The position numbers and the translations under genes are program-made. A stretch of DNA of 49,200 bases from Candidatus Zixiibacteriota bacterium (GTDB lineage: Bacteria > Zixibacteria > MSB-5A5 > GN15 > PGXB01): contig JAPLUR010000050.1 in assembly GCA_026397505.1 (NCBI GenBank), positions 1 to 49,200 of the forward strand, written 5' to 3'. Shown in pieces: positions 1-49,200 of the stretch. The notes beneath the pieces were generated by a model. That model ran no database searches and was not told where the DNA came from. It was given only the letters and a program-made list of their open reading frames with translations. Position 1 is the first letter of the stretch. Every line of letters begins with the position of its first letter.

Positions 1-183
1 GACCGAGACATCGGCTATTTTCTTCTGCGCGATCAGCTTTTGAAACTCCTCGAATATCTCCGGCGCCCCGTTGGCTTCGCAGGCGGTTCCAAAACAAATC
101 AGAACTTTACGCTTTTGAGCAACAAAATCGCGACGACACTCCTCCCGCCACTTCTCCAACTTATCTAAAGTATCGATATGCAT
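1..183 (-). CDS. NuoF-like flavoprotein subunit, N-terminal fragment (runs off window)
   Basis: This is a partial gene. The 61 visible residues start at an ATG one base after the nuoE-like stop codon, and the remainder lies beyond position 1. The fragment contains CFGTACEANG (Cys30 and Cys35), the start of the thioredoxin-like [2Fe-2S] domain that precedes the FMN/NADH-binding region in NuoF/HndC/HydB-type proteins. Proteins of this family pass electrons between NAD(P)H and iron-sulfur clusters. Placement directly after a NuoE-like gene and a 2-oxoacid:ferredoxin oxidoreductase suggests a soluble NADH module serving that enzyme rather than complex I. The flavin and NADH sites cannot be checked because they are outside the window. 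Confidence 0.7.
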   Translation of the reverse strand, partial: MHIDTLDKLEKWREECRRDFVAQKRKVLICFGTACEANGAPEIFEEFQKLIAQKKIADVSV

Positions 184-184
184 C

Positions 185-640
185 TTAACCCTTCTTTGCC
201 AATCTGAGGGCTTTATCCAGACGGACAAAACCATGCACTTTGTCGTTGACGACCACCACCGGCGCCATGGCGCAGACCCCCACACAGTTGACAATTTCAA
301 GCGTGAATTTCATATCCCCCGAGGTCTCGCCCGTCTTCATTTTGAGTCCTGTTTCGAGCTGATTGAGAATCAGGTCGGCTCCTTTGATATGACAGGCCGT
401 TCCCTTGCAGACCCGGATCACCACCTCCCCGCGCGGTTCCAGGCTGAATGCATTATAGAAAGTCGAAACACTGAATACTTTGCTTAAGGGAACGCCCAGC
501 GCTTTCGCGGTCTCCGTCAGCGCCTCACAGGGAAGATAATGAAATTCCTTTTGAATATCCTGAAGCACCATAATTAACGAACCGGGGTTCTGGGCATGAT
601 GGCCGATGATTTCGGATAATTTGCTTAGATCTTGTGTCAT
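185..640 (-). CDS. nuoE: NuoE-like [2Fe-2S] subunit
   Basis: A 151-residue protein matching the 24-kDa subunit of NADH dehydrogenase (NuoE, HndA). It has the N-terminal helical part followed by a thioredoxin-like [2Fe-2S] domain. The four cluster cysteines are visible in CKGTACH and, further on, NCVGVCAMAP. These proteins carry electrons between the FMN/NADH subunit and other iron-sulfur centres. I chose the ATG at 640 because AGAGG lies about 8 bases upstream; a GTG at 649 overlaps the preceding stop and would add three residues. It is the sixth gene of the oxidoreductase operon and is followed after 1 nt by the NuoF-like gene, so the two probably form a diaphorase pair. Confidence 0.85.
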   Translation of the reverse strand: MTQDLSKLSEIIGHHAQNPGSLIMVLQDIQKEFHYLPCEALTETAKALGVPLSKVFSVSTFYNAFSLEPRGEVVIRVCKGTACHIKGADLILNQLETGLKMKTGETSGDMKFTLEIVNCVGVCAMAPVVVVNDKVHGFVRLDKALRLAKKG

Positions 641-645
641 GATTT

Positions 646-1200
646 TCACCTCTTGGCCCTGAATGTCTCGCCCAGCTTCCGTCCTTCCTCCATAGCCCGG
701 CTGTTAATCTCCAGCAGTTCTTTCTTTTTTCCCATTTTTTCCAGAAGCATTTCCATCAGCGTCTCAAATTTGACCACTCCGCTGACTTGCACATAGGCAG
801 CCAGCATGACGATGTTGGCCGCTTTGGCGTCGCCGATCTTAAGAGCCATATCGTTGGCCGGCACGAGAAACTCGGAGATACCCTTGCGTCCCGAAATGGA
901 ATCAATCAGGGAGTTGTTGATGAAAAGCATGCCTCCCGGCTTGACCATGGGGCCGAATTTTTCCAGAGATGGTTTGTTGAAAACGCAAACGGTCTGCGGA
1001 TTGGTGATAATCGGCGAACCGATTCGAATATCTGAGATAACCACCGTACAATTGGCCGTTCCGCCACGCATCTCCGGGCCGTACGATGGTATCCAGACTA
1101 CCTGTTTCCCCTCGGCCATTCCCGCATAGGCCAGAAGCTGCCCTGCCGTCATGATCCCCTGCCCGCCAAAACCGGCCAGTGTTACTTCCTGCTGCTTCAT
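646..1200 (-). CDS. korC: 2-oxoacid:ferredoxin oxidoreductase, gamma subunit
   Basis: A protein of 184 residues with the typical gamma-subunit opening: after the start comes VTLAGFGGQGIMTAGQLLA, then PSYGPEMRGGTANC. This is the Rossmann-like domain of pyruvate/ketoisovalerate/2-oxoglutarate oxidoreductase gamma chains, which helps to bind coenzyme A and assemble the complex. The ATG at 1200 overlaps the stop of the beta gene by one base (TGATG), with a strong purine-rich site GAGGGGGA just upstream. The alpha, beta, gamma and ferredoxin-like chains are all encoded here as separate genes, so this is a four-subunit enzyme. The 2-oxoacid used cannot be fixed from this chain. Confidence 0.9.
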   Translation of the reverse strand: MKQQEVTLAGFGGQGIMTAGQLLAYAGMAEGKQVVWIPSYGPEMRGGTANCTVVISDIRIGSPIITNPQTVCVFNKPSLEKFGPMVKPGGMLFINNSLIDSISGRKGISEFLVPANDMALKIGDAKAANIVMLAAYVQVSGVVKFETLMEMLLEKMGKKKELLEINSRAMEEGRKLGETFRAKR

Positions 1201-1961
1201 CAATCCCCCTCTTTCTCCGGGTCCTTAAAAGTCCCCAGGGGGTAATACGGCATCATGTTTTCCTCAAGCCACTTGGTGGAAACCGTCGGGGTCAATCCCC
1301 AGTTGGTGGGACAGGTGGATAAAACCTCAACCAGGGAAAAGCATTTGCCCTGCACCTGATAGGTGAAGGCCTTTTTGATTTTCTGCTTGGCCGCGACCAC
1401 ATGTATCGGGGTGTGTACCGCCACCCGGGCGATATAGGCCGGGGTCCGCAGACTGGAAATGAGTTCCGCAACCCTTATCGGATAACCTGTCAACGAAATA
1501 TCTCTTCCCTTGGGCGAGGTGGTCGTTCTCTGCCCGGGCATGGTCGTGGGCGCCATTTGCCCGCCGGTCATACCGTAAATGGCGTTATTGACAAAAATCG
1601 TCGTGAACTTCTCGCCGCGGTTGGCGGCATGAATTATCTCGCTCATGCCGATCGATGCAAGATCGCCGTCCCCCTGATAGGTGAAAACAATCATATCCGG
1701 CCGCAGTCTCTTGAATCCGGTTGCCAGAGCCGGCGCCCGGCCATGAGCCGCCTCCATGAAATCAACATTGAAGTAGTTATAAGCCAGAACCGAGCAACCC
1801 ACCGGCGCCACCCCGACGGTACGTTCGCGAACGCCCAGTTCATCAAGCGTTTCGGCCACCAGGCGATGAATTATCCCGTGCGTGCACCCGGGGCAGTAGT
1901 GTGTGATATTGCCGCTTAAGGCTTCCGGTCGAGAGAAAATTATTTCTGTATTATTTGCCAT
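1200..1961 (-). CDS. korB: 2-oxoacid:ferredoxin oxidoreductase, beta (ThDP) subunit
   Basis: A 253-residue thiamine-diphosphate-binding subunit. CPGCTHG near residue 23 belongs to the conserved cysteine region. The ThDP/Mg motif begins at GDGDLASIG and ends about 30 residues later in NNAIYGMTGGQ. The chain decarboxylates the 2-oxoacid together with the alpha subunit, makes the acyl-CoA and passes electrons to [4Fe-4S] centres. The ATG at 1961 lies 7 bases after the alpha-chain stop, and its own stop overlaps the gamma start, so translation is probably coupled. The length fits KorB/VorA, which are shorter than the pyruvate (PorB) chains. Cytoplasmic. Confidence 0.9.
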   Translation of the reverse strand: MANNTEIIFSRPEALSGNITHYCPGCTHGIIHRLVAETLDELGVRERTVGVAPVGCSVLAYNYFNVDFMEAAHGRAPALATGFKRLRPDMIVFTYQGDGDLASIGMSEIIHAANRGEKFTTIFVNNAIYGMTGGQMAPTTMPGQRTTTSPKGRDISLTGYPIRVAELISSLRTPAYIARVAVHTPIHVVAAKQKIKKAFTYQVQGKCFSLVEVLSTCPTNWGLTPTVSTKWLEENMMPYYPLGTFKDPEKEGD

Positions 1962-1968
1962 AATGCAC

Positions 1969-3063
1969 CTACTTCCTTGAAGACGGCTTAGAGTTCCCGG
2001 CCGCCTCCAGCTCTTTTCTTACGGCGCTCTTAACCTCATCGGGCGACGGGACAATTCCGCCGGTCCGGCCGTAAAATCCGAGCGGCTTTGCCATTCTGGA
2101 ACAGCGTTCGATATCCTCGACCATCTGACCGGTACTCATTTCCACCGAAAGAAGCACCTCCACATTAGGATTGATCACTTCCCGGTAAACCTCTTTCTCC
2201 GGAAAAGGATATAGCGAAATGGGACGGAAAAGGCCGACACTCAGACCTTCATCTTCCAATTCATCGATCGCGGTCTGACAGATACGGGCCATGGTGCCAT
2301 AAGAAAAAATCAGGACCCGGTTCTTGGGACTGACTTTGTAAAGTTCATAGCGGATTTCGTTCTGCTTTATTATTTCGTAATTATGCGCCAGTTCCAGACT
2401 GTTCTTTTCCAGTACCATCGGATCAAGAAAAAGCGATCTTATGATAAACGGTTTTCTTCCTTTGGCACCGGTCAGAGCCCAATCCTTAGGCGGCAGCGGC
2501 GGCTCTTCATATTTCTCCGGAAATTCCACCGCTTCCATCATCTGCCCGATCATTCCGTCGCCGATCATCATCACCGGCGTGCGGTACTTGTCGGCCAGAT
2601 GGAACGACAGCATCATCAGGTCGACCGCCTCCTGTACCGATGATGGCGCCAGAACGATGACATGATAATCGCCGTGTCCCCCTCCCTTGGTGGCCTGAAA
2701 ATAATCCGATTGCGCCGGAAGAATTCCTCCCAACCCGGGGCCGCCCCGCATAATATTCACGATGACCACCGGAAGGTGTGCCCCGGCCATATAGGAAATC
2801 GCTTCCTGCATCAAGCTGATACCGGGACTGGAGGAGGTGGTGAAAACTCTTTTGCCGGTCGAGGCCGCGCCAAAAAGCATATTTCCCACGGCGACTTCGC
2901 TTTCGGCCTGCAGGAAAACCCCGCCCACTTCCGGAATCCGCCGCGCCATATATTCCGCCACTTCACTCTGAGGAGTTATCGGGTAGGCGAAATAATGAAC
3001 CGCACCGGCGCGTATGGCCGCCTCGGCGATTGCCTCATTACCTTTCATTAATTGCTTTGCCAT
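1969..3063 (-). CDS. vorB: 2-oxoacid:ferredoxin oxidoreductase, alpha subunit (VorB/KorA type)
   Basis: About 364 residues, matching the VorB/KorA alpha chain: GNEAIAEAAIRAG, FAYPITPQSEVAEY, FLQAESEVAVGNM, SSSPGISLMQEAISY and NIMRGGPGLGG are all present. The chain forms the pyrimidine half of the thiamine site. The pattern is closest, by memory, to proteins annotated as 3-methyl-2-oxobutanoate dehydrogenase subunit VorB, but 2-oxoglutarate enzymes share it, so the substrate is open. I prefer the ATG at 3063; a TTG at 3081 overlaps the ferredoxin gene stop and would add six residues. It sits between the ferredoxin-like delta and the beta gene. Confidence 0.88.
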   Translation of the reverse strand: MAKQLMKGNEAIAEAAIRAGAVHYFAYPITPQSEVAEYMARRIPEVGGVFLQAESEVAVGNMLFGAASTGKRVFTTSSSPGISLMQEAISYMAGAHLPVVIVNIMRGGPGLGGILPAQSDYFQATKGGGHGDYHVIVLAPSSVQEAVDLMMLSFHLADKYRTPVMMIGDGMIGQMMEAVEFPEKYEEPPLPPKDWALTGAKGRKPFIIRSLFLDPMVLEKNSLELAHNYEIIKQNEIRYELYKVSPKNRVLIFSYGTMARICQTAIDELEDEGLSVGLFRPISLYPFPEKEVYREVINPNVEVLLSVEMSTGQMVEDIERCSRMAKPLGFYGRTGGIVPSPDEVKSAVRKELEAAGNSKPSSRK

Positions 3064-3077
3064 TTCTTTGTTCCCCG

Positions 3078-3311
3078 TCAATACTGGAAAAGGGCAAACT
3101 GGGTGCCGTGAGTGTGAACTTCAATAGCCGCATCTGGACAGGTTATGGCGCAAATGCGGCATCCGATACAACGGGTCGGTTCATGCACCATCGCGCAGTA
3201 ATATCCCTTCTGATTCAACTCTTTCGACATCGAAATTATCTGCATCGGACAGGCTTTGACACAGAGTTCACAACCTTTACAATAAATCTTATTTATTCTT
3301 ATTCCGGGCAT
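3078..3311 (-). CDS. korD: 2-oxoacid:ferredoxin oxidoreductase, delta subunit (2x[4Fe-4S] ferredoxin)
   Basis: A 77-residue ferredoxin with two complete cluster motifs: CKGCELCVKACP near residues 11-22 and CIGCRICAITCP near residues 48-59. It carries electrons from the ThDP active site to the external acceptor. The length and the KIYCKGCELC opening are typical of the delta chain of four-subunit 2-oxoacid oxidoreductases. ATG at 3311 is preceded by GAGAGGATG. The gene lies between the P-loop ATPase and the alpha chain and is clearly part of the operon. Confidence 0.92.
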   Translation of the reverse strand: MPGIRINKIYCKGCELCVKACPMQIISMSKELNQKGYYCAMVHEPTRCIGCRICAITCPDAAIEVHTHGTQFALFQY

Positions 3312-3323
3312 AGCTACATCCTC

Positions 3324-4106
3324 TCAAACTTTGAACCGGTCATGCGGCCTGGCGGATCTTCGTTCCCATGGCTTAAGCATGGCGCGAACCAGAGGCAGTA
3401 CCGGACAACCGAATTGCGAAAGGTCGGTCTGCTCCAGAACTTCAATCTTGGCGCTCAGAAATAACAAAGGGAGACCGCTGGCGGCGGATACATCCATAGC
3501 AAGAGTATATCCTTCGCGAAGAACCTCCGGCGTTGTCTCGTCAATCAAATGACTGTTCGAAACAAGTCCGGTGAATTTCAGATGCGCCGAGGCTTCAATC
3601 CGGAATATGGTCTTCAGACATCCCTCGACATCGGCGGTAAACGGACGGCGGCTGTTGAGAACCATAATCATTTCATATTCACCGGATACAAAAGCATCCG
3701 AAAGAGTCCCGAGGGCGCGCGACCCCTGCGCATCGCCGCCCACATCGAGCACCAGTTTCCCTCCCTTATTCTCAATTGCGCCTCTGATCTCCGGAAGGAG
3801 TATGGGCAGGTCGGCGAAAAAATCGCCGCCGCGGGGCGTGATCACCCGCACGCCCAATTCCTCCATCTCCGCCAATGCTTCACGAGAACGAAAATAGGGA
3901 TTGACCAGATCAAGGTCCGCTATGGTTATTGGAATATTTTCGGTTAATGCAAAATAGCGGGTCAGATTGACAGCTACTTCCGTCTTGCCGCTGCCAAAAC
4001 CACCCACCAGGGCAATGATGCCGGCCGGGATTGAAGGATATCGAAATTGTGCCCCGGCTCCATCCATACCTAAGCTTTCATTTGTTGTCACGGCCGTTCT
4101 GTCCAT
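3324..4106 (-). CDS. P-loop ATP-binding protein of the oxidoreductase operon (function unknown)
   Basis: First gene of the 2-oxoacid oxidoreductase operon. A Walker A motif, GGFGSGKTE, is followed by IADLDLVNPYFRSRE and a Walker B-like LVLDVGGD, the layout of MinD/ParA/CobB-type NTPases. No TM segment or cluster-binding cysteine pair is obvious. Similar ATPases are known beside such operons, but I know no proven role; maturation or assembly of the complex is only a guess. The open frame extends back to a TTG at 4172, but a good promoter has its -10 at 4171-4176, which would put that TTG upstream of the transcript. I therefore use the ATG at 4106 (260 residues); another ATG at 4067 is possible. 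Confidence 0.75.
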   Translation of the reverse strand: MDRTAVTTNESLGMDGAGAQFRYPSIPAGIIALVGGFGSGKTEVAVNLTRYFALTENIPITIADLDLVNPYFRSREALAEMEELGVRVITPRGGDFFADLPILLPEIRGAIENKGGKLVLDVGGDAQGSRALGTLSDAFVSGEYEMIMVLNSRRPFTADVEGCLKTIFRIEASAHLKFTGLVSNSHLIDETTPEVLREGYTLAMDVSAASGLPLLFLSAKIEVLEQTDLSQFGCPVLPLVRAMLKPWERRSARPHDRFKV

Positions 4107-4170
4107 TCTACCCGGCCATATATTTTTCGTTGTCAACCACAACAAATCTTGTCCTGTTTTATCGTCATTC

Positions 4171-4199
4171 AATATCGATAATTATGGGCTCAAAGTCAA
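4171..4199 (-). promoter_or_regulatory. Predicted sigma70-type promoter of the oxidoreductase operon
   Basis: On the minus strand, -35 TTGACT (4194-4199) and -10 GATATT (4171-4176) are separated by exactly 17 bases, 64 bases before the chosen ATPase start. Transcription would begin near 4164. The upstream gene on the same strand starts elsewhere, so a promoter is expected here. Confidence 0.5.
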
Positions 4200-4336
4200 G
4201 CCCTATTGTGAAATAAATCACTTACCCGGGGAATCCTGGCTCGGGATATAAGATGGATAAGTTTGTCCGGCAGATGTGAATATCTACCATTTGGCATCGA
4301 ATTCACCCGCACTATCGATTCACGTTTTGACAATTA
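4200..4336. other. Intergenic stretch upstream of the oxidoreductase operon
   Basis: The stretch lies between the deacetylase stop and the operon promoter. I see no RNA gene, repeat or clear terminator hairpin with a T-run in it. Confidence 0.4.
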
Positions 4337-5245
4337 TCACTGCTTTACAGCCGGCAGGAGATCAGGATTGGACAATCTTAATCTTTCAAGATATGATATA
4401 TTCTGATCCAGATAATAGGCATCCTGCTGACGGTAAATTTCATCTTGCAGAGCCTCCTCCAACGACACAAACCGGTACCCCTTTTCGAATATGGCGACCA
4501 GAACAAAATCCAGAAACATAGCGTTTATCCGGTTGGCGTGCAGTTGAATGATTTGCCTTACCCTGCGACCGGCCACCTCTTTGGCCAGGCCCTCGGCCCG
4601 GCCAAGACAATCCAGGACATGATTGACATACTCTTTGCGCAATTCCCCAAATCTGGTGCTGTCGGAACCGCCGACCAGCTTTTCCATGGATAGATTATAG
4701 ACAAAATCTTCGGTCACGACCGAAACATGAGCTACCGTAACATGCTCATGATCAAAGAATTCCTCGAGCTGTTTACGAAGTTCGGGAGTGGCGCCATACC
4801 GAAGATAGGGATAGCGGAAATAGCGGCCCTGCTGTTTTGACAGAGATACAAGACTATCGGCTGTCTCCATTCCGCGGGCAACATCATCAATGAATAGGCG
4901 GATCGGCACCTCCCCTATCGCCTGCCCGGAATAGGGATGAAAGCCGATAGTATGGCCAGCCTCCACCCATTTTCTGACAATAGCCGAATCACCTTCAAGA
5001 TTGTCACCGATAATAAATCCGGCGGCCGGCGCATTATGCTTCCTGAGCGCCGCCAGAATTTTCTCATTGATCCATTTTCTCTCGGATTTATTGTATGTCC
5101 GCTCTGCCGGAAGATTATCAAAAGTAATACAGATTTTCTTGAAGCTGCCTGCGGTCGATTTTCCACCTTCTTGGGGATGGAGTGGCAATGCCAAGAATAG
5201 TCCGGCCAGAATCAAAATCAGAGCGACAGGGAAAGTCTTTTTCAT
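4337..5245 (-). CDS. Secreted polysaccharide deacetylase-like protein (NodB fold), altered metal motif
   Basis: A 302-residue protein with an N-terminal signal peptide (MKKTFPVALILILAGLFLAL). The NodB homology region follows: ICITFDNLP (Asp43, Asn44) corresponds to the usual TFDD motif, and GHTIGFHPYSG gives the metal-binding His98 and His103 with normal spacing. NodB-type enzymes remove N- or O-acetyl groups from chitin, peptidoglycan or other glycans using a divalent metal. Here the second Asp of the DD pair, normally a metal ligand, is Asn, so activity may be changed or lost. The C-terminal 100 residues are unlike the canonical domain. It is a single gene without an evident operon partner and probably acts in the periplasm. 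Confidence 0.75.
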   Translation of the reverse strand: MKKTFPVALILILAGLFLALPLHPQEGGKSTAGSFKKICITFDNLPAERTYNKSERKWINEKILAALRKHNAPAAGFIIGDNLEGDSAIVRKWVEAGHTIGFHPYSGQAIGEVPIRLFIDDVARGMETADSLVSLSKQQGRYFRYPYLRYGATPELRKQLEEFFDHEHVTVAHVSVVTEDFVYNLSMEKLVGGSDSTRFGELRKEYVNHVLDCLGRAEGLAKEVAGRRVRQIIQLHANRINAMFLDFVLVAIFEKGYRFVSLEEALQDEIYRQQDAYYLDQNISYLERLRLSNPDLLPAVKQ

Positions 5246-5397
5246 GATTATATCAGATAAATGATTGAAGGCCGGTCGTCAACCAAAATAAAGACTGAAT
5301 AAGAAAAGGAAAGAGTAGGTTCCGCCAACTATCCAAGCGGAATTTATGGCAATTATTTGTAATTGGTAACGAAGATGACAGCACAGGATACGGGCGA
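5246..5397. other. Short spacer between deacetylase and methylase
   Basis: AT-rich spacer that should hold the deacetylase promoter. I see no convincing -35/-10 pair or hairpin. Confidence 0.3.
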
Positions 5398-8127
5398 TCA
5401 ACGCCCTTTGAGAACCTTGTTAAGAAAAATATCCTCTGCAACTGCGTGCGCCGTAGACAGCAATAATACACTACCAGCAAGGCCGGATTTAACATTCGCT
5501 GGCATAAATAGTTCAGAATGCGCCTTGTCCAAGTCTACTTCATTAACAATCGCCGCTAAAGTGATGGTGAGATTGGGGGCAACAGTTAACAAATTGCGGA
5601 ACCTATTGTTAACTGCCTTACCGAAAGTGCTTATAGAAGTGGCAACCTCTACAGCACCTAAAATTGTGCTACCTTGAAAAATGATTAGATCAATTTCTTT
5701 AATAATACGAAAGGCCTCTGGTGGCAATCCGAATTCCATGCCGGTCAGGTGCGCGCTCAGTGCACTTAAATCCGGCGACTTATGCTGCTCGGTCACTCCT
5801 ATATGTACTGAAAAGCCATTTTTTAGTGCTATTTGCGCCAGTATCTTGATTATAGCATTATGGTCCAATGAGGCGGGGGATCCAAAGTCAATTGCCGTCT
5901 GCAGCGTCAAGGCGCGCTTAATTTCGTCCGGGGTCTTTACATGCGGATTCCAAACATATACTTCCCGTTTCATGCCCTTCATTTTCTTCTTGACGCAAAA
6001 GCGGGCAACAATCCGCTCTATAGTACTAATCTGCGGTCGGTGCGAATTTACAAGGTTAGAATAAATGAGAATCAATAATTCGTCCATCGATGCGCTATGC
6101 TTCTCGGACAAAAAACTATGAACAAGATTTTGCACGAAGGCTTCTGCAGGGATGAAATCGCGCATCTTTACTGATCCAGATTCCTCTACCATATCTTTTG
6201 TATACCATTTCTTCTCTTTAGACACATATATGAATGGCCCATTATCTAATAGAGTCTTCAAATCATATTTGGCAATACGATGGAGTAATGCACGTTCGTG
6301 CAAATAAGGGATTAATCCGGTCATCAATGTAGTTTCGTCTGCCCCGCCATGGTATCTAATTATCTCCTCTGCTTTTAAGCGCAAATCCCTTTCTTCGTCT
6401 GTTGAGAGCTGCTCTTTTATCGCTTCTAGCCGGGCAGGTGGCTGAACAGGTTTGAATGACAGAATGAAATCACCAAGCATTGAGCCGGCCGCCCGCTGAT
6501 GGATGGTCTGAGTATAATTTTGTACCGGCGGCTGATAGACCATTCCTCTATTTTGGCTTTCGGATTCCAGTGGTAAGCGAAAACCCGCGCGCAAGGCTGC
6601 GCGATGCAGGGACATCCAAACTCCAATGTCTCGATTATGAAAAGTCAGTACCAACCAGCCATCGGATTTGATGACGCGCCTGCACTCGATGAAAATCTTG
6701 TAAAGCATTTGTTCATAATGAGATCGGTCTTTTGCCCCATCAAATCCACTGTGTCTGGTCTCTATCGCCTCGAAGTTTTTGTCTGACAGCCCCTTCAAAC
6801 CCATAAAGTCTTTGACCCATGCAAGATAAAAATCCGAGAGCTCGCCATACTGAACATTGCCCCCAAACGGCGGATCAGTGATTATGGCGTCGACCGATCC
6901 ATCAGGCAATGGGATTTTATGACTTGATTGATTAATGATATAGCAGGTTGCACCGTCCTGCAATTCCTTCCAGGGCGTTTTTGTCGCAGGGAACCGACAG
7001 AAAGAACCTATATTTAATGCCTGCTCCTCTTTGCCAGATAGAAATGCAGCATAACGTTTCGCCAAATATGGCAGAGGATTCAATTCAATATAATGGAAGG
7101 GCAGCCAATAATTGTGCCCTGCCCATTCAACAGGTTTCCCACTCTGCCAATTGGCACTCTGAAAAACAAATTTGTTAGTATATCTAAGAGTGGAGGAATA
7201 TAAATGCCACAACGTTTCTAGCTCGGGTATATTTCCCGTATCACGAGGCAGCTTCTTTTTCAACCAGGCGCATGAAATTTGCTGTCGCACTGTCATGAGA
7301 TCCTTAAAATACTTAATCCCTTTCCCAAAGATATTGTCATCCCTGGCGCGATCCATATCCGGGAATAGGTCTCCAGGGACATGCAATTTGTGTACTTTTA
7401 AAGCTGCCTTTGCTGTTTTTCTTATTTTTTCATAGCGGCGAATATCTGTAGTATTCGCATCTCTTTTTTCTATTGTGCCACAGTGCTTACAACGAACTAC
7501 CACTGCCAACATTCGATCCGGACTTATTTTGCATTTGCTAGGTTCGACCAATGACCCACACTGTGGATTGGGACATTGAAATAGACCCTTTCCTTTCTTT
7601 CGGGCCGTGCCAAGAACGATTTCCTTACGACATCCTGGACATACTACCACGTTTGACCACTCATACCATTCTGCCACACCATCTCTATTGCATTCCAGAC
7701 ATCTGGCTTTATATAAGGATTCAATTTGTCCGGCTACCTCTGCAATCCAAGTCGTGTATAATGCGCCGAATTTGTCTATGTTAATGGGTGCGACCTCCAT
7801 CTTTGTCACCCAGGTAGCCAACGGATTCAAATCAATACCTATAACTCTGCGTCTGAGTTTAAGTCCCTCCACTACTGTCACCCCACCACCACAAAATGGA
7901 TCCAGAATTAAATCACCGGGATTGCTGTAGTGCATAATGAGTTTTGCAAAGACATTGTGTGGCCGCCTTGCATAGTATCGGTGCATTTTATAAATCGCGG
8001 TGTGGGCCTCTGCTAAAACAGGTGCCTCTATTGGCTGCACTGGCTTCGGTTTAAGCCCTTCCTTTTTGATCTCGCCTTCAATTGCTTCGTGCACCGTCCT
8101 AATACTGAAGTCAAGTTCTCTATTCAT
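5398..8127 (-). CDS. Zinc-ribbon DNA methylase with C-terminal extension (orphan)
   Basis: A 909-residue predicted N6-adenine or N4-cytosine DNA methyltransferase. Motif I is LDPFCGGGVT (residues 76-84) and the catalytic motif IV is DPPFGGN (418-424). Between them lie four cysteine pairs (143/146, 163/166, 185/190, 213/216) that should form zinc ribbons. This resembles the COG1743-type adenine-specific methylases with a Zn-ribbon. The order, motif I, long insert, then DPPF, is unusual in its spacing. Residues 570-909 are not methylase; around Asp813 to Glu827 they show a weak PD-(D/E)xK-like pattern (DLIIF, then GAVEVATS), which I would not call a nuclease. No restriction, helicase or ATPase partner adjoins. 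Codons look richer in A/T than in neighbours, and a tRNA is 230 bp upstream, consistent with acquisition. Confidence 0.8.
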   Translation of the reverse strand: MNRELDFSIRTVHEAIEGEIKKEGLKPKPVQPIEAPVLAEAHTAIYKMHRYYARRPHNVFAKLIMHYSNPGDLILDPFCGGGVTVVEGLKLRRRVIGIDLNPLATWVTKMEVAPINIDKFGALYTTWIAEVAGQIESLYKARCLECNRDGVAEWYEWSNVVVCPGCRKEIVLGTARKKGKGLFQCPNPQCGSLVEPSKCKISPDRMLAVVVRCKHCGTIEKRDANTTDIRRYEKIRKTAKAALKVHKLHVPGDLFPDMDRARDDNIFGKGIKYFKDLMTVRQQISCAWLKKKLPRDTGNIPELETLWHLYSSTLRYTNKFVFQSANWQSGKPVEWAGHNYWLPFHYIELNPLPYLAKRYAAFLSGKEEQALNIGSFCRFPATKTPWKELQDGATCYIINQSSHKIPLPDGSVDAIITDPPFGGNVQYGELSDFYLAWVKDFMGLKGLSDKNFEAIETRHSGFDGAKDRSHYEQMLYKIFIECRRVIKSDGWLVLTFHNRDIGVWMSLHRAALRAGFRLPLESESQNRGMVYQPPVQNYTQTIHQRAAGSMLGDFILSFKPVQPPARLEAIKEQLSTDEERDLRLKAEEIIRYHGGADETTLMTGLIPYLHERALLHRIAKYDLKTLLDNGPFIYVSKEKKWYTKDMVEESGSVKMRDFIPAEAFVQNLVHSFLSEKHSASMDELLILIYSNLVNSHRPQISTIERIVARFCVKKKMKGMKREVYVWNPHVKTPDEIKRALTLQTAIDFGSPASLDHNAIIKILAQIALKNGFSVHIGVTEQHKSPDLSALSAHLTGMEFGLPPEAFRIIKEIDLIIFQGSTILGAVEVATSISTFGKAVNNRFRNLLTVAPNLTITLAAIVNEVDLDKAHSELFMPANVKSGLAGSVLLLSTAHAVAEDIFLNKVLKGR

Positions 8128-8325
8128 AAATATAGTTATGGCTCATTGCTCATATTCTATGTATAGTTGTTTATCGGTACCACTCTGTCCATCACCAAGT
8201 TGGGCGTTCCTTTGCAATTATTGGAAATTTCCAGCATTAATGTCAAGGACTTAAATGGACTATTGTAAAAAAGACGATGAATTCAGCAAATTGGAGATGA
8301 CAATTCCGCCTTTCTGAAATAAATA
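8128..8325. other. AT-rich spacer between methylase and tRNA-Leu terminator
   Basis: No open frame, RNA gene, integrase remnant or attachment-site duplicate of the tRNA 3' end was seen here. It should hold the methylase promoter, but no strong pair stands out, and the methylase ATG lacks an obvious purine-rich site. Confidence 0.35.
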
Positions 8326-8352
8326 CCCCTTAAATCTCAATGACTTAAGGGG
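8326..8352 (-). terminator. Intrinsic terminator after tRNA-Leu
   Basis: CCCCTTAA (8326-8333) and TTAAGGGG (8345-8352) form a perfect 8-bp stem with an 11-base loop. On the minus strand it is followed by TATTTATTT. It begins 8 bases after the tRNA 3' end and should end the glycolysis-secG-tRNA transcript. Confidence 0.65.
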
Positions 8353-8360
8353 TCATCTTA

Positions 8361-8442
8361 TGCGGAAGGGGGGATTTGAACCCCCACGCGGTTAAGCGCC
8401 ACCCCCTCAAGATGGTGTGTCTGCCAATTCCACCACTTCCGC
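8361..8442 (-). tRNA. tRNA-Leu (anticodon GAG)
   Basis: A complete cloverleaf is visible. The acceptor stem is GCGGAAG/CTTCCGC with discriminator A. The anticodon stem CCATC/GGTGG encloses the loop TTGAGGG, giving anticodon GAG (reads CUC/CUU). There is a class II long variable arm, and the T stem is GGGGG/CCCCC around TTCAAAT. CCA is not encoded. It lies on the same strand 91 bases after secG, the same neighbour order as secG-leuU(GAG) in E. coli, so co-transcription with secG is likely. Confidence 0.95.
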
Positions 8443-8533
8443 GATATTTTTCTCAATCTCAATTGAACCGATTCAGCAATCAGCTAACAGCAACCCACTG
8501 AACCCGATCAACAATCTTCTATAAGTTAGACCT

Positions 8534-8977
8534 CTATTTGCCGCCACCCTCGGTCGCCGGAGGAAGGCCGGTTTCGCTGCCTGATGGCTGCGTGCCGGTC
8601 GGCTGTGTCTGATCACCGGTCTGACCGGGTGCGACAGGCAATCCCTGCTGCTGTTGCTGCTGGGTTTGCCGCTCCATCTCCTTGGCCGCCTCTCTGGTCA
8701 CGGCCGATTCGGACGAAGTCACGGACTGGCGTCCGGCACGATTGCTGGAAACATAGGCCAGAGTGCCACAGTTGACCATGAAAACAATGGCCAGGATAGT
8801 TGTCGATTTCGAAAGAAATGAGGCCGCGCCGCGCCCTCCGAAGACCGCCCCGGTCAATCCGGAACCGCCGCCGCCAAAAGCGCCGGCCAAACCCTCACCC
8901 TTGGAAGATTGCATCAGAACCACAATCACCAGCAGAACACAAACTAGAGTGTGAAAGATCACCATTACTGCAAACAA
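8534..8977 (-). CDS. secG: SecG, preprotein translocase subunit
   Basis: A 147-residue inner-membrane protein with the SecG pattern: a first membrane helix (residues 3-22), the conserved loop QSSKGEGLAGAFGGGGS, then a second helix (about 54-73). The C-terminal 70 residues are a polar, Gln/Pro/Gly-rich tail with a run of seven Gln, longer than in the roughly 75-110-residue proteins of many bacteria. SecG assists SecYE during protein export. The start is a TTG: AGGAGG lies 8 bases upstream, ideal for the TTG and less so for the ATG four codons later. It is 13 bases after tpiA and followed by tRNA-Leu. Confidence 0.92.
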   Translation of the reverse strand: MFAVMVIFHTLVCVLLVIVVLMQSSKGEGLAGAFGGGGSGLTGAVFGGRGAASFLSKSTTILAIVFMVNCGTLAYVSSNRAGRQSVTSSESAVTREAAKEMERQTQQQQQQGLPVAPGQTGDQTQPTGTQPSGSETGLPPATEGGGK

Positions 8978-8990
8978 TTTCTATTCCTCC

Positions 8991-9740
8991 TTAAACCGAA
9001 TTGACAATTTTCGTGAACTGGTCGGCTTTCAGACTGGCTCCACCTACCAGAGCGCCGTCCATATCTTCCTCTTTCAAAAGACTCGCCGCATTTTCGGCAT
9101 TGACCGAGCCGCCATACAAGATCGAAACCGTCTCAGCCGCCTCGCCATATTTCCTTTTCAGTGTATTCCTGATAAAAACATGGACTTCTTGCGCCATCTG
9201 CGTCGTGGCCGTTTTGCCGGTCCCGATTGCCCAGACCGGCTCATAGGCAATAGCAACCTTCTTTATTTCATCACCGCTCAAGCTATCCAGCGAGCCGTCC
9301 ATCTGACTGCCGACAACCTCCTCGGTCTTACCGTTCTCCCGGTCGGCCAGTTTCTCACCGACACAAACAATCGGTATCAGACCGGTTTTCAACGCCAATT
9401 TCACCTTGGCATTAACAATGTTATCTGTCTCGGAAAAATATTCTCTTCTTTCCGAGTGTCCCAAAATAACATAGGCGACCCCGATTGTCAAGAGCATCCC
9501 CGGAGCTATCTCTCCGGTGTAGGCCCCGGACTCCTGGCAATAGATATTCTGCGCGCCCAGAAAAATAGAACTCCCCTTTATCACTTTGGCCATCTCGCTC
9601 AAGGCCGTGAAGGGAGGACATAAGACCACCCGCGGACGGTCAATCTTGCCGATACTATTAACCAGAGCCCGGGTCAGTTCAGCCGCCTCCGGGTTGGTCT
9701 TGTTCATCTTCCAATTGCCGGCGATAATTTTTAAACGCAT
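8991..9740 (-). CDS. tpiA: Triosephosphate isomerase
   Basis: A 249-residue, full-length cytoplasmic enzyme that interconverts dihydroxyacetone phosphate and glyceraldehyde 3-phosphate. Catalytic Lys11 (GNWKMNKT), His95 (ILGHSERREYF) and Glu167 (AYEPVWAIGTG) are present, as is the phosphate-binding YGGSVN near the end. The ATG lies 2 bases after the natural TGA of the pgk frame (9743-9745), so the gene order gap-pgk-tpiA-secG is one operon. If ribosomes stop early in pgk at 9914-9916, translation of tpiA could be less well coupled. Confidence 0.97.
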   Translation of the reverse strand: MRLKIIAGNWKMNKTNPEAAELTRALVNSIGKIDRPRVVLCPPFTALSEMAKVIKGSSIFLGAQNIYCQESGAYTGEIAPGMLLTIGVAYVILGHSERREYFSETDNIVNAKVKLALKTGLIPIVCVGEKLADRENGKTEEVVGSQMDGSLDSLSGDEIKKVAIAYEPVWAIGTGKTATTQMAQEVHVFIRNTLKRKYGEAAETVSILYGGSVNAENAASLLKEEDMDGALVGGASLKADQFTKIVNSV

Positions 9741-9742
9741 AC

Positions 9743-10951
9743 TCAGACTTTGACCTTCGCATCGGTGAGAGCCGCCACGCCGGGGAGAACCTTCCCTTCC
9801 AAAAATTCCAGCGAGGCTCCGCCGCCGGTGGAAATATGAGTCAGCTTATCATCAAGGCCGCGCCGACTGACCGCCGCCGCCGAGTCTCCCCCCCCGACTA
9901 TGGTCACTGCCCCTTACGAGGTTATCTCGGCCAGAATGTCGGCGACCTCATAGGTGCCATGGGCAAACTTGTCCACCTCGAACACCCCCATCGGGCCGTT
10001 CCAGACCACGGTTTTGGCCTTCTCCAGTTCGTTTCGGTAAAGCTTGATCGTCTCCGGGCCGATATCGAGCCCTTTCATGTTGACCGGAATGCTGTCAATC
10101 GAAACAGTGGCGCTCATGGCGTTTTCATTTGCATCATCGGCCACAATGCAATCGACCGGAAGAAGCATTTTCAGCCCTTTATTCTTCGCCTTGGTTAGAA
10201 GCTCTCGGGCCAGGTCAAGTTTATCTACCTCTAGAAGGGAAGTGCCGATATTTTTGCTCATCGCCTTGTAAAACGTGAACATCATCCCGCCGCCGATTAG
10301 GATAGCATCAACCTTATCCAGAAGGTTTTCGATTACATCAATCTTCCCGGAAATTTTGGCTCCGCCCAGAATGGCCACAAATGGACGTTTCGGACTGGAA
10401 AGCGCGTCGCCCAGGTACTTCAATTCTTTCTCCATAAGGAATCCGGCGGCACTGGTTGAGATATATTTGGTGACTCCTTCGGTTGAGGCATGGGCGCGGT
10501 GGGCCGAGCCGAACGCATCGTTCACATAAATATCACCCAGGGCGGCCAGCTGCCCGGCAAAACCGGGGTCGTTCTTCTCCTCTTCATTATGGAACCGAAG
10601 GTTCTCCAGAAGCAGGACTTCCCCATCCTTAAGAGAGTTGGCCATTTTGAGCGTTTCCTCGCCGATACAGTCGGGAGCAAATTTCACTTCCTTGCGGATC
10701 AGTTCGGCCAGTTTTCTGGCGACCGGCTTCAATGACATTTCCGGAACCGGCTTTCCTTTGGGACGCCCCAGATGACTGCAGAGAATCACCCGGCCACCGT
10801 CGGCCATCAGTTTCCTTATCGTCGGCAGCGACTCCACTATGCGGCGATCATCGGTGATATTCTGATTTTTATCGAGCGGAACATTGAAATCAACTCTGAC
10901 CAGAACCCTCTTCCCCCGTGAATCAATATCGGCTATTGATAATTTGTTCAT
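9743..10951 (-). pseudogene. pgk: Phosphoglycerate kinase with an in-frame TAA codon
   Basis: The frame encodes phosphoglycerate kinase, which makes ATP from 1,3-bisphosphoglycerate. Residues 1-345 (10951 to 9917) show normal features: [48 protein letters not shown] and WNGPMGVFE. At 9914-9916 there is an in-frame TAA, but the same frame goes on for 56 more codons that encode the normal C-terminus, including [15 protein letters not shown] and [15 protein letters not shown], to a TGA at 9743-9745. Total length (402 codons with the TAA) fits the family. Without the tail the nucleotide site is lost. It may be a sequencing or assembly error, a recent nonsense mutation or read-through; I cannot decide. 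The start ATG has AGGAGC upstream. Confidence 0.9.
9914..9916 (-). other. Premature in-frame TAA within pgk
   Basis: The codons read ATA ACC TCG TAA GGG GCA GTG ACC. Homologues usually have Lys or Glu at the TAA position (TS-K/E-GAVT), and both AAA and GAA are one substitution away. A run of seven G follows 12 bases downstream on the coding strand. Confidence 0.95.
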
Positions 10952-10968
10952 ACTTGCTCCTGTCCATC

Positions 10969-10990
10969 AAAAAGCCCGCCGGCGGCGGGC
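10969..10990 (-). terminator. Intrinsic terminator between gap and pgk
   Basis: GCCCGCC (10974-10980) and GGCGGGC (10984-10990) form a 7-bp GC stem with a 3-base loop, followed on the minus strand by five T (10969-10973). It lies just after the gap stop and before the pgk ribosome-binding site. It could trim or attenuate the transcript so that gap is made in excess over pgk, tpiA and secG. Confidence 0.7.
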
Positions 10991-11003
10991 CTTTCAACCC
11001 AAA

Positions 11004-11993
11004 TTATAGCATTTTCTCCAGCATATCTACCATACGGCAGGAGAATCCCCATTCATTGTCATACCAGGAGAACACTTTCACGAACGATCCCTTGACCATG
11101 GTCAATTCGGAATCGAATATGGAGCTGTGCGGATTTCCGATAATATCAACCGAGACCACTGGTTCGGCGGTATATTCGAGAATTCCTTTCATAGGGCCGT
11201 CAGCAGCCGCTTTCATAACCTTATTAACTTCCTCTTTGGTTGTTTCGCGGCTCAATATCGCCGCCAGGTCAACCAGTGATGCGTCTGGTGTAGGGACGCG
11301 AATGGCGATACCATCCATCTTGCCTTTCATGGCCGGAAGCACTTCCGCTATGGCCTTGGCGGCGCCGGTCGAGGTCGGTATCATTGAAAGAGCCGCGGCG
11401 CGGGCACGGCGCAAGTCTTTATGAGGAAGGTCAAGGATCTTCTGATCATTGGTATAGGAATGAATGGTGGTCATAAATCCTTTCTCAATTCCGAAATTGT
11501 CCAGAAGGACTTTCACCACCGGGGCCAGGCAGTTGGTCGTGCAGCTGCCGATAGATATGACATCATGCTTGCTCTTGTCATACTCCTTATCATTGACACC
11601 AATCACGAAAGTCCCGTCATGCTCCTTGGCCGGAGCCGATATGAGAACCTTCTTGGCGCCTGCCGTAATATGCCGGCCGGCATCGGCTTTCCCTTTCATG
11701 ATACCGGTCGATTCGACCACCAGCTGGACACCCAGTTCGCCCCAGGGGAGTTTGGTGGGGTCTTTTTCGGCCGTGACTTTGATTCTCTGCCCGTCAACCA
11801 TGAGAATCCCGTTATCGTAACCGATCTCGCCGGGATATTTGCCGTGGATGGAATCATATTTCAGAAGGTGAGCCAGAGTGGGAGCGTCGGTAATATCGTT
11901 AATTCCGACTATCTCCAACCTGGAATTGCGGGCCGCTTTCATAACCAGGCGCCCGATTCTTCCAAATCCATTGATGCCGACTTTAATTCCCAT
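11004..11993 (-). CDS. gap: Glyceraldehyde-3-phosphate dehydrogenase (type I, NAD)
   Basis: A 329-residue, full-length GAPDH. GINGFGRIGRLV is the NAD-binding start, Asp33 in GINDITD suggests NAD rather than NADP preference, and the catalytic Cys151 lies in SIGSCTTNCLAP. SWYDNEWGFSCR closes the chain. It oxidises glyceraldehyde 3-phosphate to 1,3-bisphosphoglycerate in the cytoplasm. The ATG has a strong GGAGGAG site 6 bases upstream. It follows the beta-barrel gene by 28 bases and is separated from pgk by a predicted terminator. TGCTATAAT just upstream resembles an extended -10 but would start the transcript inside the ribosome-binding site. Confidence 0.97.
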   Translation of the reverse strand: MGIKVGINGFGRIGRLVMKAARNSRLEIVGINDITDAPTLAHLLKYDSIHGKYPGEIGYDNGILMVDGQRIKVTAEKDPTKLPWGELGVQLVVESTGIMKGKADAGRHITAGAKKVLISAPAKEHDGTFVIGVNDKEYDKSKHDVISIGSCTTNCLAPVVKVLLDNFGIEKGFMTTIHSYTNDQKILDLPHKDLRRARAAALSMIPTSTGAAKAIAEVLPAMKGKMDGIAIRVPTPDASLVDLAAILSRETTKEEVNKVMKAAADGPMKGILEYTAEPVVSVDIIGNPHSSIFDSELTMVKGSFVKVFSWYDNEWGFSCRMVDMLEKML

Positions 11994-12021
11994 TTATACT
12001 CCTCCTTGTATTATAGCACCA

Positions 12022-12693
12022 TCATTTTTTCGTATTGAAAATGTATCCCATCCCGAAAGAAATCTCCCAGCCGGAATAATTTTTGATTCCCGCCATAGTG
12101 GAACCGAATTCCAGCGGCATATATTTATAATTGAAACAGAGACCGATTTGATCCGCCACCGGCCAATCCAGCCCCCCACCGAGAAAATAACTCAGCCTAG
12201 TCTTACTCTCCTGAGTAAAGGTGACATCGTAATAATAATCGATCGCGCTCTGACTGGCATAAATCAGCCCCCCGCCCGCCTGAAAAAATGGCTGCAGAGG
12301 CGTTCTGGTAAGCGACCCCAGAGGAAAGAACTTGGCTGAAAGAAAAGCCGGATAAAGATTGACCGTACCCAGCATAACATCTTCGCTGGCGAGATATTTG
12401 AAATCACCGCGGCTGAAAATTCCAATGGAAAATTCCACCGCCAGAGAAGGAACCACCCGCTGCGAATAAAAGAATTCGGCATAGAGACTGCTCTTGGCAA
12501 ATTCCAGCGGCTGGCCATTCGCATCAAGAGCATTCTGATTTGTCGTCCCGGTCCAGACACCAAACCGGCCGCCGGCAAAACCCTTGGCTGCCGCCCTTTC
12601 GGGCGTCACTTCCACCCCATAAAGAGCCGAAGGGACAAATAACGCGCCGAAGATAAAAATGGCTATCGTCAGGCGGATGACAATCTTATCCAA
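12022..12693 (-). CDS. Predicted outer-membrane beta-barrel protein
   Basis: About 223 residues with an N-terminal signal peptide (DKIVIRLTIAIFIFGALF, then a cleavage-like ALYG). The rest is rich in alternating hydrophobic and aromatic strands with Gly and Tyr turns. It ends in SFGMGYIFNTKK, whose strand-like aromatic pattern fits an 8- to 10-stranded barrel of the OmpW/OprF or outer_membrane_beta-barrel class. I cannot assign a substrate. I prefer a TTG start at 12693, which has AGAGG 6-7 bases upstream and gives a clean signal peptide; a further TTG at 12714 is possible. Either start overlaps the 3' end of pfkA, so the two are translationally linked. Confidence 0.7.
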   Translation of the reverse strand: MDKIVIRLTIAIFIFGALFVPSALYGVEVTPERAAAKGFAGGRFGVWTGTTNQNALDANGQPLEFAKSSLYAEFFYSQRVVPSLAVEFSIGIFSRGDFKYLASEDVMLGTVNLYPAFLSAKFFPLGSLTRTPLQPFFQAGGGLIYASQSAIDYYYDVTFTQESKTRLSYFLGGGLDWPVADQIGLCFNYKYMPLEFGSTMAGIKNYSGWEISFGMGYIFNTKK

Positions 12694-13735
12694 AGAAGAC
12701 CTCTGCTGTATCAATCAGTTCCTGGTCAATGGTCTTTGTCTTGCCGACAACTTCCTTGAGCGCGACCGCCTCAATCTTGGTCCCGTGAAGAGCCACCATT
12801 TTGCCGAATTCCCCGCGATGCACATAGTCGATTGCGTGCACCCCAAATCGCGTAGCCAGAACCCGGTCGAAAGCGGTCGGCGTACCGCCCCTTTGAATAT
12901 ATCCTAAGACGACCACTCTTGCCTCATAACCGGTATCTTCCTCAATCATTTCGGCCAGACGATAGCCGATACCGCCCAGACGAACATGCCCGAAAGCGTC
13001 AAGTTTCATATCCTGAAGAACAACGACTTCTTCATCGGTCTGGTGCGACTTCTTAATCCTCGCGCCTTCGGCCACGACTACTATCGAAAAATCCTTGCCC
13101 CGGGAGTGACGCTTTTTGATCAGCTCGCAAACCTCTGAGACATAGGCTGTCTTTTCCGGAATGAGTATAATATCGGCCCCGCCCGCAATGCCCGATTCAA
13201 TCGCGATCCAGCCGGCATGGCGACCCATAACTTCCACCACCATAACCCGATTGTGAGCCTCGGCCGTTGTATGAACCCGGTCGATCGCTTCGGTCGCAAT
13301 ATTCACAGCGGTGTCAAAACCAAAAGTGCGATCTGTCCCCATGACATCATTGTCAATGGTCTTGGGAACGCCGACTACTTTGACCCCGTCTTCGTAAAGT
13401 CTTCCCGCCACACCCAGGGTATCCTCGCCGCCAATGGCGATCAGGGCGTCAATTTTGTTGTCCCGAAGATTCTTCTTGATCAGTTCCACTCCCTTTTCCA
13501 CTTTGAAAGGATTGGTGCGCGAGGTGCGAAGAATCGTACCGCCGCGATGAAGAATCCCGGAGACGTCATTAAGCCCCAGAGGCTTAATGAGGCCTTCCTT
13601 GATCAGACCCTTCCAACCCTGGTAAATACCTATAATCTCAAAGTTGTAATTAACAATGCCTTTCCGGACAATGGCACGTATGACAGCATTCAGGCCGGGG
13701 CAATCACCACCGCCAGTCAAGACTCCTACTCGCAT
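12686..13735 (-). CDS. pfkA: Phosphofructokinase, probably pyrophosphate-dependent
   Basis: A 349-residue group A phosphofructokinase. It has GVLTGGGDCPGLNAVIR at the start, catalytic PKTIDND (Asp128) and the substrate region EVMGRHAGWIA. Two positions tell phosphoryl donors apart. Where E. coli ATP enzymes have Gly104 (GGDGS) and Gly124 (PGTIDND), this protein has Asp105 (GGEDTLG) and Lys125 (PKTIDND). The Asp/Lys pair is typical of PPi-dependent enzymes, which work reversibly, so the gene may serve glycolysis and gluconeogenesis. The donor is inferred from family knowledge, not tested. A good promoter and an AGGAG site precede the ATG. Confidence 0.92.
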   Translation of the reverse strand: MRVGVLTGGGDCPGLNAVIRAIVRKGIVNYNFEIIGIYQGWKGLIKEGLIKPLGLNDVSGILHRGGTILRTSRTNPFKVEKGVELIKKNLRDNKIDALIAIGGEDTLGVAGRLYEDGVKVVGVPKTIDNDVMGTDRTFGFDTAVNIATEAIDRVHTTAEAHNRVMVVEVMGRHAGWIAIESGIAGGADIILIPEKTAYVSEVCELIKKRHSRGKDFSIVVVAEGARIKKSHQTDEEVVVLQDMKLDAFGHVRLGGIGYRLAEMIEEDTGYEARVVVLGYIQRGGTPTAFDRVLATRFGVHAIDYVHRGEFGKMVALHGTKIEAVALKEVVGKTKTIDQELIDTAEVFFG

Positions 13736-13769
13736 TTTCTCCTACTTTCCGAAAAAATCATAAGAATTC

Positions 13770-13798
13770 TATATAAACAGTGCCGGACTCTATGTCAA
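13770..13798 (-). promoter_or_regulatory. Predicted promoter of pfkA
   Basis: TTGACA (13793-13798) and TATATA (13770-13775) are separated by 17 bases on the minus strand, 35 bases before the pfkA start codon. This is the best sigma70-type match in the window and would drive pfkA, the barrel gene and perhaps gap onward. Confidence 0.65.
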
Positions 13799-13830
13799 GC
13801 TGCAAATACCTGCTGTATTCCGGCGACTTT

Positions 13831-15390
13831 CTACTCTTTGCCCGGCAATATATAGAGTTTCTTCCGGCTATAATCCATCAATATCGAGAATTTCTGTAAC
13901 ATCTGGTTTCCAATATTGCCATCCAATTCTGTCGACCGAAACACTCCTAAATTCCCCGCCGCGATAAGCAGCCGCGGTCTTTTCACTTCAACCGTGCCCA
14001 GACGGAAAAGGTTTCCGACCGCAGCTCTCGCTCTGGCGGAACCACCAATTCCGCCAATACCGCCGGCCATTTCCTTTATATCGGAAAATCCCGCTTCCAG
14101 ATTATATTTGTCCACCCATGACTTATGGAGAATTAACTCCAGAGCGTTCCCCAAATCCACTACAAATTTGCCGGAATGCCCATCAATTTCAGCCGTCACC
14201 ACAGGGGCTTTCATAATAAACTCGAGGTCCACCGCATATTGGGAATCGGGTGGCACAAAGCGCTCCGGATTATAAAAAATCAGTTCTCCCCGGCTATAAT
14301 CGATCCGGACGGGGAATCTCGACAGAAGGTCGTATCCCAGAAGCCCGCCCAACCGGCCGGGAGTTTCCAGGCTGAGGTCGTTCAAACCAATCACTGCCAC
14401 CCGCTGATCGAAAAGCCGCACGCCGCTCAGAGTCAAAGTGTCCAGCACTGCCACCGCGGTCGATTCATAACCGGCCACTCCCTTGGCCGAAATATTGCCC
14501 GAAATCGTCAGCCCCAATTCCCCGGCGAAACCCCTTTCTATGACATTCAGTCCCGCTCCCGAATCCAGAATGAAAAAGACGTTCTTCTTCCCTTTCACTT
14601 CCGCCTCGAGAAAAATATGCCCTCTCAGATATTTCATTGGAATAATGACCGAATCGGAACTCTTCGGGAAGAAGTAATCGACCGGCTGAGTCGTCGGCAT
14701 TTGAAATATGGTGTCATCCAGCGGAATATTGACGTTTATTTCGGAAAACTGCATCACCGAGTTGAGTTGTGGCAGGGAGGATTCCGAGCGACCGGCAAAT
14801 GGAATTTGGACTCCGTCAACTACCCGAAAATCGGATAAATAAGTATAAATGGGAATCTCATCAATATATTCAAGAACGATTTCTATTCTCCGGGTCTGCA
14901 TATTTTGAAAGAGGCGGATAGTATCCCCGCCCTCGGGAAGCGCGATAAAAATCCCATATTTCAGCTCACCCATCAGAGTATCCTTCAGGAGACGGCTCCA
15001 GCCGGGCATCCGGTCAGTCAGGAAATAGGATTGACCGGTCAGGTAGGTATTGCTGATGATCCGTTTCTTTTCATTACCCGTGATTTCCTCCACCCGACCG
15101 TTCTGATCCTTCATCCAGGCTGTAACCCCGTCATACCCCTCAGACGATTCAATGATTCCCAGATCAATGGCGACATAAACCTTGTTGGGGGCCTTGAAAT
15201 AGATTTCGCAGCTGCCCGACATACCGGCCATTTGCATGGTGCCGGTCTGTTTCAACGAATTGATTTTTTTCGCCTGCTCTATTAAATGCTTCGGCGCTTT
15301 TTCTGTAAGCGATTGACTCTGCGTCCGGGCTTCGCCTTCCAAAATTAGCAGGACAATCATTATCGAAATTGTCAGTTTCATCAAGCGCAT
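13831..15390 (-). CDS. Periplasmic retropepsin-like aspartyl protease with LolA-like N-terminal region
   Basis: About 519 residues with a signal peptide (MRLMKLTISIMIVLLILE). Residues 40-240 resemble an outer-membrane lipoprotein carrier-like beta domain of the LolA/LolB fold. Two aspartyl protease motifs follow: FFILDSGAGLNV (Asp278 counted from the upstream GTG) and FVVDLGNALEL (Asp414). Each is embedded in the pattern of retropepsin-like domains, with hydrophobic-hydrophobic-Gly motifs such as LGGLLGYDLL. The second site is DLG rather than D-T/S-G, so it may be weak. Two domains in one chain suggest a monomeric bilobed protease. It closes the mreC-rodA operon. GTG at 15396 and ATG at 15390 are both possible starts. 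Substrate unknown. Confidence 0.72.
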   Translation of the reverse strand: MRLMKLTISIMIVLLILEGEARTQSQSLTEKAPKHLIEQAKKINSLKQTGTMQMAGMSGSCEIYFKAPNKVYVAIDLGIIESSEGYDGVTAWMKDQNGRVEEITGNEKKRIISNTYLTGQSYFLTDRMPGWSRLLKDTLMGELKYGIFIALPEGGDTIRLFQNMQTRRIEIVLEYIDEIPIYTYLSDFRVVDGVQIPFAGRSESSLPQLNSVMQFSEINVNIPLDDTIFQMPTTQPVDYFFPKSSDSVIIPMKYLRGHIFLEAEVKGKKNVFFILDSGAGLNVIERGFAGELGLTISGNISAKGVAGYESTAVAVLDTLTLSGVRLFDQRVAVIGLNDLSLETPGRLGGLLGYDLLSRFPVRIDYSRGELIFYNPERFVPPDSQYAVDLEFIMKAPVVTAEIDGHSGKFVVDLGNALELILHKSWVDKYNLEAGFSDIKEMAGGIGGIGGSARARAAVGNLFRLGTVEVKRPRLLIAAGNLGVFRSTELDGNIGNQMLQKFSILMDYSRKKLYILPGKE

Positions 15391-15408
15391 CTTCACTCTA
15401 CAGGAAAA

Positions 15409-16632
15409 CTAGTACTCCATTCGGTTGCGATCGGCAAGAATAATCAGGCCTATTAGCGACCAGGCCAGCACCAGCGACGAACCGCCATAGCTGACAAAGG
15501 GCAAGGGCAATCCGGTCACCGGCATAAGACCGAAAGTCATCCCGATATTGACATAGAACTGAAAGAATAGAATGGTCAGCGCTCCCCAGGCCAGGTTCGA
15601 AGCAAACTTGGAGCGGCACCGGGATGCAATCTTCATCCCGTGATAGAAAAGATACGCGAAAAGGAGAACGATAAAAGTAGTTCCCAGAAGACCAAATTCC
15701 TCGCCGAGGACGGAAAAGATAAAATCGGTGTGCCTTTCCGGCAGAAATTTCAACTGACTTTGTGAACCGCCCAGATACCCTTTTCCCAGGAATCCCCCGG
15801 AGCCGATAGCTATTTTAGACTGAATAATCTGGTAACCCGCGCCGCGGGGATCGCGTCCGGGATCAAGGAAAGTGAGCACGCGCAGTTTCTGATAATCGGC
15901 CAGACGATTCCAGACAAACGGGGTAAAAACACCAAAAGCAAGATTTATGACAACGGTGAAAAATCCAAAAACCAAGCCGGGACGCAGCAGAAGAATATAG
16001 AAAATAAGGATCGCCAGGTAGATGATCCAGGGTATCCAGTGAAACGCCGCCAGTAACGATATCAGCGGCGAAACAATAAGTATAAGATAATAAGGCGATA
16101 ATCCCGACCAGAACCAGAGGCTTAGGAGAAGGGCCACAAAGACCAGTGAAGTTCCCAGATCAGGCTGTTTCATGATCAGCAGGACTGGAATTATGGTCAT
16201 TAGAGCGGAAAGCGTAAGACGTCTTTTTGATTCCGGCGCCAGTTTGGAGTAGGCAAAATATCTCGAAAGAGCAATCAATATCGCCAGTTTGCCGATATCG
16301 GAGGGGCTCACGCTGAGCGGTCCCAGAGCAAACCAGCGCGATGCGCCCATGCGCGCGCTGCCGACAAGAAGAACCAGGAGAAGCATTAGCAGGGCAAATA
16401 GATAATATGGATAAGCAATGACATCCAGAATCCGCAGGGGAATGCGGATAACCACAAACAGGGCCACAATGGCAACAACCAACCAGATCAACTGTCTGAT
16501 ATAAAAACCAAGCGAAGAACCGGTTGTGGCATCATATTGGGCCGAGTAAATAAGAAAAATGCCGATAATGGAAAGAATGATGGCTGGCGCCAGCAGGTGC
16601 CAATCAAGCTCTCTTAAATCAATCCCCATCAT
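15409..16632 (-). CDS. rodA: RodA, SEDS-family peptidoglycan glycosyltransferase
   Basis: A 407-residue polytopic protein with about ten membrane helices. The SEDS family markers are present: WKDL-like segments, QPDLGTSLVF, the loop VLTFLDPGRDPRGAGYQIIQSKIAIGSGG, the PERHTDFIFSVLGEEFG motif and the closing LPFVSYGGSSL. It polymerises lipid II glycan strands during elongation, together with the class B PBP encoded just upstream. Its ATG overlaps the PBP2 stop by 4 bases (ATGA), the usual arrangement of mrdA-mrdB. Confidence 0.96.
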   Translation of the reverse strand: MMGIDLRELDWHLLAPAIILSIIGIFLIYSAQYDATTGSSLGFYIRQLIWLVVAIVALFVVIRIPLRILDVIAYPYYLFALLMLLLVLLVGSARMGASRWFALGPLSVSPSDIGKLAILIALSRYFAYSKLAPESKRRLTLSALMTIIPVLLIMKQPDLGTSLVFVALLLSLWFWSGLSPYYLILIVSPLISLLAAFHWIPWIIYLAILIFYILLLRPGLVFGFFTVVINLAFGVFTPFVWNRLADYQKLRVLTFLDPGRDPRGAGYQIIQSKIAIGSGGFLGKGYLGGSQSQLKFLPERHTDFIFSVLGEEFGLLGTTFIVLLFAYLFYHGMKIASRCRSKFASNLAWGALTILFFQFYVNIGMTFGLMPVTGLPLPFVSYGGSSLVLAWSLIGLIILADRNRMEY

Positions 16633-18449
16633 CGCAGCACCCTCAAACTATCACCGTTTTTGGCAAAAACCGAATCCGGCTTGGGATTCAGGTAATGGTC
16701 CATGATTTTGCCGGCCAGCGGAGCGGCCACTTCGGAGCCGTGTCCGGCATTTTCGACCAGGACGACAATCGCAATTTTGGGGTCTGCCGACGGAGCAAAA
16801 GCCACAAACCAGGAATGATCGCGTCCGTGAGGATTCTGCGCCGTGCCCGTCTTCCCCGATATCTCATAGTTCTTATTTCTCAGAGAACGGGCGGTCCCAC
16901 GGGATCCCTGAACCACTAATTTTAGCGCTTCCCTGAGTTGGGTAATAGTCTTTTCCGAAAAGGGCAACCTGAAAGAAAGAGTTGGCTCTATTTCTTCGAT
17001 TGTAGCATCGGGGTGGCGAATCTCCTTGACCAGATGGGGCCGGTACACCTTTCCGAAATTGGCCAGGCCGCAGTAGTATTGAACCAGCTGCAGAGGCGTG
17101 ATGGTGTATTCACCCTGACCGATGGCCAGATTGACCACCAGAATTTTCGTCCAACCGCGCTTTCCGAAAACCCGGTCATAATAAGCGGTGCTGGGAATGA
17201 TGCCGCTTAGCTCTCCGGCAATATCAATTCCGGTCTTCTTGCCAAACCCGCATTTGAAAGCATATTCGCTCCAGGTATCGATTCCGAGAAGCAGGCCGAC
17301 CTGATAGAAATAAACGTCGCACGATTGTTCTACCGCATGATAAACATCAAGGCGTCCATGACCTTGGGGATACCAGCATTTGAAATAGCGATTGCCGAAT
17401 TGCATGCCGCCGCCGCAACCGCGCAGCAGGGTCTCGTCGGTCATAAGCCCATTCTCAAGGGCGGGGCCGGCGGTAAATAGTTTGGCCGTCGAACCGGGCG
17501 GATAGATTCCCGCCAGAGGGCGATTGAGAAGCGGGTGATTCGAATCGGCTATAATCCCCTGCCAGATATCGGCCGGGATGATCCCCGAAAAGAGATTCGG
17601 GTCGAGATCGGGAAAAGAGGCCAGCGCAATTACCTCTCCGTTGCGCGGGTCAATTGCCGCCACGGCGCCGGAATAATTGAGGCTGTCGAAATTGGTCACA
17701 ATAAAACGCTGGAGATCCATGTCGATGGAAAGGACCACATCCGAACCGGGCACGGCCGGAATTTTCGCCTTGCCTTCATACTGGCCGACAATCTGCCCCC
17801 GTGCCGATATCTCAATGTAATCGGTGCCTTCCAGCCCACGCAGTTGTCGATCATAAGCTTTTTCAATCCCCTTTTTACCGATCAATCTCCCCGGGCGGTA
17901 GCCGTACTGGGATTCCATATCGACTTCATCGGGCGACACCTCACCCAGATAGCCGATAAAAGTCTCCGCAGAAATCCCCTCCATATAGCGGCGAACCGAT
18001 TCCACACTGTACGTCACCCCCGGATAAAATTCGCTGTTTTCTTCCAGGGCCGAGATGACTTCTATCCCCTGATCCCGACGGACGAGGGCCGGAATGTAAA
18101 CACCCATGGCGTTGGCTGCCGCCTTATTCTTGATCTCCATGGTATCGACGCCGAGAAGATTGCTCAAACGCGGAATAGTTACCCCCTTGACAGTCTCGCA
18201 GGGTATCAGCGAAACGGTAAAGGACAGCCGGTTGTCGGCGATCATATTAAGCTTGCGGTCATAAACCACCCCCCGCTTGGGGATTATGGGTCGGATACGG
18301 ATGCGATTATTTTCCGATTGTTTCAGAAAAGTCTGATGCCTTATGACTTGGTGATAAGAAAGGCCGCAGAAAATCACCAGAATCGCCAGAAGTCCGATCA
18401 CTCCGGCAACATGCCCTCTCAACTCCTTGTCGATATAGTGGCGTTGCAT
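16629..18449 (-). CDS. mrdA: Penicillin-binding protein 2 (class B transpeptidase)
   Basis: A 606-residue protein with one N-terminal membrane helix (about 14-34), a PBP dimerisation region containing RGVVYDRKLNMIADN, and a transpeptidase domain. The catalytic motifs are S320-T-A-K323 (PPGSTAKLF), S376-C-D378 in place of the usual S-x-N, and K533-T-G535 (SGKTGTAQNP). Asp for Asn in the second motif also occurs in PBP2 proteins such as E. coli PBP2 (SCD), so it is not a defect. It crosslinks sidewall peptidoglycan in the periplasm with RodA. Adjoins mreD by 1 base and overlaps rodA. Confidence 0.96.
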   Translation of the reverse strand: MQRHYIDKELRGHVAGVIGLLAILVIFCGLSYHQVIRHQTFLKQSENNRIRIRPIIPKRGVVYDRKLNMIADNRLSFTVSLIPCETVKGVTIPRLSNLLGVDTMEIKNKAAANAMGVYIPALVRRDQGIEVISALEENSEFYPGVTYSVESVRRYMEGISAETFIGYLGEVSPDEVDMESQYGYRPGRLIGKKGIEKAYDRQLRGLEGTDYIEISARGQIVGQYEGKAKIPAVPGSDVVLSIDMDLQRFIVTNFDSLNYSGAVAAIDPRNGEVIALASFPDLDPNLFSGIIPADIWQGIIADSNHPLLNRPLAGIYPPGSTAKLFTAGPALENGLMTDETLLRGCGGGMQFGNRYFKCWYPQGHGRLDVYHAVEQSCDVYFYQVGLLLGIDTWSEYAFKCGFGKKTGIDIAGELSGIIPSTAYYDRVFGKRGWTKILVVNLAIGQGEYTITPLQLVQYYCGLANFGKVYRPHLVKEIRHPDATIEEIEPTLSFRLPFSEKTITQLREALKLVVQGSRGTARSLRNKNYEISGKTGTAQNPHGRDHSWFVAFAPSADPKIAIVVLVENAGHGSEVAAPLAGKIMDHYLNPKPDSVFAKNGDSLRVLR

Positions 18450-18450
18450 T

Positions 18451-18936
18451 TCAAGACAAAACCTTTACTTTGCGCACCGAAATAAGACCGTCGCCGAAAA
18501 GCAGAAGCAGCCAGCCCAAAAGCAAAGTATATCCCGCACCGGGCAGTATATAGCGGTAGAGTACATAGACAAACTCATCGCTGGAAATGGCCAGTGTAAT
18601 CACAATATTGTGCACCAACAACAAGGAGACAATGATAATCAGCCGGGAGGGAATGGAATCGAGGTTTATGCGGGTACTGATCTGCTTGGCAATGACGGTT
18701 ATGGCGCACAGGCTGAAAATCTCCCATGGCATCAGGTCAAGGCGCTGGGTCGAAGCAATAACCGCCGTGCCGATCGCAAACCAGAGAGCAGTCGTTTCTC
18801 CCCGATAGATGGCAATCAGTATCACCAACAACCCGGCGAGATCGATGGTGATACCATAAATGGAAATCATATCACCGAGAATAGTGTTGTAGAAAGCCAG
18901 AAGGTAGAGATAAAATATGTACAGTATGATTCTCAT
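18451..18936 (-). CDS. mreD: Rod shape-determining protein MreD
   Basis: A 161-residue integral membrane protein with five or six hydrophobic helices and little else. It has the MreD-like pattern DMISIYGITIDLAGLLVILIA and the downstream ISTRINLDSIPSRL. Position between mreC and mrdA is diagnostic. MreD links MreC to the elongation machinery. ATG at 18936 lies 6 bases after the mreC stop. Confidence 0.9.
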   Translation of the reverse strand: MRIILYIFYLYLLAFYNTILGDMISIYGITIDLAGLLVILIAIYRGETTALWFAIGTAVIASTQRLDLMPWEIFSLCAITVIAKQISTRINLDSIPSRLIIIVSLLLVHNIVITLAISSDEFVYVLYRYILPGAGYTLLLGWLLLLFGDGLISVRKVKVLS

Positions 18937-18942
18937 ATTTGC

Positions 18943-19725
18943 CTATCTCACAAGCACATACAGTTCATCAATTTCGGAAAAATCGACCGTCGGTTTAAGT
19001 CGGACGGCTTTGAGAATGTCGCCCACATTCGGATAGACCGAATCAACCACGGCCACGGCCAGCCCAACCGGATAAATTCCCCCCAGACCGGAGGATATAA
19101 TCAGGTCACCTTTCTTTATCTCGGCGTCGCCCGGGAGATTATCAAACATCATCCCCTGTTCCGGCGAGAATTTGACCACGCCGATTTGACGGCTTTCGGC
19201 CACCCGCCCGGAAACCGCATTCCCCGGATCCGTCAGCAGTTGCACCGTCGCGGTGTGCGACATGACTTCCTTTATCTTGCCGACCAGTCCGTACCGATTG
19301 ACTACCGGCAGATTGACTGTGATACCATCCTCACTCCCTTTATTAATGACAGCGGCGATAGGATAGAAATGCTGCATCAGCGAGAATATTTTCGCCGGAA
19401 TCAGACGAAAACTGGGGGGAGGCTCAAAACCGATAAAGTCGCGCAATCGCTGGTTTTCGCGTCTCGCCTCGGTCAGGTTGCTGATCATGAGCGACGCCTG
19501 CGCCAGCTGGTTTTTGAGGAGACGGTTTTCCTCAGCCACATTCTGAAGGCTCTCAATATTGCTTCTCAATTTAAAAAAGGGAGAGTAAAAAAGAGTGGCC
19601 GAGAGATTGCCCGCAAAAAGGCGCACCCCCTCAGCCGAGATAGTTACAAGCAGAAGCAGGATAATCGCCAGACCGTAATTGAGGAGACGACGATTTCTGT
19701 GAAAAACCGTCGAAGACCATGTCAT
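18943..19725 (-). CDS. mreC: Rod shape-determining protein MreC
   Basis: A 260-residue protein with one membrane helix near residues 15-33, then a coiled coil (about 45-90, many Leu/Asn/Glu heptads) and a beta-rich MreC domain with the markers PVVNRYGLVGKIKEV and IISSGLGGIYPVGLAVAVV. It is a periplasmic scaffold for the elongasome. mreB, which usually precedes mreC, is absent here; the upstream neighbour is a PTS EIIA protein, so mreB must be elsewhere in the genome. Confidence 0.94.
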   Translation of the reverse strand: MTWSSTVFHRNRRLLNYGLAIILLLLVTISAEGVRLFAGNLSATLFYSPFFKLRSNIESLQNVAEENRLLKNQLAQASLMISNLTEARRENQRLRDFIGFEPPPSFRLIPAKIFSLMQHFYPIAAVINKGSEDGITVNLPVVNRYGLVGKIKEVMSHTATVQLLTDPGNAVSGRVAESRQIGVVKFSPEQGMMFDNLPGDAEIKKGDLIISSGLGGIYPVGLAVAVVDSVYPNVGDILKAVRLKPTVDFSEIDELYVLVR

Positions 19726-19755
19726 ATATCAGGCGCCTCCCTGCGTCACCGAGCG

Positions 19756-20208
19756 TTATTCCACCGAGTCAATCATTTGAAGAAGTTCACCCGGTGAAGT
19801 TACTTTCATCATCTTGGCCCGGTTTTCTTCGGATTTCATAATATATGACAGCCGCGCCATAACATTAAGATGGGCTCCAATGGCATCCTCCGGGGCTGCA
19901 ATGAGAAAAAATAGATGGGCCGGTTTGTGATCCATGGCGTCAAATTCAATGCCTCTTTCGGAACGGCCGAAAGCAATCACGATCCCCTTGGTGGCTTTGG
20001 TTTTGGCATGCGGGAATGCCACCCCATATCCAACGCCGGTGGTCACCAGGTTCTCGCGCTCCCGAACGTCCCGCAGAAGTTCGCCCGCATCCTTCACCAG
20101 ATTGGATTTGGCCGCATGTTCCACCAGTTCTTTTAACACCCCATCTTTATCAGGGGCTTTGAGATTAAAATTGATCAAATCTTCCGAGCAAAATTTCGAC
20201 AACTTCAT
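19756..20208 (-). CDS. ptsN: PTS EIIA domain protein (fructose/nitrogen type)
   Basis: A 150-residue single EIIA domain of the mannitol/fructose class. The phosphorylation site is GVAFPHAKT (His67), preceded by the usual TTGVGYG. As there is no EIIB, EIIC or sugar kinase near it, this is likely a regulatory PtsN-type protein whose phosphorylation state is read by other proteins, rather than a sugar transporter part. The target is unknown. Position directly upstream of mreC suggests co-transcription with cell-shape genes. ATG start; a stop lies 30 bases before mreC. Confidence 0.87.
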   Translation of the reverse strand: MKLSKFCSEDLINFNLKAPDKDGVLKELVEHAAKSNLVKDAGELLRDVRERENLVTTGVGYGVAFPHAKTKATKGIVIAFGRSERGIEFDAMDHKPAHLFFLIAAPEDAIGAHLNVMARLSYIMKSEENRAKMMKVTSPGELLQMIDSVE

Positions 20209-20222
20209 ATGAATACCTCAAC

Positions 20223-20390
20223 CTAATAATTTTCCGCTTCATCCAGGAGCAATATGGGGATTTCATCCTCCACCCGGAACATCAGGCGGCAGGAATCGCA
20301 TTTGAGTTTTTCCATTTCTTTTATATAGACAACCGTCCCTTTGCATTTGGGACAGGCTATAATCCTGAGCGCCTCTTCGGACAAACGCAT
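20223..20390 (-). CDS. Trm112/YcaR-family small zinc protein
   Basis: A 55-residue protein with two CxxC pairs, ACPKCKG near residues 10-16 and CDSCRLMF near 31-38, and the acidic ending EDEIPILLLDEAENY. This matches the Trm112-like/UPF0434 (YcaR) family, whose members bind zinc and in some organisms activate methyltransferases. I chose the ATG at 20390, one base after the accA stop; the open frame reaches further back only as an overlap with accA. The function in this organism is unknown. Confidence 0.85.
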   Translation of the reverse strand: MRLSEEALRIIACPKCKGTVVYIKEMEKLKCDSCRLMFRVEDEIPILLLDEAENY

Positions 20391-20391
20391 C

Positions 20392-21360
20392 TTATGCCTC
20401 CTTCTCCCGATAGACTCCCATCTGACGGAATTTCCCCAGCCTTTTTTGAAGCAGGACATCCATGGGGAGAGCCTCGAGTTCTGCCAGAGCCCGCAGGATT
20501 TCATCCTTCAGAATAACCGCCATGGCCTGAAAATTGTTATGCGCCCCGCCCGGCGGTTCAGGGATAATTTTATCGATTATTCCCAGATCCAGAAGATCAT
20601 TGGATGCCAATTTGAGCGCTTCGGCCGCCTCGGGCGCTTTGGAGGCGTCTCTCCAGAGAATGGCCGCACACCCCTCCGGCGAAATCACCGAGTACCAGGA
20701 GTACTCCAGCATATAAATCTTGTCGCCGATCCCGATACCCAGCGCCCCGCCCGATGCTCCCTCGCCGATAATGACAATAACAATAGGCACTTTCAAAATC
20801 GACATTTCTCTCAGATTCCGGGCAATCGCCTCGGCCTGCCCGCGCTCTTCGGCCCCGATGCCGGGAAAGGCACCGGGAGTATCTATTAGAATGACAATCG
20901 GTTTATTGAATTTCTCGGCCAGCCTGAACAACCTCAGGGCTTTGCGATATCCCTCCGGATTGGCCATGCCGAAATTACGAAAAAGCTTCTGCTTGGTGTC
21001 GCGCCCCTTCTGCTGCCCGACAATCATAACCGGTTTGCCATCGATGCGCGCGAATCCGCCGACCATCGCCTTGTCGTCGGCGAAATAACGATCGCCATGT
21101 ATCTCAATGAAATCGGTCGTCATCAGTTCAATATAATCCAGAGTGTAAGGGCGACGCGGGTGCCGGGCCAGCTGTACTTTCTGCCAGCGGGTCAGCTTGG
21201 CGTAAATTTCGCTCCGGAGTTTCTCCATTTTCTCCTGCAGCGAATTGATTTCACCATCGAGTTTGAGATTATTACCCGAGGCGAAATCCTTCATGTCGGA
21301 TATCTTCTTTTCCAGCTCCGCTATCGGCTTCTCAAAATCGAGGATCTGCTTATCCTGCAT
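20392..21360 (-). CDS. accA: Acetyl-CoA carboxylase carboxyltransferase, alpha subunit
   Basis: A 322-residue, full-length AccA. Typical segments are [12 protein letters not shown] at the start, [47 protein letters not shown] and [12 protein letters not shown]. It transfers the carboxyl group from biotin to acetyl-CoA, the first step of fatty-acid synthesis. accD, accB and accC are not in the window. The gene lies 27 bases after the WecA-like gene. Confidence 0.96.
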
Positions 21361-21387
21361 AGGCTCACGCGTCGGGCCCGCGCCCGA

Positions 21388-22431
21388 CTATCCCTTCATA
21401 ATCTTGGACATAAAGATAAGATATAATATAAAAATTACAACCATAAAAAGGAGCAAAAACCCCAGAACCAGTGTCCGTTCGAAGAAGAACATGGTCAACG
21501 AGATAGCACTGAAGACGACCCCCGACAGGTAGAAGAGTGCCACGATCTGTTTTTGTGACAAACCGGCATGCCCGAGGTAATGAAAAATATGCCGACGATC
21601 GGCTTTCATCACATTCTTCCCCGCCGCCAACCGCCGCAAAAATGAAGTCAGGGTTTCGGTCAGGGGCACACCCAGAACCAGTAATGGCAGGAATAAGGCG
21701 GCCGCAGTAAAAGACTTGATCGGCACCACCAGAGAAATCACCGCAAAGAAAAATCCGATAAGAAGCGAGCCGCAATCCCCCAGAAAAATCCGGGCCGGAT
21801 GACGGTTATAGAACCAGAATGAAATTAAGGCCCCGAGCAGAATCAATGAAATCAGAACCACGGAGTCGATCTGAAACAGAACGCCGATTATGGCCATGGT
21901 CGCCGCGGCGATTGCCGAGACGCCTGCCGCCAACCCGTCTAACCCGTCGATAAGATTGATGGCGTTGGATAAGCTCACCACCCATATCACGGTGATAATG
22001 ATATTGAGCCAGCCCATCTGTATCGTGCCGATGCCGGGAACGGAAAGAAGATTGATGGAAAGCCCACCCAGATAAAGAATCACACCGGCCAGGGCCTGGA
22101 CGACCAGTTTGGGCCAGGCCGGCAGAGCTTTCAGATCATCAATAATCCCTGTTAGCAGCACAATGAATGATCCGATGAATATATGCACCAGCGATCCTTT
22201 TATATCGGAAAAGGCGGTCACTTCCACAAGAAGAAGCCCGGCCATGACAATCCAGATGACTATGAATATCGCCGTCCCTCCAAGATTCGGAGTCGGCTCT
22301 TTATGCCTCTTATGCCGTCCGGGGTAATCATACAAAGAGTACCTCTGACATACTATTATCGCCGCCCTGACCAGGATCAGTGAAAGCAGCGTTGAAAAAA
22401 GAAAAACAAAAAAGTACGTTGCCGGATTCAT
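21388..22431 (-). CDS. Undecaprenyl-phosphate GlcNAc-1-phosphate transferase-like (WecA/TagO type)
   Basis: A 347-residue polytopic protein of the MraY/WecA family with 10-11 helices. It has GIIDDLKALPAW (the DDxxD-like Asp pair), NAINLIDGLDGLAAG, the phosphate-binding ARIFLGDCGSLLIG and the cytoplasmic RRHIFHYLGHAG, which matches the HIHH-type loop of WecA rather than MraY. It attaches a sugar 1-phosphate to undecaprenyl phosphate, starting a lipid-linked glycan. The neighbouring glycosyltransferases support a role in O-antigen, capsule or teichoic-acid-like polymer synthesis. The sugar cannot be fixed. Confidence 0.9.
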   Translation of the reverse strand: MNPATYFFVFLFSTLLSLILVRAAIIVCQRYSLYDYPGRHKRHKEPTPNLGGTAIFIVIWIVMAGLLLVEVTAFSDIKGSLVHIFIGSFIVLLTGIIDDLKALPAWPKLVVQALAGVILYLGGLSINLLSVPGIGTIQMGWLNIIITVIWVVSLSNAINLIDGLDGLAAGVSAIAAATMAIIGVLFQIDSVVLISLILLGALISFWFYNRHPARIFLGDCGSLLIGFFFAVISLVVPIKSFTAAALFLPLLVLGVPLTETLTSFLRRLAAGKNVMKADRRHIFHYLGHAGLSQKQIVALFYLSGVVFSAISLTMFFFERTLVLGFLLLFMVVIFILYLIFMSKIMKG

Positions 22432-22441
22432 TTTAACTGCC

Positions 22442-23320
22442 TCACCATGCTTTCCGTGACCTCCGAAAACCGCCGATTGACTTTAGTAGGAAATTAACCA
22501 GCAACAGCAGGGGGAGCAGCAAGAGGGAAAAGCCATTGGGATATTGTTTCAGGAAATATTTCCAAACCGATATATGCTGGTAACAGTTGCGTCGCCATGA
22601 AGAAATGCCGGCTCCCTTCCCCCAGTCGTGAACCGCACCGGCCCGCGGAACAAAGTACACTTTCCTGCCCGACTGCCCGATACGGAGGCACAAATCGGTA
22701 TCTTCCATAAAAAGGAAAAATCGTCTGTCGAATCCCCCCAGGTGAAGGAAAAACTCCCTTTCCAACAACATACAGGTGGCCGAGGCGGCGGGAACCGGTG
22801 ATATCTTATCAAAATCACCCAGGGTGTAATGCCTGTTCATGCTCGCCGTCTCTTCTCCGGCGGTCAGGATGGAACCGCGCGAAAAAAAAATGTTTCGCGG
22901 CGTGGGCAATTGACGGCAGGTCGGTTGAAAGTGATCATCGGGATGCCGCATACGTGCCACCACCGCACCGGCTGAAGGAGAATTCCGAAGCGCCGCCAGC
23001 AAGATTTTTATACTGCCCCTGTCAATTATCATATCCGGATTGGCAAAAAGAAGATATTTCCCCTGCGCCGCCGCCGCCGCTTCGTTGACCGCCGCTCCGA
23101 AACCGAGATTGCGGGCGGACTCAATTATCCTCACTTTGGGAAAGGCCCCCTTGATGCCATTGACCGTCGTGTCATGAGATCCATTATCATAAATAATAAC
23201 CTCGCCCCCGACGCTCTCAACTTCCGGCACCAGGGCGGTGAGGGAAGCCGTAATATTCTCGGCGGAGTTGCACGTCACTACAATCGCCGAAAGAAGGATA
23301 TGGGAATTAACGGCTGGCAC
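22442..23320 (-). CDS. Glycosyltransferase family 2
   Basis: A 292-residue GT2 enzyme of the GT-A fold: SAIVVTCNSAENI at the start, YDNGSHD as the nucleotide-sugar site, FANPDMIIDRGSI as the metal DxD-like motif, and FFLFMEDTDLCLRIGQSGRKV near the acceptor site. A hydrophobic stretch and a basic tail (about residues 255-290) suggest membrane contact. This pattern is common in rhamnosyltransferase-like proteins. The start is a GTG immediately after the stop of the DPM-type gene. Donor and acceptor unknown. Confidence 0.87.
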   Translation of the reverse strand: MPAVNSHILLSAIVVTCNSAENITASLTALVPEVESVGGEVIIYDNGSHDTTVNGIKGAFPKVRIIESARNLGFGAAVNEAAAAAQGKYLLFANPDMIIDRGSIKILLAALRNSPSAGAVVARMRHPDDHFQPTCRQLPTPRNIFFSRGSILTAGEETASMNRHYTLGDFDKISPVPAASATCMLLEREFFLHLGGFDRRFFLFMEDTDLCLRIGQSGRKVYFVPRAGAVHDWGKGAGISSWRRNCYQHISVWKYFLKQYPNGFSLLLLPLLLLVNFLLKSIGGFRRSRKAW

Positions 23321-24049
23321 TTATTTCAATCTGCCCAGAATCGACATCAGCCGTAGATACCACACTCTCCAGATCGCCTCGCGGACGATTTTCTTGGACA
23401 TCTTGGAGGCTCCCTTCTGACGATCGCAGAAAACAATCGGTATCTCGTGGATGCGGAACCCCTTTTTCCAGACCCTCATCGACACTTCAATCTGAAAAAT
23501 ATACCCGTTGGATTTGATGGCATCGAGGTTGATGTTTTCCAGGACTTCGCGGCGGAAACATTTAAATCCGCCGGTCCCATCTCTTACCGGCAGGCCCGTT
23601 ATAATCCGGGTGTAAAAATTGGCGAAATAAGACAGAAGCAATCGGCTCATCGGCCAGTTGATAACATTGACTCCGGAAATATAACGTGAACCCAAAACCA
23701 GGTCGTACTCTTTGATGTCCTTCAGAAAATTGGGCACATACTGCGGGTCGTGCGAGAAATCGGCATCCATCTCGAATATATAGTCATATTTCCTCTCTAT
23801 CCCCCATTTGAACCCGGCAATATAGGCCCGCCCCAGACCTTCCTTTTTCCGCCGGTGAAGAACATTCACCCGGGGATTCTCGCGCGCCATACGGTCGGCG
23901 ATTTCGCCGGTGCCGTCCGGTGAGCTGTCATCAACCACGAGAACATTGATACTCCCGTCTTTCGCGAGCACGGCCCGAGTGATTTCCTCGATATTCTCCT
24001 TCTCGTTAAAAGTCGGAAATATTATGAGTGTCCGCTTGTTGTCATTCAT
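23321..24049 (-). CDS. Polyprenyl-phosphate mannose synthase-like GT2 (DPM1 type)
   Basis: A 242-residue soluble GT2 protein. It has IIFPTFNEKENIEEI, VVDDSSPDGTGEIAD, FEMDADFSHDPQYV and PVRDGTGGFKCFRREVL, all in the order of dolichyl/polyprenyl-phosphate mannose synthases. These load a sugar on a lipid carrier at the cytoplasmic face. The product could feed the GT39-type and YfhO-type membrane enzymes encoded upstream. ATG start with a 4-base overlap of the YfhO stop. Confidence 0.9.
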   Translation of the reverse strand: MNDNKRTLIIFPTFNEKENIEEITRAVLAKDGSINVLVVDDSSPDGTGEIADRMARENPRVNVLHRRKKEGLGRAYIAGFKWGIERKYDYIFEMDADFSHDPQYVPNFLKDIKEYDLVLGSRYISGVNVINWPMSRLLLSYFANFYTRIITGLPVRDGTGGFKCFRREVLENINLDAIKSNGYIFQIEVSMRVWKKGFRIHEIPIVFCDRQKGASKMSKKIVREAIWRVWYLRLMSILGRLK

Positions 24050-26493
24050 ACCGGTATGGTGGTCTTTCTTTTCGCTTTCATATTGTTATACAGATTCCCC
24101 CCCAGTACCACGGCAACGATCAGGAGGCCTATTATGGTAATCATCCGGGCGCGATTGTTGAACGACCGGTTGTACTTAAATATAACCTGACTCACTCCGG
24201 CCTTGATCGGCACCGCCCGGAAAGTACCATCGGCGCGGAGTACCGTGGTTTTGACGCCATCAACCCATACCTCCCAGGCAGGGTAATAATTGTCGACAAG
24301 TACCAGCAGACAATTGGCCGCAGGATTGACCCTTATCACTATCGAATCTCCGCTGTAAGCCGCCATTTCCGCAGAGGCGAGAAGCGAATCACCCGAATTT
24401 ATTGCAAGCGGGGGATTCTCCTCAAGGAAAACCATCCGCCGCATATCACTCTGGCCCGAGAGAATTCGCGGAAATATATCTTTACGATCGGGAATGACCT
24501 CATATCTATTGACCAGGAATGCGCGGGGAAGAGCATTATCATTCCGATAAAGTGCAAGATTGCCGAAATCTTTCTCTTTCGTCAGCGGTTTTGGACCGAA
24601 ATAATTCGGCGGTATCTGGGTCGCGGCCTGCGCTAGAATAAATTTCGCGCCGACCATGTTTATGAAGTTCGGATTGGCCAGATTGGTCATACCCGGTCCC
24701 CCCAGAAGCTCGTCATACCAGCGAAGCTGGTTGCCGTGATAGCCCGTCACCACTTCTATGCCGTGAAACGGCAGATCATCTTGCCGCATGGCGTTCAGAT
24801 TGAACACCCGGAATTTTCCAGGCAACGATTTCAGATACTTGGTCATCTCGTCGGGCGTTACCTGTTGACGATAATCATAGGTACTGATAAAGCGGCCGTC
24901 GTATCGGATACCGTCAACCATGGTCAGAAGCGGCAATGCCATCAGCATCATGATTCCCGCTCGGCGGTAAAGATAGATCAAGACAGCGCCGGCGGCGGCC
25001 GCTGAAAAGAGAAACACAATCCAGATACCATGCTGAAGACCGGGAAGGTTCATCAACGCCAGCCGCCATTTCGTCATTCCTCCCTGACCGGGTATCGGCG
25101 TCTGGATCCCGCTATAGAAAATTGATGAGTACAAAGAGAGAATTGATTCCCCGGCCACGGCAAACAGCAGGGCGAAAACCAGAAAAGCGGCCGGAATTGC
25201 CGCCAGGTATATGGTAAGTCTTTTTTTGGTGACGGCGGAAAGCTGTCTTCCCCGCTCAATAAGATATTGTACCGCCATCCCCGCAAGAAGCGAAACTGAA
25301 AAAAGGAAAATAAACATTATCGTGCTGGGCGCCCGGAGAGACTTTACATTGGGAATCAAATAAAAGAATATCCGAAAAATCGGCGTCGTTCCGCCCAACG
25401 CATAGATGAGAGCAAAGAGCGCCAGCCCGCCGAAAAATATCGCCTCCTTGCGCCGATAGAAAAACAGGGCGATAAAGGCCAAAAAAAGCGGAATTACTCC
25501 GGCATATTCAGAATTATCCTTGAAAGCATTCTTGCCCCAGTAGAAATTCTGCTCCCCGCTGTTGTTTCCCGCAAATTCCGGCACGACCAGCGAAAAGGCC
25601 TCTTCCTCATGCATCGACCATGAAGTGGCCCAATCATAGCCCCGCTTCGTGTCGGCCCGCGGCGAATACTTGGTGGTGTAGATATATCCGGGATAGAACT
25701 GCACCGCCGAAATAAGAAGCCCGATTATTATCGCCCCGACGAATAATCCGGAAGGCTTCACAAGGGCCGTAACCGAACGGCACTGCCGGTAAAGATTGAC
25801 GAGTTTGAAAACGCCGTAAAATGCAATCGCCCACAGCGCATAATAAGACAGCTGGGGGTGCGGGCTGAGAATGATAATCCCGATCACCAGACCCAGAAGA
25901 GAAAAATTCAGAACCGGTTTTCGTTCGAATGCCCGGTCCAGAAATAGAATGGTCAGGGGAAACAGCGTCGTCACAAAGATTTTGCCGTCATGACCCGGCG
26001 CCACCAGTGACACCAGATGGCCCGAGAACATATAAGCTACGGCCGATAGTGTCGAAGCCACCCGTGAAAGCCGGAATTGCCGGGCCGTAAAGTACATAAA
26101 AATTCCGGCCAGAAAGATATGCAAAACCAGATTTATCCCCAGCATCCGATAAAAATTGCCGAAGAATTTCAGAATCGAAAACGGATAGAAAATATCACCG
26201 TGGAAAGCATCGATGAACGGCAGACCTCCGAAAATATACGGATTCCATACCGGCACCCCGCCGTGAGTATTGACATAGTCGACATAGAAATGCCGAAAAA
26301 AAATGCCGGCGTTGATCGTATCCGAGCCGTGAAGCATCTGATCCGAAAAGATGAATTCCCCGAACAGTAAAACCACGGCCGCAAACAACACCAGAGCCAG
26401 AATCGGGAAGTAGTACTTATAAGTTTCAGGATCCCAACTGCCCCGTTCCGGCTTTCTAATCTGTTTGCCTCCGGTATCCTTTTTCCTGGTCAA
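24046..26493 (-). CDS. YfhO-family membrane protein (GT-C-like)
   Basis: An 815-residue polytopic protein with about 12-14 helices and large outer loops. A periplasmic Asp/His-rich loop near residues 70-95 (LHGSDTINAGIFFRH) and a C-terminal beta-rich domain with the family phrase LVDNYYPAWEVWVDG are typical of the YfhO family. In Gram-positive bacteria YfhO glycosylates lipoteichoic acid from a lipid-linked sugar. Here the partner is unknown, but the DPM1-type gene follows at once. TTG start with GGAGA 7 bases upstream. Confidence 0.87.
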   Translation of the reverse strand: MTRKKDTGGKQIRKPERGSWDPETYKYYFPILALVLFAAVVLLFGEFIFSDQMLHGSDTINAGIFFRHFYVDYVNTHGGVPVWNPYIFGGLPFIDAFHGDIFYPFSILKFFGNFYRMLGINLVLHIFLAGIFMYFTARQFRLSRVASTLSAVAYMFSGHLVSLVAPGHDGKIFVTTLFPLTILFLDRAFERKPVLNFSLLGLVIGIIILSPHPQLSYYALWAIAFYGVFKLVNLYRQCRSVTALVKPSGLFVGAIIIGLLISAVQFYPGYIYTTKYSPRADTKRGYDWATSWSMHEEEAFSLVVPEFAGNNSGEQNFYWGKNAFKDNSEYAGVIPLFLAFIALFFYRRKEAIFFGGLALFALIYALGGTTPIFRIFFYLIPNVKSLRAPSTIMFIFLFSVSLLAGMAVQYLIERGRQLSAVTKKRLTIYLAAIPAAFLVFALLFAVAGESILSLYSSIFYSGIQTPIPGQGGMTKWRLALMNLPGLQHGIWIVFLFSAAAAGAVLIYLYRRAGIMMLMALPLLTMVDGIRYDGRFISTYDYRQQVTPDEMTKYLKSLPGKFRVFNLNAMRQDDLPFHGIEVVTGYHGNQLRWYDELLGGPGMTNLANPNFINMVGAKFILAQAATQIPPNYFGPKPLTKEKDFGNLALYRNDNALPRAFLVNRYEVIPDRKDIFPRILSGQSDMRRMVFLEENPPLAINSGDSLLASAEMAAYSGDSIVIRVNPAANCLLVLVDNYYPAWEVWVDGVKTTVLRADGTFRAVPIKAGVSQVIFKYNRSFNNRARMITIIGLLIVAVVLGGNLYNNMKAKRKTTIPV

Positions 26494-26557
26494 CTCAATT
26501 CTCCGATTTCTGAAACAGCCGCTTTAACTGGTATTGCATGCAACTGTCTAGGCGGCG

Positions 26558-27493
26558 CTATTTCTTTATATCATTCTCGATATCGTTCAATTTTCTTCTC
26601 ACCGCTCCCAGTTCTTCCTTCAGGGCCGCCAATCCCTCGGCTAAAAATCCCAAAATGAAAAGCCCCATGCCGGTCCCGACCATGAGTATCACCAGGTACA
26701 ATAGCGGACGAAATCCCTCGTTGAGGATAAACCGAAAATAAATGGCGATTAATCCGATCAATACGCCCAGAAAGAAGAAAATGGAACCGAACAATCCGAA
26801 AAAGAGAAGCGGTTTCTTGAGAAAAGAAATTTGGGCCTTCACGGCCAGCATATCCAGGACACCGATCGGTATTCTCCAGAATGAGAACTTCGATTTCCCC
26901 CAGCGCCTGTCATAGAGTGGAATTTTGACTTCCTCGATCCGATGACCCTTGTCGGCCGCCAGTACGACCAGATAGCGATGCCAGTCACGGCGAAGGAAAA
27001 TATCCTTCACCACCTCGGACCGGAAAGCCTTGATCGAATTGAGATCATGCACTTTCAATCCGAATATTTTCCGCGATAAATAGTTGTATATTTTTGATAC
27101 CGTTCTCTTTTTATATTTTCCCTGTTTCCATCCGGTGACCACATCCGCCCCTTTGAATATCGGCGCCACCAGCGTCGGAATATCCTCGGGAAGATACTGC
27201 AGGTCGGCCGGATAAAAGATATATATCCCTCCGGTAGCGATATTAAATCCGGTCTCCAGCGCTTCCGTCAGACCGCGATTCCGCGGATGCCGCCCATATT
27301 TTATGAAGTCATACTTTTGAGCGGCCTTCAAAATTTCGTCAAAAGTACCATCCACGGAACCATCATCGATAAAAATCAATTCATACTGATGCTTTGATTG
27401 CGCCGTCATTTCGTCAAAAAGCCGACAAAACTCGGCTATGTTCCCTTCCTCATTGAAGGCGGGGACAACCACGGAGACGGTATTATTACTCAA
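26558..27493 (-). CDS. Polyprenyl-phosphate glycosyltransferase with two C-terminal helices (GtrB/ArnC type)
   Basis: A 311-residue GT2 protein with VVVPAFNEEGNIAEF, FIDDGSVDGTFDE and YPADLQYLPED in the GT-A domain. Two C-terminal membrane helices lie near residues 232-254 and 265-290, and a polar coiled tail follows. This is the layout of undecaprenyl-phosphate glucosyl/arabinosyl transferases. TTG start overlapping the end of the GT39 gene. Most likely makes an undecaprenyl-phosphate sugar for the GT-C enzymes nearby. Confidence 0.88.
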   Translation of the reverse strand: MSNNTVSVVVPAFNEEGNIAEFCRLFDEMTAQSKHQYELIFIDDGSVDGTFDEILKAAQKYDFIKYGRHPRNRGLTEALETGFNIATGGIYIFYPADLQYLPEDIPTLVAPIFKGADVVTGWKQGKYKKRTVSKIYNYLSRKIFGLKVHDLNSIKAFRSEVVKDIFLRRDWHRYLVVLAADKGHRIEEVKIPLYDRRWGKSKFSFWRIPIGVLDMLAVKAQISFLKKPLLFFGLFGSIFFFLGVLIGLIAIYFRFILNEGFRPLLYLVILMVGTGMGLFILGFLAEGLAALKEELGAVRRKLNDIENDIKK

Positions 27494-29636
27494 CTTCTAA
27501 GACTTCCTCCCCTCGCAGAAGGGCGTCGATCTGATTCGACAGGCGCATAGAAACCGGATTTAGTTTCCTGGCCATCTCCAGTTCGATTCTTCCCTTCTCC
27601 TTATAATCCGCATTATTGGTAATTTTATACATCTTAATATAAAAATCCCCCAGCTTATAACGCAAGTGGAAATCGGTCGGGCAAAAAGATATCGCGCGTT
27701 TGTAAAAACGTTCCGCTTCATCATAAAGCTTCATTTCATAAGAAAGCGCCCCGGTGAAAAAGTTCGCGGCAATATTATCCGGGAATCTGGATTGGAATCG
27801 CTTCATATGAATATGGCCGGAGTCCGATTTCGCCTGAAGATAATAACTCATGGCCGCCTCAAAATCCGAAAGCTGATACTGATCGGCCGTGATATTGCCG
27901 GTGAGTCCCGCCACCCGATAGACATTGACATTCTTGCTCCCCACATAATAGTGCGCGACCATGACTGCTTTCTTGAATATCTCCGGGTAGTTCTCCCGGG
28001 CATATCCTTCATTTGCCTTATCGACCAGAAGATGCGTGATCGGATAGCGCCGGAAAAAGGTGGTATCGACGTTGGCGACACCGAACATGTGGATGAGATT
28101 GAAGAGAATATTCTCCTGAGTCAGATCAGCAGCATAGGGACCCGATACCACCGCCTCCGGAGAAAGAATCTGCGCCAGATCCTTCGAGTTGGCTACGGTT
28201 GTGAAAGTCGCCAGTGACGACCATTTTACATATTTGACGGCATTGGGCACAATGGCGGCCATAACAGCGATCAGCACTACCCCGTTCTTAAATCGTTGCG
28301 GAGGCAGGAAAAGCGAGGTGGCGAAATACTTCCTGAGCAGCATGACGGCGACGGTCAAGACCGCCCCAAGAATCAGCAGAATCGACCACTCATCTTCCAT
28401 GATAAAGGTCAATTCCGAAAAATGAAAGAAGCTCCCGGTCAACTGGTACAGAGGAATAAGACAAAAAACCAAAAAAACTGCCGGAAACCAGAAATACCCT
28501 CTTGTCTTCCCTTCTAATTTTGCCGCACCAATCAGATTGGCCAGAAAAATTCCCGCCAGTCCGTACACCGGATAGATGAGAAGCGTCTGATAGCGAAGCG
28601 GCCGATAATTCCAGATCATCAAGGCGCCATAACCGGCCAGAACCAGAGTCATCATGAAAAGCATGCCGGGATTGATGCCAAAGAGTCTCTGTTTCCAATT
28701 ATCGCTTCGCCCGGCCCGGTAGAGAAATATCAGTATAAATCCCCAGGCCAGAAGCGCCGGAACGGCCATCCGCTCGAAAAAGCGGCTAACCACCCCCAGG
28801 GAGACATATTTATAAATAAAATCGGGAAATGATTTCAACGCTCCCGGAATCCCATAAAGACTGAAAGCTTGCTCCTCGACATATCCGGTTACCGATTGGG
28901 ACATCGGCCGATAACTGAAAAGATACCAGAAAACCGCAACCGCCAGAAAACCTACTGCAAAAAGAATATAGCGATTCAGGAATTCCCTCCATTGCGGCCG
29001 ATAATCGTGATAATATTCATAAATCGCGTAACAGCCGAAGGGAAACAGATAGACCAGCCCTATCAATTTCCCAAAAAAGATTCCCGCCGCCAAAAATATC
29101 CCCGCCAGAATTGCCACCCATATCTTCCGGCCAAAAATCAGCAGCGCCGCGGCAAGAGTGGCGAAGAAGTTCATGCTGTTTTCCAGAAAAGAAAGACGGC
29201 CGTAAAAGATTTGATTAAAATCGATCGATATCAAAATAAGATAAAAGAGCGCCGATACATTTCCGGCCACCTTACGCACGATAAAATAGAGCAGGATGAG
29301 CGTTGGGAATGAAAAAAGCAGCCCCACGATTTTCGCCTGAAGATACCCTACTCCCCCCAGCTTGAAAACCAGCAGAGATAAAAGCGTCGTGGCCGATTTT
29401 AGAAAGAAGACAAGACGAAAATCATGAAGCGGATTGAAATTCCCGTAAAGAATCATATTTCGGGCATATGATGTATACTGGGCCGGGTCGGTATAAACAT
29501 CCTGGCTGATTGAAAGGTCGACCGGCGGGTCGGCCGAAAGTTGATTTAGACGCAGGAAGAGCGACATCGCCGCCAGAATAATGAAGGCGATCGCCTCAAA
29601 TTTAATCGGCAGTTTATAGGTTTCTTTATTTTCCAA
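27486..29636 (-). CDS. GT39/ArnT-like membrane glycosyltransferase with C-terminal TPR
   Basis: A 716-residue protein. About 11-12 helices occupy residues 10-450, with an early outer loop containing DPAQYTSYARNMI, the Asp region typical of GT-C enzymes such as ArnT and protein mannosyltransferases. After a soluble region, residues about 600-700 form TPR-like helices (YLQAKSDSG, AERFYKRAIS, YKLGDFYIKMY). It should move a sugar from a polyprenyl phosphate to a glycan, lipid or protein in the periplasm. The TPR tail may recruit partners. TTG start within the degT stop region. Confidence 0.82.
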   Translation of the reverse strand: MENKETYKLPIKFEAIAFIILAAMSLFLRLNQLSADPPVDLSISQDVYTDPAQYTSYARNMILYGNFNPLHDFRLVFFLKSATTLLSLLVFKLGGVGYLQAKIVGLLFSFPTLILLYFIVRKVAGNVSALFYLILISIDFNQIFYGRLSFLENSMNFFATLAAALLIFGRKIWVAILAGIFLAAGIFFGKLIGLVYLFPFGCYAIYEYYHDYRPQWREFLNRYILFAVGFLAVAVFWYLFSYRPMSQSVTGYVEEQAFSLYGIPGALKSFPDFIYKYVSLGVVSRFFERMAVPALLAWGFILIFLYRAGRSDNWKQRLFGINPGMLFMMTLVLAGYGALMIWNYRPLRYQTLLIYPVYGLAGIFLANLIGAAKLEGKTRGYFWFPAVFLVFCLIPLYQLTGSFFHFSELTFIMEDEWSILLILGAVLTVAVMLLRKYFATSLFLPPQRFKNGVVLIAVMAAIVPNAVKYVKWSSLATFTTVANSKDLAQILSPEAVVSGPYAADLTQENILFNLIHMFGVANVDTTFFRRYPITHLLVDKANEGYARENYPEIFKKAVMVAHYYVGSKNVNVYRVAGLTGNITADQYQLSDFEAAMSYYLQAKSDSGHIHMKRFQSRFPDNIAANFFTGALSYEMKLYDEAERFYKRAISFCPTDFHLRYKLGDFYIKMYKITNNADYKEKGRIELEMARKLNPVSMRLSNQIDALLRGEEVLEVE

Positions 29637-30729
29637 GGAATTCCCTTATTTTGGATGAAATAAAACCGACCTGCTCGTCGGCCAATTCAGGATATATCGG
29701 CAGCGATAAAATCCTCCCCGATAATCTCTCGGTGATCGGATAATGGCCTGCGGCATAACCGGCCTCAAGATAACCTTTCTGACGATGAATAGGAATCGGA
29801 TAATGTATGAGCGTCGGGATGCCCGATTCGGAGAGAAAGTTCTGAAGTCCATCCCGGTCGTCAACTTCGATCACAAAGAGATGATAGACCGGATAGCAAT
29901 CCGGAAACTCGCCCGGCAGAACCACCGGCAGGTCTCTTAGGTTCCGGCGATATCGGGCCGCCACCCGGTTTCGCTGCTTGTTCCATTCTTCAAGGTGTTT
30001 GAGTTTGACCCCCAGGACTGCCCCCTGAATTCCATCCATCCGGGCGTTGTAGCCAATCAGGTCATGATGATATTTCCGGTCGGAGCCGTGGTCGCGAAGC
30101 TTGCGGATGGTTGCCGCCAGCTTGATATCCGAGGTCACCACCGCTCCCCCCTCGCCGTAAGCGCCGAGGTTTTTCCCCGGATAAAATGAGAAACATCCGG
30201 CCAGCCCGAATGAACCGGCCGGCTTCCCCTTGAATCCGGCGCCATGCGCCTGGCAGGCATCCTCGATAACAATCAGATTATGTTTCCCGGCAATAACATT
30301 AAGCTTTTCCATATCGACCATACAGCCATAAAGATGAACCGGAATTATAACCCTTGTTTTCGAGGTAATAGCTTCCTCAATCTTCGAAAGGTCAATATTG
30401 CTGGTAACCGGATCGACGTCAACCAACACCGGCGTCGCGCCGGTATAAATAATCGCCGCGGCTGTGGCCATGAATGTATTGGCGGCGGTGATCACCTCAT
30501 CCCCCGGGCCGATATCAAGCCCCTTCATGGTAAGAAAGAGCGCCGAAGTCCCGGAATTGACCGCTACCGTCTGTCCACACCGGCAGAAACGGGCAAAATC
30601 CTCCTCAAACCGCGCCACGGCCGGGCCGAGCACAAAGCTGGAGGAATTGATCACCTGCCCGATCGCTTCATCTATTTCGGTCTTTATCGAATCATACTGG
30701 GCTTTTAGGTCAAGAAAATTGATCTTCAT
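29626..30729 (-). CDS. DegT/DnrJ/EryC1/StrS aminotransferase
   Basis: A PLP-dependent sugar aminotransferase of 367 residues from the ATG at 30729. The Schiff-base Lys186 lies in FYPGKNLGAYGEGG, with VIEDACQAHGA and the N-terminal FLDLKAQYDSIK also typical. These enzymes convert keto-sugars on nucleotide carriers to amino sugars such as QuiNAc4N. It is the first gene of the glycan operon and has a good promoter. An upstream frame of nine codons could extend it, but the ATG gives the family start. Cytoplasmic. Confidence 0.92.
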   Translation of the reverse strand: MKINFLDLKAQYDSIKTEIDEAIGQVINSSSFVLGPAVARFEEDFARFCRCGQTVAVNSGTSALFLTMKGLDIGPGDEVITAANTFMATAAAIIYTGATPVLVDVDPVTSNIDLSKIEEAITSKTRVIIPVHLYGCMVDMEKLNVIAGKHNLIVIEDACQAHGAGFKGKPAGSFGLAGCFSFYPGKNLGAYGEGGAVVTSDIKLAATIRKLRDHGSDRKYHHDLIGYNARMDGIQGAVLGVKLKHLEEWNKQRNRVAARYRRNLRDLPVVLPGEFPDCYPVYHLFVIEVDDRDGLQNFLSESGIPTLIHYPIPIHRQKGYLEAGYAAGHYPITERLSGRILSLPIYPELADEQVGFISSKIREFLGK

Positions 30730-30754
30730 AAATCTCCATCTAATTTGATTGCGC

Positions 30755-30783
30755 AAAATAACATAAGTCGGATTTTAAGTCAA
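30755..30783 (-). promoter_or_regulatory. Predicted promoter of the glycan operon
   Basis: TTGACT (30778-30783) and TATTTT (30755-30760) with a 17-base spacer on the minus strand, 25 bases before the aminotransferase ATG. Confidence 0.55.
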
Positions 30784-30973
30784 GGAAACTGCCGAGAGAC
30801 CGGCGGCGGGGATGATTTTGAAAAAGAAAACTCGTCCTGCCGGAACAATCCAGACAAATAAGGTGTTGTATCAGTTGAAAAGTTTTGATTCCCGTTGGCC
30901 ACAACGGATAAGGCGAACATCTTTTGAGGATGTCGCACTGATTGGTTTACGTTCTTTCATTCCTCAGGGAAAG
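30784..30973 (+). other. Intergenic stretch with possible plus-strand transcript
   Basis: No protein gene is supported here. A plus-strand terminator follows, and a small stem ACATC/GATGT lies inside, so a short unannotated RNA might end there. I see no strong plus-strand promoter. Confidence 0.25.
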
Positions 30974-31001
30974 CCCTCTGCCAAAAGCAGGGGGTTTTTT
31001 T
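30974..31001 (+). terminator. Orphan plus-strand intrinsic terminator
   Basis: CCCTCTGC (30974-30981) and GCAGGGGG (30987-30994) form an 8-bp stem with one G-U pair, a 5-base loop and seven T directly after. All recognised genes are on the other strand, so the transcript it would end is unknown. Confidence 0.65.
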
Positions 31002-31029
31002 ATTTGGAGATTATCCCACAGGTTTCTGA

Positions 31030-31067
31030 TCGGCGGTTCCTCAGAACCGCCGCCCGGTCTATCTGAC
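31030..31067. repeat. Double-hairpin repeat element (copy 1)
   Basis: GGCGGTTCCTCAGAACCGCC is followed by a second stem built on CGGTC and GACCG. A related element occurs at 34529-34567, where the first stem is GGCGGGTT/AACCCGCC. Confidence 0.6.
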
Positions 31068-31185
31068 CGATCATTCACTTTCAACGGCTTAAAGATATCG
31101 GCTTCATTGGGGCGCAGCATAGGGCGTGTCGAAAGAGGCGCAAAAGGGAGAAGAAGCATACCAATAGGCAAGAGTATACAAGAAT

Positions 31186-31278
31186 TGTCATCCTGAACTT
31201 GATTCAGGATCCAGAAAGCGGAAACATAAGTGCAAATCAGTTACTACTTTCTGGATTCTGGCTTTCGCCAGAATGACA
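31186..31278. repeat. Composite palindromic element, 93 bp
   Basis: The left arm is TGTCATCCTGAACTTGATTC running to CCAGAAAG, and the right arm runs from CTTTCTGG to CCAGAATGACA. Each arm is itself a hairpin and the ends are inverted (TGTCAT and ATGACA). Arm-type sequences recur at 34329-34439 and 34626-34736. Similar short palindromes are common in Gram-negative genomes. Confidence 0.8.
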
Positions 31279-31401
31279 GGTCGGGCGTCATCATTAGTCA
31301 TGATAGAGGCATATTGCCAGCATATACACTTCTTCAGCACTCCCCATAATGCAGCCCAAGACCGCCTTACCGAACGCCCTTATCCTGCCTGCCCCATTTG
31401 C

Positions 31402-31980
31402 TCACAATTTCACCTCTTTGTATCGGAAACAGCTTACCAGATGATCGTTCACCAGGCCGACTGCCTGCATGAAAGCATAACATATGGTCGGGCCGACAAA
31501 CCGGAAACCGCGCTTCTTAAGCTCTTTGCTCATGGTCCGCGATTCCTCTGTTTCGGCGGGAAGCCCCTTAAATGTTTTCAGGCGATTGTCTTTCGGCTTG
31601 CCGCCGACAAAACCCCAGATAAACTTATCGAAACTGCCAAACTCCTTCTGCACTGTCAGAAATGCTTTCGCGTTGGTAATGGCCGCATTGATTTTCAGCC
31701 GATTGCGGATTATGCCGCTGTCCTTCAGAAGCTTTTCCACTCTGGCCGGTGTATATCGGGCAACTCTTTTCGGATCGAAATTATCGAATGCTTTGCGATA
31801 GTTTTCGCGGCGATGGAGAATGGTACGCCAGGAAAGCCCCGCCTGCGCCCCCTCAAGAATAAGGAATTCGAACAGGAGACGATCATCATGCACCGGCACC
31901 CCCCATTCGGTGTCGTGATACTCAAGCGACAGCGGATCCCCCTCCCCCCACGGACAGCGATTCTTTGTACTTTCTTTCAT
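31402..31980 (-). CDS. tag: DNA-3-methyladenine glycosylase I
   Basis: A 192-residue Tag protein. It removes 3-methyladenine from alkylated DNA. RCPWGEGDPLSLEYHDTEWG opens the chain, with ILEGAQAGLSWRTIL as the substrate region. The four zinc ligands are conserved with the same spacing as in E. coli: Cys9 and His22, then His180 and Cys184. ATG start. The stop of the upstream solenoid gene adjoins without a gap, so they probably share a transcript. Cytoplasmic DNA repair. Confidence 0.95.
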   Translation of the reverse strand: MKESTKNRCPWGEGDPLSLEYHDTEWGVPVHDDRLLFEFLILEGAQAGLSWRTILHRRENYRKAFDNFDPKRVARYTPARVEKLLKDSGIIRNRLKINAAITNAKAFLTVQKEFGSFDKFIWGFVGGKPKDNRLKTFKGLPAETEESRTMSKELKKRGFRFVGPTICYAFMQAVGLVNDHLVSCFRYKEVKL

Positions 31981-33852
31981 TTACTTTCTCACCAATCCTG
32001 AAAGTCCAGCCACAAGCAGTGAAGTCAGCACCCATCCAGCGACAATATGAACCCAGAGATAATACCGCAACAACGAACCGCTAATGGGTATTTTGAGTTT
32101 ACCAAACAAATGAATTTCGCCGCACTTATTGGCATTGGGCATCCAATAACTCCCTTGCCGAAGATTGATCAGAGGCACAAACTCATTAAATGAGTACGCC
32201 AGAACATTGAATGTAGGATAATCAGGCGAAATTACCTGATCGCCGGTGACCTTGTCCGCTATATAGGCGGTCGGTGACAAAGGGCTGAAAACGCCAGCTT
32301 CGTAACCGGCACCGAACAGAATAAGTCCAAGCATAATGAAGCCAGTCATCCAGGGAATTGCCTTGAGCGGACGATATCCATAGGAAATTGATTTCCCCAA
32401 AAGCCTTAGCCAATATCTTTCGTACCACGGTATTTTGTTTTTCTCAATCCGCAGACGATCATTATTTTTAGCGATACGTATTTTGCGAGCATCATTTTCA
32501 TGGCCCATCTTTTCAAGAACCTTGGCCAACTGCTCGTATGGTTGTGGGCGAAATTGATCTTCCGGCTGTAATCTAAGCCATTTGAGGCGCATTTCGGCAT
32601 CTTTTTCGGCTTTATCCGCTATAATATCATACTCGAATCCATCCATTAATAGATTCCCTTTTGCCGGCCATGAGTTTTCGTTATCATAAAGAGTTCCAAC
32701 TTTAGCCGAACGCAAATCAAGCGTGGCTTTGTCGGGCGATTCCACATCCAAATATTCAAGGCTGCCGCTAATATGAGCAAATACAAGAGAAACAGTGCCC
32801 TGTGGATTGAAGGCTTCACGCATCAAAACATTGCCGCCTATTTTCGCATTCTGAACATTCAAGGCTTTACGCCCCGCGTTCGTGAATTCACCCGCAATGC
32901 AGTCTAAGTCGCCGCCTATAACTGCCCCCTGAAAGCGAACTTCACCCTTTGCCCTAAAACCCTCTCTAAAAAAGACGGCACCCTTGATTTTGATTCCACC
33001 CGCATTTAATGCTTTACCACCCTCGTTGATAAATTCACCCTCAATACAGCTTAGAACACTGCCTATATTTGCCATCGGCATGCGAACCTCTCCCTGCGCC
33101 TTAAAACCCTCCGCTAAAAAGACCCCACCCTTTACCTTGATTCCATCAGCGCTCAAGGCATGTCCGTGCACATTTGTGAACGCACCCTTGCGGCAATCAA
33201 AGTCACCGCCTATATCCGCCCCCAACATGCGAATCCCACCTTCGGCCTTAAATCCCTCCCGTAAAAGGACGTCGCCCTTTACTATAATTCCATCTGCAGT
33301 CAATGCAAGCCCGCCCACATTAGTGAATCCGCCCATACTGCAATCAAGAATTCCGCCGATTTCCGCGCCTACGAAACCTATCTGTCCATTGGCCTTGAAT
33401 CCATTTCTCAGAAAAACATTACTCTTCACTCGTAGGCCATTACCATTTATTGATTTAACCTGCGTGCCGTCTAAATATAGTCCACGGATTTCCCCACATC
33501 TCAAGTTCATATCATCCGCAAAAAGCGACTTCCAGAAAAGAAAGCTAAAATCCACCCTACTTTCTTCAAGATCAACTTCCCCCTCAATACGTGCCCCATT
33601 TACCCTTATCCCTTTATGGCTCACCATCTCTTTGGCCTTCCTGTCGGCGCAAAGCCAATTAATCCGGTCCGCCTTTAGCACCCTTTCTTCACCCCATTTG
33701 TCGCCGCCGGCGGGGTCATTATCTTCTTCCTTCTCTGAACTGTAATCTGCCGGTTCGCCGTTGGCAACCGCCGTAAAGAACGTTTCATCAGCCGGCGAGA
33801 AATCGCTAAACTTCTCTTTGGCCAGTTTCAAAAGCTCATCTTCATTGGACAT
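31981..33852 (-). CDS. Membrane-anchored beta-solenoid repeat protein (function unknown)
   Basis: A 623-residue protein. The N-terminal 60 residues are acidic. Then come four regular 49-residue repeats (138-186, 187-235, 236-284, 285-333) and a degenerate fifth (334-382). Each repeat has the pattern GI-x-VKG-x-VF-x-REGFKA, then G-A-x-IGG-x-x-DC, with a Cys at the same position in the first four. This looks like a right-handed beta-solenoid related to pentapeptide- or bactofilin-like folds. A charged helical region (about 410-480) and two membrane helices (about 507-527 and 598-620) follow. No enzymatic motif is seen; similar proteins have been named oxidoreductases without good cause. It may be a scaffold or mechanosensor at the inner membrane. 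Confidence 0.8.
   Translation of the reverse strand: MSNEDELLKLAKEKFSDFSPADETFFTAVANGEPADYSSEKEEDNDPAGGDKWGEERVLKADRINWLCADRKAKEMVSHKGIRVNGARIEGEVDLEESRVDFSFLFWKSLFADDMNLRCGEIRGLYLDGTQVKSINGNGLRVKSNVFLRNGFKANGQIGFVGAEIGGILDCSMGGFTNVGGLALTADGIIVKGDVLLREGFKAEGGIRMLGADIGGDFDCRKGAFTNVHGHALSADGIKVKGGVFLAEGFKAQGEVRMPMANIGSVLSCIEGEFINEGGKALNAGGIKIKGAVFFREGFRAKGEVRFQGAVIGGDLDCIAGEFTNAGRKALNVQNAKIGGNVLMREAFNPQGTVSLVFAHISGSLEYLDVESPDKATLDLRSAKVGTLYDNENSWPAKGNLLMDGFEYDIIADKAEKDAEMRLKWLRLQPEDQFRPQPYEQLAKVLEKMGHENDARKIRIAKNNDRLRIEKNKIPWYERYWLRLLGKSISYGYRPLKAIPWMTGFIMLGLILFGAGYEAGVFSPLSPTAYIADKVTGDQVISPDYPTFNVLAYSFNEFVPLINLRQGSYWMPNANKCGEIHLFGKLKIPISGSLLRYYLWVHIVAGWVLTSLLVAGLSGLVRK
32854..33441 (-). repeat. 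Four tandem 147-bp coding repeats
   Basis: Within the solenoid gene, four in-frame units of 147 bp encode the 49-residue repeats. The protein similarity between units is high enough that unequal crossing-over could change the copy number. A fifth, decayed unit runs on to about 32707. Confidence 0.85.
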
Positions 33853-33982
33853 AAATATCTATCTCCCAAGAACTATATTAATCTCAAAGAAATCTCAAAC
33901 CCTGTCCCCTTTTATATAGCAATTCCCCTTTAATTTGCAACAACAATTTTGACCCGCTGCCACTTGCCCAATTACCTGAAGG
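33853..33982. other. Spacer upstream of the solenoid gene
   Basis: It should hold the promoter for the solenoid gene and tag. TTGAGA and TATAGT are present but only 15 bases apart, a weak match. GGGAG lies about 9 bases before the ATG. Confidence 0.35.
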
Positions 33983-34032
33983 TCGAAATTCCCCCCGAAT
34001 TCCGCGAAAAGCGGAATGAGCGGGGGTTTCGA
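33983..34032. repeat. Nested palindrome
   Basis: Outer arms TCGAAATTCCCCC and GGGGGTTTCGA enclose an inner stem ATTCCGC/GCGGAAT. The outer arm shares TCGAAACC with the hairpin at 35333-35353. It lies 50 bases downstream of the tRNA-Sec gene. Confidence 0.7.
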
Positions 34033-34081
34033 CACTTGCGCCTCGCCGGTCACGGTTGGCCCGCACTCTCCCAAATAAAAA

Positions 34082-34174
34082 CGGAAGGGGTAGGAATCGA
34101 ACCCACCGGAGACGGCATAACCGCCTCCCCACGGTTTTGAAGACCGCAAGGGCCACCAGACCCTATCCGCTTCC
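34082..34174 (-). tRNA. selC: tRNA-Sec (anticodon UCA), with an imperfect acceptor stem
   Basis: The strand reads GGAAGCGGATAGGGTCTGGT at the 5' end. The D arm is a 6-bp stem AGGGTC/GGCCCT with a 4-base TGGT loop, a hallmark of selenocysteine tRNA. The anticodon loop is CTTCAAA (UCA). The long variable arm is GGAGGCGG/CCGTCTCC, and the T loop is TTCGATT. The discriminator is G, without encoded CCA, and TTTTT follows. The acceptor 5' strand GGAAGCGG should face CCGCTTCC, but the gene has only CCCTTCC after the T stem, so the G that would pair with C6 seems lost. No selA, selB or selD is in the window. Confidence 0.85.
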
Positions 34175-34270
34175 AAACCATTATAATAAATCTCTCCCCT
34201 CAAATCAATATTACTTGTTCTCTCCCGCCGGCCAACCCTCCGCAAGCTATGGGGCATTCGGCGGCACCTG

Positions 34271-34439
34271 GCTCACATTCAGGTGTTCCGGCGGGTCTTG
34301 GGACCCGCACGGCACGGAGAGTATTAATCTGGATGCTGGATCAAGTCCAGCATGACAATAACTGGGCAGTCAAGGCGGAAGCGGATGTTTGCCGAAAAAT
34401 GTTCCTAACACTGTCATTCTGGCGAAAGCCAGAATCCAG
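34271..34439. repeat. Long direct repeat, copy A (169 bp unit)
   Basis: The unit comprises a 95-bp left block (GGCGGGTCTTGGGACCCGC hairpin, then CTGGATGC to CATGACA), a 46-47 bp unlike core and the hairpin TGTCATTCTGGCGAAAGCC at the right end. The left block differs from copy B at about 11 of 95 positions by eye. The core has the same length but another sequence. Confidence 0.75.
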
Positions 34440-34528
34440 AGAGTTTTGTCGGCCAGTGGAGTGCGGCGGCGGACGGGGCACCGGGGCAGATGTAGAGAGG
34501 CTGTGCCAAAAGTAATGTGGGCGGGCGG

Positions 34529-34567
34529 GTTCTCAAACCCGCCGCGCGGTCGGTGTGAGGACCGACT
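34529..34567. repeat. Double-hairpin repeat element (copy 2)
   Basis: GGCGGGTTCTCAAACCCGCC followed by CGGTCGGTGTGAGGACCG, related to the element at 31030-31067. It leads straight into copy B of the long repeat. Confidence 0.65.
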
Positions 34568-34736
34568 GCTCACATGGAAGTGTTCCGGCGGGTCTGATGA
34601 CCCGCACGGCACGAAGAATATTAATCTGGATGCTGAATCAAGTCCAGCATGACAATGATTGGGTTTAATTGATGGGTGAGTAGATTCAATGGAATGAGTT
34701 CTTTTGGAAGTCATGCTGGCGGAAGCCAGCATCCAG
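34568..34736. repeat. Long direct repeat, copy B (169 bp unit)
   Basis: Exactly 297 bp after copy A. The 95-bp left block is about 88% identical by eye; the right end is GTCATGCTGGCGGAAGCCAG, a compensated variant of the copy A hairpin (ATTCTGG/CCAGAAT against ATGCTGG/CCAGCAT). Confidence 0.75.
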
Positions 34737-34823
34737 GGGTGGCGCGGCCAAGGGCAATATAAGTTGTTGAATAATAAGCGATTGCAAATAAGCGAAAAAA
34801 GCGAAGCCATCATTATTTCATTT

Positions 34824-34862
34824 AAACCCATATATACCAATAGATTGTCAATTGGTGGGTTT
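34824..34862 (+). repeat. Hairpin with T-rich plus-strand tail
   Basis: AAACCCA (34824-34830) pairs with TGGGTTT (34856-34862), and an inner CCAAT pairs with ATTGG. GCTTTTTGAATTTTTT follows on the plus strand, so it could act as a terminator for transcription from the left, but no such gene is seen. Confidence 0.45.
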
Positions 34863-34970
34863 GCTTTTTGAATTTTTTGCCCTTCCGACGGACGCAATTT
34901 CCCCCTCGTAACAGATTGACAGTAAATGAAATGGATGGATTTGGGAAGGGTCGTCATTTTGGGTTCGTTC

Positions 34971-35234
34971 TCATTTTAAGGGGGTGAAATGGGGCGACCG
35001 CTGGGAGGTTTTGCCCGAAATGTCGCGCTTGAGGCTGCGAATAAGTGATAATAGGACTTTATGTTGATGTTTCTCCGGTAATAATTGGATGGCCCGGACG
35101 AGGTCAAATTTGGAATAGAGGCCATGTTTCAGACCGTTGCGGCTGGAGCGGAATTTGCCCAGCGGCGTTTTGGGGCCGGTTGATTTTTGGGCGTTGGCCT
35201 GGTTGGCCAAGAGTTGTTTTTGGCTAATAGACAT
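34971..35234 (-). CDS. Small protein with the ANAQKSTGPKTP motif (function unknown)
   Basis: An 87-residue protein from an ATG with AGGAGT about 10 bases upstream. The N-terminus reads MSISQKQLLANQANAQKSTG and then PKTPLGKFRSSRNGLKHGL. This motif recurs at the start of many uncharacterised proteins in Acidobacteria, Verrucomicrobia, Planctomycetes and others, usually as a longer chain. The C-terminal part is basic and helical, and the chain seems shorter than most. The motif is positively charged and might bind nucleic acid, but this is a guess. It stands alone in the repeat-rich zone, on the same strand as its neighbours. Confidence 0.7.
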   Translation of the reverse strand: MSISQKQLLANQANAQKSTGPKTPLGKFRSSRNGLKHGLYSKFDLVRAIQLLPEKHQHKVLLSLIRSLKRDISGKTSQRSPHFTPLK

Positions 35235-35489
35235 ATAAATAATCACTCCTTCTATATAAGGGGGGAGCGCCAAAATCACCATCGATTCGATGTGGATTTT
35301 GAAATGGGGATGGAATATCATTGTTGTAAGTGTCGAAACCGCAGGGGTTTCGAGTTGCGGGGCTGGCGGAAAAGATAAAATTGTCGGGTTTCTCGCCTCC
35401 GTTGGCGCGGAGTCTCGGAACCGCGACCTATAATACTACAATACTGAGACCCCGGCGGAACAACGAAATGTCAGATGGGGGAATTGCGG
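35235..35489. other. Spacer between bshB1 and the small protein gene
   Basis: It holds the TCGAAACC hairpin (35333-35353) and CGCGG/CCGCG arms in CGCGGAGTCTCGGAACCGCG around 35414. No further gene or clear promoter is seen. Confidence 0.4.
35333..35353. repeat. Perfect 8-bp hairpin
   Basis: TCGAAACC and GGTTTCGA with a 5-base loop GCAGG. It shares its arm with the outer arm of the palindrome at 33983-34032. Confidence 0.65.
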
Positions 35490-36209
35490 TTAAATTGAGC
35501 GGACGGGCATTTCGGCGGGGTCATCGATGAGGATCTGCTCTTTGATAGCAAACGCCTCGGCGTATTTCACCCCCACCATATGACCATAATGCTGTGCCGT
35601 GACAGTCATATACTCAAAAATATCGACCCCCGGTCGGTAGATTTCCCGCGAGGAAGGAGTACCATCAAATTGTGACTTATACGCCGCCACCGCCTTGAGT
35701 TTCCGCTCCATCTGCCCGGTGATATCGACAAAGAACGAATGTTGCCCATCGCGGAAAGAGGATGTATAAATGATTTTGCGCGGGCGGTGCGGCTCACCCT
35801 CAAGCGGGAGTTTCCGCAATCCCGCCAGAAAGCAGGCATCGTATCCCAGAAGCGAGGCGGCCAGATGGTCGGGGTGGCGCTGTACCCAGTACGGCAATAT
35901 CACCAGTTCGGGGCGAAGGGTTCTGATTACCTGCGCCACTTTCAATTTATTCTCGCGGTTCACCTCCACTCCGGCATCGGGAAGGCGCAGATTGTGACGG
36001 TATGTCAGCCCCATTATTTGCGCGGCCTCTTCGGCTTCCCTGCCCCTGTCGGCGGCGGTTCCTTTGGTGCCCATCTCCCCTTCGGTCAGGTCAAGGATGC
36101 CGACTCTCTTCCCCTTATCGGCCAGCTTGATCATCGTGCCGCCGCAGGTAATTTCGATATCGTCGCGATGCGCGGCTATTGCCAGCAGATCAAGTTTAAT
36201 TTCAGCCAT
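35490..36209 (-). CDS. bshB1: Bacillithiol biosynthesis deacetylase BshB1
   Basis: A 239-residue PIG-L/LmbE-type zinc hydrolase that removes the acetyl group from GlcNAc-malate, the second step of bacillithiol synthesis. The metal motif AHRDDIE (His14, Asp16, Asp17) replaces the usual AHPDD, and a second motif is RHPDHLAA. TEGEMGTKGT is the usual BshB1 phrase. The ATG at 36209 lies inside the last codons of bshA (8-base overlap), and the open frame extends back only in bshA. Last gene of the operon. Confidence 0.92.
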   Translation of the reverse strand: MAEIKLDLLAIAAHRDDIEITCGGTMIKLADKGKRVGILDLTEGEMGTKGTAADRGREAEEAAQIMGLTYRHNLRLPDAGVEVNRENKLKVAQVIRTLRPELVILPYWVQRHPDHLAASLLGYDACFLAGLRKLPLEGEPHRPRKIIYTSSFRDGQHSFFVDITGQMERKLKAVAAYKSQFDGTPSSREIYRPGVDIFEYMTVTAQHYGHMVGVKYAEAFAIKEQILIDDPAEMPVRSI

Positions 36210-37323
36210 CGAGCACCTGTTGGTAATAAGCTTCGTACTGTGGAACAATTTTGTCCGAACTGAATCGTTCGAGCGCCAGCTTGCGGGCATCGAGCTTGAA
36301 TTGAGTCAACATATTTCCATTGGAGAGCAATTCTACGGCGGCGTTGGCCATGGCGGTGGTGTCTCCGACCGGGAACAAGTAGCCATTGACACCCTCATCG
36401 ACTACCTCAACCAGCCCTGTCCCGGAAGTGCCGATCACCGGCACGCCGCAGGCGAGCGCCTCGAGCGCGGCCAGACCGAAAGATTCCTCTTCCGAAGGGA
36501 GAAGGAACAGGTCCGACAGCGGCAGGATTGCCTCTACTCTATCTTGATTGCCAAGAAAGACCACCTTGTCATTGAGATTTTTCTTGTTTACCTGCCTTCG
36601 CGCCAGGATGGCATCGGGCCCCTCGCCGATAAGAAGCAATTTAGCCGGAAGCTGCCGGGAAATTTTATCAAAAATATCAATGACATCAATAATCCTTTTG
36701 ACCGGGCGGAAATTGGAGATATGGGAGATAACAAATTCCCCTTCGTTGGCGAAAGAGCGTCGTTTGCACTCCTGGCTCTCCGGGTTGAAACGGCCAACAT
36801 CGAAAAAATTATGGATGACTTTTATCTCTTTCCCGATTTTGAAAACCTGCTCGGTCTCATCGGCCAGATAAGAGGAGACGGCGGTGATACCATCGGAAGC
36901 CTTGATGGAGAAGCGGGTGATATCGTAGTAGGACGGATCGGCGCCCACCAGAGTTATATCGGTGCCGTGCAAAGTGGTTATGATTTTGGGAATTTTGCAG
37001 GTGATGAGTTGCTTGGCCAGAAAGGCGGAAGTGGCATGTGGAACGGCGTAGTGCACATGCAATATTTCCAGATTGAACTGACAGACCACCTCGGCCATTT
37101 TGGCTGCCAGCGACAGGGTGTACGGCGGATGTTTAAAGAGCGGATAAGCGGTCGTCTCGACGCCGTGGAAAAAAAGATTCTGCTGGTACTTGTCCAGACG
37201 AAACGGCAGAGCGTAACTGATAAAATGAACCTGGTGTCCCCGCATGGCCAGCTGCTGCCCCAGCTCGGTGGCCACAATGCCGGAACCGCCAGCCACCGGA
37301 TAACAGGTTATACCGATATTCAT
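36202..37323 (-). CDS. bshA: N-acetyl-alpha-D-glucosaminyl L-malate synthase BshA
   Basis: A 373-residue GT4-type glycosyltransferase with the characteristic BshA opening MNIGITCYPVAGGSGIVATE, then VHYAVPHATSAFLAKQL, SSYLADETEQVF and the donor-site phrase PSEEESFGLAALEALACGVP. It joins UDP-GlcNAc to malate, the first step of bacillithiol. The ATG is one base after the bshC stop, and the stop overlaps bshB1. With bshC and bshB1 it makes the complete bacillithiol pathway. Confidence 0.95.
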   Translation of the reverse strand: MNIGITCYPVAGGSGIVATELGQQLAMRGHQVHFISYALPFRLDKYQQNLFFHGVETTAYPLFKHPPYTLSLAAKMAEVVCQFNLEILHVHYAVPHATSAFLAKQLITCKIPKIITTLHGTDITLVGADPSYYDITRFSIKASDGITAVSSYLADETEQVFKIGKEIKVIHNFFDVGRFNPESQECKRRSFANEGEFVISHISNFRPVKRIIDVIDIFDKISRQLPAKLLLIGEGPDAILARRQVNKKNLNDKVVFLGNQDRVEAILPLSDLFLLPSEEESFGLAALEALACGVPVIGTSGTGLVEVVDEGVNGYLFPVGDTTAMANAAVELLSNGNMLTQFKLDARKLALERFSSDKIVPQYEAYYQQVLDG

Positions 37324-37324
37324 A

Positions 37325-38950
37325 TCAAGCCTCGAATTCCGAGATATAGATCATCTGATGTTCGTCGTTTCCGGTCTCAATGCTCCCGACAATGAAATCA
37401 ACAATGCCGAAACCATACTTGGAAATATAATAATTTATATTCAAGGAGCGCTCCTGGAGATTTCGATTTGGGAAGAGTGCGGTTGACAGTCTATAAATCT
37501 GGTTTCGGGTCGATTCCATCTTCCTTTTGTGATGGTCATATATTTTTTTCTCAAAGGCATTAATCGCGAAATCGATCTTGCCGTAGGTCTGTTTCCCCAG
37601 CGGTTCCAGCGTTTCATCAAATTGCCGCACCGAGCTGAATAATTCATTATAGGCATCCTCGAACCGCGCCCGAAAAGAGGCGATTTGCGCCTCCATCTCT
37701 TTCGGGAATGAACGTGCGGTCACGCGGTTGATTAATTCCTCCACGTCGCCGGTGAGGTCAACAAGCTTCAGGTCGAATTTCTCAAGAAAATCCTCGTGCC
37801 GCTTTTCTACGATAGTCAGCGCGGGGCGAAAATAATAGTATGGCTGCACCAGATTGAACGGTTCGAAGAGTTTTCCTATTTGTGCAAAGTAAGCGATTTC
37901 AGATGGCCCGCCGGCCTGCGCCACCACCGGGAAAAGATAAGACTGCCAGAGCGGACGGGTGAGGACATCGGGCGAGAACTTTTCCGGATTCTTCTCAATC
38001 AAATCGAGCAATCCGCTGATGCCCAGAGTTTTTTCGCCGACCACAAAGCTGTCATCCTTAAAATGAATCGCGATTCGCTCCGGGGCGTGAAAAAAGAGAT
38101 GCACGGCCGATTCTCTTTTCTCGGCCTGAATATGATATCCATCAGCCGCGAGATTTCGCTCGGTCTCTTCAAGAAGCTCTTTCAGATTGAAGAAACCCTC
38201 AGCCAGCCGCTTGAAAAATCCTTTGGAGATCGTTTTTACTTCTTTATCGGCGGGAGAAAAAACAATTAGTCCCATATCGGGAAGGGTATCGAGCAGAAAT
38301 TTGCCAAACGCCTCGACCATGTTAGAATTGAGCGAATAAGCATCAAAGAGGCGGCCGAGCAGATTCTCGCTGAACCCGGTGCTGCCATAGGCGGCACGGG
38401 CGCTGTCAGCGAGCGCATGGTAGGCTTCTTCGTTGTCCAGAAGAATTTCGGCTGAAGGGATACGCGTTTCCGGCGCGACACCATAATTGAGCTTAGTCAG
38501 TTCACCCTGTTTATCGAGATAGAAAACAATGTCGATTTCTTCAAAATCATGATCATCGGCGGCAATCCAGAAAATCGGGACGACCGGTCGATGCAGTTCC
38601 TGCTCGAGCAGTTTCGCCTGATTTACTATGCCGATCGCTTTATAGAGAGTAAGGAGCGGCCCGCCGAAGAGGCCGGCCTGCTGGCCCGCGAAAATACAGA
38701 GAGCATCTTCATGCCGAAGTTTCTCGATGGTGCAGAAAGTTTCCGGTTTGGCCTTGAAAGCAATATTCTGTCTTTTGAGAATATCACACATGAGACCGCG
38801 GTCAACGCGGGGATTATCGATCCGGATAGCCGTCTCGTTCGCGGTATCCCGAAAGAAATATTTCTTTATGGCCGGCTTTTTATCGAGGAAATCGATAAAG
38901 AGATCGGTATAACGAAATTCTTTAACCGGCCTGATCGACCGTTCCTTCAT
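37325..38950 (-). CDS. bshC: Putative cysteine ligase BshC
   Basis: About 541 residues, the usual BshC length. Family phrases are CIFAGQQAGLFGGPLLTLYKA near residue 86, PVVPIFWIAADDHDFEEI and, at the end, ISEFEA. BshC adds cysteine to GlcN-malate to finish bacillithiol, though its ligase activity has been hard to show in vitro. A long helical region (about 430-500) forms the family's coiled coil. I prefer the ATG at 38950, which overlaps the RND pump stop by 29 bases; the open frame reaches back to 39046 inside the pump gene. Its start within the pump gene indicates co-transcription. Confidence 0.93.
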   Translation of the reverse strand: MKERSIRPVKEFRYTDLFIDFLDKKPAIKKYFFRDTANETAIRIDNPRVDRGLMCDILKRQNIAFKAKPETFCTIEKLRHEDALCIFAGQQAGLFGGPLLTLYKAIGIVNQAKLLEQELHRPVVPIFWIAADDHDFEEIDIVFYLDKQGELTKLNYGVAPETRIPSAEILLDNEEAYHALADSARAAYGSTGFSENLLGRLFDAYSLNSNMVEAFGKFLLDTLPDMGLIVFSPADKEVKTISKGFFKRLAEGFFNLKELLEETERNLAADGYHIQAEKRESAVHLFFHAPERIAIHFKDDSFVVGEKTLGISGLLDLIEKNPEKFSPDVLTRPLWQSYLFPVVAQAGGPSEIAYFAQIGKLFEPFNLVQPYYYFRPALTIVEKRHEDFLEKFDLKLVDLTGDVEELINRVTARSFPKEMEAQIASFRARFEDAYNELFSSVRQFDETLEPLGKQTYGKIDFAINAFEKKIYDHHKRKMESTRNQIYRLSTALFPNRNLQERSLNINYYISKYGFGIVDFIVGSIETGNDEHQMIYISEFEA

Positions 38951-41900
38951 CAGTGAAATCTTCCTTTCTAACCTGGACGGTTTCGCGCCCGGTGAACCAA
39001 ACGACGATGTCATCAATAATTGTATATACGACCGGCACGACCACAAGGGTAAGCAACGTCGAACTGATCAATCCGCCTACCACGGCTCGGGCCATAGGTG
39101 CCCGCAACTCGGCACCAGGACCAAAAGCGAATATCAGAGGAAACATACCAAAGACCATGGCAAAAGTCGTCATTAAAATCGGCCTGAGACGAATCGGGCC
39201 GGCAATCAAAATGGCCTCAGTCCTGGAGATTCCGCGATAGCGATTCTGCTTGATGAAGTCAACGAGCAGAATGGCATTCTTGGTCACCAAACCCATCAGC
39301 ATGATAATGCCGATAAGCGACATGATGGAAATTGAATTTCCGAAAATCAGAAGTGCCACGATGGCTCCGACCAGGGACATGGGCAGAGAGAACATAATGG
39401 AAAAGGGATCAAAGAATGACTCAAACTGCGACGCCAGCAACAGGTAAACGAAAATTACGGCCAGCATTAATGAAAAGAAAATATATCCGAACGATTCCTC
39501 CTGGATTTCGCCCATACCGGTTTTTCCAATATAGTATCCGGGAGGGAGGTCTATTTTCTTAGTCTCCGTCACGATATTATCAAGCATGGTCCCGGGGAAA
39601 TATCCTTCGAGCACATTGCCTCCGACTTTTATCTCACGCAGCCGATCATATCGATTATATTTGCCGACCGAAGCGCTTTTTTCGACCCGGGCGAAATGTG
39701 ACAGGGGGACCATGAAGGAACGTCGTCCCTCCACATCCTTATTGCTGGCAATCAGGATTCTATCGATGTCCGCGCTGCCGGCGCGATCGGACTCTTTCAG
39801 CCGCACTCTAACATCGTATTCTTTATCCCCTTCTTTATAGCGGGTGACCACCTCGCCGTCGACGAGACTTCGAATGGTAGAGGCGACCAGATAAATATTC
39901 ACGCCCAGGTCATTGGCGGCATCACGATCGACCGTAATCTTCAATTCCGGTTTGCTCTTTTCCAGGTTGTTATTAATATCAACGATACCGGGTGTTTTGC
40001 GAAAGATATTTTCCACTTTATTACTGAGGTCGGCGAGAATATTGAGATCGTTGCCACGAATGGAGAGTTCCACCTGACGGGAAGAACCACCTTCATCGGC
40101 CTCGGTAGCGAAGGCGAATTTCACTCCGGGAATGGCGGCTGTCACAACCTTGCGGAGGCTGTCCACCATTTGCCGCGCCGAAAGCGGCCTTTCATTTTTA
40201 TCTACCAGTTTAATATATATCTGCCCTTCACTAACCTGATTCTGACCGGAACCGAGGGTGGTGAATATCAGATCGATTCCCTGAAATTTCGAGATCAACG
40301 CCTCCGCCTGAGCGATTCTATCAGCGGTCACTTTCAGATCGGTACCCGGCGGTGTTTCGACCGAAATCATAACTCTGCCTTCGTCGGTCTGGGGCATAAA
40401 TTCGCTGCCAACGAATTTGCCCAGGTAGAGTGCAAAAACAAAGGACAGAATAGCAATGACAACGATGGCCAGACGGTGCTTTAAAGCCCATTGCAGGGTT
40501 GCCCGATATAGCACGTTGACATAATTAAAAAATCTATTCCAGGGAGCGATGATTCTTAACACTAACCGATAGATTTTCCAGATGAGACGGAAGAGTATGA
40601 ATTTTGGACCCCGAACTTCGGCTCCTTCCTTCCTGAGGAAACGGGAGGAAAGCATCGGTGTCAGCGTAAAAGCCACGAACAACGAGACGGCAACGGCAAA
40701 GGCCACGGTCATGCCAAACTGATAGAAAAATCGACCGACAATGCCCTGCATGAAAGCGACCGGTATGAAGACGACCATAATAGAGAAGGTGGTGGCCATA
40801 ACCGCCAGACCGATTTCTTTGGTAGCATTATAAGCCGCCTTAAAAGGTTTTTCGCCTTCATCCAGATGCCGGAAAATATTCTCAATAACAACAATAGCAT
40901 CATCGATAAGAAGCCCGACCGCCAGGGAGAGTCCCATAAGAGAGAGAATATTCAGCGTGAAGCCGAGCGCGTTCATCAAGGTGAAAGTGGCCACAATTGA
41001 GGCCGGAATGGCGACGGCGGAAATAATGGTAGAACGGATATCGGCCAGGAACAGGAAGATGACCAGCACCGCCAGCAGGCCGCCATAAAGGATATTGACC
41101 ATCACGTCATCAATGGAATCCTCGATATATTTGGAATCGTCAACCACGATATTCAGATTTATTCCCGGCGGCAATTCCCTTTGCAGGAGGCTGACCGCTG
41201 CTTTGACATTGCGGGCCACATCTACGGTATTGGCTCCGGATTGTTTGGAGACATCGAGTGTAATAGCCGTTTGGCCGTTCAGCCGGGCCAGTGATCGCTG
41301 CTCTTGCACACCATCAATTATCGTGGCAATATCTTTTAGATAGACCGGCTGGCCATCGGGGTTATCGATGACAATATTATTAAATTGAGAAACCCGGGTC
41401 AGTTTACCCATGGTACGAATGAGATACTCGGTATTATCTTCGTTGACACGCCCGCCGGGTATTTCCAAATTGGCTGCGGCAAGAGCCGTCTTCACTTGAT
41501 CCACGGAAATCTCATAGGATTCCATCTTCTTGATATCGATCAGGACATCAATTTCTCTTTCAAATCCACCCACGAGAGTAACGGAGCCGACCCCGGGAAT
41601 CGATTCAAGTCTTTTCTGAATTTCGTCTTTTGTGATTGTCGTGATTTCGCGGGGGGGGAGTGTTCCCGCCACGGACAGAGACATGATCGGCTGACTTTCG
41701 GGATCATAGCGGGCGATGACTGGCGCCTCAATTTCCTTGGGGAGATCGCCCCGTATGGCCGAAACCTTTTCTCTCACTTCCTGCGCCGCCACCTGCGGGT
41801 CCTTTTCAAGAACAAACTCGGCGAAAACAAAGGAATAACTCTCCTGCGAGTAGGAAGTGATATGCTTGACACCGGAGATGGGATTAATGGCGTCTTCGAT

Positions 41901-42098
41901 CTTCTTGGTAAGCTCGGTCTCGACAGCCTCGGCTCCCGCGCCGGGATATACCGTGGAGACAATTACAAACGGAAAACTGATATTCGGCATCAGGTCAACA
42001 CTCATCAAATTGAATGAAGCGTATCCCAGGACAACCAGGGCGACGATCATCATGACGGTGAAGACCGGTCGTCGTATGGCAACTTCGGCTAATTTCAA
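38922..42098 (-). CDS. RND efflux transporter (HAE1/AcrB type)
   Basis: A 1058-residue inner-membrane proton antiporter with 12 helices and two large periplasmic loops. It opens with LAEVAIRRPVFTVMMIVALV. GLLIDDAIVVIENI provides the Asp pair for proton relay in helix 4, and the loop phrase GEVVTRYKEGDKEYDVRVR is typical of the family in the FCB and delta groups. It exports drugs or endogenous amphiphiles through the TolC protein encoded upstream. The TTG start has AGGAGG 7 bases upstream, a strong site, and overlaps the adaptor stop. Confidence 0.95.
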   Translation of the reverse strand: MKLAEVAIRRPVFTVMMIVALVVLGYASFNLMSVDLMPNISFPFVIVSTVYPGAGAEAVETELTKKIEDAINPISGVKHITSYSQESYSFVFAEFVLEKDPQVAAQEVREKVSAIRGDLPKEIEAPVIARYDPESQPIMSLSVAGTLPPREITTITKDEIQKRLESIPGVGSVTLVGGFEREIDVLIDIKKMESYEISVDQVKTALAAANLEIPGGRVNEDNTEYLIRTMGKLTRVSQFNNIVIDNPDGQPVYLKDIATIIDGVQEQRSLARLNGQTAITLDVSKQSGANTVDVARNVKAAVSLLQRELPPGINLNIVVDDSKYIEDSIDDVMVNILYGGLLAVLVIFLFLADIRSTIISAVAIPASIVATFTLMNALGFTLNILSLMGLSLAVGLLIDDAIVVIENIFRHLDEGEKPFKAAYNATKEIGLAVMATTFSIMVVFIPVAFMQGIVGRFFYQFGMTVAFAVAVSLFVAFTLTPMLSSRFLRKEGAEVRGPKFILFRLIWKIYRLVLRIIAPWNRFFNYVNVLYRATLQWALKHRLAIVVIAILSFVFALYLGKFVGSEFMPQTDEGRVMISVETPPGTDLKVTADRIAQAEALISKFQGIDLIFTTLGSGQNQVSEGQIYIKLVDKNERPLSARQMVDSLRKVVTAAIPGVKFAFATEADEGGSSRQVELSIRGNDLNILADLSNKVENIFRKTPGIVDINNNLEKSKPELKITVDRDAANDLGVNIYLVASTIRSLVDGEVVTRYKEGDKEYDVRVRLKESDRAGSADIDRILIASNKDVEGRRSFMVPLSHFARVEKSASVGKYNRYDRLREIKVGGNVLEGYFPGTMLDNIVTETKKIDLPPGYYIGKTGMGEIQEESFGYIFFSLMLAVIFVYLLLASQFESFFDPFSIMFSLPMSLVGAIVALLIFGNSISIMSLIGIIMLMGLVTKNAILLVDFIKQNRYRGISRTEAILIAGPIRLRPILMTTFAMVFGMFPLIFAFGPGAELRAPMARAVVGGLISSTLLTLVVVPVVYTIIDDIVVWFTGRETVQVRKEDFTDEGTVDQAG

Positions 42099-43165
42099 AG
42101 CTCGACCTCCTTCCCGTCAGCCCCGACAAACCGGGCCAGCTTCACTTTGTCGCCGTCACGGACATAGTTCTGCCCGATAGTAATGAGGGTATCGCCGACA
42201 TTGAGGCCCGATTTTATCTCGGTATAACCATCAAATTCTACCCCCATCAATATTTCACGATAAACAGCTTTGCCATTACTGTAGACAAAGACGAAGTTCT
42301 TGCCTTCGAGGCCCAGAATGGCCGGGCCAGGTGCGGCCACAATATTATCATACTTTGCAGTCACAAGTTCGGCTTTGGCAAACATCCCCGGTTTAAAGAG
42401 GTGTCTTTCATTGGCAATTTCTATTTCCGCCTGGAAGGCGCGAGTGACCGGGTCGGCCGAACGGGCAACATTGACAACCTTGCCCTCGCCAACGAGCGTG
42501 GAATCCCCTTCCACCGTTACTTTCACATCCTGACCTTCACGAAAGAATCCGATATCGGCGTTGCTAATGCCCAACTTCATCCGCATCCGTTCGATGCTGG
42601 CCACCGTGGCCACCTGCATACCAGGAGAGACATATTCCCCAACCGAGACATCCACCGAGGTCACCGTTCCGGAGATGGGAGATTTGAGGTCCACCATCTG
42701 CAGCGCAGCTTCATAGTTAGCCCTGGACACTTCATATTCGGTACGGGCGCCGTCAAACTGACTCTCCGACACCGCACCTTGATCATACAAGTATTTCATC
42801 TTGTTGAAATTTTTCTCGGCATTCTGATAAACCGAGTAGGCCTGCATATAGCTCGAGGTTGGGCCGGAGCGATCCAGACTGACAACCGGATCATTCGTTC
42901 TCACATATTCTCCCTCGCGGGCATGTATCTTCTCGACCGCCTCTGCGATCTTGGCACGGATGACGGCCTGCTTTACACCTTCAAGACTGCCGGTGAAAGT
43001 TTTGGTGAGTTGCCGGGAAACCGCCGTCACCAGCTCGCCCTTGACTGAGATGATCTGCTCTGTTGAAGCCGAATCGCTTTTCTGATTGCCCGAACAAGCG
43101 GCCAGCACGAGTGACAGCGCCAGCCCGGTCAAGATTGTCATATTTTTCATGGTATTGAAGTTCAT
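42095..43165 (-). CDS. RND efflux membrane-fusion lipoprotein
   Basis: A 356-residue periplasmic adaptor with a lipoprotein signal (LVLAACSGN, Cys24). Then follow a lipoyl/barrel-sandwich domain in two halves (VIRAKIAEAVEKIHAREGEY and LKSPISGTVTSVDVSVGEY), an alpha-hairpin between them (about 105-150), and beta-barrel and membrane-proximal domains. It bridges the pump and TolC. The gene sits 12 bases after the TolC gene and overlaps the pump gene. Confidence 0.94.
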   Translation of the reverse strand: MNFNTMKNMTILTGLALSLVLAACSGNQKSDSASTEQIISVKGELVTAVSRQLTKTFTGSLEGVKQAVIRAKIAEAVEKIHAREGEYVRTNDPVVSLDRSGPTSSYMQAYSVYQNAEKNFNKMKYLYDQGAVSESQFDGARTEYEVSRANYEAALQMVDLKSPISGTVTSVDVSVGEYVSPGMQVATVASIERMRMKLGISNADIGFFREGQDVKVTVEGDSTLVGEGKVVNVARSADPVTRAFQAEIEIANERHLFKPGMFAKAELVTAKYDNIVAAPGPAILGLEGKNFVFVYSNGKAVYREILMGVEFDGYTEIKSGLNVGDTLITIGQNYVRDGDKVKLARFVGADGKEVEL

Positions 43166-43176
43166 GGGATTCCTCT

Positions 43177-44487
43177 CTAATTTATCTCATAGCTGACAGC
43201 TTTTTTCAGTGCCGATTTTGCCAGACGGAAATTATAAGTGGCTCCGGCCAGGTTGGTGCGGGCATTGGTAAGAGCGGTTTGCGCGGATAAGACCTCCAGT
43301 TGTGTTCCAATACCTGACTGGTAGCGCAGATTGGAAATTCGCATCCCCTCCTCCGCCTGAGCGATAGTCTCTTTTTGCATCTCCAATGCTTTCTTGGCCG
43401 TCATCAGGTTATCATAAGCCTGCTCCACCTCAAGCCGGACATCATCAAAGGTCTGCTGTTCGGTCAGCATCGCCTGATAGTAGTCTACCCTGGCCTTGCG
43501 CACCTCACCGATGGTACGGCCGCCGTCGAAGAGCGGGATACTGAACATCAATGAAGCGCTCCAACTTTGTGAGGTATTCCGCCGACTAAGACGAAAATCA
43601 TCAGACGAAGCGGAAAGGTCGTAATTGACACCGACACCTATGGTCGGATATAACCAGTTTCCTTTGGCGATTCTGACCGCTTTGTCGTATGCCCGCTTCT
43701 GATAATCAGCCTGTTTGACCTCGGGGCGGTTGTGAAGCGCCTGTGTCAGCAGACTGTCCAGCGACGGCAGGCTGGTGAGGGAAGTATCCCCCATGTCGGC
43801 AGTCAAACGGATTTCCTCTTCCAGCGGCAGACCGAGGAACGATTTAAGCCGTTTCTGCGACAGGTTCACCTCGGATTGGGAAGCAATCAACTGCGGCTCA
43901 AGATTTGATTTTTCCACCCGGGCGCGAAGCAACTCATATTCGGAGATCATTCCCTGTTTATAGTATTTCTCGACCACGTCCAAATTATAGCTGAGTTGCT
44001 CAAAGGCTTTCTGAAGGACGTCGCGGCTCGATTCGGCCAGAACGGCCGAATAGAACATCGATTCCGCCCCGAAAATAATGTTTGCTTTTACTTCCTCCAA
44101 TTTTTCGGAAGTGTACCCTCTATAAAATTTGGCAATCTGAAGCGCCGCACCGACCTTTCCTCCCACATATAACGGTTGGGCCAGACTCAGCGAAAGACTG
44201 AAATCATTGTTCAAGCTGATCGGTATCTTTTCGCCGGCAAAGAAAAGGTCCCGCGTGGTCAGATTGCGCGTATATCGCCCTGAGAGCGAAATCTCCGGCA
44301 TCGCCCCCGAGCGGGCGGAAATGTAATTTCCTTCAGAGCGGTCGATCTCCTGTTTGGCCGAAAGATACCGGCGGTTTGATTCGAGCGCCATCTCTCGAAC
44401 CTTATCCACCGTCAAGACGGTCTCGGCCCCGGATATCGCGAAGCAAACAATAAACAGCGAGATTGTAGTCAGAATCTTTTTGGTCAT
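43177..44487 (-). CDS. TolC-family outer-membrane efflux protein
   Basis: A 436-residue protein with a signal peptide (KKILTTISLFIVCFAISGAE) and two repeats of the TolC helical pattern: long coiled helices (about 125-225 and 330-430) between beta parts such as LSLSLAQPLYVGGK and SLMFSIPLFDGGRTIG. It forms the trimeric outer-membrane channel for the pump encoded next. The C-terminal NLAGATYNFRLAKSALKKAV is typical. Confidence 0.94.
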   Translation of the reverse strand: MTKKILTTISLFIVCFAISGAETVLTVDKVREMALESNRRYLSAKQEIDRSEGNYISARSGAMPEISLSGRYTRNLTTRDLFFAGEKIPISLNNDFSLSLSLAQPLYVGGKVGAALQIAKFYRGYTSEKLEEVKANIIFGAESMFYSAVLAESSRDVLQKAFEQLSYNLDVVEKYYKQGMISEYELLRARVEKSNLEPQLIASQSEVNLSQKRLKSFLGLPLEEEIRLTADMGDTSLTSLPSLDSLLTQALHNRPEVKQADYQKRAYDKAVRIAKGNWLYPTIGVGVNYDLSASSDDFRLSRRNTSQSWSASLMFSIPLFDGGRTIGEVRKARVDYYQAMLTEQQTFDDVRLEVEQAYDNLMTAKKALEMQKETIAQAEEGMRISNLRYQSGIGTQLEVLSAQTALTNARTNLAGATYNFRLAKSALKKAVSYEIN

Positions 44488-44501
44488 AATATTACCGAAA
44501 G

Positions 44502-45092
44502 CTAAAGTCTTTTTTCTCTAAGATAGAGTTTACTCATTTCTACCATTTGATTGATCATAATTTTTGGACTGACTTTTCCACAGTAACAATATTTTTGAAT
44601 CAGGACGCCATCTCCCAGGGCGTGTAAAAGCCAGACCATATTCAGCGCGTCCTCATGCTCTAACCGGCTGTTTTTTTCTACAAAACGGGCTAGGCGTCCA
44701 ATGATCTCACGATGCATGCGGCCGACATAATCGGTCACCTTCGGGACTTTGATCGCCTGCTGCCAGAACTCAATAGCGAAATATCGCTGTTTCTCGGTCA
44801 TTTCAAAATTCACTCGAATGATATATTCCATCATTTTTTCGATATTGGTCTCCGTCTCCAGACAATGGACGATTTTCTTCAAGTAGCTATCCGTCTTTTC
44901 TTTAAGAACCTCCAGAAAAATATCCTCTTTGCTCTTGAAATGGAAATAAAGCGCCCCTTTGGTCACGCCCGCCAGCCGGGAAATATCCTCGGTGGTGGCG
45001 CCGGCGTACCCCTTGTGAGCAAAGACATTCCCGGCCGCTCTGATGAGCTGAGCCCGTCTTTTTTCGGCGGGGAGTTTGGGACTCTGTTTCAA
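44502..45092 (-). CDS. TetR/AcrR-family transcriptional repressor
   Basis: A 196-residue regulator with the HTH near residues 30-58 (TTEDISRLAGVTKGALYFHF) and a C-terminal all-helical ligand-binding domain. The start is a TTG with GAGGAAAG a few bases upstream; the nearer ATG ends after five codons. It lies 14 bases before the TolC gene and has a perfect palindrome between its promoter and start, so it most likely represses itself and the whole efflux-bacillithiol operon. The inducer is unknown. Confidence 0.93.
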   Translation of the reverse strand: MKQSPKLPAEKRRAQLIRAAGNVFAHKGYAGATTEDISRLAGVTKGALYFHFKSKEDIFLEVLKEKTDSYLKKIVHCLETETNIEKMMEYIIRVNFEMTEKQRYFAIEFWQQAIKVPKVTDYVGRMHREIIGRLARFVEKNSRLEHEDALNMVWLLHALGDGVLIQKYCYCGKVSPKIMINQMVEMSKLYLREKRL

Positions 45093-45112
45093 ATCTCTTT
45101 CCTCATAACAAA

Positions 45113-45130
45113 ATACCTACCGGTAGGTAT
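45113..45130 (-). promoter_or_regulatory. Predicted TetR operator
   Basis: ATACCTACCGGTAGGTAT is a perfect 18-bp palindrome, 20 bases before the repressor start codon and just downstream of the promoter, where bound repressor would block transcription. Confidence 0.8.
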
Positions 45131-45132
45131 CT

Positions 45133-45160
45133 AAATTATTTAATCTAACGTCGAAGTCAA
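45133..45160 (-). promoter_or_regulatory. Predicted promoter of the efflux-bacillithiol operon
   Basis: -35 TTGACT (45155-45160) and a weak -10 TAATTT (45133-45138) with a 16-base spacer on the minus strand; other -10 choices are possible. It adjoins the operator. Confidence 0.45.
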
Positions 45161-45319
45161 GAATTTGTTTCCTCTTTTGTAACAGGGATTCAAGATTTTC
45201 TTAAGACCGACAGATATTTCAAATTCGCGGGACAGCCTCGTTCGGCGCGGCTCATTTCCTTGATTAACAGATAGTTCAATGATTATGACGGAGTATTCAT
45301 GAAAAGGAACGGCATAATT
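45161..45319. other. Spacer between repressor promoter and flippase-like gene
   Basis: I see no gene or clear terminator hairpin in this stretch. Confidence 0.35.
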
Positions 45320-46363
45320 CTATTTTTCTTCCCCAGCCGGCATATCGGACATTTCCACCTGCCCCAGGAGTTCCTCTTTCTCACCCTCCGCCTCGATCTC
45401 CCTGAGAGTCATCTTTTCGCTGCGAAGGAAGAGAAGTCCCATGACAAAAATTGGAATCAAATCCAGGATATGAAGAGCCAAGGCGAAAAGAACGGCATCC
45501 GATTTGACAATTTTGAACGCCAGAAGTGAGGCGACCACCGCCAATTCAAAAGTCCCGGCATTCCCGGGCGTGATGGGAACCATTAGGGCGACGGTGTTGA
45601 TCACCATAACGACGATAGCCGAAATGATCGGCAGTTCGAAACCGAAAGACTTGAACAGGAAATAAATGACCAGGGCATGCGAGGCCCATGAGGACAGGGA
45701 AAGAAGCAGGGTGCGCAGGAAATATTGACTGGAACGGAGCATCTCAATGCCGCGCGTGAAAGAATAGGCGAATTTCTTAAGCGTTATATACAAACCGGGC
45801 CAGCGGCCGCGCATCACTTTTTTACCCAGATAGCCGATCGGTTTCTGGAAATGCAGTATTAGATATAAAAGGGCAATCAGGGCCAAAGTTGCGATGGCGA
45901 TTATGTAGCCGATGGAACGATATTGCGGCGGCAGAACAAAAGAGGCCAGGGAAAGAAGAAAGATGAAAATCAGCAAGCTAATGGAATCAAACAGAACTTC
46001 GATGACAATGGTTGAAAAAACATAAGACTTGGACATCCCCTCCTTCCTGGCAAAAAGAAGCAGCCGCCCCACCTGCCCGGTCAGCGCCGGCATGATAATA
46101 TTGATGACCTGTCCGGCCGAAAAAAGCGGGATTATTCGTGAGAGGCTGATTTTTCTGGTTTTTTCGACAATAGTCCGCCAGCGCCATGCCTTGAATATAT
46201 TAATGGCGAATTCCATCAGGAGAGCCGGTATCAAATAATAAAAATTGACCCGCTCAGAGAGAAGCCTGACGCTATCAGGATGAATATCTTTGAGGCAGTA
46301 GGCCAGCAGGATGATGGCGATAAGGGAACCCCAGAAGTGCTTTTTCTTGAAAATAGACGCCAC
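45320..46363 (-). CDS. Flippase-like/LPG-synthase transmembrane-domain protein (UPF0104)
   Basis: About 347 residues with seven or eight membrane helices in the lysylphosphatidylglycerol synthase-like TM family (also called AglD/UPF0104). Family phrases are LLPALLMEFAINIFKAWRWR-like WRWRTIV after helix 2 and PITPGNAGTFELAVVASLL near the end. There is no catalytic C-terminal synthase domain, so a role in moving lipids or lipid-linked sugars is only suggested. I chose the GTG at 46363 with GAGG 5 bases upstream; a TTG at 46435 would add 24 residues. The C-terminal tail is acidic. Confidence 0.82.
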   Translation of the reverse strand: MASIFKKKHFWGSLIAIILLAYCLKDIHPDSVRLLSERVNFYYLIPALLMEFAINIFKAWRWRTIVEKTRKISLSRIIPLFSAGQVINIIMPALTGQVGRLLLFARKEGMSKSYVFSTIVIEVLFDSISLLIFIFLLSLASFVLPPQYRSIGYIIAIATLALIALLYLILHFQKPIGYLGKKVMRGRWPGLYITLKKFAYSFTRGIEMLRSSQYFLRTLLLSLSSWASHALVIYFLFKSFGFELPIISAIVVMVINTVALMVPITPGNAGTFELAVVASLLAFKIVKSDAVLFALALHILDLIPIFVMGLLFLRSEKMTLREIEAEGEKEELLGQVEMSDMPAGEEK

Positions 46364-46461
46364 TTTTACCTCAAAAATTAAAGCGGCAGAGGCCGCCTGA
46401 CAGGATAATAACAGATAATTGAGTCGGGCTGTCAATCAAAAACTGACCATGTTCAGGAACC

Positions 46462-47226
46462 TCAGATTACTTCCACGCTGGATTTCTTGACCCACCCCTG
46501 TCGCTGATTCTCAAAAGTAACCCGGTAATAATCACCAAACGATTTTTCAATTTTAAATGTCAGGCCATAGGCGCCTACAAACTCCAGATGATTGTCCTCC
46601 CCCGGGCCGCTGAAAACCTGGGCTTCATCGGCCACAATCACCCCCTTGGGAATCATATAATCGGTACGGTATTTATAAGTGGTTAGCCCCGAGGATATTA
46701 TTACCAGAGCCAGAAGAATGTAACCCGCAGTTCTAATTAAGAATCCATGCCATTGCCGGTATAGAAGGGCGCTCAAAAAGAGCATGAAGGCGATAAATGC
46801 GAATGAGGCAAACCAGGCCATTCCGTCAAGTGTAAAAGGGTCCACCAGTCTATCGAAGAAAGAGGTGACAGGGTTGATTCTGACCCCTTCCAGACTGGTC
46901 GGCATGAACTGGCGGGCGTAGGTCAGATTACTGTTAATGTCGTCATCACGCGGGCTCAGCCGTTTGGCTCGCAGATAATAGAGGATAGCATACCCGAGTT
47001 TGCCCTGCCGAAAATAGCAGTTGCCGATATTGTAATAAAGCGGCGCCGAAACACAATCGCCTTTCTCCAGTTTCTGATATCCATCCAGGGCGGCGGCAAA
47101 ATCCTTATTGTCATAAGCCCGGTTCGCCGCAGAAAAAAGAGAATCAGTATTGAGACTGTTGACTTTTGGTGCGACCAAAAGTACCAACATCAGTATCAGA
47201 ATTATCGGAGACAATTTATCAGCCAA
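46462..47226 (-). CDS. batE: BatE-like TPR/SH3 membrane protein
   Basis: A 254-residue protein with an N-terminal signal anchor, TPR repeats (about 28-105, including APLYYNIGNCYFRQGKLGYA), two membrane helices (about 135-155 and 165-185) and a C-terminal SH3-like domain (VIVADEAQVFSGPGEDNHLE, ending in RQGWVKKSSVEV). This is the BatE layout of the Bacteroides aerotolerance operon. Its exact role is not proven. TTG start with AGGAGG 6 bases upstream, overlapping the batD stop. Confidence 0.87.
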   Translation of the reverse strand: MADKLSPIILILMLVLLVAPKVNSLNTDSLFSAANRAYDNKDFAAALDGYQKLEKGDCVSAPLYYNIGNCYFRQGKLGYAILYYLRAKRLSPRDDDINSNLTYARQFMPTSLEGVRINPVTSFFDRLVDPFTLDGMAWFASFAFIAFMLFLSALLYRQWHGFLIRTAGYILLALVIISSGLTTYKYRTDYMIPKGVIVADEAQVFSGPGEDNHLEFVGAYGLTFKIEKSFGDYYRVTFENQRQGWVKKSSVEVI

Positions 47227-49024
47227 ACCGCACCTCCTCCAGTTTAATCAGCAGATCTTCGGCGGCTTGCAGGGATTGCGCAATCTGCTCGGGGAAGACT
47301 TCGGCCGATGAATATTGGGCAAAATCGGCCTGATTCAGAAGCTCTCTGGCTTTTGCGGTCAACTCTTCATCGACGCCCGATTCACCCAGGATTTCCAGCA
47401 GGCGGTCACCGGTCAGTCCGTGCGGCGAGACATTCAATTTGTTGGCCACATAGGTAAAAACGGCGCGCCTCAGCTCGGCATAGAAGGGAGCCGTCATCCC
47501 GGCATCGACCATCTTTCGCGCGGCCGAGAGATGTTTCCGGGCCACTTTTTTGGCCGCCCGGGAGCGGGCATATTTAACATCAGAGTTCAGTTTTGCCTTG
47601 CGCAGGCTGTCAATCCAGACGGCGGCCAGAAGCAGAACCGGGATGGCGTTCAATATCATATAGAGCGGCGCAAAAAGTATGACCGTACGCCGCTGGCTCA
47701 GCACGGCCGGATCCGTCTTGATGTAACGGATGTCTTTAGCCGAAGATTCAACGACTCGGCCTGCGACGGCGCGAAGCGGAGCATCGGTATAGTCGCCGGT
47801 GGCGGCCGGATTGACAATGAGTTCAATCGAACCCGCAGCGATTGATTGATATTTCTTTGTCGCAGGATTGAAAAAGTCAAGTTTGACCGGAGGGATGGTC
47901 AGCTTACCGGCCCTCTTGGGAATATATACCTCCTCAAAAGCTTTTGTTCCGCCGACCAGCCCGCCCGCCTTGGATATTTTTTCATCGGAAGAAGCCCGAT
48001 AAGTGCGGAATTCCTGAAGGTCGCCGATATTCGGCTCCGCAATTGTCTTTATATTTCCGGTGCCGCTTATCTTGTAGGTTACCGTTACCGGCTGATTCAT
48101 ATCCACGTCCGTTTTATCGGGTGTAGCGGTTATTGTAAAATCGCCGACCGTGCCGGTAAAATCTGACGGTTTGTTATTCTCGGGTAGCGGCAGGACATTT
48201 ATTTTCAGCGGGCGTGAACGGACACTGCGTGATTCCCCCTGAGAAATGAAATCGTCGAACATTGAGAACGGGTCATTTCGCCGGGGCGCCTTTTTGACCA
48301 CGACCATCGCGGACACCATGGCCGGGCCGATCGTCAACTCTCCGGAGCGGGTGGGGAAAAGAGCCGATGATATTTCAATAACCTGGTAACGACGGCCGTT
48401 GACAATTTGATAATAGGATTTCTGGGCATCCAGAACATCGGTCCAGAAATCGGTTGTTTGCGGGGCATTGTACTCCGGCTGGGAGTAAAGTTGCACGCCA
48501 TAAAAAAATTTTAGGGTGAGTGTAATCTGTTCATTGACATAAGCCGTCTTTTTGTTCACCTCGGCGGTCAAAAAAAGATCCCGTCCCTCCCCTTCCTGGG
48601 AGGTTGCCTCCTGCTTTAATGTCGGCGGCGTACTGACACCCGACTCAATAATCGTAACGGCCAATTCGTTGGAGGTGTACCGTTTCTGATTGAAGACAAG
48701 CGAGACCGGACGAATGGGGAAAGTCCCCTGCCGCTTGGGCTGTAGAAGATAGCGATATGAGTAAGATGTCTCCATGCGGCCGTTGACAATGGAAATATTA
48801 GTCGAGGTTCCCTGCGAATAGACATTGAACATGGAAAGGTTGGGCAATTCCGGCGCAGGCAGATTCCTTTGCGAACCGGAAACGGTCACGGTCAACGAGG
48901 CCTGTTCCCCGATATTTATCGTATCGCGATCAAGAGAAATCTGAATGGTTATATCATCCTGCGCGGCGGCCGCCATCGGCAGCAATAGAAAGGATAATAT
49001 CAACATCTTCTTCAGCATCATCAC
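47219..49024 (-). CDS. batD: BatD-like protein
   Basis: A 601-residue protein with a signal peptide (LILSFLLLPMAAAAQ), then tandem Ig-like/beta domains (ITIQISLDRDTINIGEQ, NKKTAYVNEQITLTLKF, TPDKTDVDMNQPVTVTYKIS), a membrane helix near 450-470 and a cytoplasmic helical tail. This is the BatD 'oxygen tolerance' layout, usually found with MoxR-BatA-BatB vWA proteins. The start is a GTG-ATG-ATG cluster overlapping the stop of the upstream gene (TGATG). It probably forms an envelope complex with BatA/B/C/E. Confidence 0.9.
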   Translation of the reverse strand: MMMLKKMLILSFLLLPMAAAAQDDITIQISLDRDTINIGEQASLTVTVSGSQRNLPAPELPNLSMFNVYSQGTSTNISIVNGRMETSYSYRYLLQPKRQGTFPIRPVSLVFNQKRYTSNELAVTIIESGVSTPPTLKQEATSQEGEGRDLFLTAEVNKKTAYVNEQITLTLKFFYGVQLYSQPEYNAPQTTDFWTDVLDAQKSYYQIVNGRRYQVIEISSALFPTRSGELTIGPAMVSAMVVVKKAPRRNDPFSMFDDFISQGESRSVRSRPLKINVLPLPENNKPSDFTGTVGDFTITATPDKTDVDMNQPVTVTYKISGTGNIKTIAEPNIGDLQEFRTYRASSDEKISKAGGLVGGTKAFEEVYIPKRAGKLTIPPVKLDFFNPATKKYQSIAAGSIELIVNPAATGDYTDAPLRAVAGRVVESSAKDIRYIKTDPAVLSQRRTVILFAPLYMILNAIPVLLLAAVWIDSLRKAKLNSDVKYARSRAAKKVARKHLSAARKMVDAGMTAPFYAELRRAVFTYVANKLNVSPHGLTGDRLLEILGESGVDEELTAKARELLNQADFAQYSSAEVFPEQIAQSLQAAEDLLIKLEEVRFG

Positions 49025-49200
49025 CAGTCGTTCCCCTCATAGACGGCCGGGCCCTCCATCCGGCGGACATCTTTCTGCAAATCCTTCTCGTCATCCTTAA
49101 GAGCATTCAATATCCGTTCGGCATCCTCTTTGGACATTTCGTTCTTGTCCATCTGCTGCGGTTTCTGTTGATTCTGCTTCTGGTCCGGCTGCTGTTGCTG
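49021..49200 (-). CDS. BatC-like protein, C-terminal fragment (runs off window)
   Basis: The last 59 residues of a gene that starts beyond position 49200. They are Gln-rich (QQQQPDQKQNQQKPQQ) followed by MSKEDAERILNALKDDEKDL. The phrase SKEDAERILNAL is usual at the end of BatC (or fused BatB/C) proteins, which carry TPR repeats. Its TGA overlaps the batD start by one base. The N-terminal vWA or TPR part cannot be seen. Confidence 0.72.
   Translation of the reverse strand, partial: QQQQPDQKQNQQKPQQMDKNEMSKEDAERILNALKDDEKDLQKDVRRMEGPAVYEGNDW

Follow-up and report, generated by a model that had tools for sequence, protein, structure and literature searches.

We identified a 909-residue protein in which a DNA methylase carrying a zinc-ribbon insert is joined to a C-terminal domain with a predicted restriction-endonuclease fold. 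It is encoded within 49,200 nucleotides of a Candidatus Zixiibacteriota genome (this whole stretch is referred to below as the window). The explanation that we favor, by a slender balance of probability, is that a single gene, acquired horizontally, fuses a methylase to a restriction endonuclease, and that its product is a self-contained restriction-modification (RM) enzyme with a rebuilt active site. The model of the C-terminal domain, its homology to domains that PADLOC classes as type II restriction enzymes, the conservation of its active-site acids and the scattered occurrence of the gene carry this reading.

The gene and its surroundings

Coordinates of the features discussed here are collected in Table 1. 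The open reading frame (ORF) has the position and length given in an initial annotation of this DNA; the plus strand across 5398-8127 is full of stops. As that annotation observed, the gene lies next to a tRNA and is an orphan. It is flanked by secG and tRNA-Leu on one side and by a polysaccharide-deacetylase-like gene on the other (names assigned by eye). Nearby ORFs in the window appear by eye to be housekeeping genes, and no BrxC/PglZ/BrxHII locus was recognized among them. A search of its own genome returned no match to DUF499 (the control search was positive in one of 14 genomes), and the nuclease domain was found there only once.

The terminator-like hairpin and the promoter-like site between the tRNA and the ORF suggest that the gene has its own transcription. 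The promoter-like site is weak evidence, as six such sites were found against 6.9 expected from shuffles. We considered tRNA-linked integration, but the end of the tRNA has no direct repeat near the far end of the gene and an integrase-type att site is thus unsupported. An inverted 14-nt near-repeat (93%; 5420-5433 and 8443-8456) brackets most of the fusion gene together with tRNA-Leu, and may be due to chance. Elsewhere in the window is a gene for tRNA-SeC (34081-34175, minus strand), so the genome may make selenoproteins.

Table 1. Positions in the window of the fusion gene, its predicted domains and residues, and adjacent signals.
Feature	Position	Strand	Details
Methylase-nuclease fusion ORF	5398..8127	-	909 residues; ATG 8125-8127, stop 5398-5400; full-length relatives exist
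Methylase motif X/I/II segment	7813..8001	-	Residues 43-105; DPFCGGGV = residues 76-83
Insert between motifs I and IV, presumed target-recognition region	6877..7878	-	334 residues; placed by motif positions
Two predicted four-cysteine zinc ribbons	7480..7701	-	Residues 143-216
Methylase motif IV and remaining Rossmann fold	6448..6906	-	Residues 408-560; DPPF = 418-421
First predicted winged helix	6178..6414	-	Residues 572-650; helix-helix-helix-strand-strand in model
Second predicted winged helix	5944..6159	-	Residues 657-728; cullin winged helix Z 8.4, rmsd 2.2, 68 aligned
PD-(D/E)XK restriction-endonuclease-like domain	5401..5865	-	Residues 755-909; assigned from fold, homology and motif
E780, predicted first active-site acid	5788..5790	-	E (32) or D (4) in 36/36
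D813, predicted second active-site acid	5689..5691	-	36/36
E827, predicted third active-site acid	5647..5649	-	36/36
A829, in place of second Glu of ExE	5641..5643	-	E in 24/36; A or V in 12/36 (Val 9, Ala 3)
K837, candidate relocated catalytic residue	5617..5619	-	Helix after third strand; 10/12 A/V rows, 0/24 ExE rows
Promoter-like site TTGACA-18-AATAAT	8217..8246	-	11/12 matches; upstream of fusion ORF
Terminator-like hairpin	8325..8353	-	12-pair stem just past tRNA-Leu, between tRNA and fusion ORF
tRNA-Leu (gag)	8361..8442	-	Upstream of fusion gene; adjoins secG, conserved in relatives

Methylase half

Only two Pfam families, N6_N4_Mtase and UPF0020, match the protein over cut-off, and neither extends beyond about residue 520. 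The N6_N4_Mtase match is split: residues 49-102 align with the profile's C-terminal portion, and a second match, near motif IV, aligns to the profile start. This swapped order places motif I before motif IV, which is the arrangement of methylases whose recognition insert is nested. Between the two motifs, which begin at residues 76 and 418, are the cysteine pairs CLEC, CPGC, CPNPQC and CKHC; the initial annotation had described this arrangement correctly. All eight cysteines are invariant in the eight aligned sequences. A DPPF motif IV points to adenine-N6 as the target, which suggests that this half of the protein is a DNA adenine methylase.

In PADLOC, the methylase half scores highest against PglXI (E 2.7e-45). 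DUF1156, the N-terminal helical domain of DUF499-centred BREX-related systems, has no Pfam match in the protein at E 1, and the NCBIfam model DUF1156_antiphage scores 49.4 bits, where 1000 is the cut-off, with its best stretch around motif IV.

The size of the insert varies among fusions (L042, L046, L136, L138 and L122 were compared with L047-L049, L139-L142 and the group that includes the window protein). It has about 220 residues where cysteine pairs are lacking, about 290 where there are one to three and about 334 where there are four, and this stepwise growth looks as if the zinc ribbons joined one at a time. A second methylase-like gene directly adjoins the fusion at two loci (L049:7435-8274 and L024:9875-11152, the latter identified by eye). 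Plasmid methylases akin to the N-terminal half adjoin DUF2357 genes in Kurthia and Thiospirochaeta (L082 and L083), with an AAA ATPase also present in Kurthia.

C-terminal region

The AlphaFold model of the full-length protein has a mean pLDDT of 56.7; it is poor in the methylase half and good beyond residue 572. Given the unreliability of the methylase half, the full-length model was kept out of claims about the methylase, and its Foldseek list (best E 0.017) was rejected as noise. When residues 736-909 were modelled alone, pLDDT rose to 84.3 with a pTM of 0.80. The order of elements in this domain model (H21-34, E38-41, E79-83, E86-94, H97-114, E121-126) is the alpha-beta-beta-beta-alpha-beta core of PD-(D/E)XK enzymes.

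The best structural match to the domain model is the restriction enzyme BsaWI (Z 8.2, rmsd 3.5, 136 aligned), which also matches the full-length model (Z 8.7, rmsd 3.2, 135 aligned). Restriction enzymes, CRISPR ancillary nucleases and related PD-(D/E)XK chains fill the first 22 rows of the comparison with the domain model, with 1xmx and 1y88 counted among them. Below these rows are GTPases and other alpha/beta proteins, at Z of about 7. Foldseek matches to the domain are weak, the best being Can2 at E 0.039. As the comparison tool warns that a Z near 8 may reflect a common arrangement, the fold assignment leans on fold, homology and motif taken together. A Pfam match to XhoI at residues 803-851 (E 0.16, or 0.045 with the C-terminus alone) fell under the cut-off and was set aside, and a search of PDB sequences with the nuclease-domain profile returned one chance hit only.

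We gathered 36 homologous domains from the fetched loci, and built the profile from 16 domain sequences, mostly from the same loci. Some of these domains are part of methylase fusions, 760-936 residues long, and others belong to shorter proteins. Half of the 16 sequences match the PADLOC type II restriction model REase_II PDLC03534. The window's own domain does not, its only PADLOC match being PDLC03540 (E 0.0015). Related plasmid proteins are annotated as 'type II restriction endonuclease'.

Thus, we conclude with good confidence, from the models and the homology, that the C-terminal 340 or so residues comprise winged helices and a restriction-endonuclease fold. The initial annotation had left this region unassigned. 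Pfam is indeed silent there, but two predicted winged helices and a PD-(D/E)XK fold now account for it, and the comparison with nuclease folds that was proposed at the time led to BsaWI.

Active site and its altered form

D813 lies on strand 2 and E827 on strand 3, where PD-(D/E)XK enzymes have their acids. The lysine (or Glu, Gln or Asn) expected two residues past the strand-3 acid is missing from the window protein, which has A829. Since 24 of the 36 domains have Glu at this position and 12 have Val or Ala, the ancestral motif is ExE. An upstream H and E/D are shared with the ExE family, where they occur alongside D...E-x-E. An Asp/Glu pattern near 813-827, with Ala in place of an active Lys, had been pointed out in the initial annotation. 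Those residues are present, although the residue expected at 829 is Glu, and the term 'weak' undersold a pattern whose acids are under strong selection.

The domains with Ala or Val (hereafter A/V) appear to have a single origin. In a tree computed for 29 fusions from all sequence before the nuclease domain, a single branch (100/99) sets the 11 A/V rows apart, which amounts to one change, and the next branch is an ExE protein from Stahlbacteria (L025). The tree omits L043, L044, L045, L134, L143, L144 and L145, which as fetched are not full-length methylase fusions.

Of 173 columns, 22 do not vary across the 12 A/V sequences. The window domain has 15 acids, and E780, D813 and E827 are the only ones invariant in all 12. 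Six other residues (T779, K783, S791, N845, N852 and N878) are specific to the clade and present in 12 of 12. The candidate substitute K837 is replaced by His and by Asn in the two A/V rows that lack it. D865 is found in 11 of the 12 A/V rows, versus Arg in 22 of the 24 ExE rows, and a two-residue insertion near 840-841 also marks the group. K837, D865 and the insertion are not independent evidence, as all arose on or near one branch.

Natural replacements of the PD-(D/E)XK lysine listed in the available text of PMC4081073 are Glu, Gln and Asn; Ala and Val are not listed there. The COG4636 nucleases offer a precedent for relocation, as their catalytic Lys is described as having moved off the strand and onto the helix next to it (PMC551604, in part). 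For the fusion protein, relocation is read solely from the conservation of K837, and the likeness to COG4636 is one of description.

Conservation of the altered domain is not reduced. At a methylase identity of 0.5-0.6, nuclease-domain identity is 46% in the A/V clade (34 pairs) versus 37% in an ExE clade (13 pairs), with pairs that are not independent; 7 of 28 proteins were left out, and with them the whole second ExE group (five proteins). We see no sign of decay in these values. One clade member, on contig G170:C30 (L109, L134), has an in-frame TAA within the C-terminal match, which may reflect either a broken copy or an error of assembly.

Distribution and probable acquisition

The C-terminal profile matches 10 of 132 genomes of the same phylum, and full-length relatives were found in four (the genome studied here, G028, G120 and G128). 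Among 39 genomes from the phylum to which one Calditrichaeota locus belongs, 12 match, seven of them strongly; for the phylum of a Stahlbacteria locus the figures are 8 of 147 and two. A scan of genome contigs gave nine loci, of which six are full-length (L021-L025 and L028), two are cut by a contig end (L026 and L027) and one is doubtful (L029). No relatives were found in viral contigs searched with the full alignment and with an EVE fusion. Phage records yielded only four weak matches, to the methylase alone. The best plasmid matches are likewise to the methylase half; at E 0.1 the C-terminal 342 residues matched nothing.

In relatives, tRNA-Leu(gag) comes after tpiA and secG: all 18 loci read have the tRNA, and secG was called in 17 of them. 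In none of the 18 does the fusion gene occupy this site, though the contigs L089, L094 and L095 end just past the tRNA. At L086, L087, L092 and L102 the same deacetylase, ATPase and kor genes resume, and other genes fill the interval. Where the fusion does occur, in the 24 relatives viewed, it is mostly a single gene amid apparent housekeeping genes, at sites as varied as gyrB, valS, murA and nuo (by eye). Some inheritance by descent is indicated by the aldolase neighbor common to L021 and L133 of the Calditrichaeota group.

Codon use is comparatively AT-rich, as initially proposed, but less distinctively so than it first appeared. GC3 is 0.441, the lowest of 28 window ORFs of at least 250 aa (0 of 27 others lower; z -3.5). 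Against a sample of 20 other stretches of the genome (L151 and L152, which are N throughout, were dropped) the value is only modestly low: of 147 other ORFs, 12 are as low or lower, which places it 13th from the bottom of 148 (z -1.8). One stretch of the same assembly (L159, G000:C20:1-20000) contains many ORFs with GC3 of 0.36-0.48, and may be an island or a foreign contig.

Horizontal acquisition, which the initial annotation had suspected, is supported by the sporadic distribution, the varied sites and the relatives without the gene here, and to a lesser degree by composition. The examination of synteny that it had suggested showed that other genes follow secG and tRNA-Leu in relatives.

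Proposed function and alternatives

In the mechanism that we envisage, the zinc-ribbon insert and the winged helices would pick the DNA site, and the methylase would mark host DNA there. The C-terminal domain, with K837 as the candidate substitute in its rebuilt site, would act on unmarked DNA as a metal-dependent nuclease, which would make the protein an RM enzyme that needs no partner gene. A fused restriction system was among the initial suggestions, and fits best by origin, given the fold and the homology to PADLOC type II restriction domains; its nuclease step is a prediction.

Whether the protein cuts or only marks is a near-even choice, which the pattern of conserved acids tips slightly toward an active, rebuilt site. 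Three results point the other way: the altered residue at 829, the two of 12 A/V rows that lack K837 and the poor cutting by the corresponding BamHI mutant. A solitary epigenetic methylase is a considerable possibility, though one we place well under even: the nuclease-like domain would be past cutting and kept for DNA binding, dimerizing or metal binding that aids recognition, and the gene would do no more than mark DNA. It would fit the single loss of the second Glu of ExE, which none of the 12 clade members has regained, and the clade-specific residues listed above could mean a new binding role. BamHI site mutants, moreover, bind without efficient cutting; E113K, the counterpart of the change at 829, cleaves poorly and keeps binding, according to the available part of PMC8845596, so a binding-only domain is chemically plausible. 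Pure binding, however, would not require that the three active-site acids be the only invariant ones among 15, and the domain is conserved as well as in its ExE relatives.

These last two points also weigh against a decaying remnant of an RM fusion whose C-terminus no longer has a function, a reading raised initially as a defence remnant and now improbable. The altered residue at 829 and the in-frame TAA of the G170 clade member would be expected of such a remnant, but the frames are open both in the window and among the remaining strong matches, and the change is common to 12 sequences from two phylum-level samples. The preferred RM reading has one further competitor, in which the methylase belongs to a multi-gene BREX or DUF499 system whose other genes lie elsewhere in the genome. 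In its favor, PglXI is the top PADLOC match of the methylase half, and the insert is built like those of Type-3 BREX and BREX-related methyltransferases (PMC12839542, in part). We nevertheless consider this very improbable, as DUF499 has no match in the genome, no such genes were seen (by eye) beside the 24 relatives viewed, and BrxXI, as far as it is described in the available text, lacks a nuclease domain.

Relation to known systems

Type IIG enzymes are gamma-methylases with an N-terminal cleavage domain (PMC3874165 and PMC4081073, each in part). Cleavage by this class is stimulated by AdoMet and falls at a fixed distance. The fusion resembles Type IIG enzymes in having a methylase and a nuclease-like domain in one chain (at the domain level), and no separate specificity gene was seen. 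It differs in that the nuclease-like domain is C-terminal and that the methylase has a DPPF motif and a nested zinc insert. BrxXI (PglXI) of Type-3 BREX is described in the same partly available source (PMC12839542) as having a short N-terminus, a large nested zinc-finger insert with a 4C motif between motifs I/II and IV, or between core strands 2 and 3, and three C-terminal HTH-like domains. Two four-cysteine zinc fingers are reported, in text available in part, for a subset of Type-3 BREX-related methyltransferases. The fusion shares with BrxXI and the BREX-related DUF1156 methylases a short N-terminus and the nested zinc insert (eight cysteines). HTH-type domains are predicted past its methylase as well, in the form of two winged helices (572-728) where BrxXI has three HTH-like domains. 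Unlike these methylases, the fusion is solitary, has the added nuclease-like domain, and lacks a DUF1156 Pfam match and a DUF499 partner. BamHI has the catalytic acids E77, D94, E111 and E113 in an ExE arrangement (PMC8845596, in part); it is not an RM fusion, and the analogy is one of residues only.

We therefore file the fusion neither as Type IIG nor as a BREX component, although it may work in a Type IIG-like manner, by analogy. That it represents a solitary, one-protein RM family with a domain order reversed relative to Type IIG, one clade of which dropped the second Glu of ExE and gained a helix Lys, is a tentative proposal that we put somewhat below even. No published description of such a methylase-nuclease fusion was found, a weak absence because REBASE and the subscription literature lie outside the search.

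If the nuclease works, this would be a compact, single-gene RM layout opposite to that of Type IIG, occurring as lone genes in poorly studied phyla. The existence of intact-site and altered-site versions of one fusion would then make a change of the PD-(D/E)XK active site testable by single-residue swaps. The rebuilt-site reading, if true, implies a natural switch of active-site type within an otherwise conserved fusion. If there is no cutting, the protein would plainly exemplify a restriction enzyme that has become a solitary marker, with its metal-site acids staying fixed.

The ExE type II restriction-enzyme family (PDLC03534, including EVE fusions) has the homologous domain with D...E-x-E. 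Its shorter proteins have no methylase fusion and keep ExE, whereas the window protein has E-x-A; the intact ExE version is present both in methylase fusions and in EVE-domain fusions. Two proteins of about 360 residues (L044:7842-8945 and L045:6837-7913, both minus strand) combine an EVE-type domain, over the Pfam cut-off in L044 only, with an ExE nuclease domain. From their sequences they are candidate modification-dependent restriction enzymes, a layout (EVE-PD(D/E)XK) already reported in the accessible part of PMC7641849.
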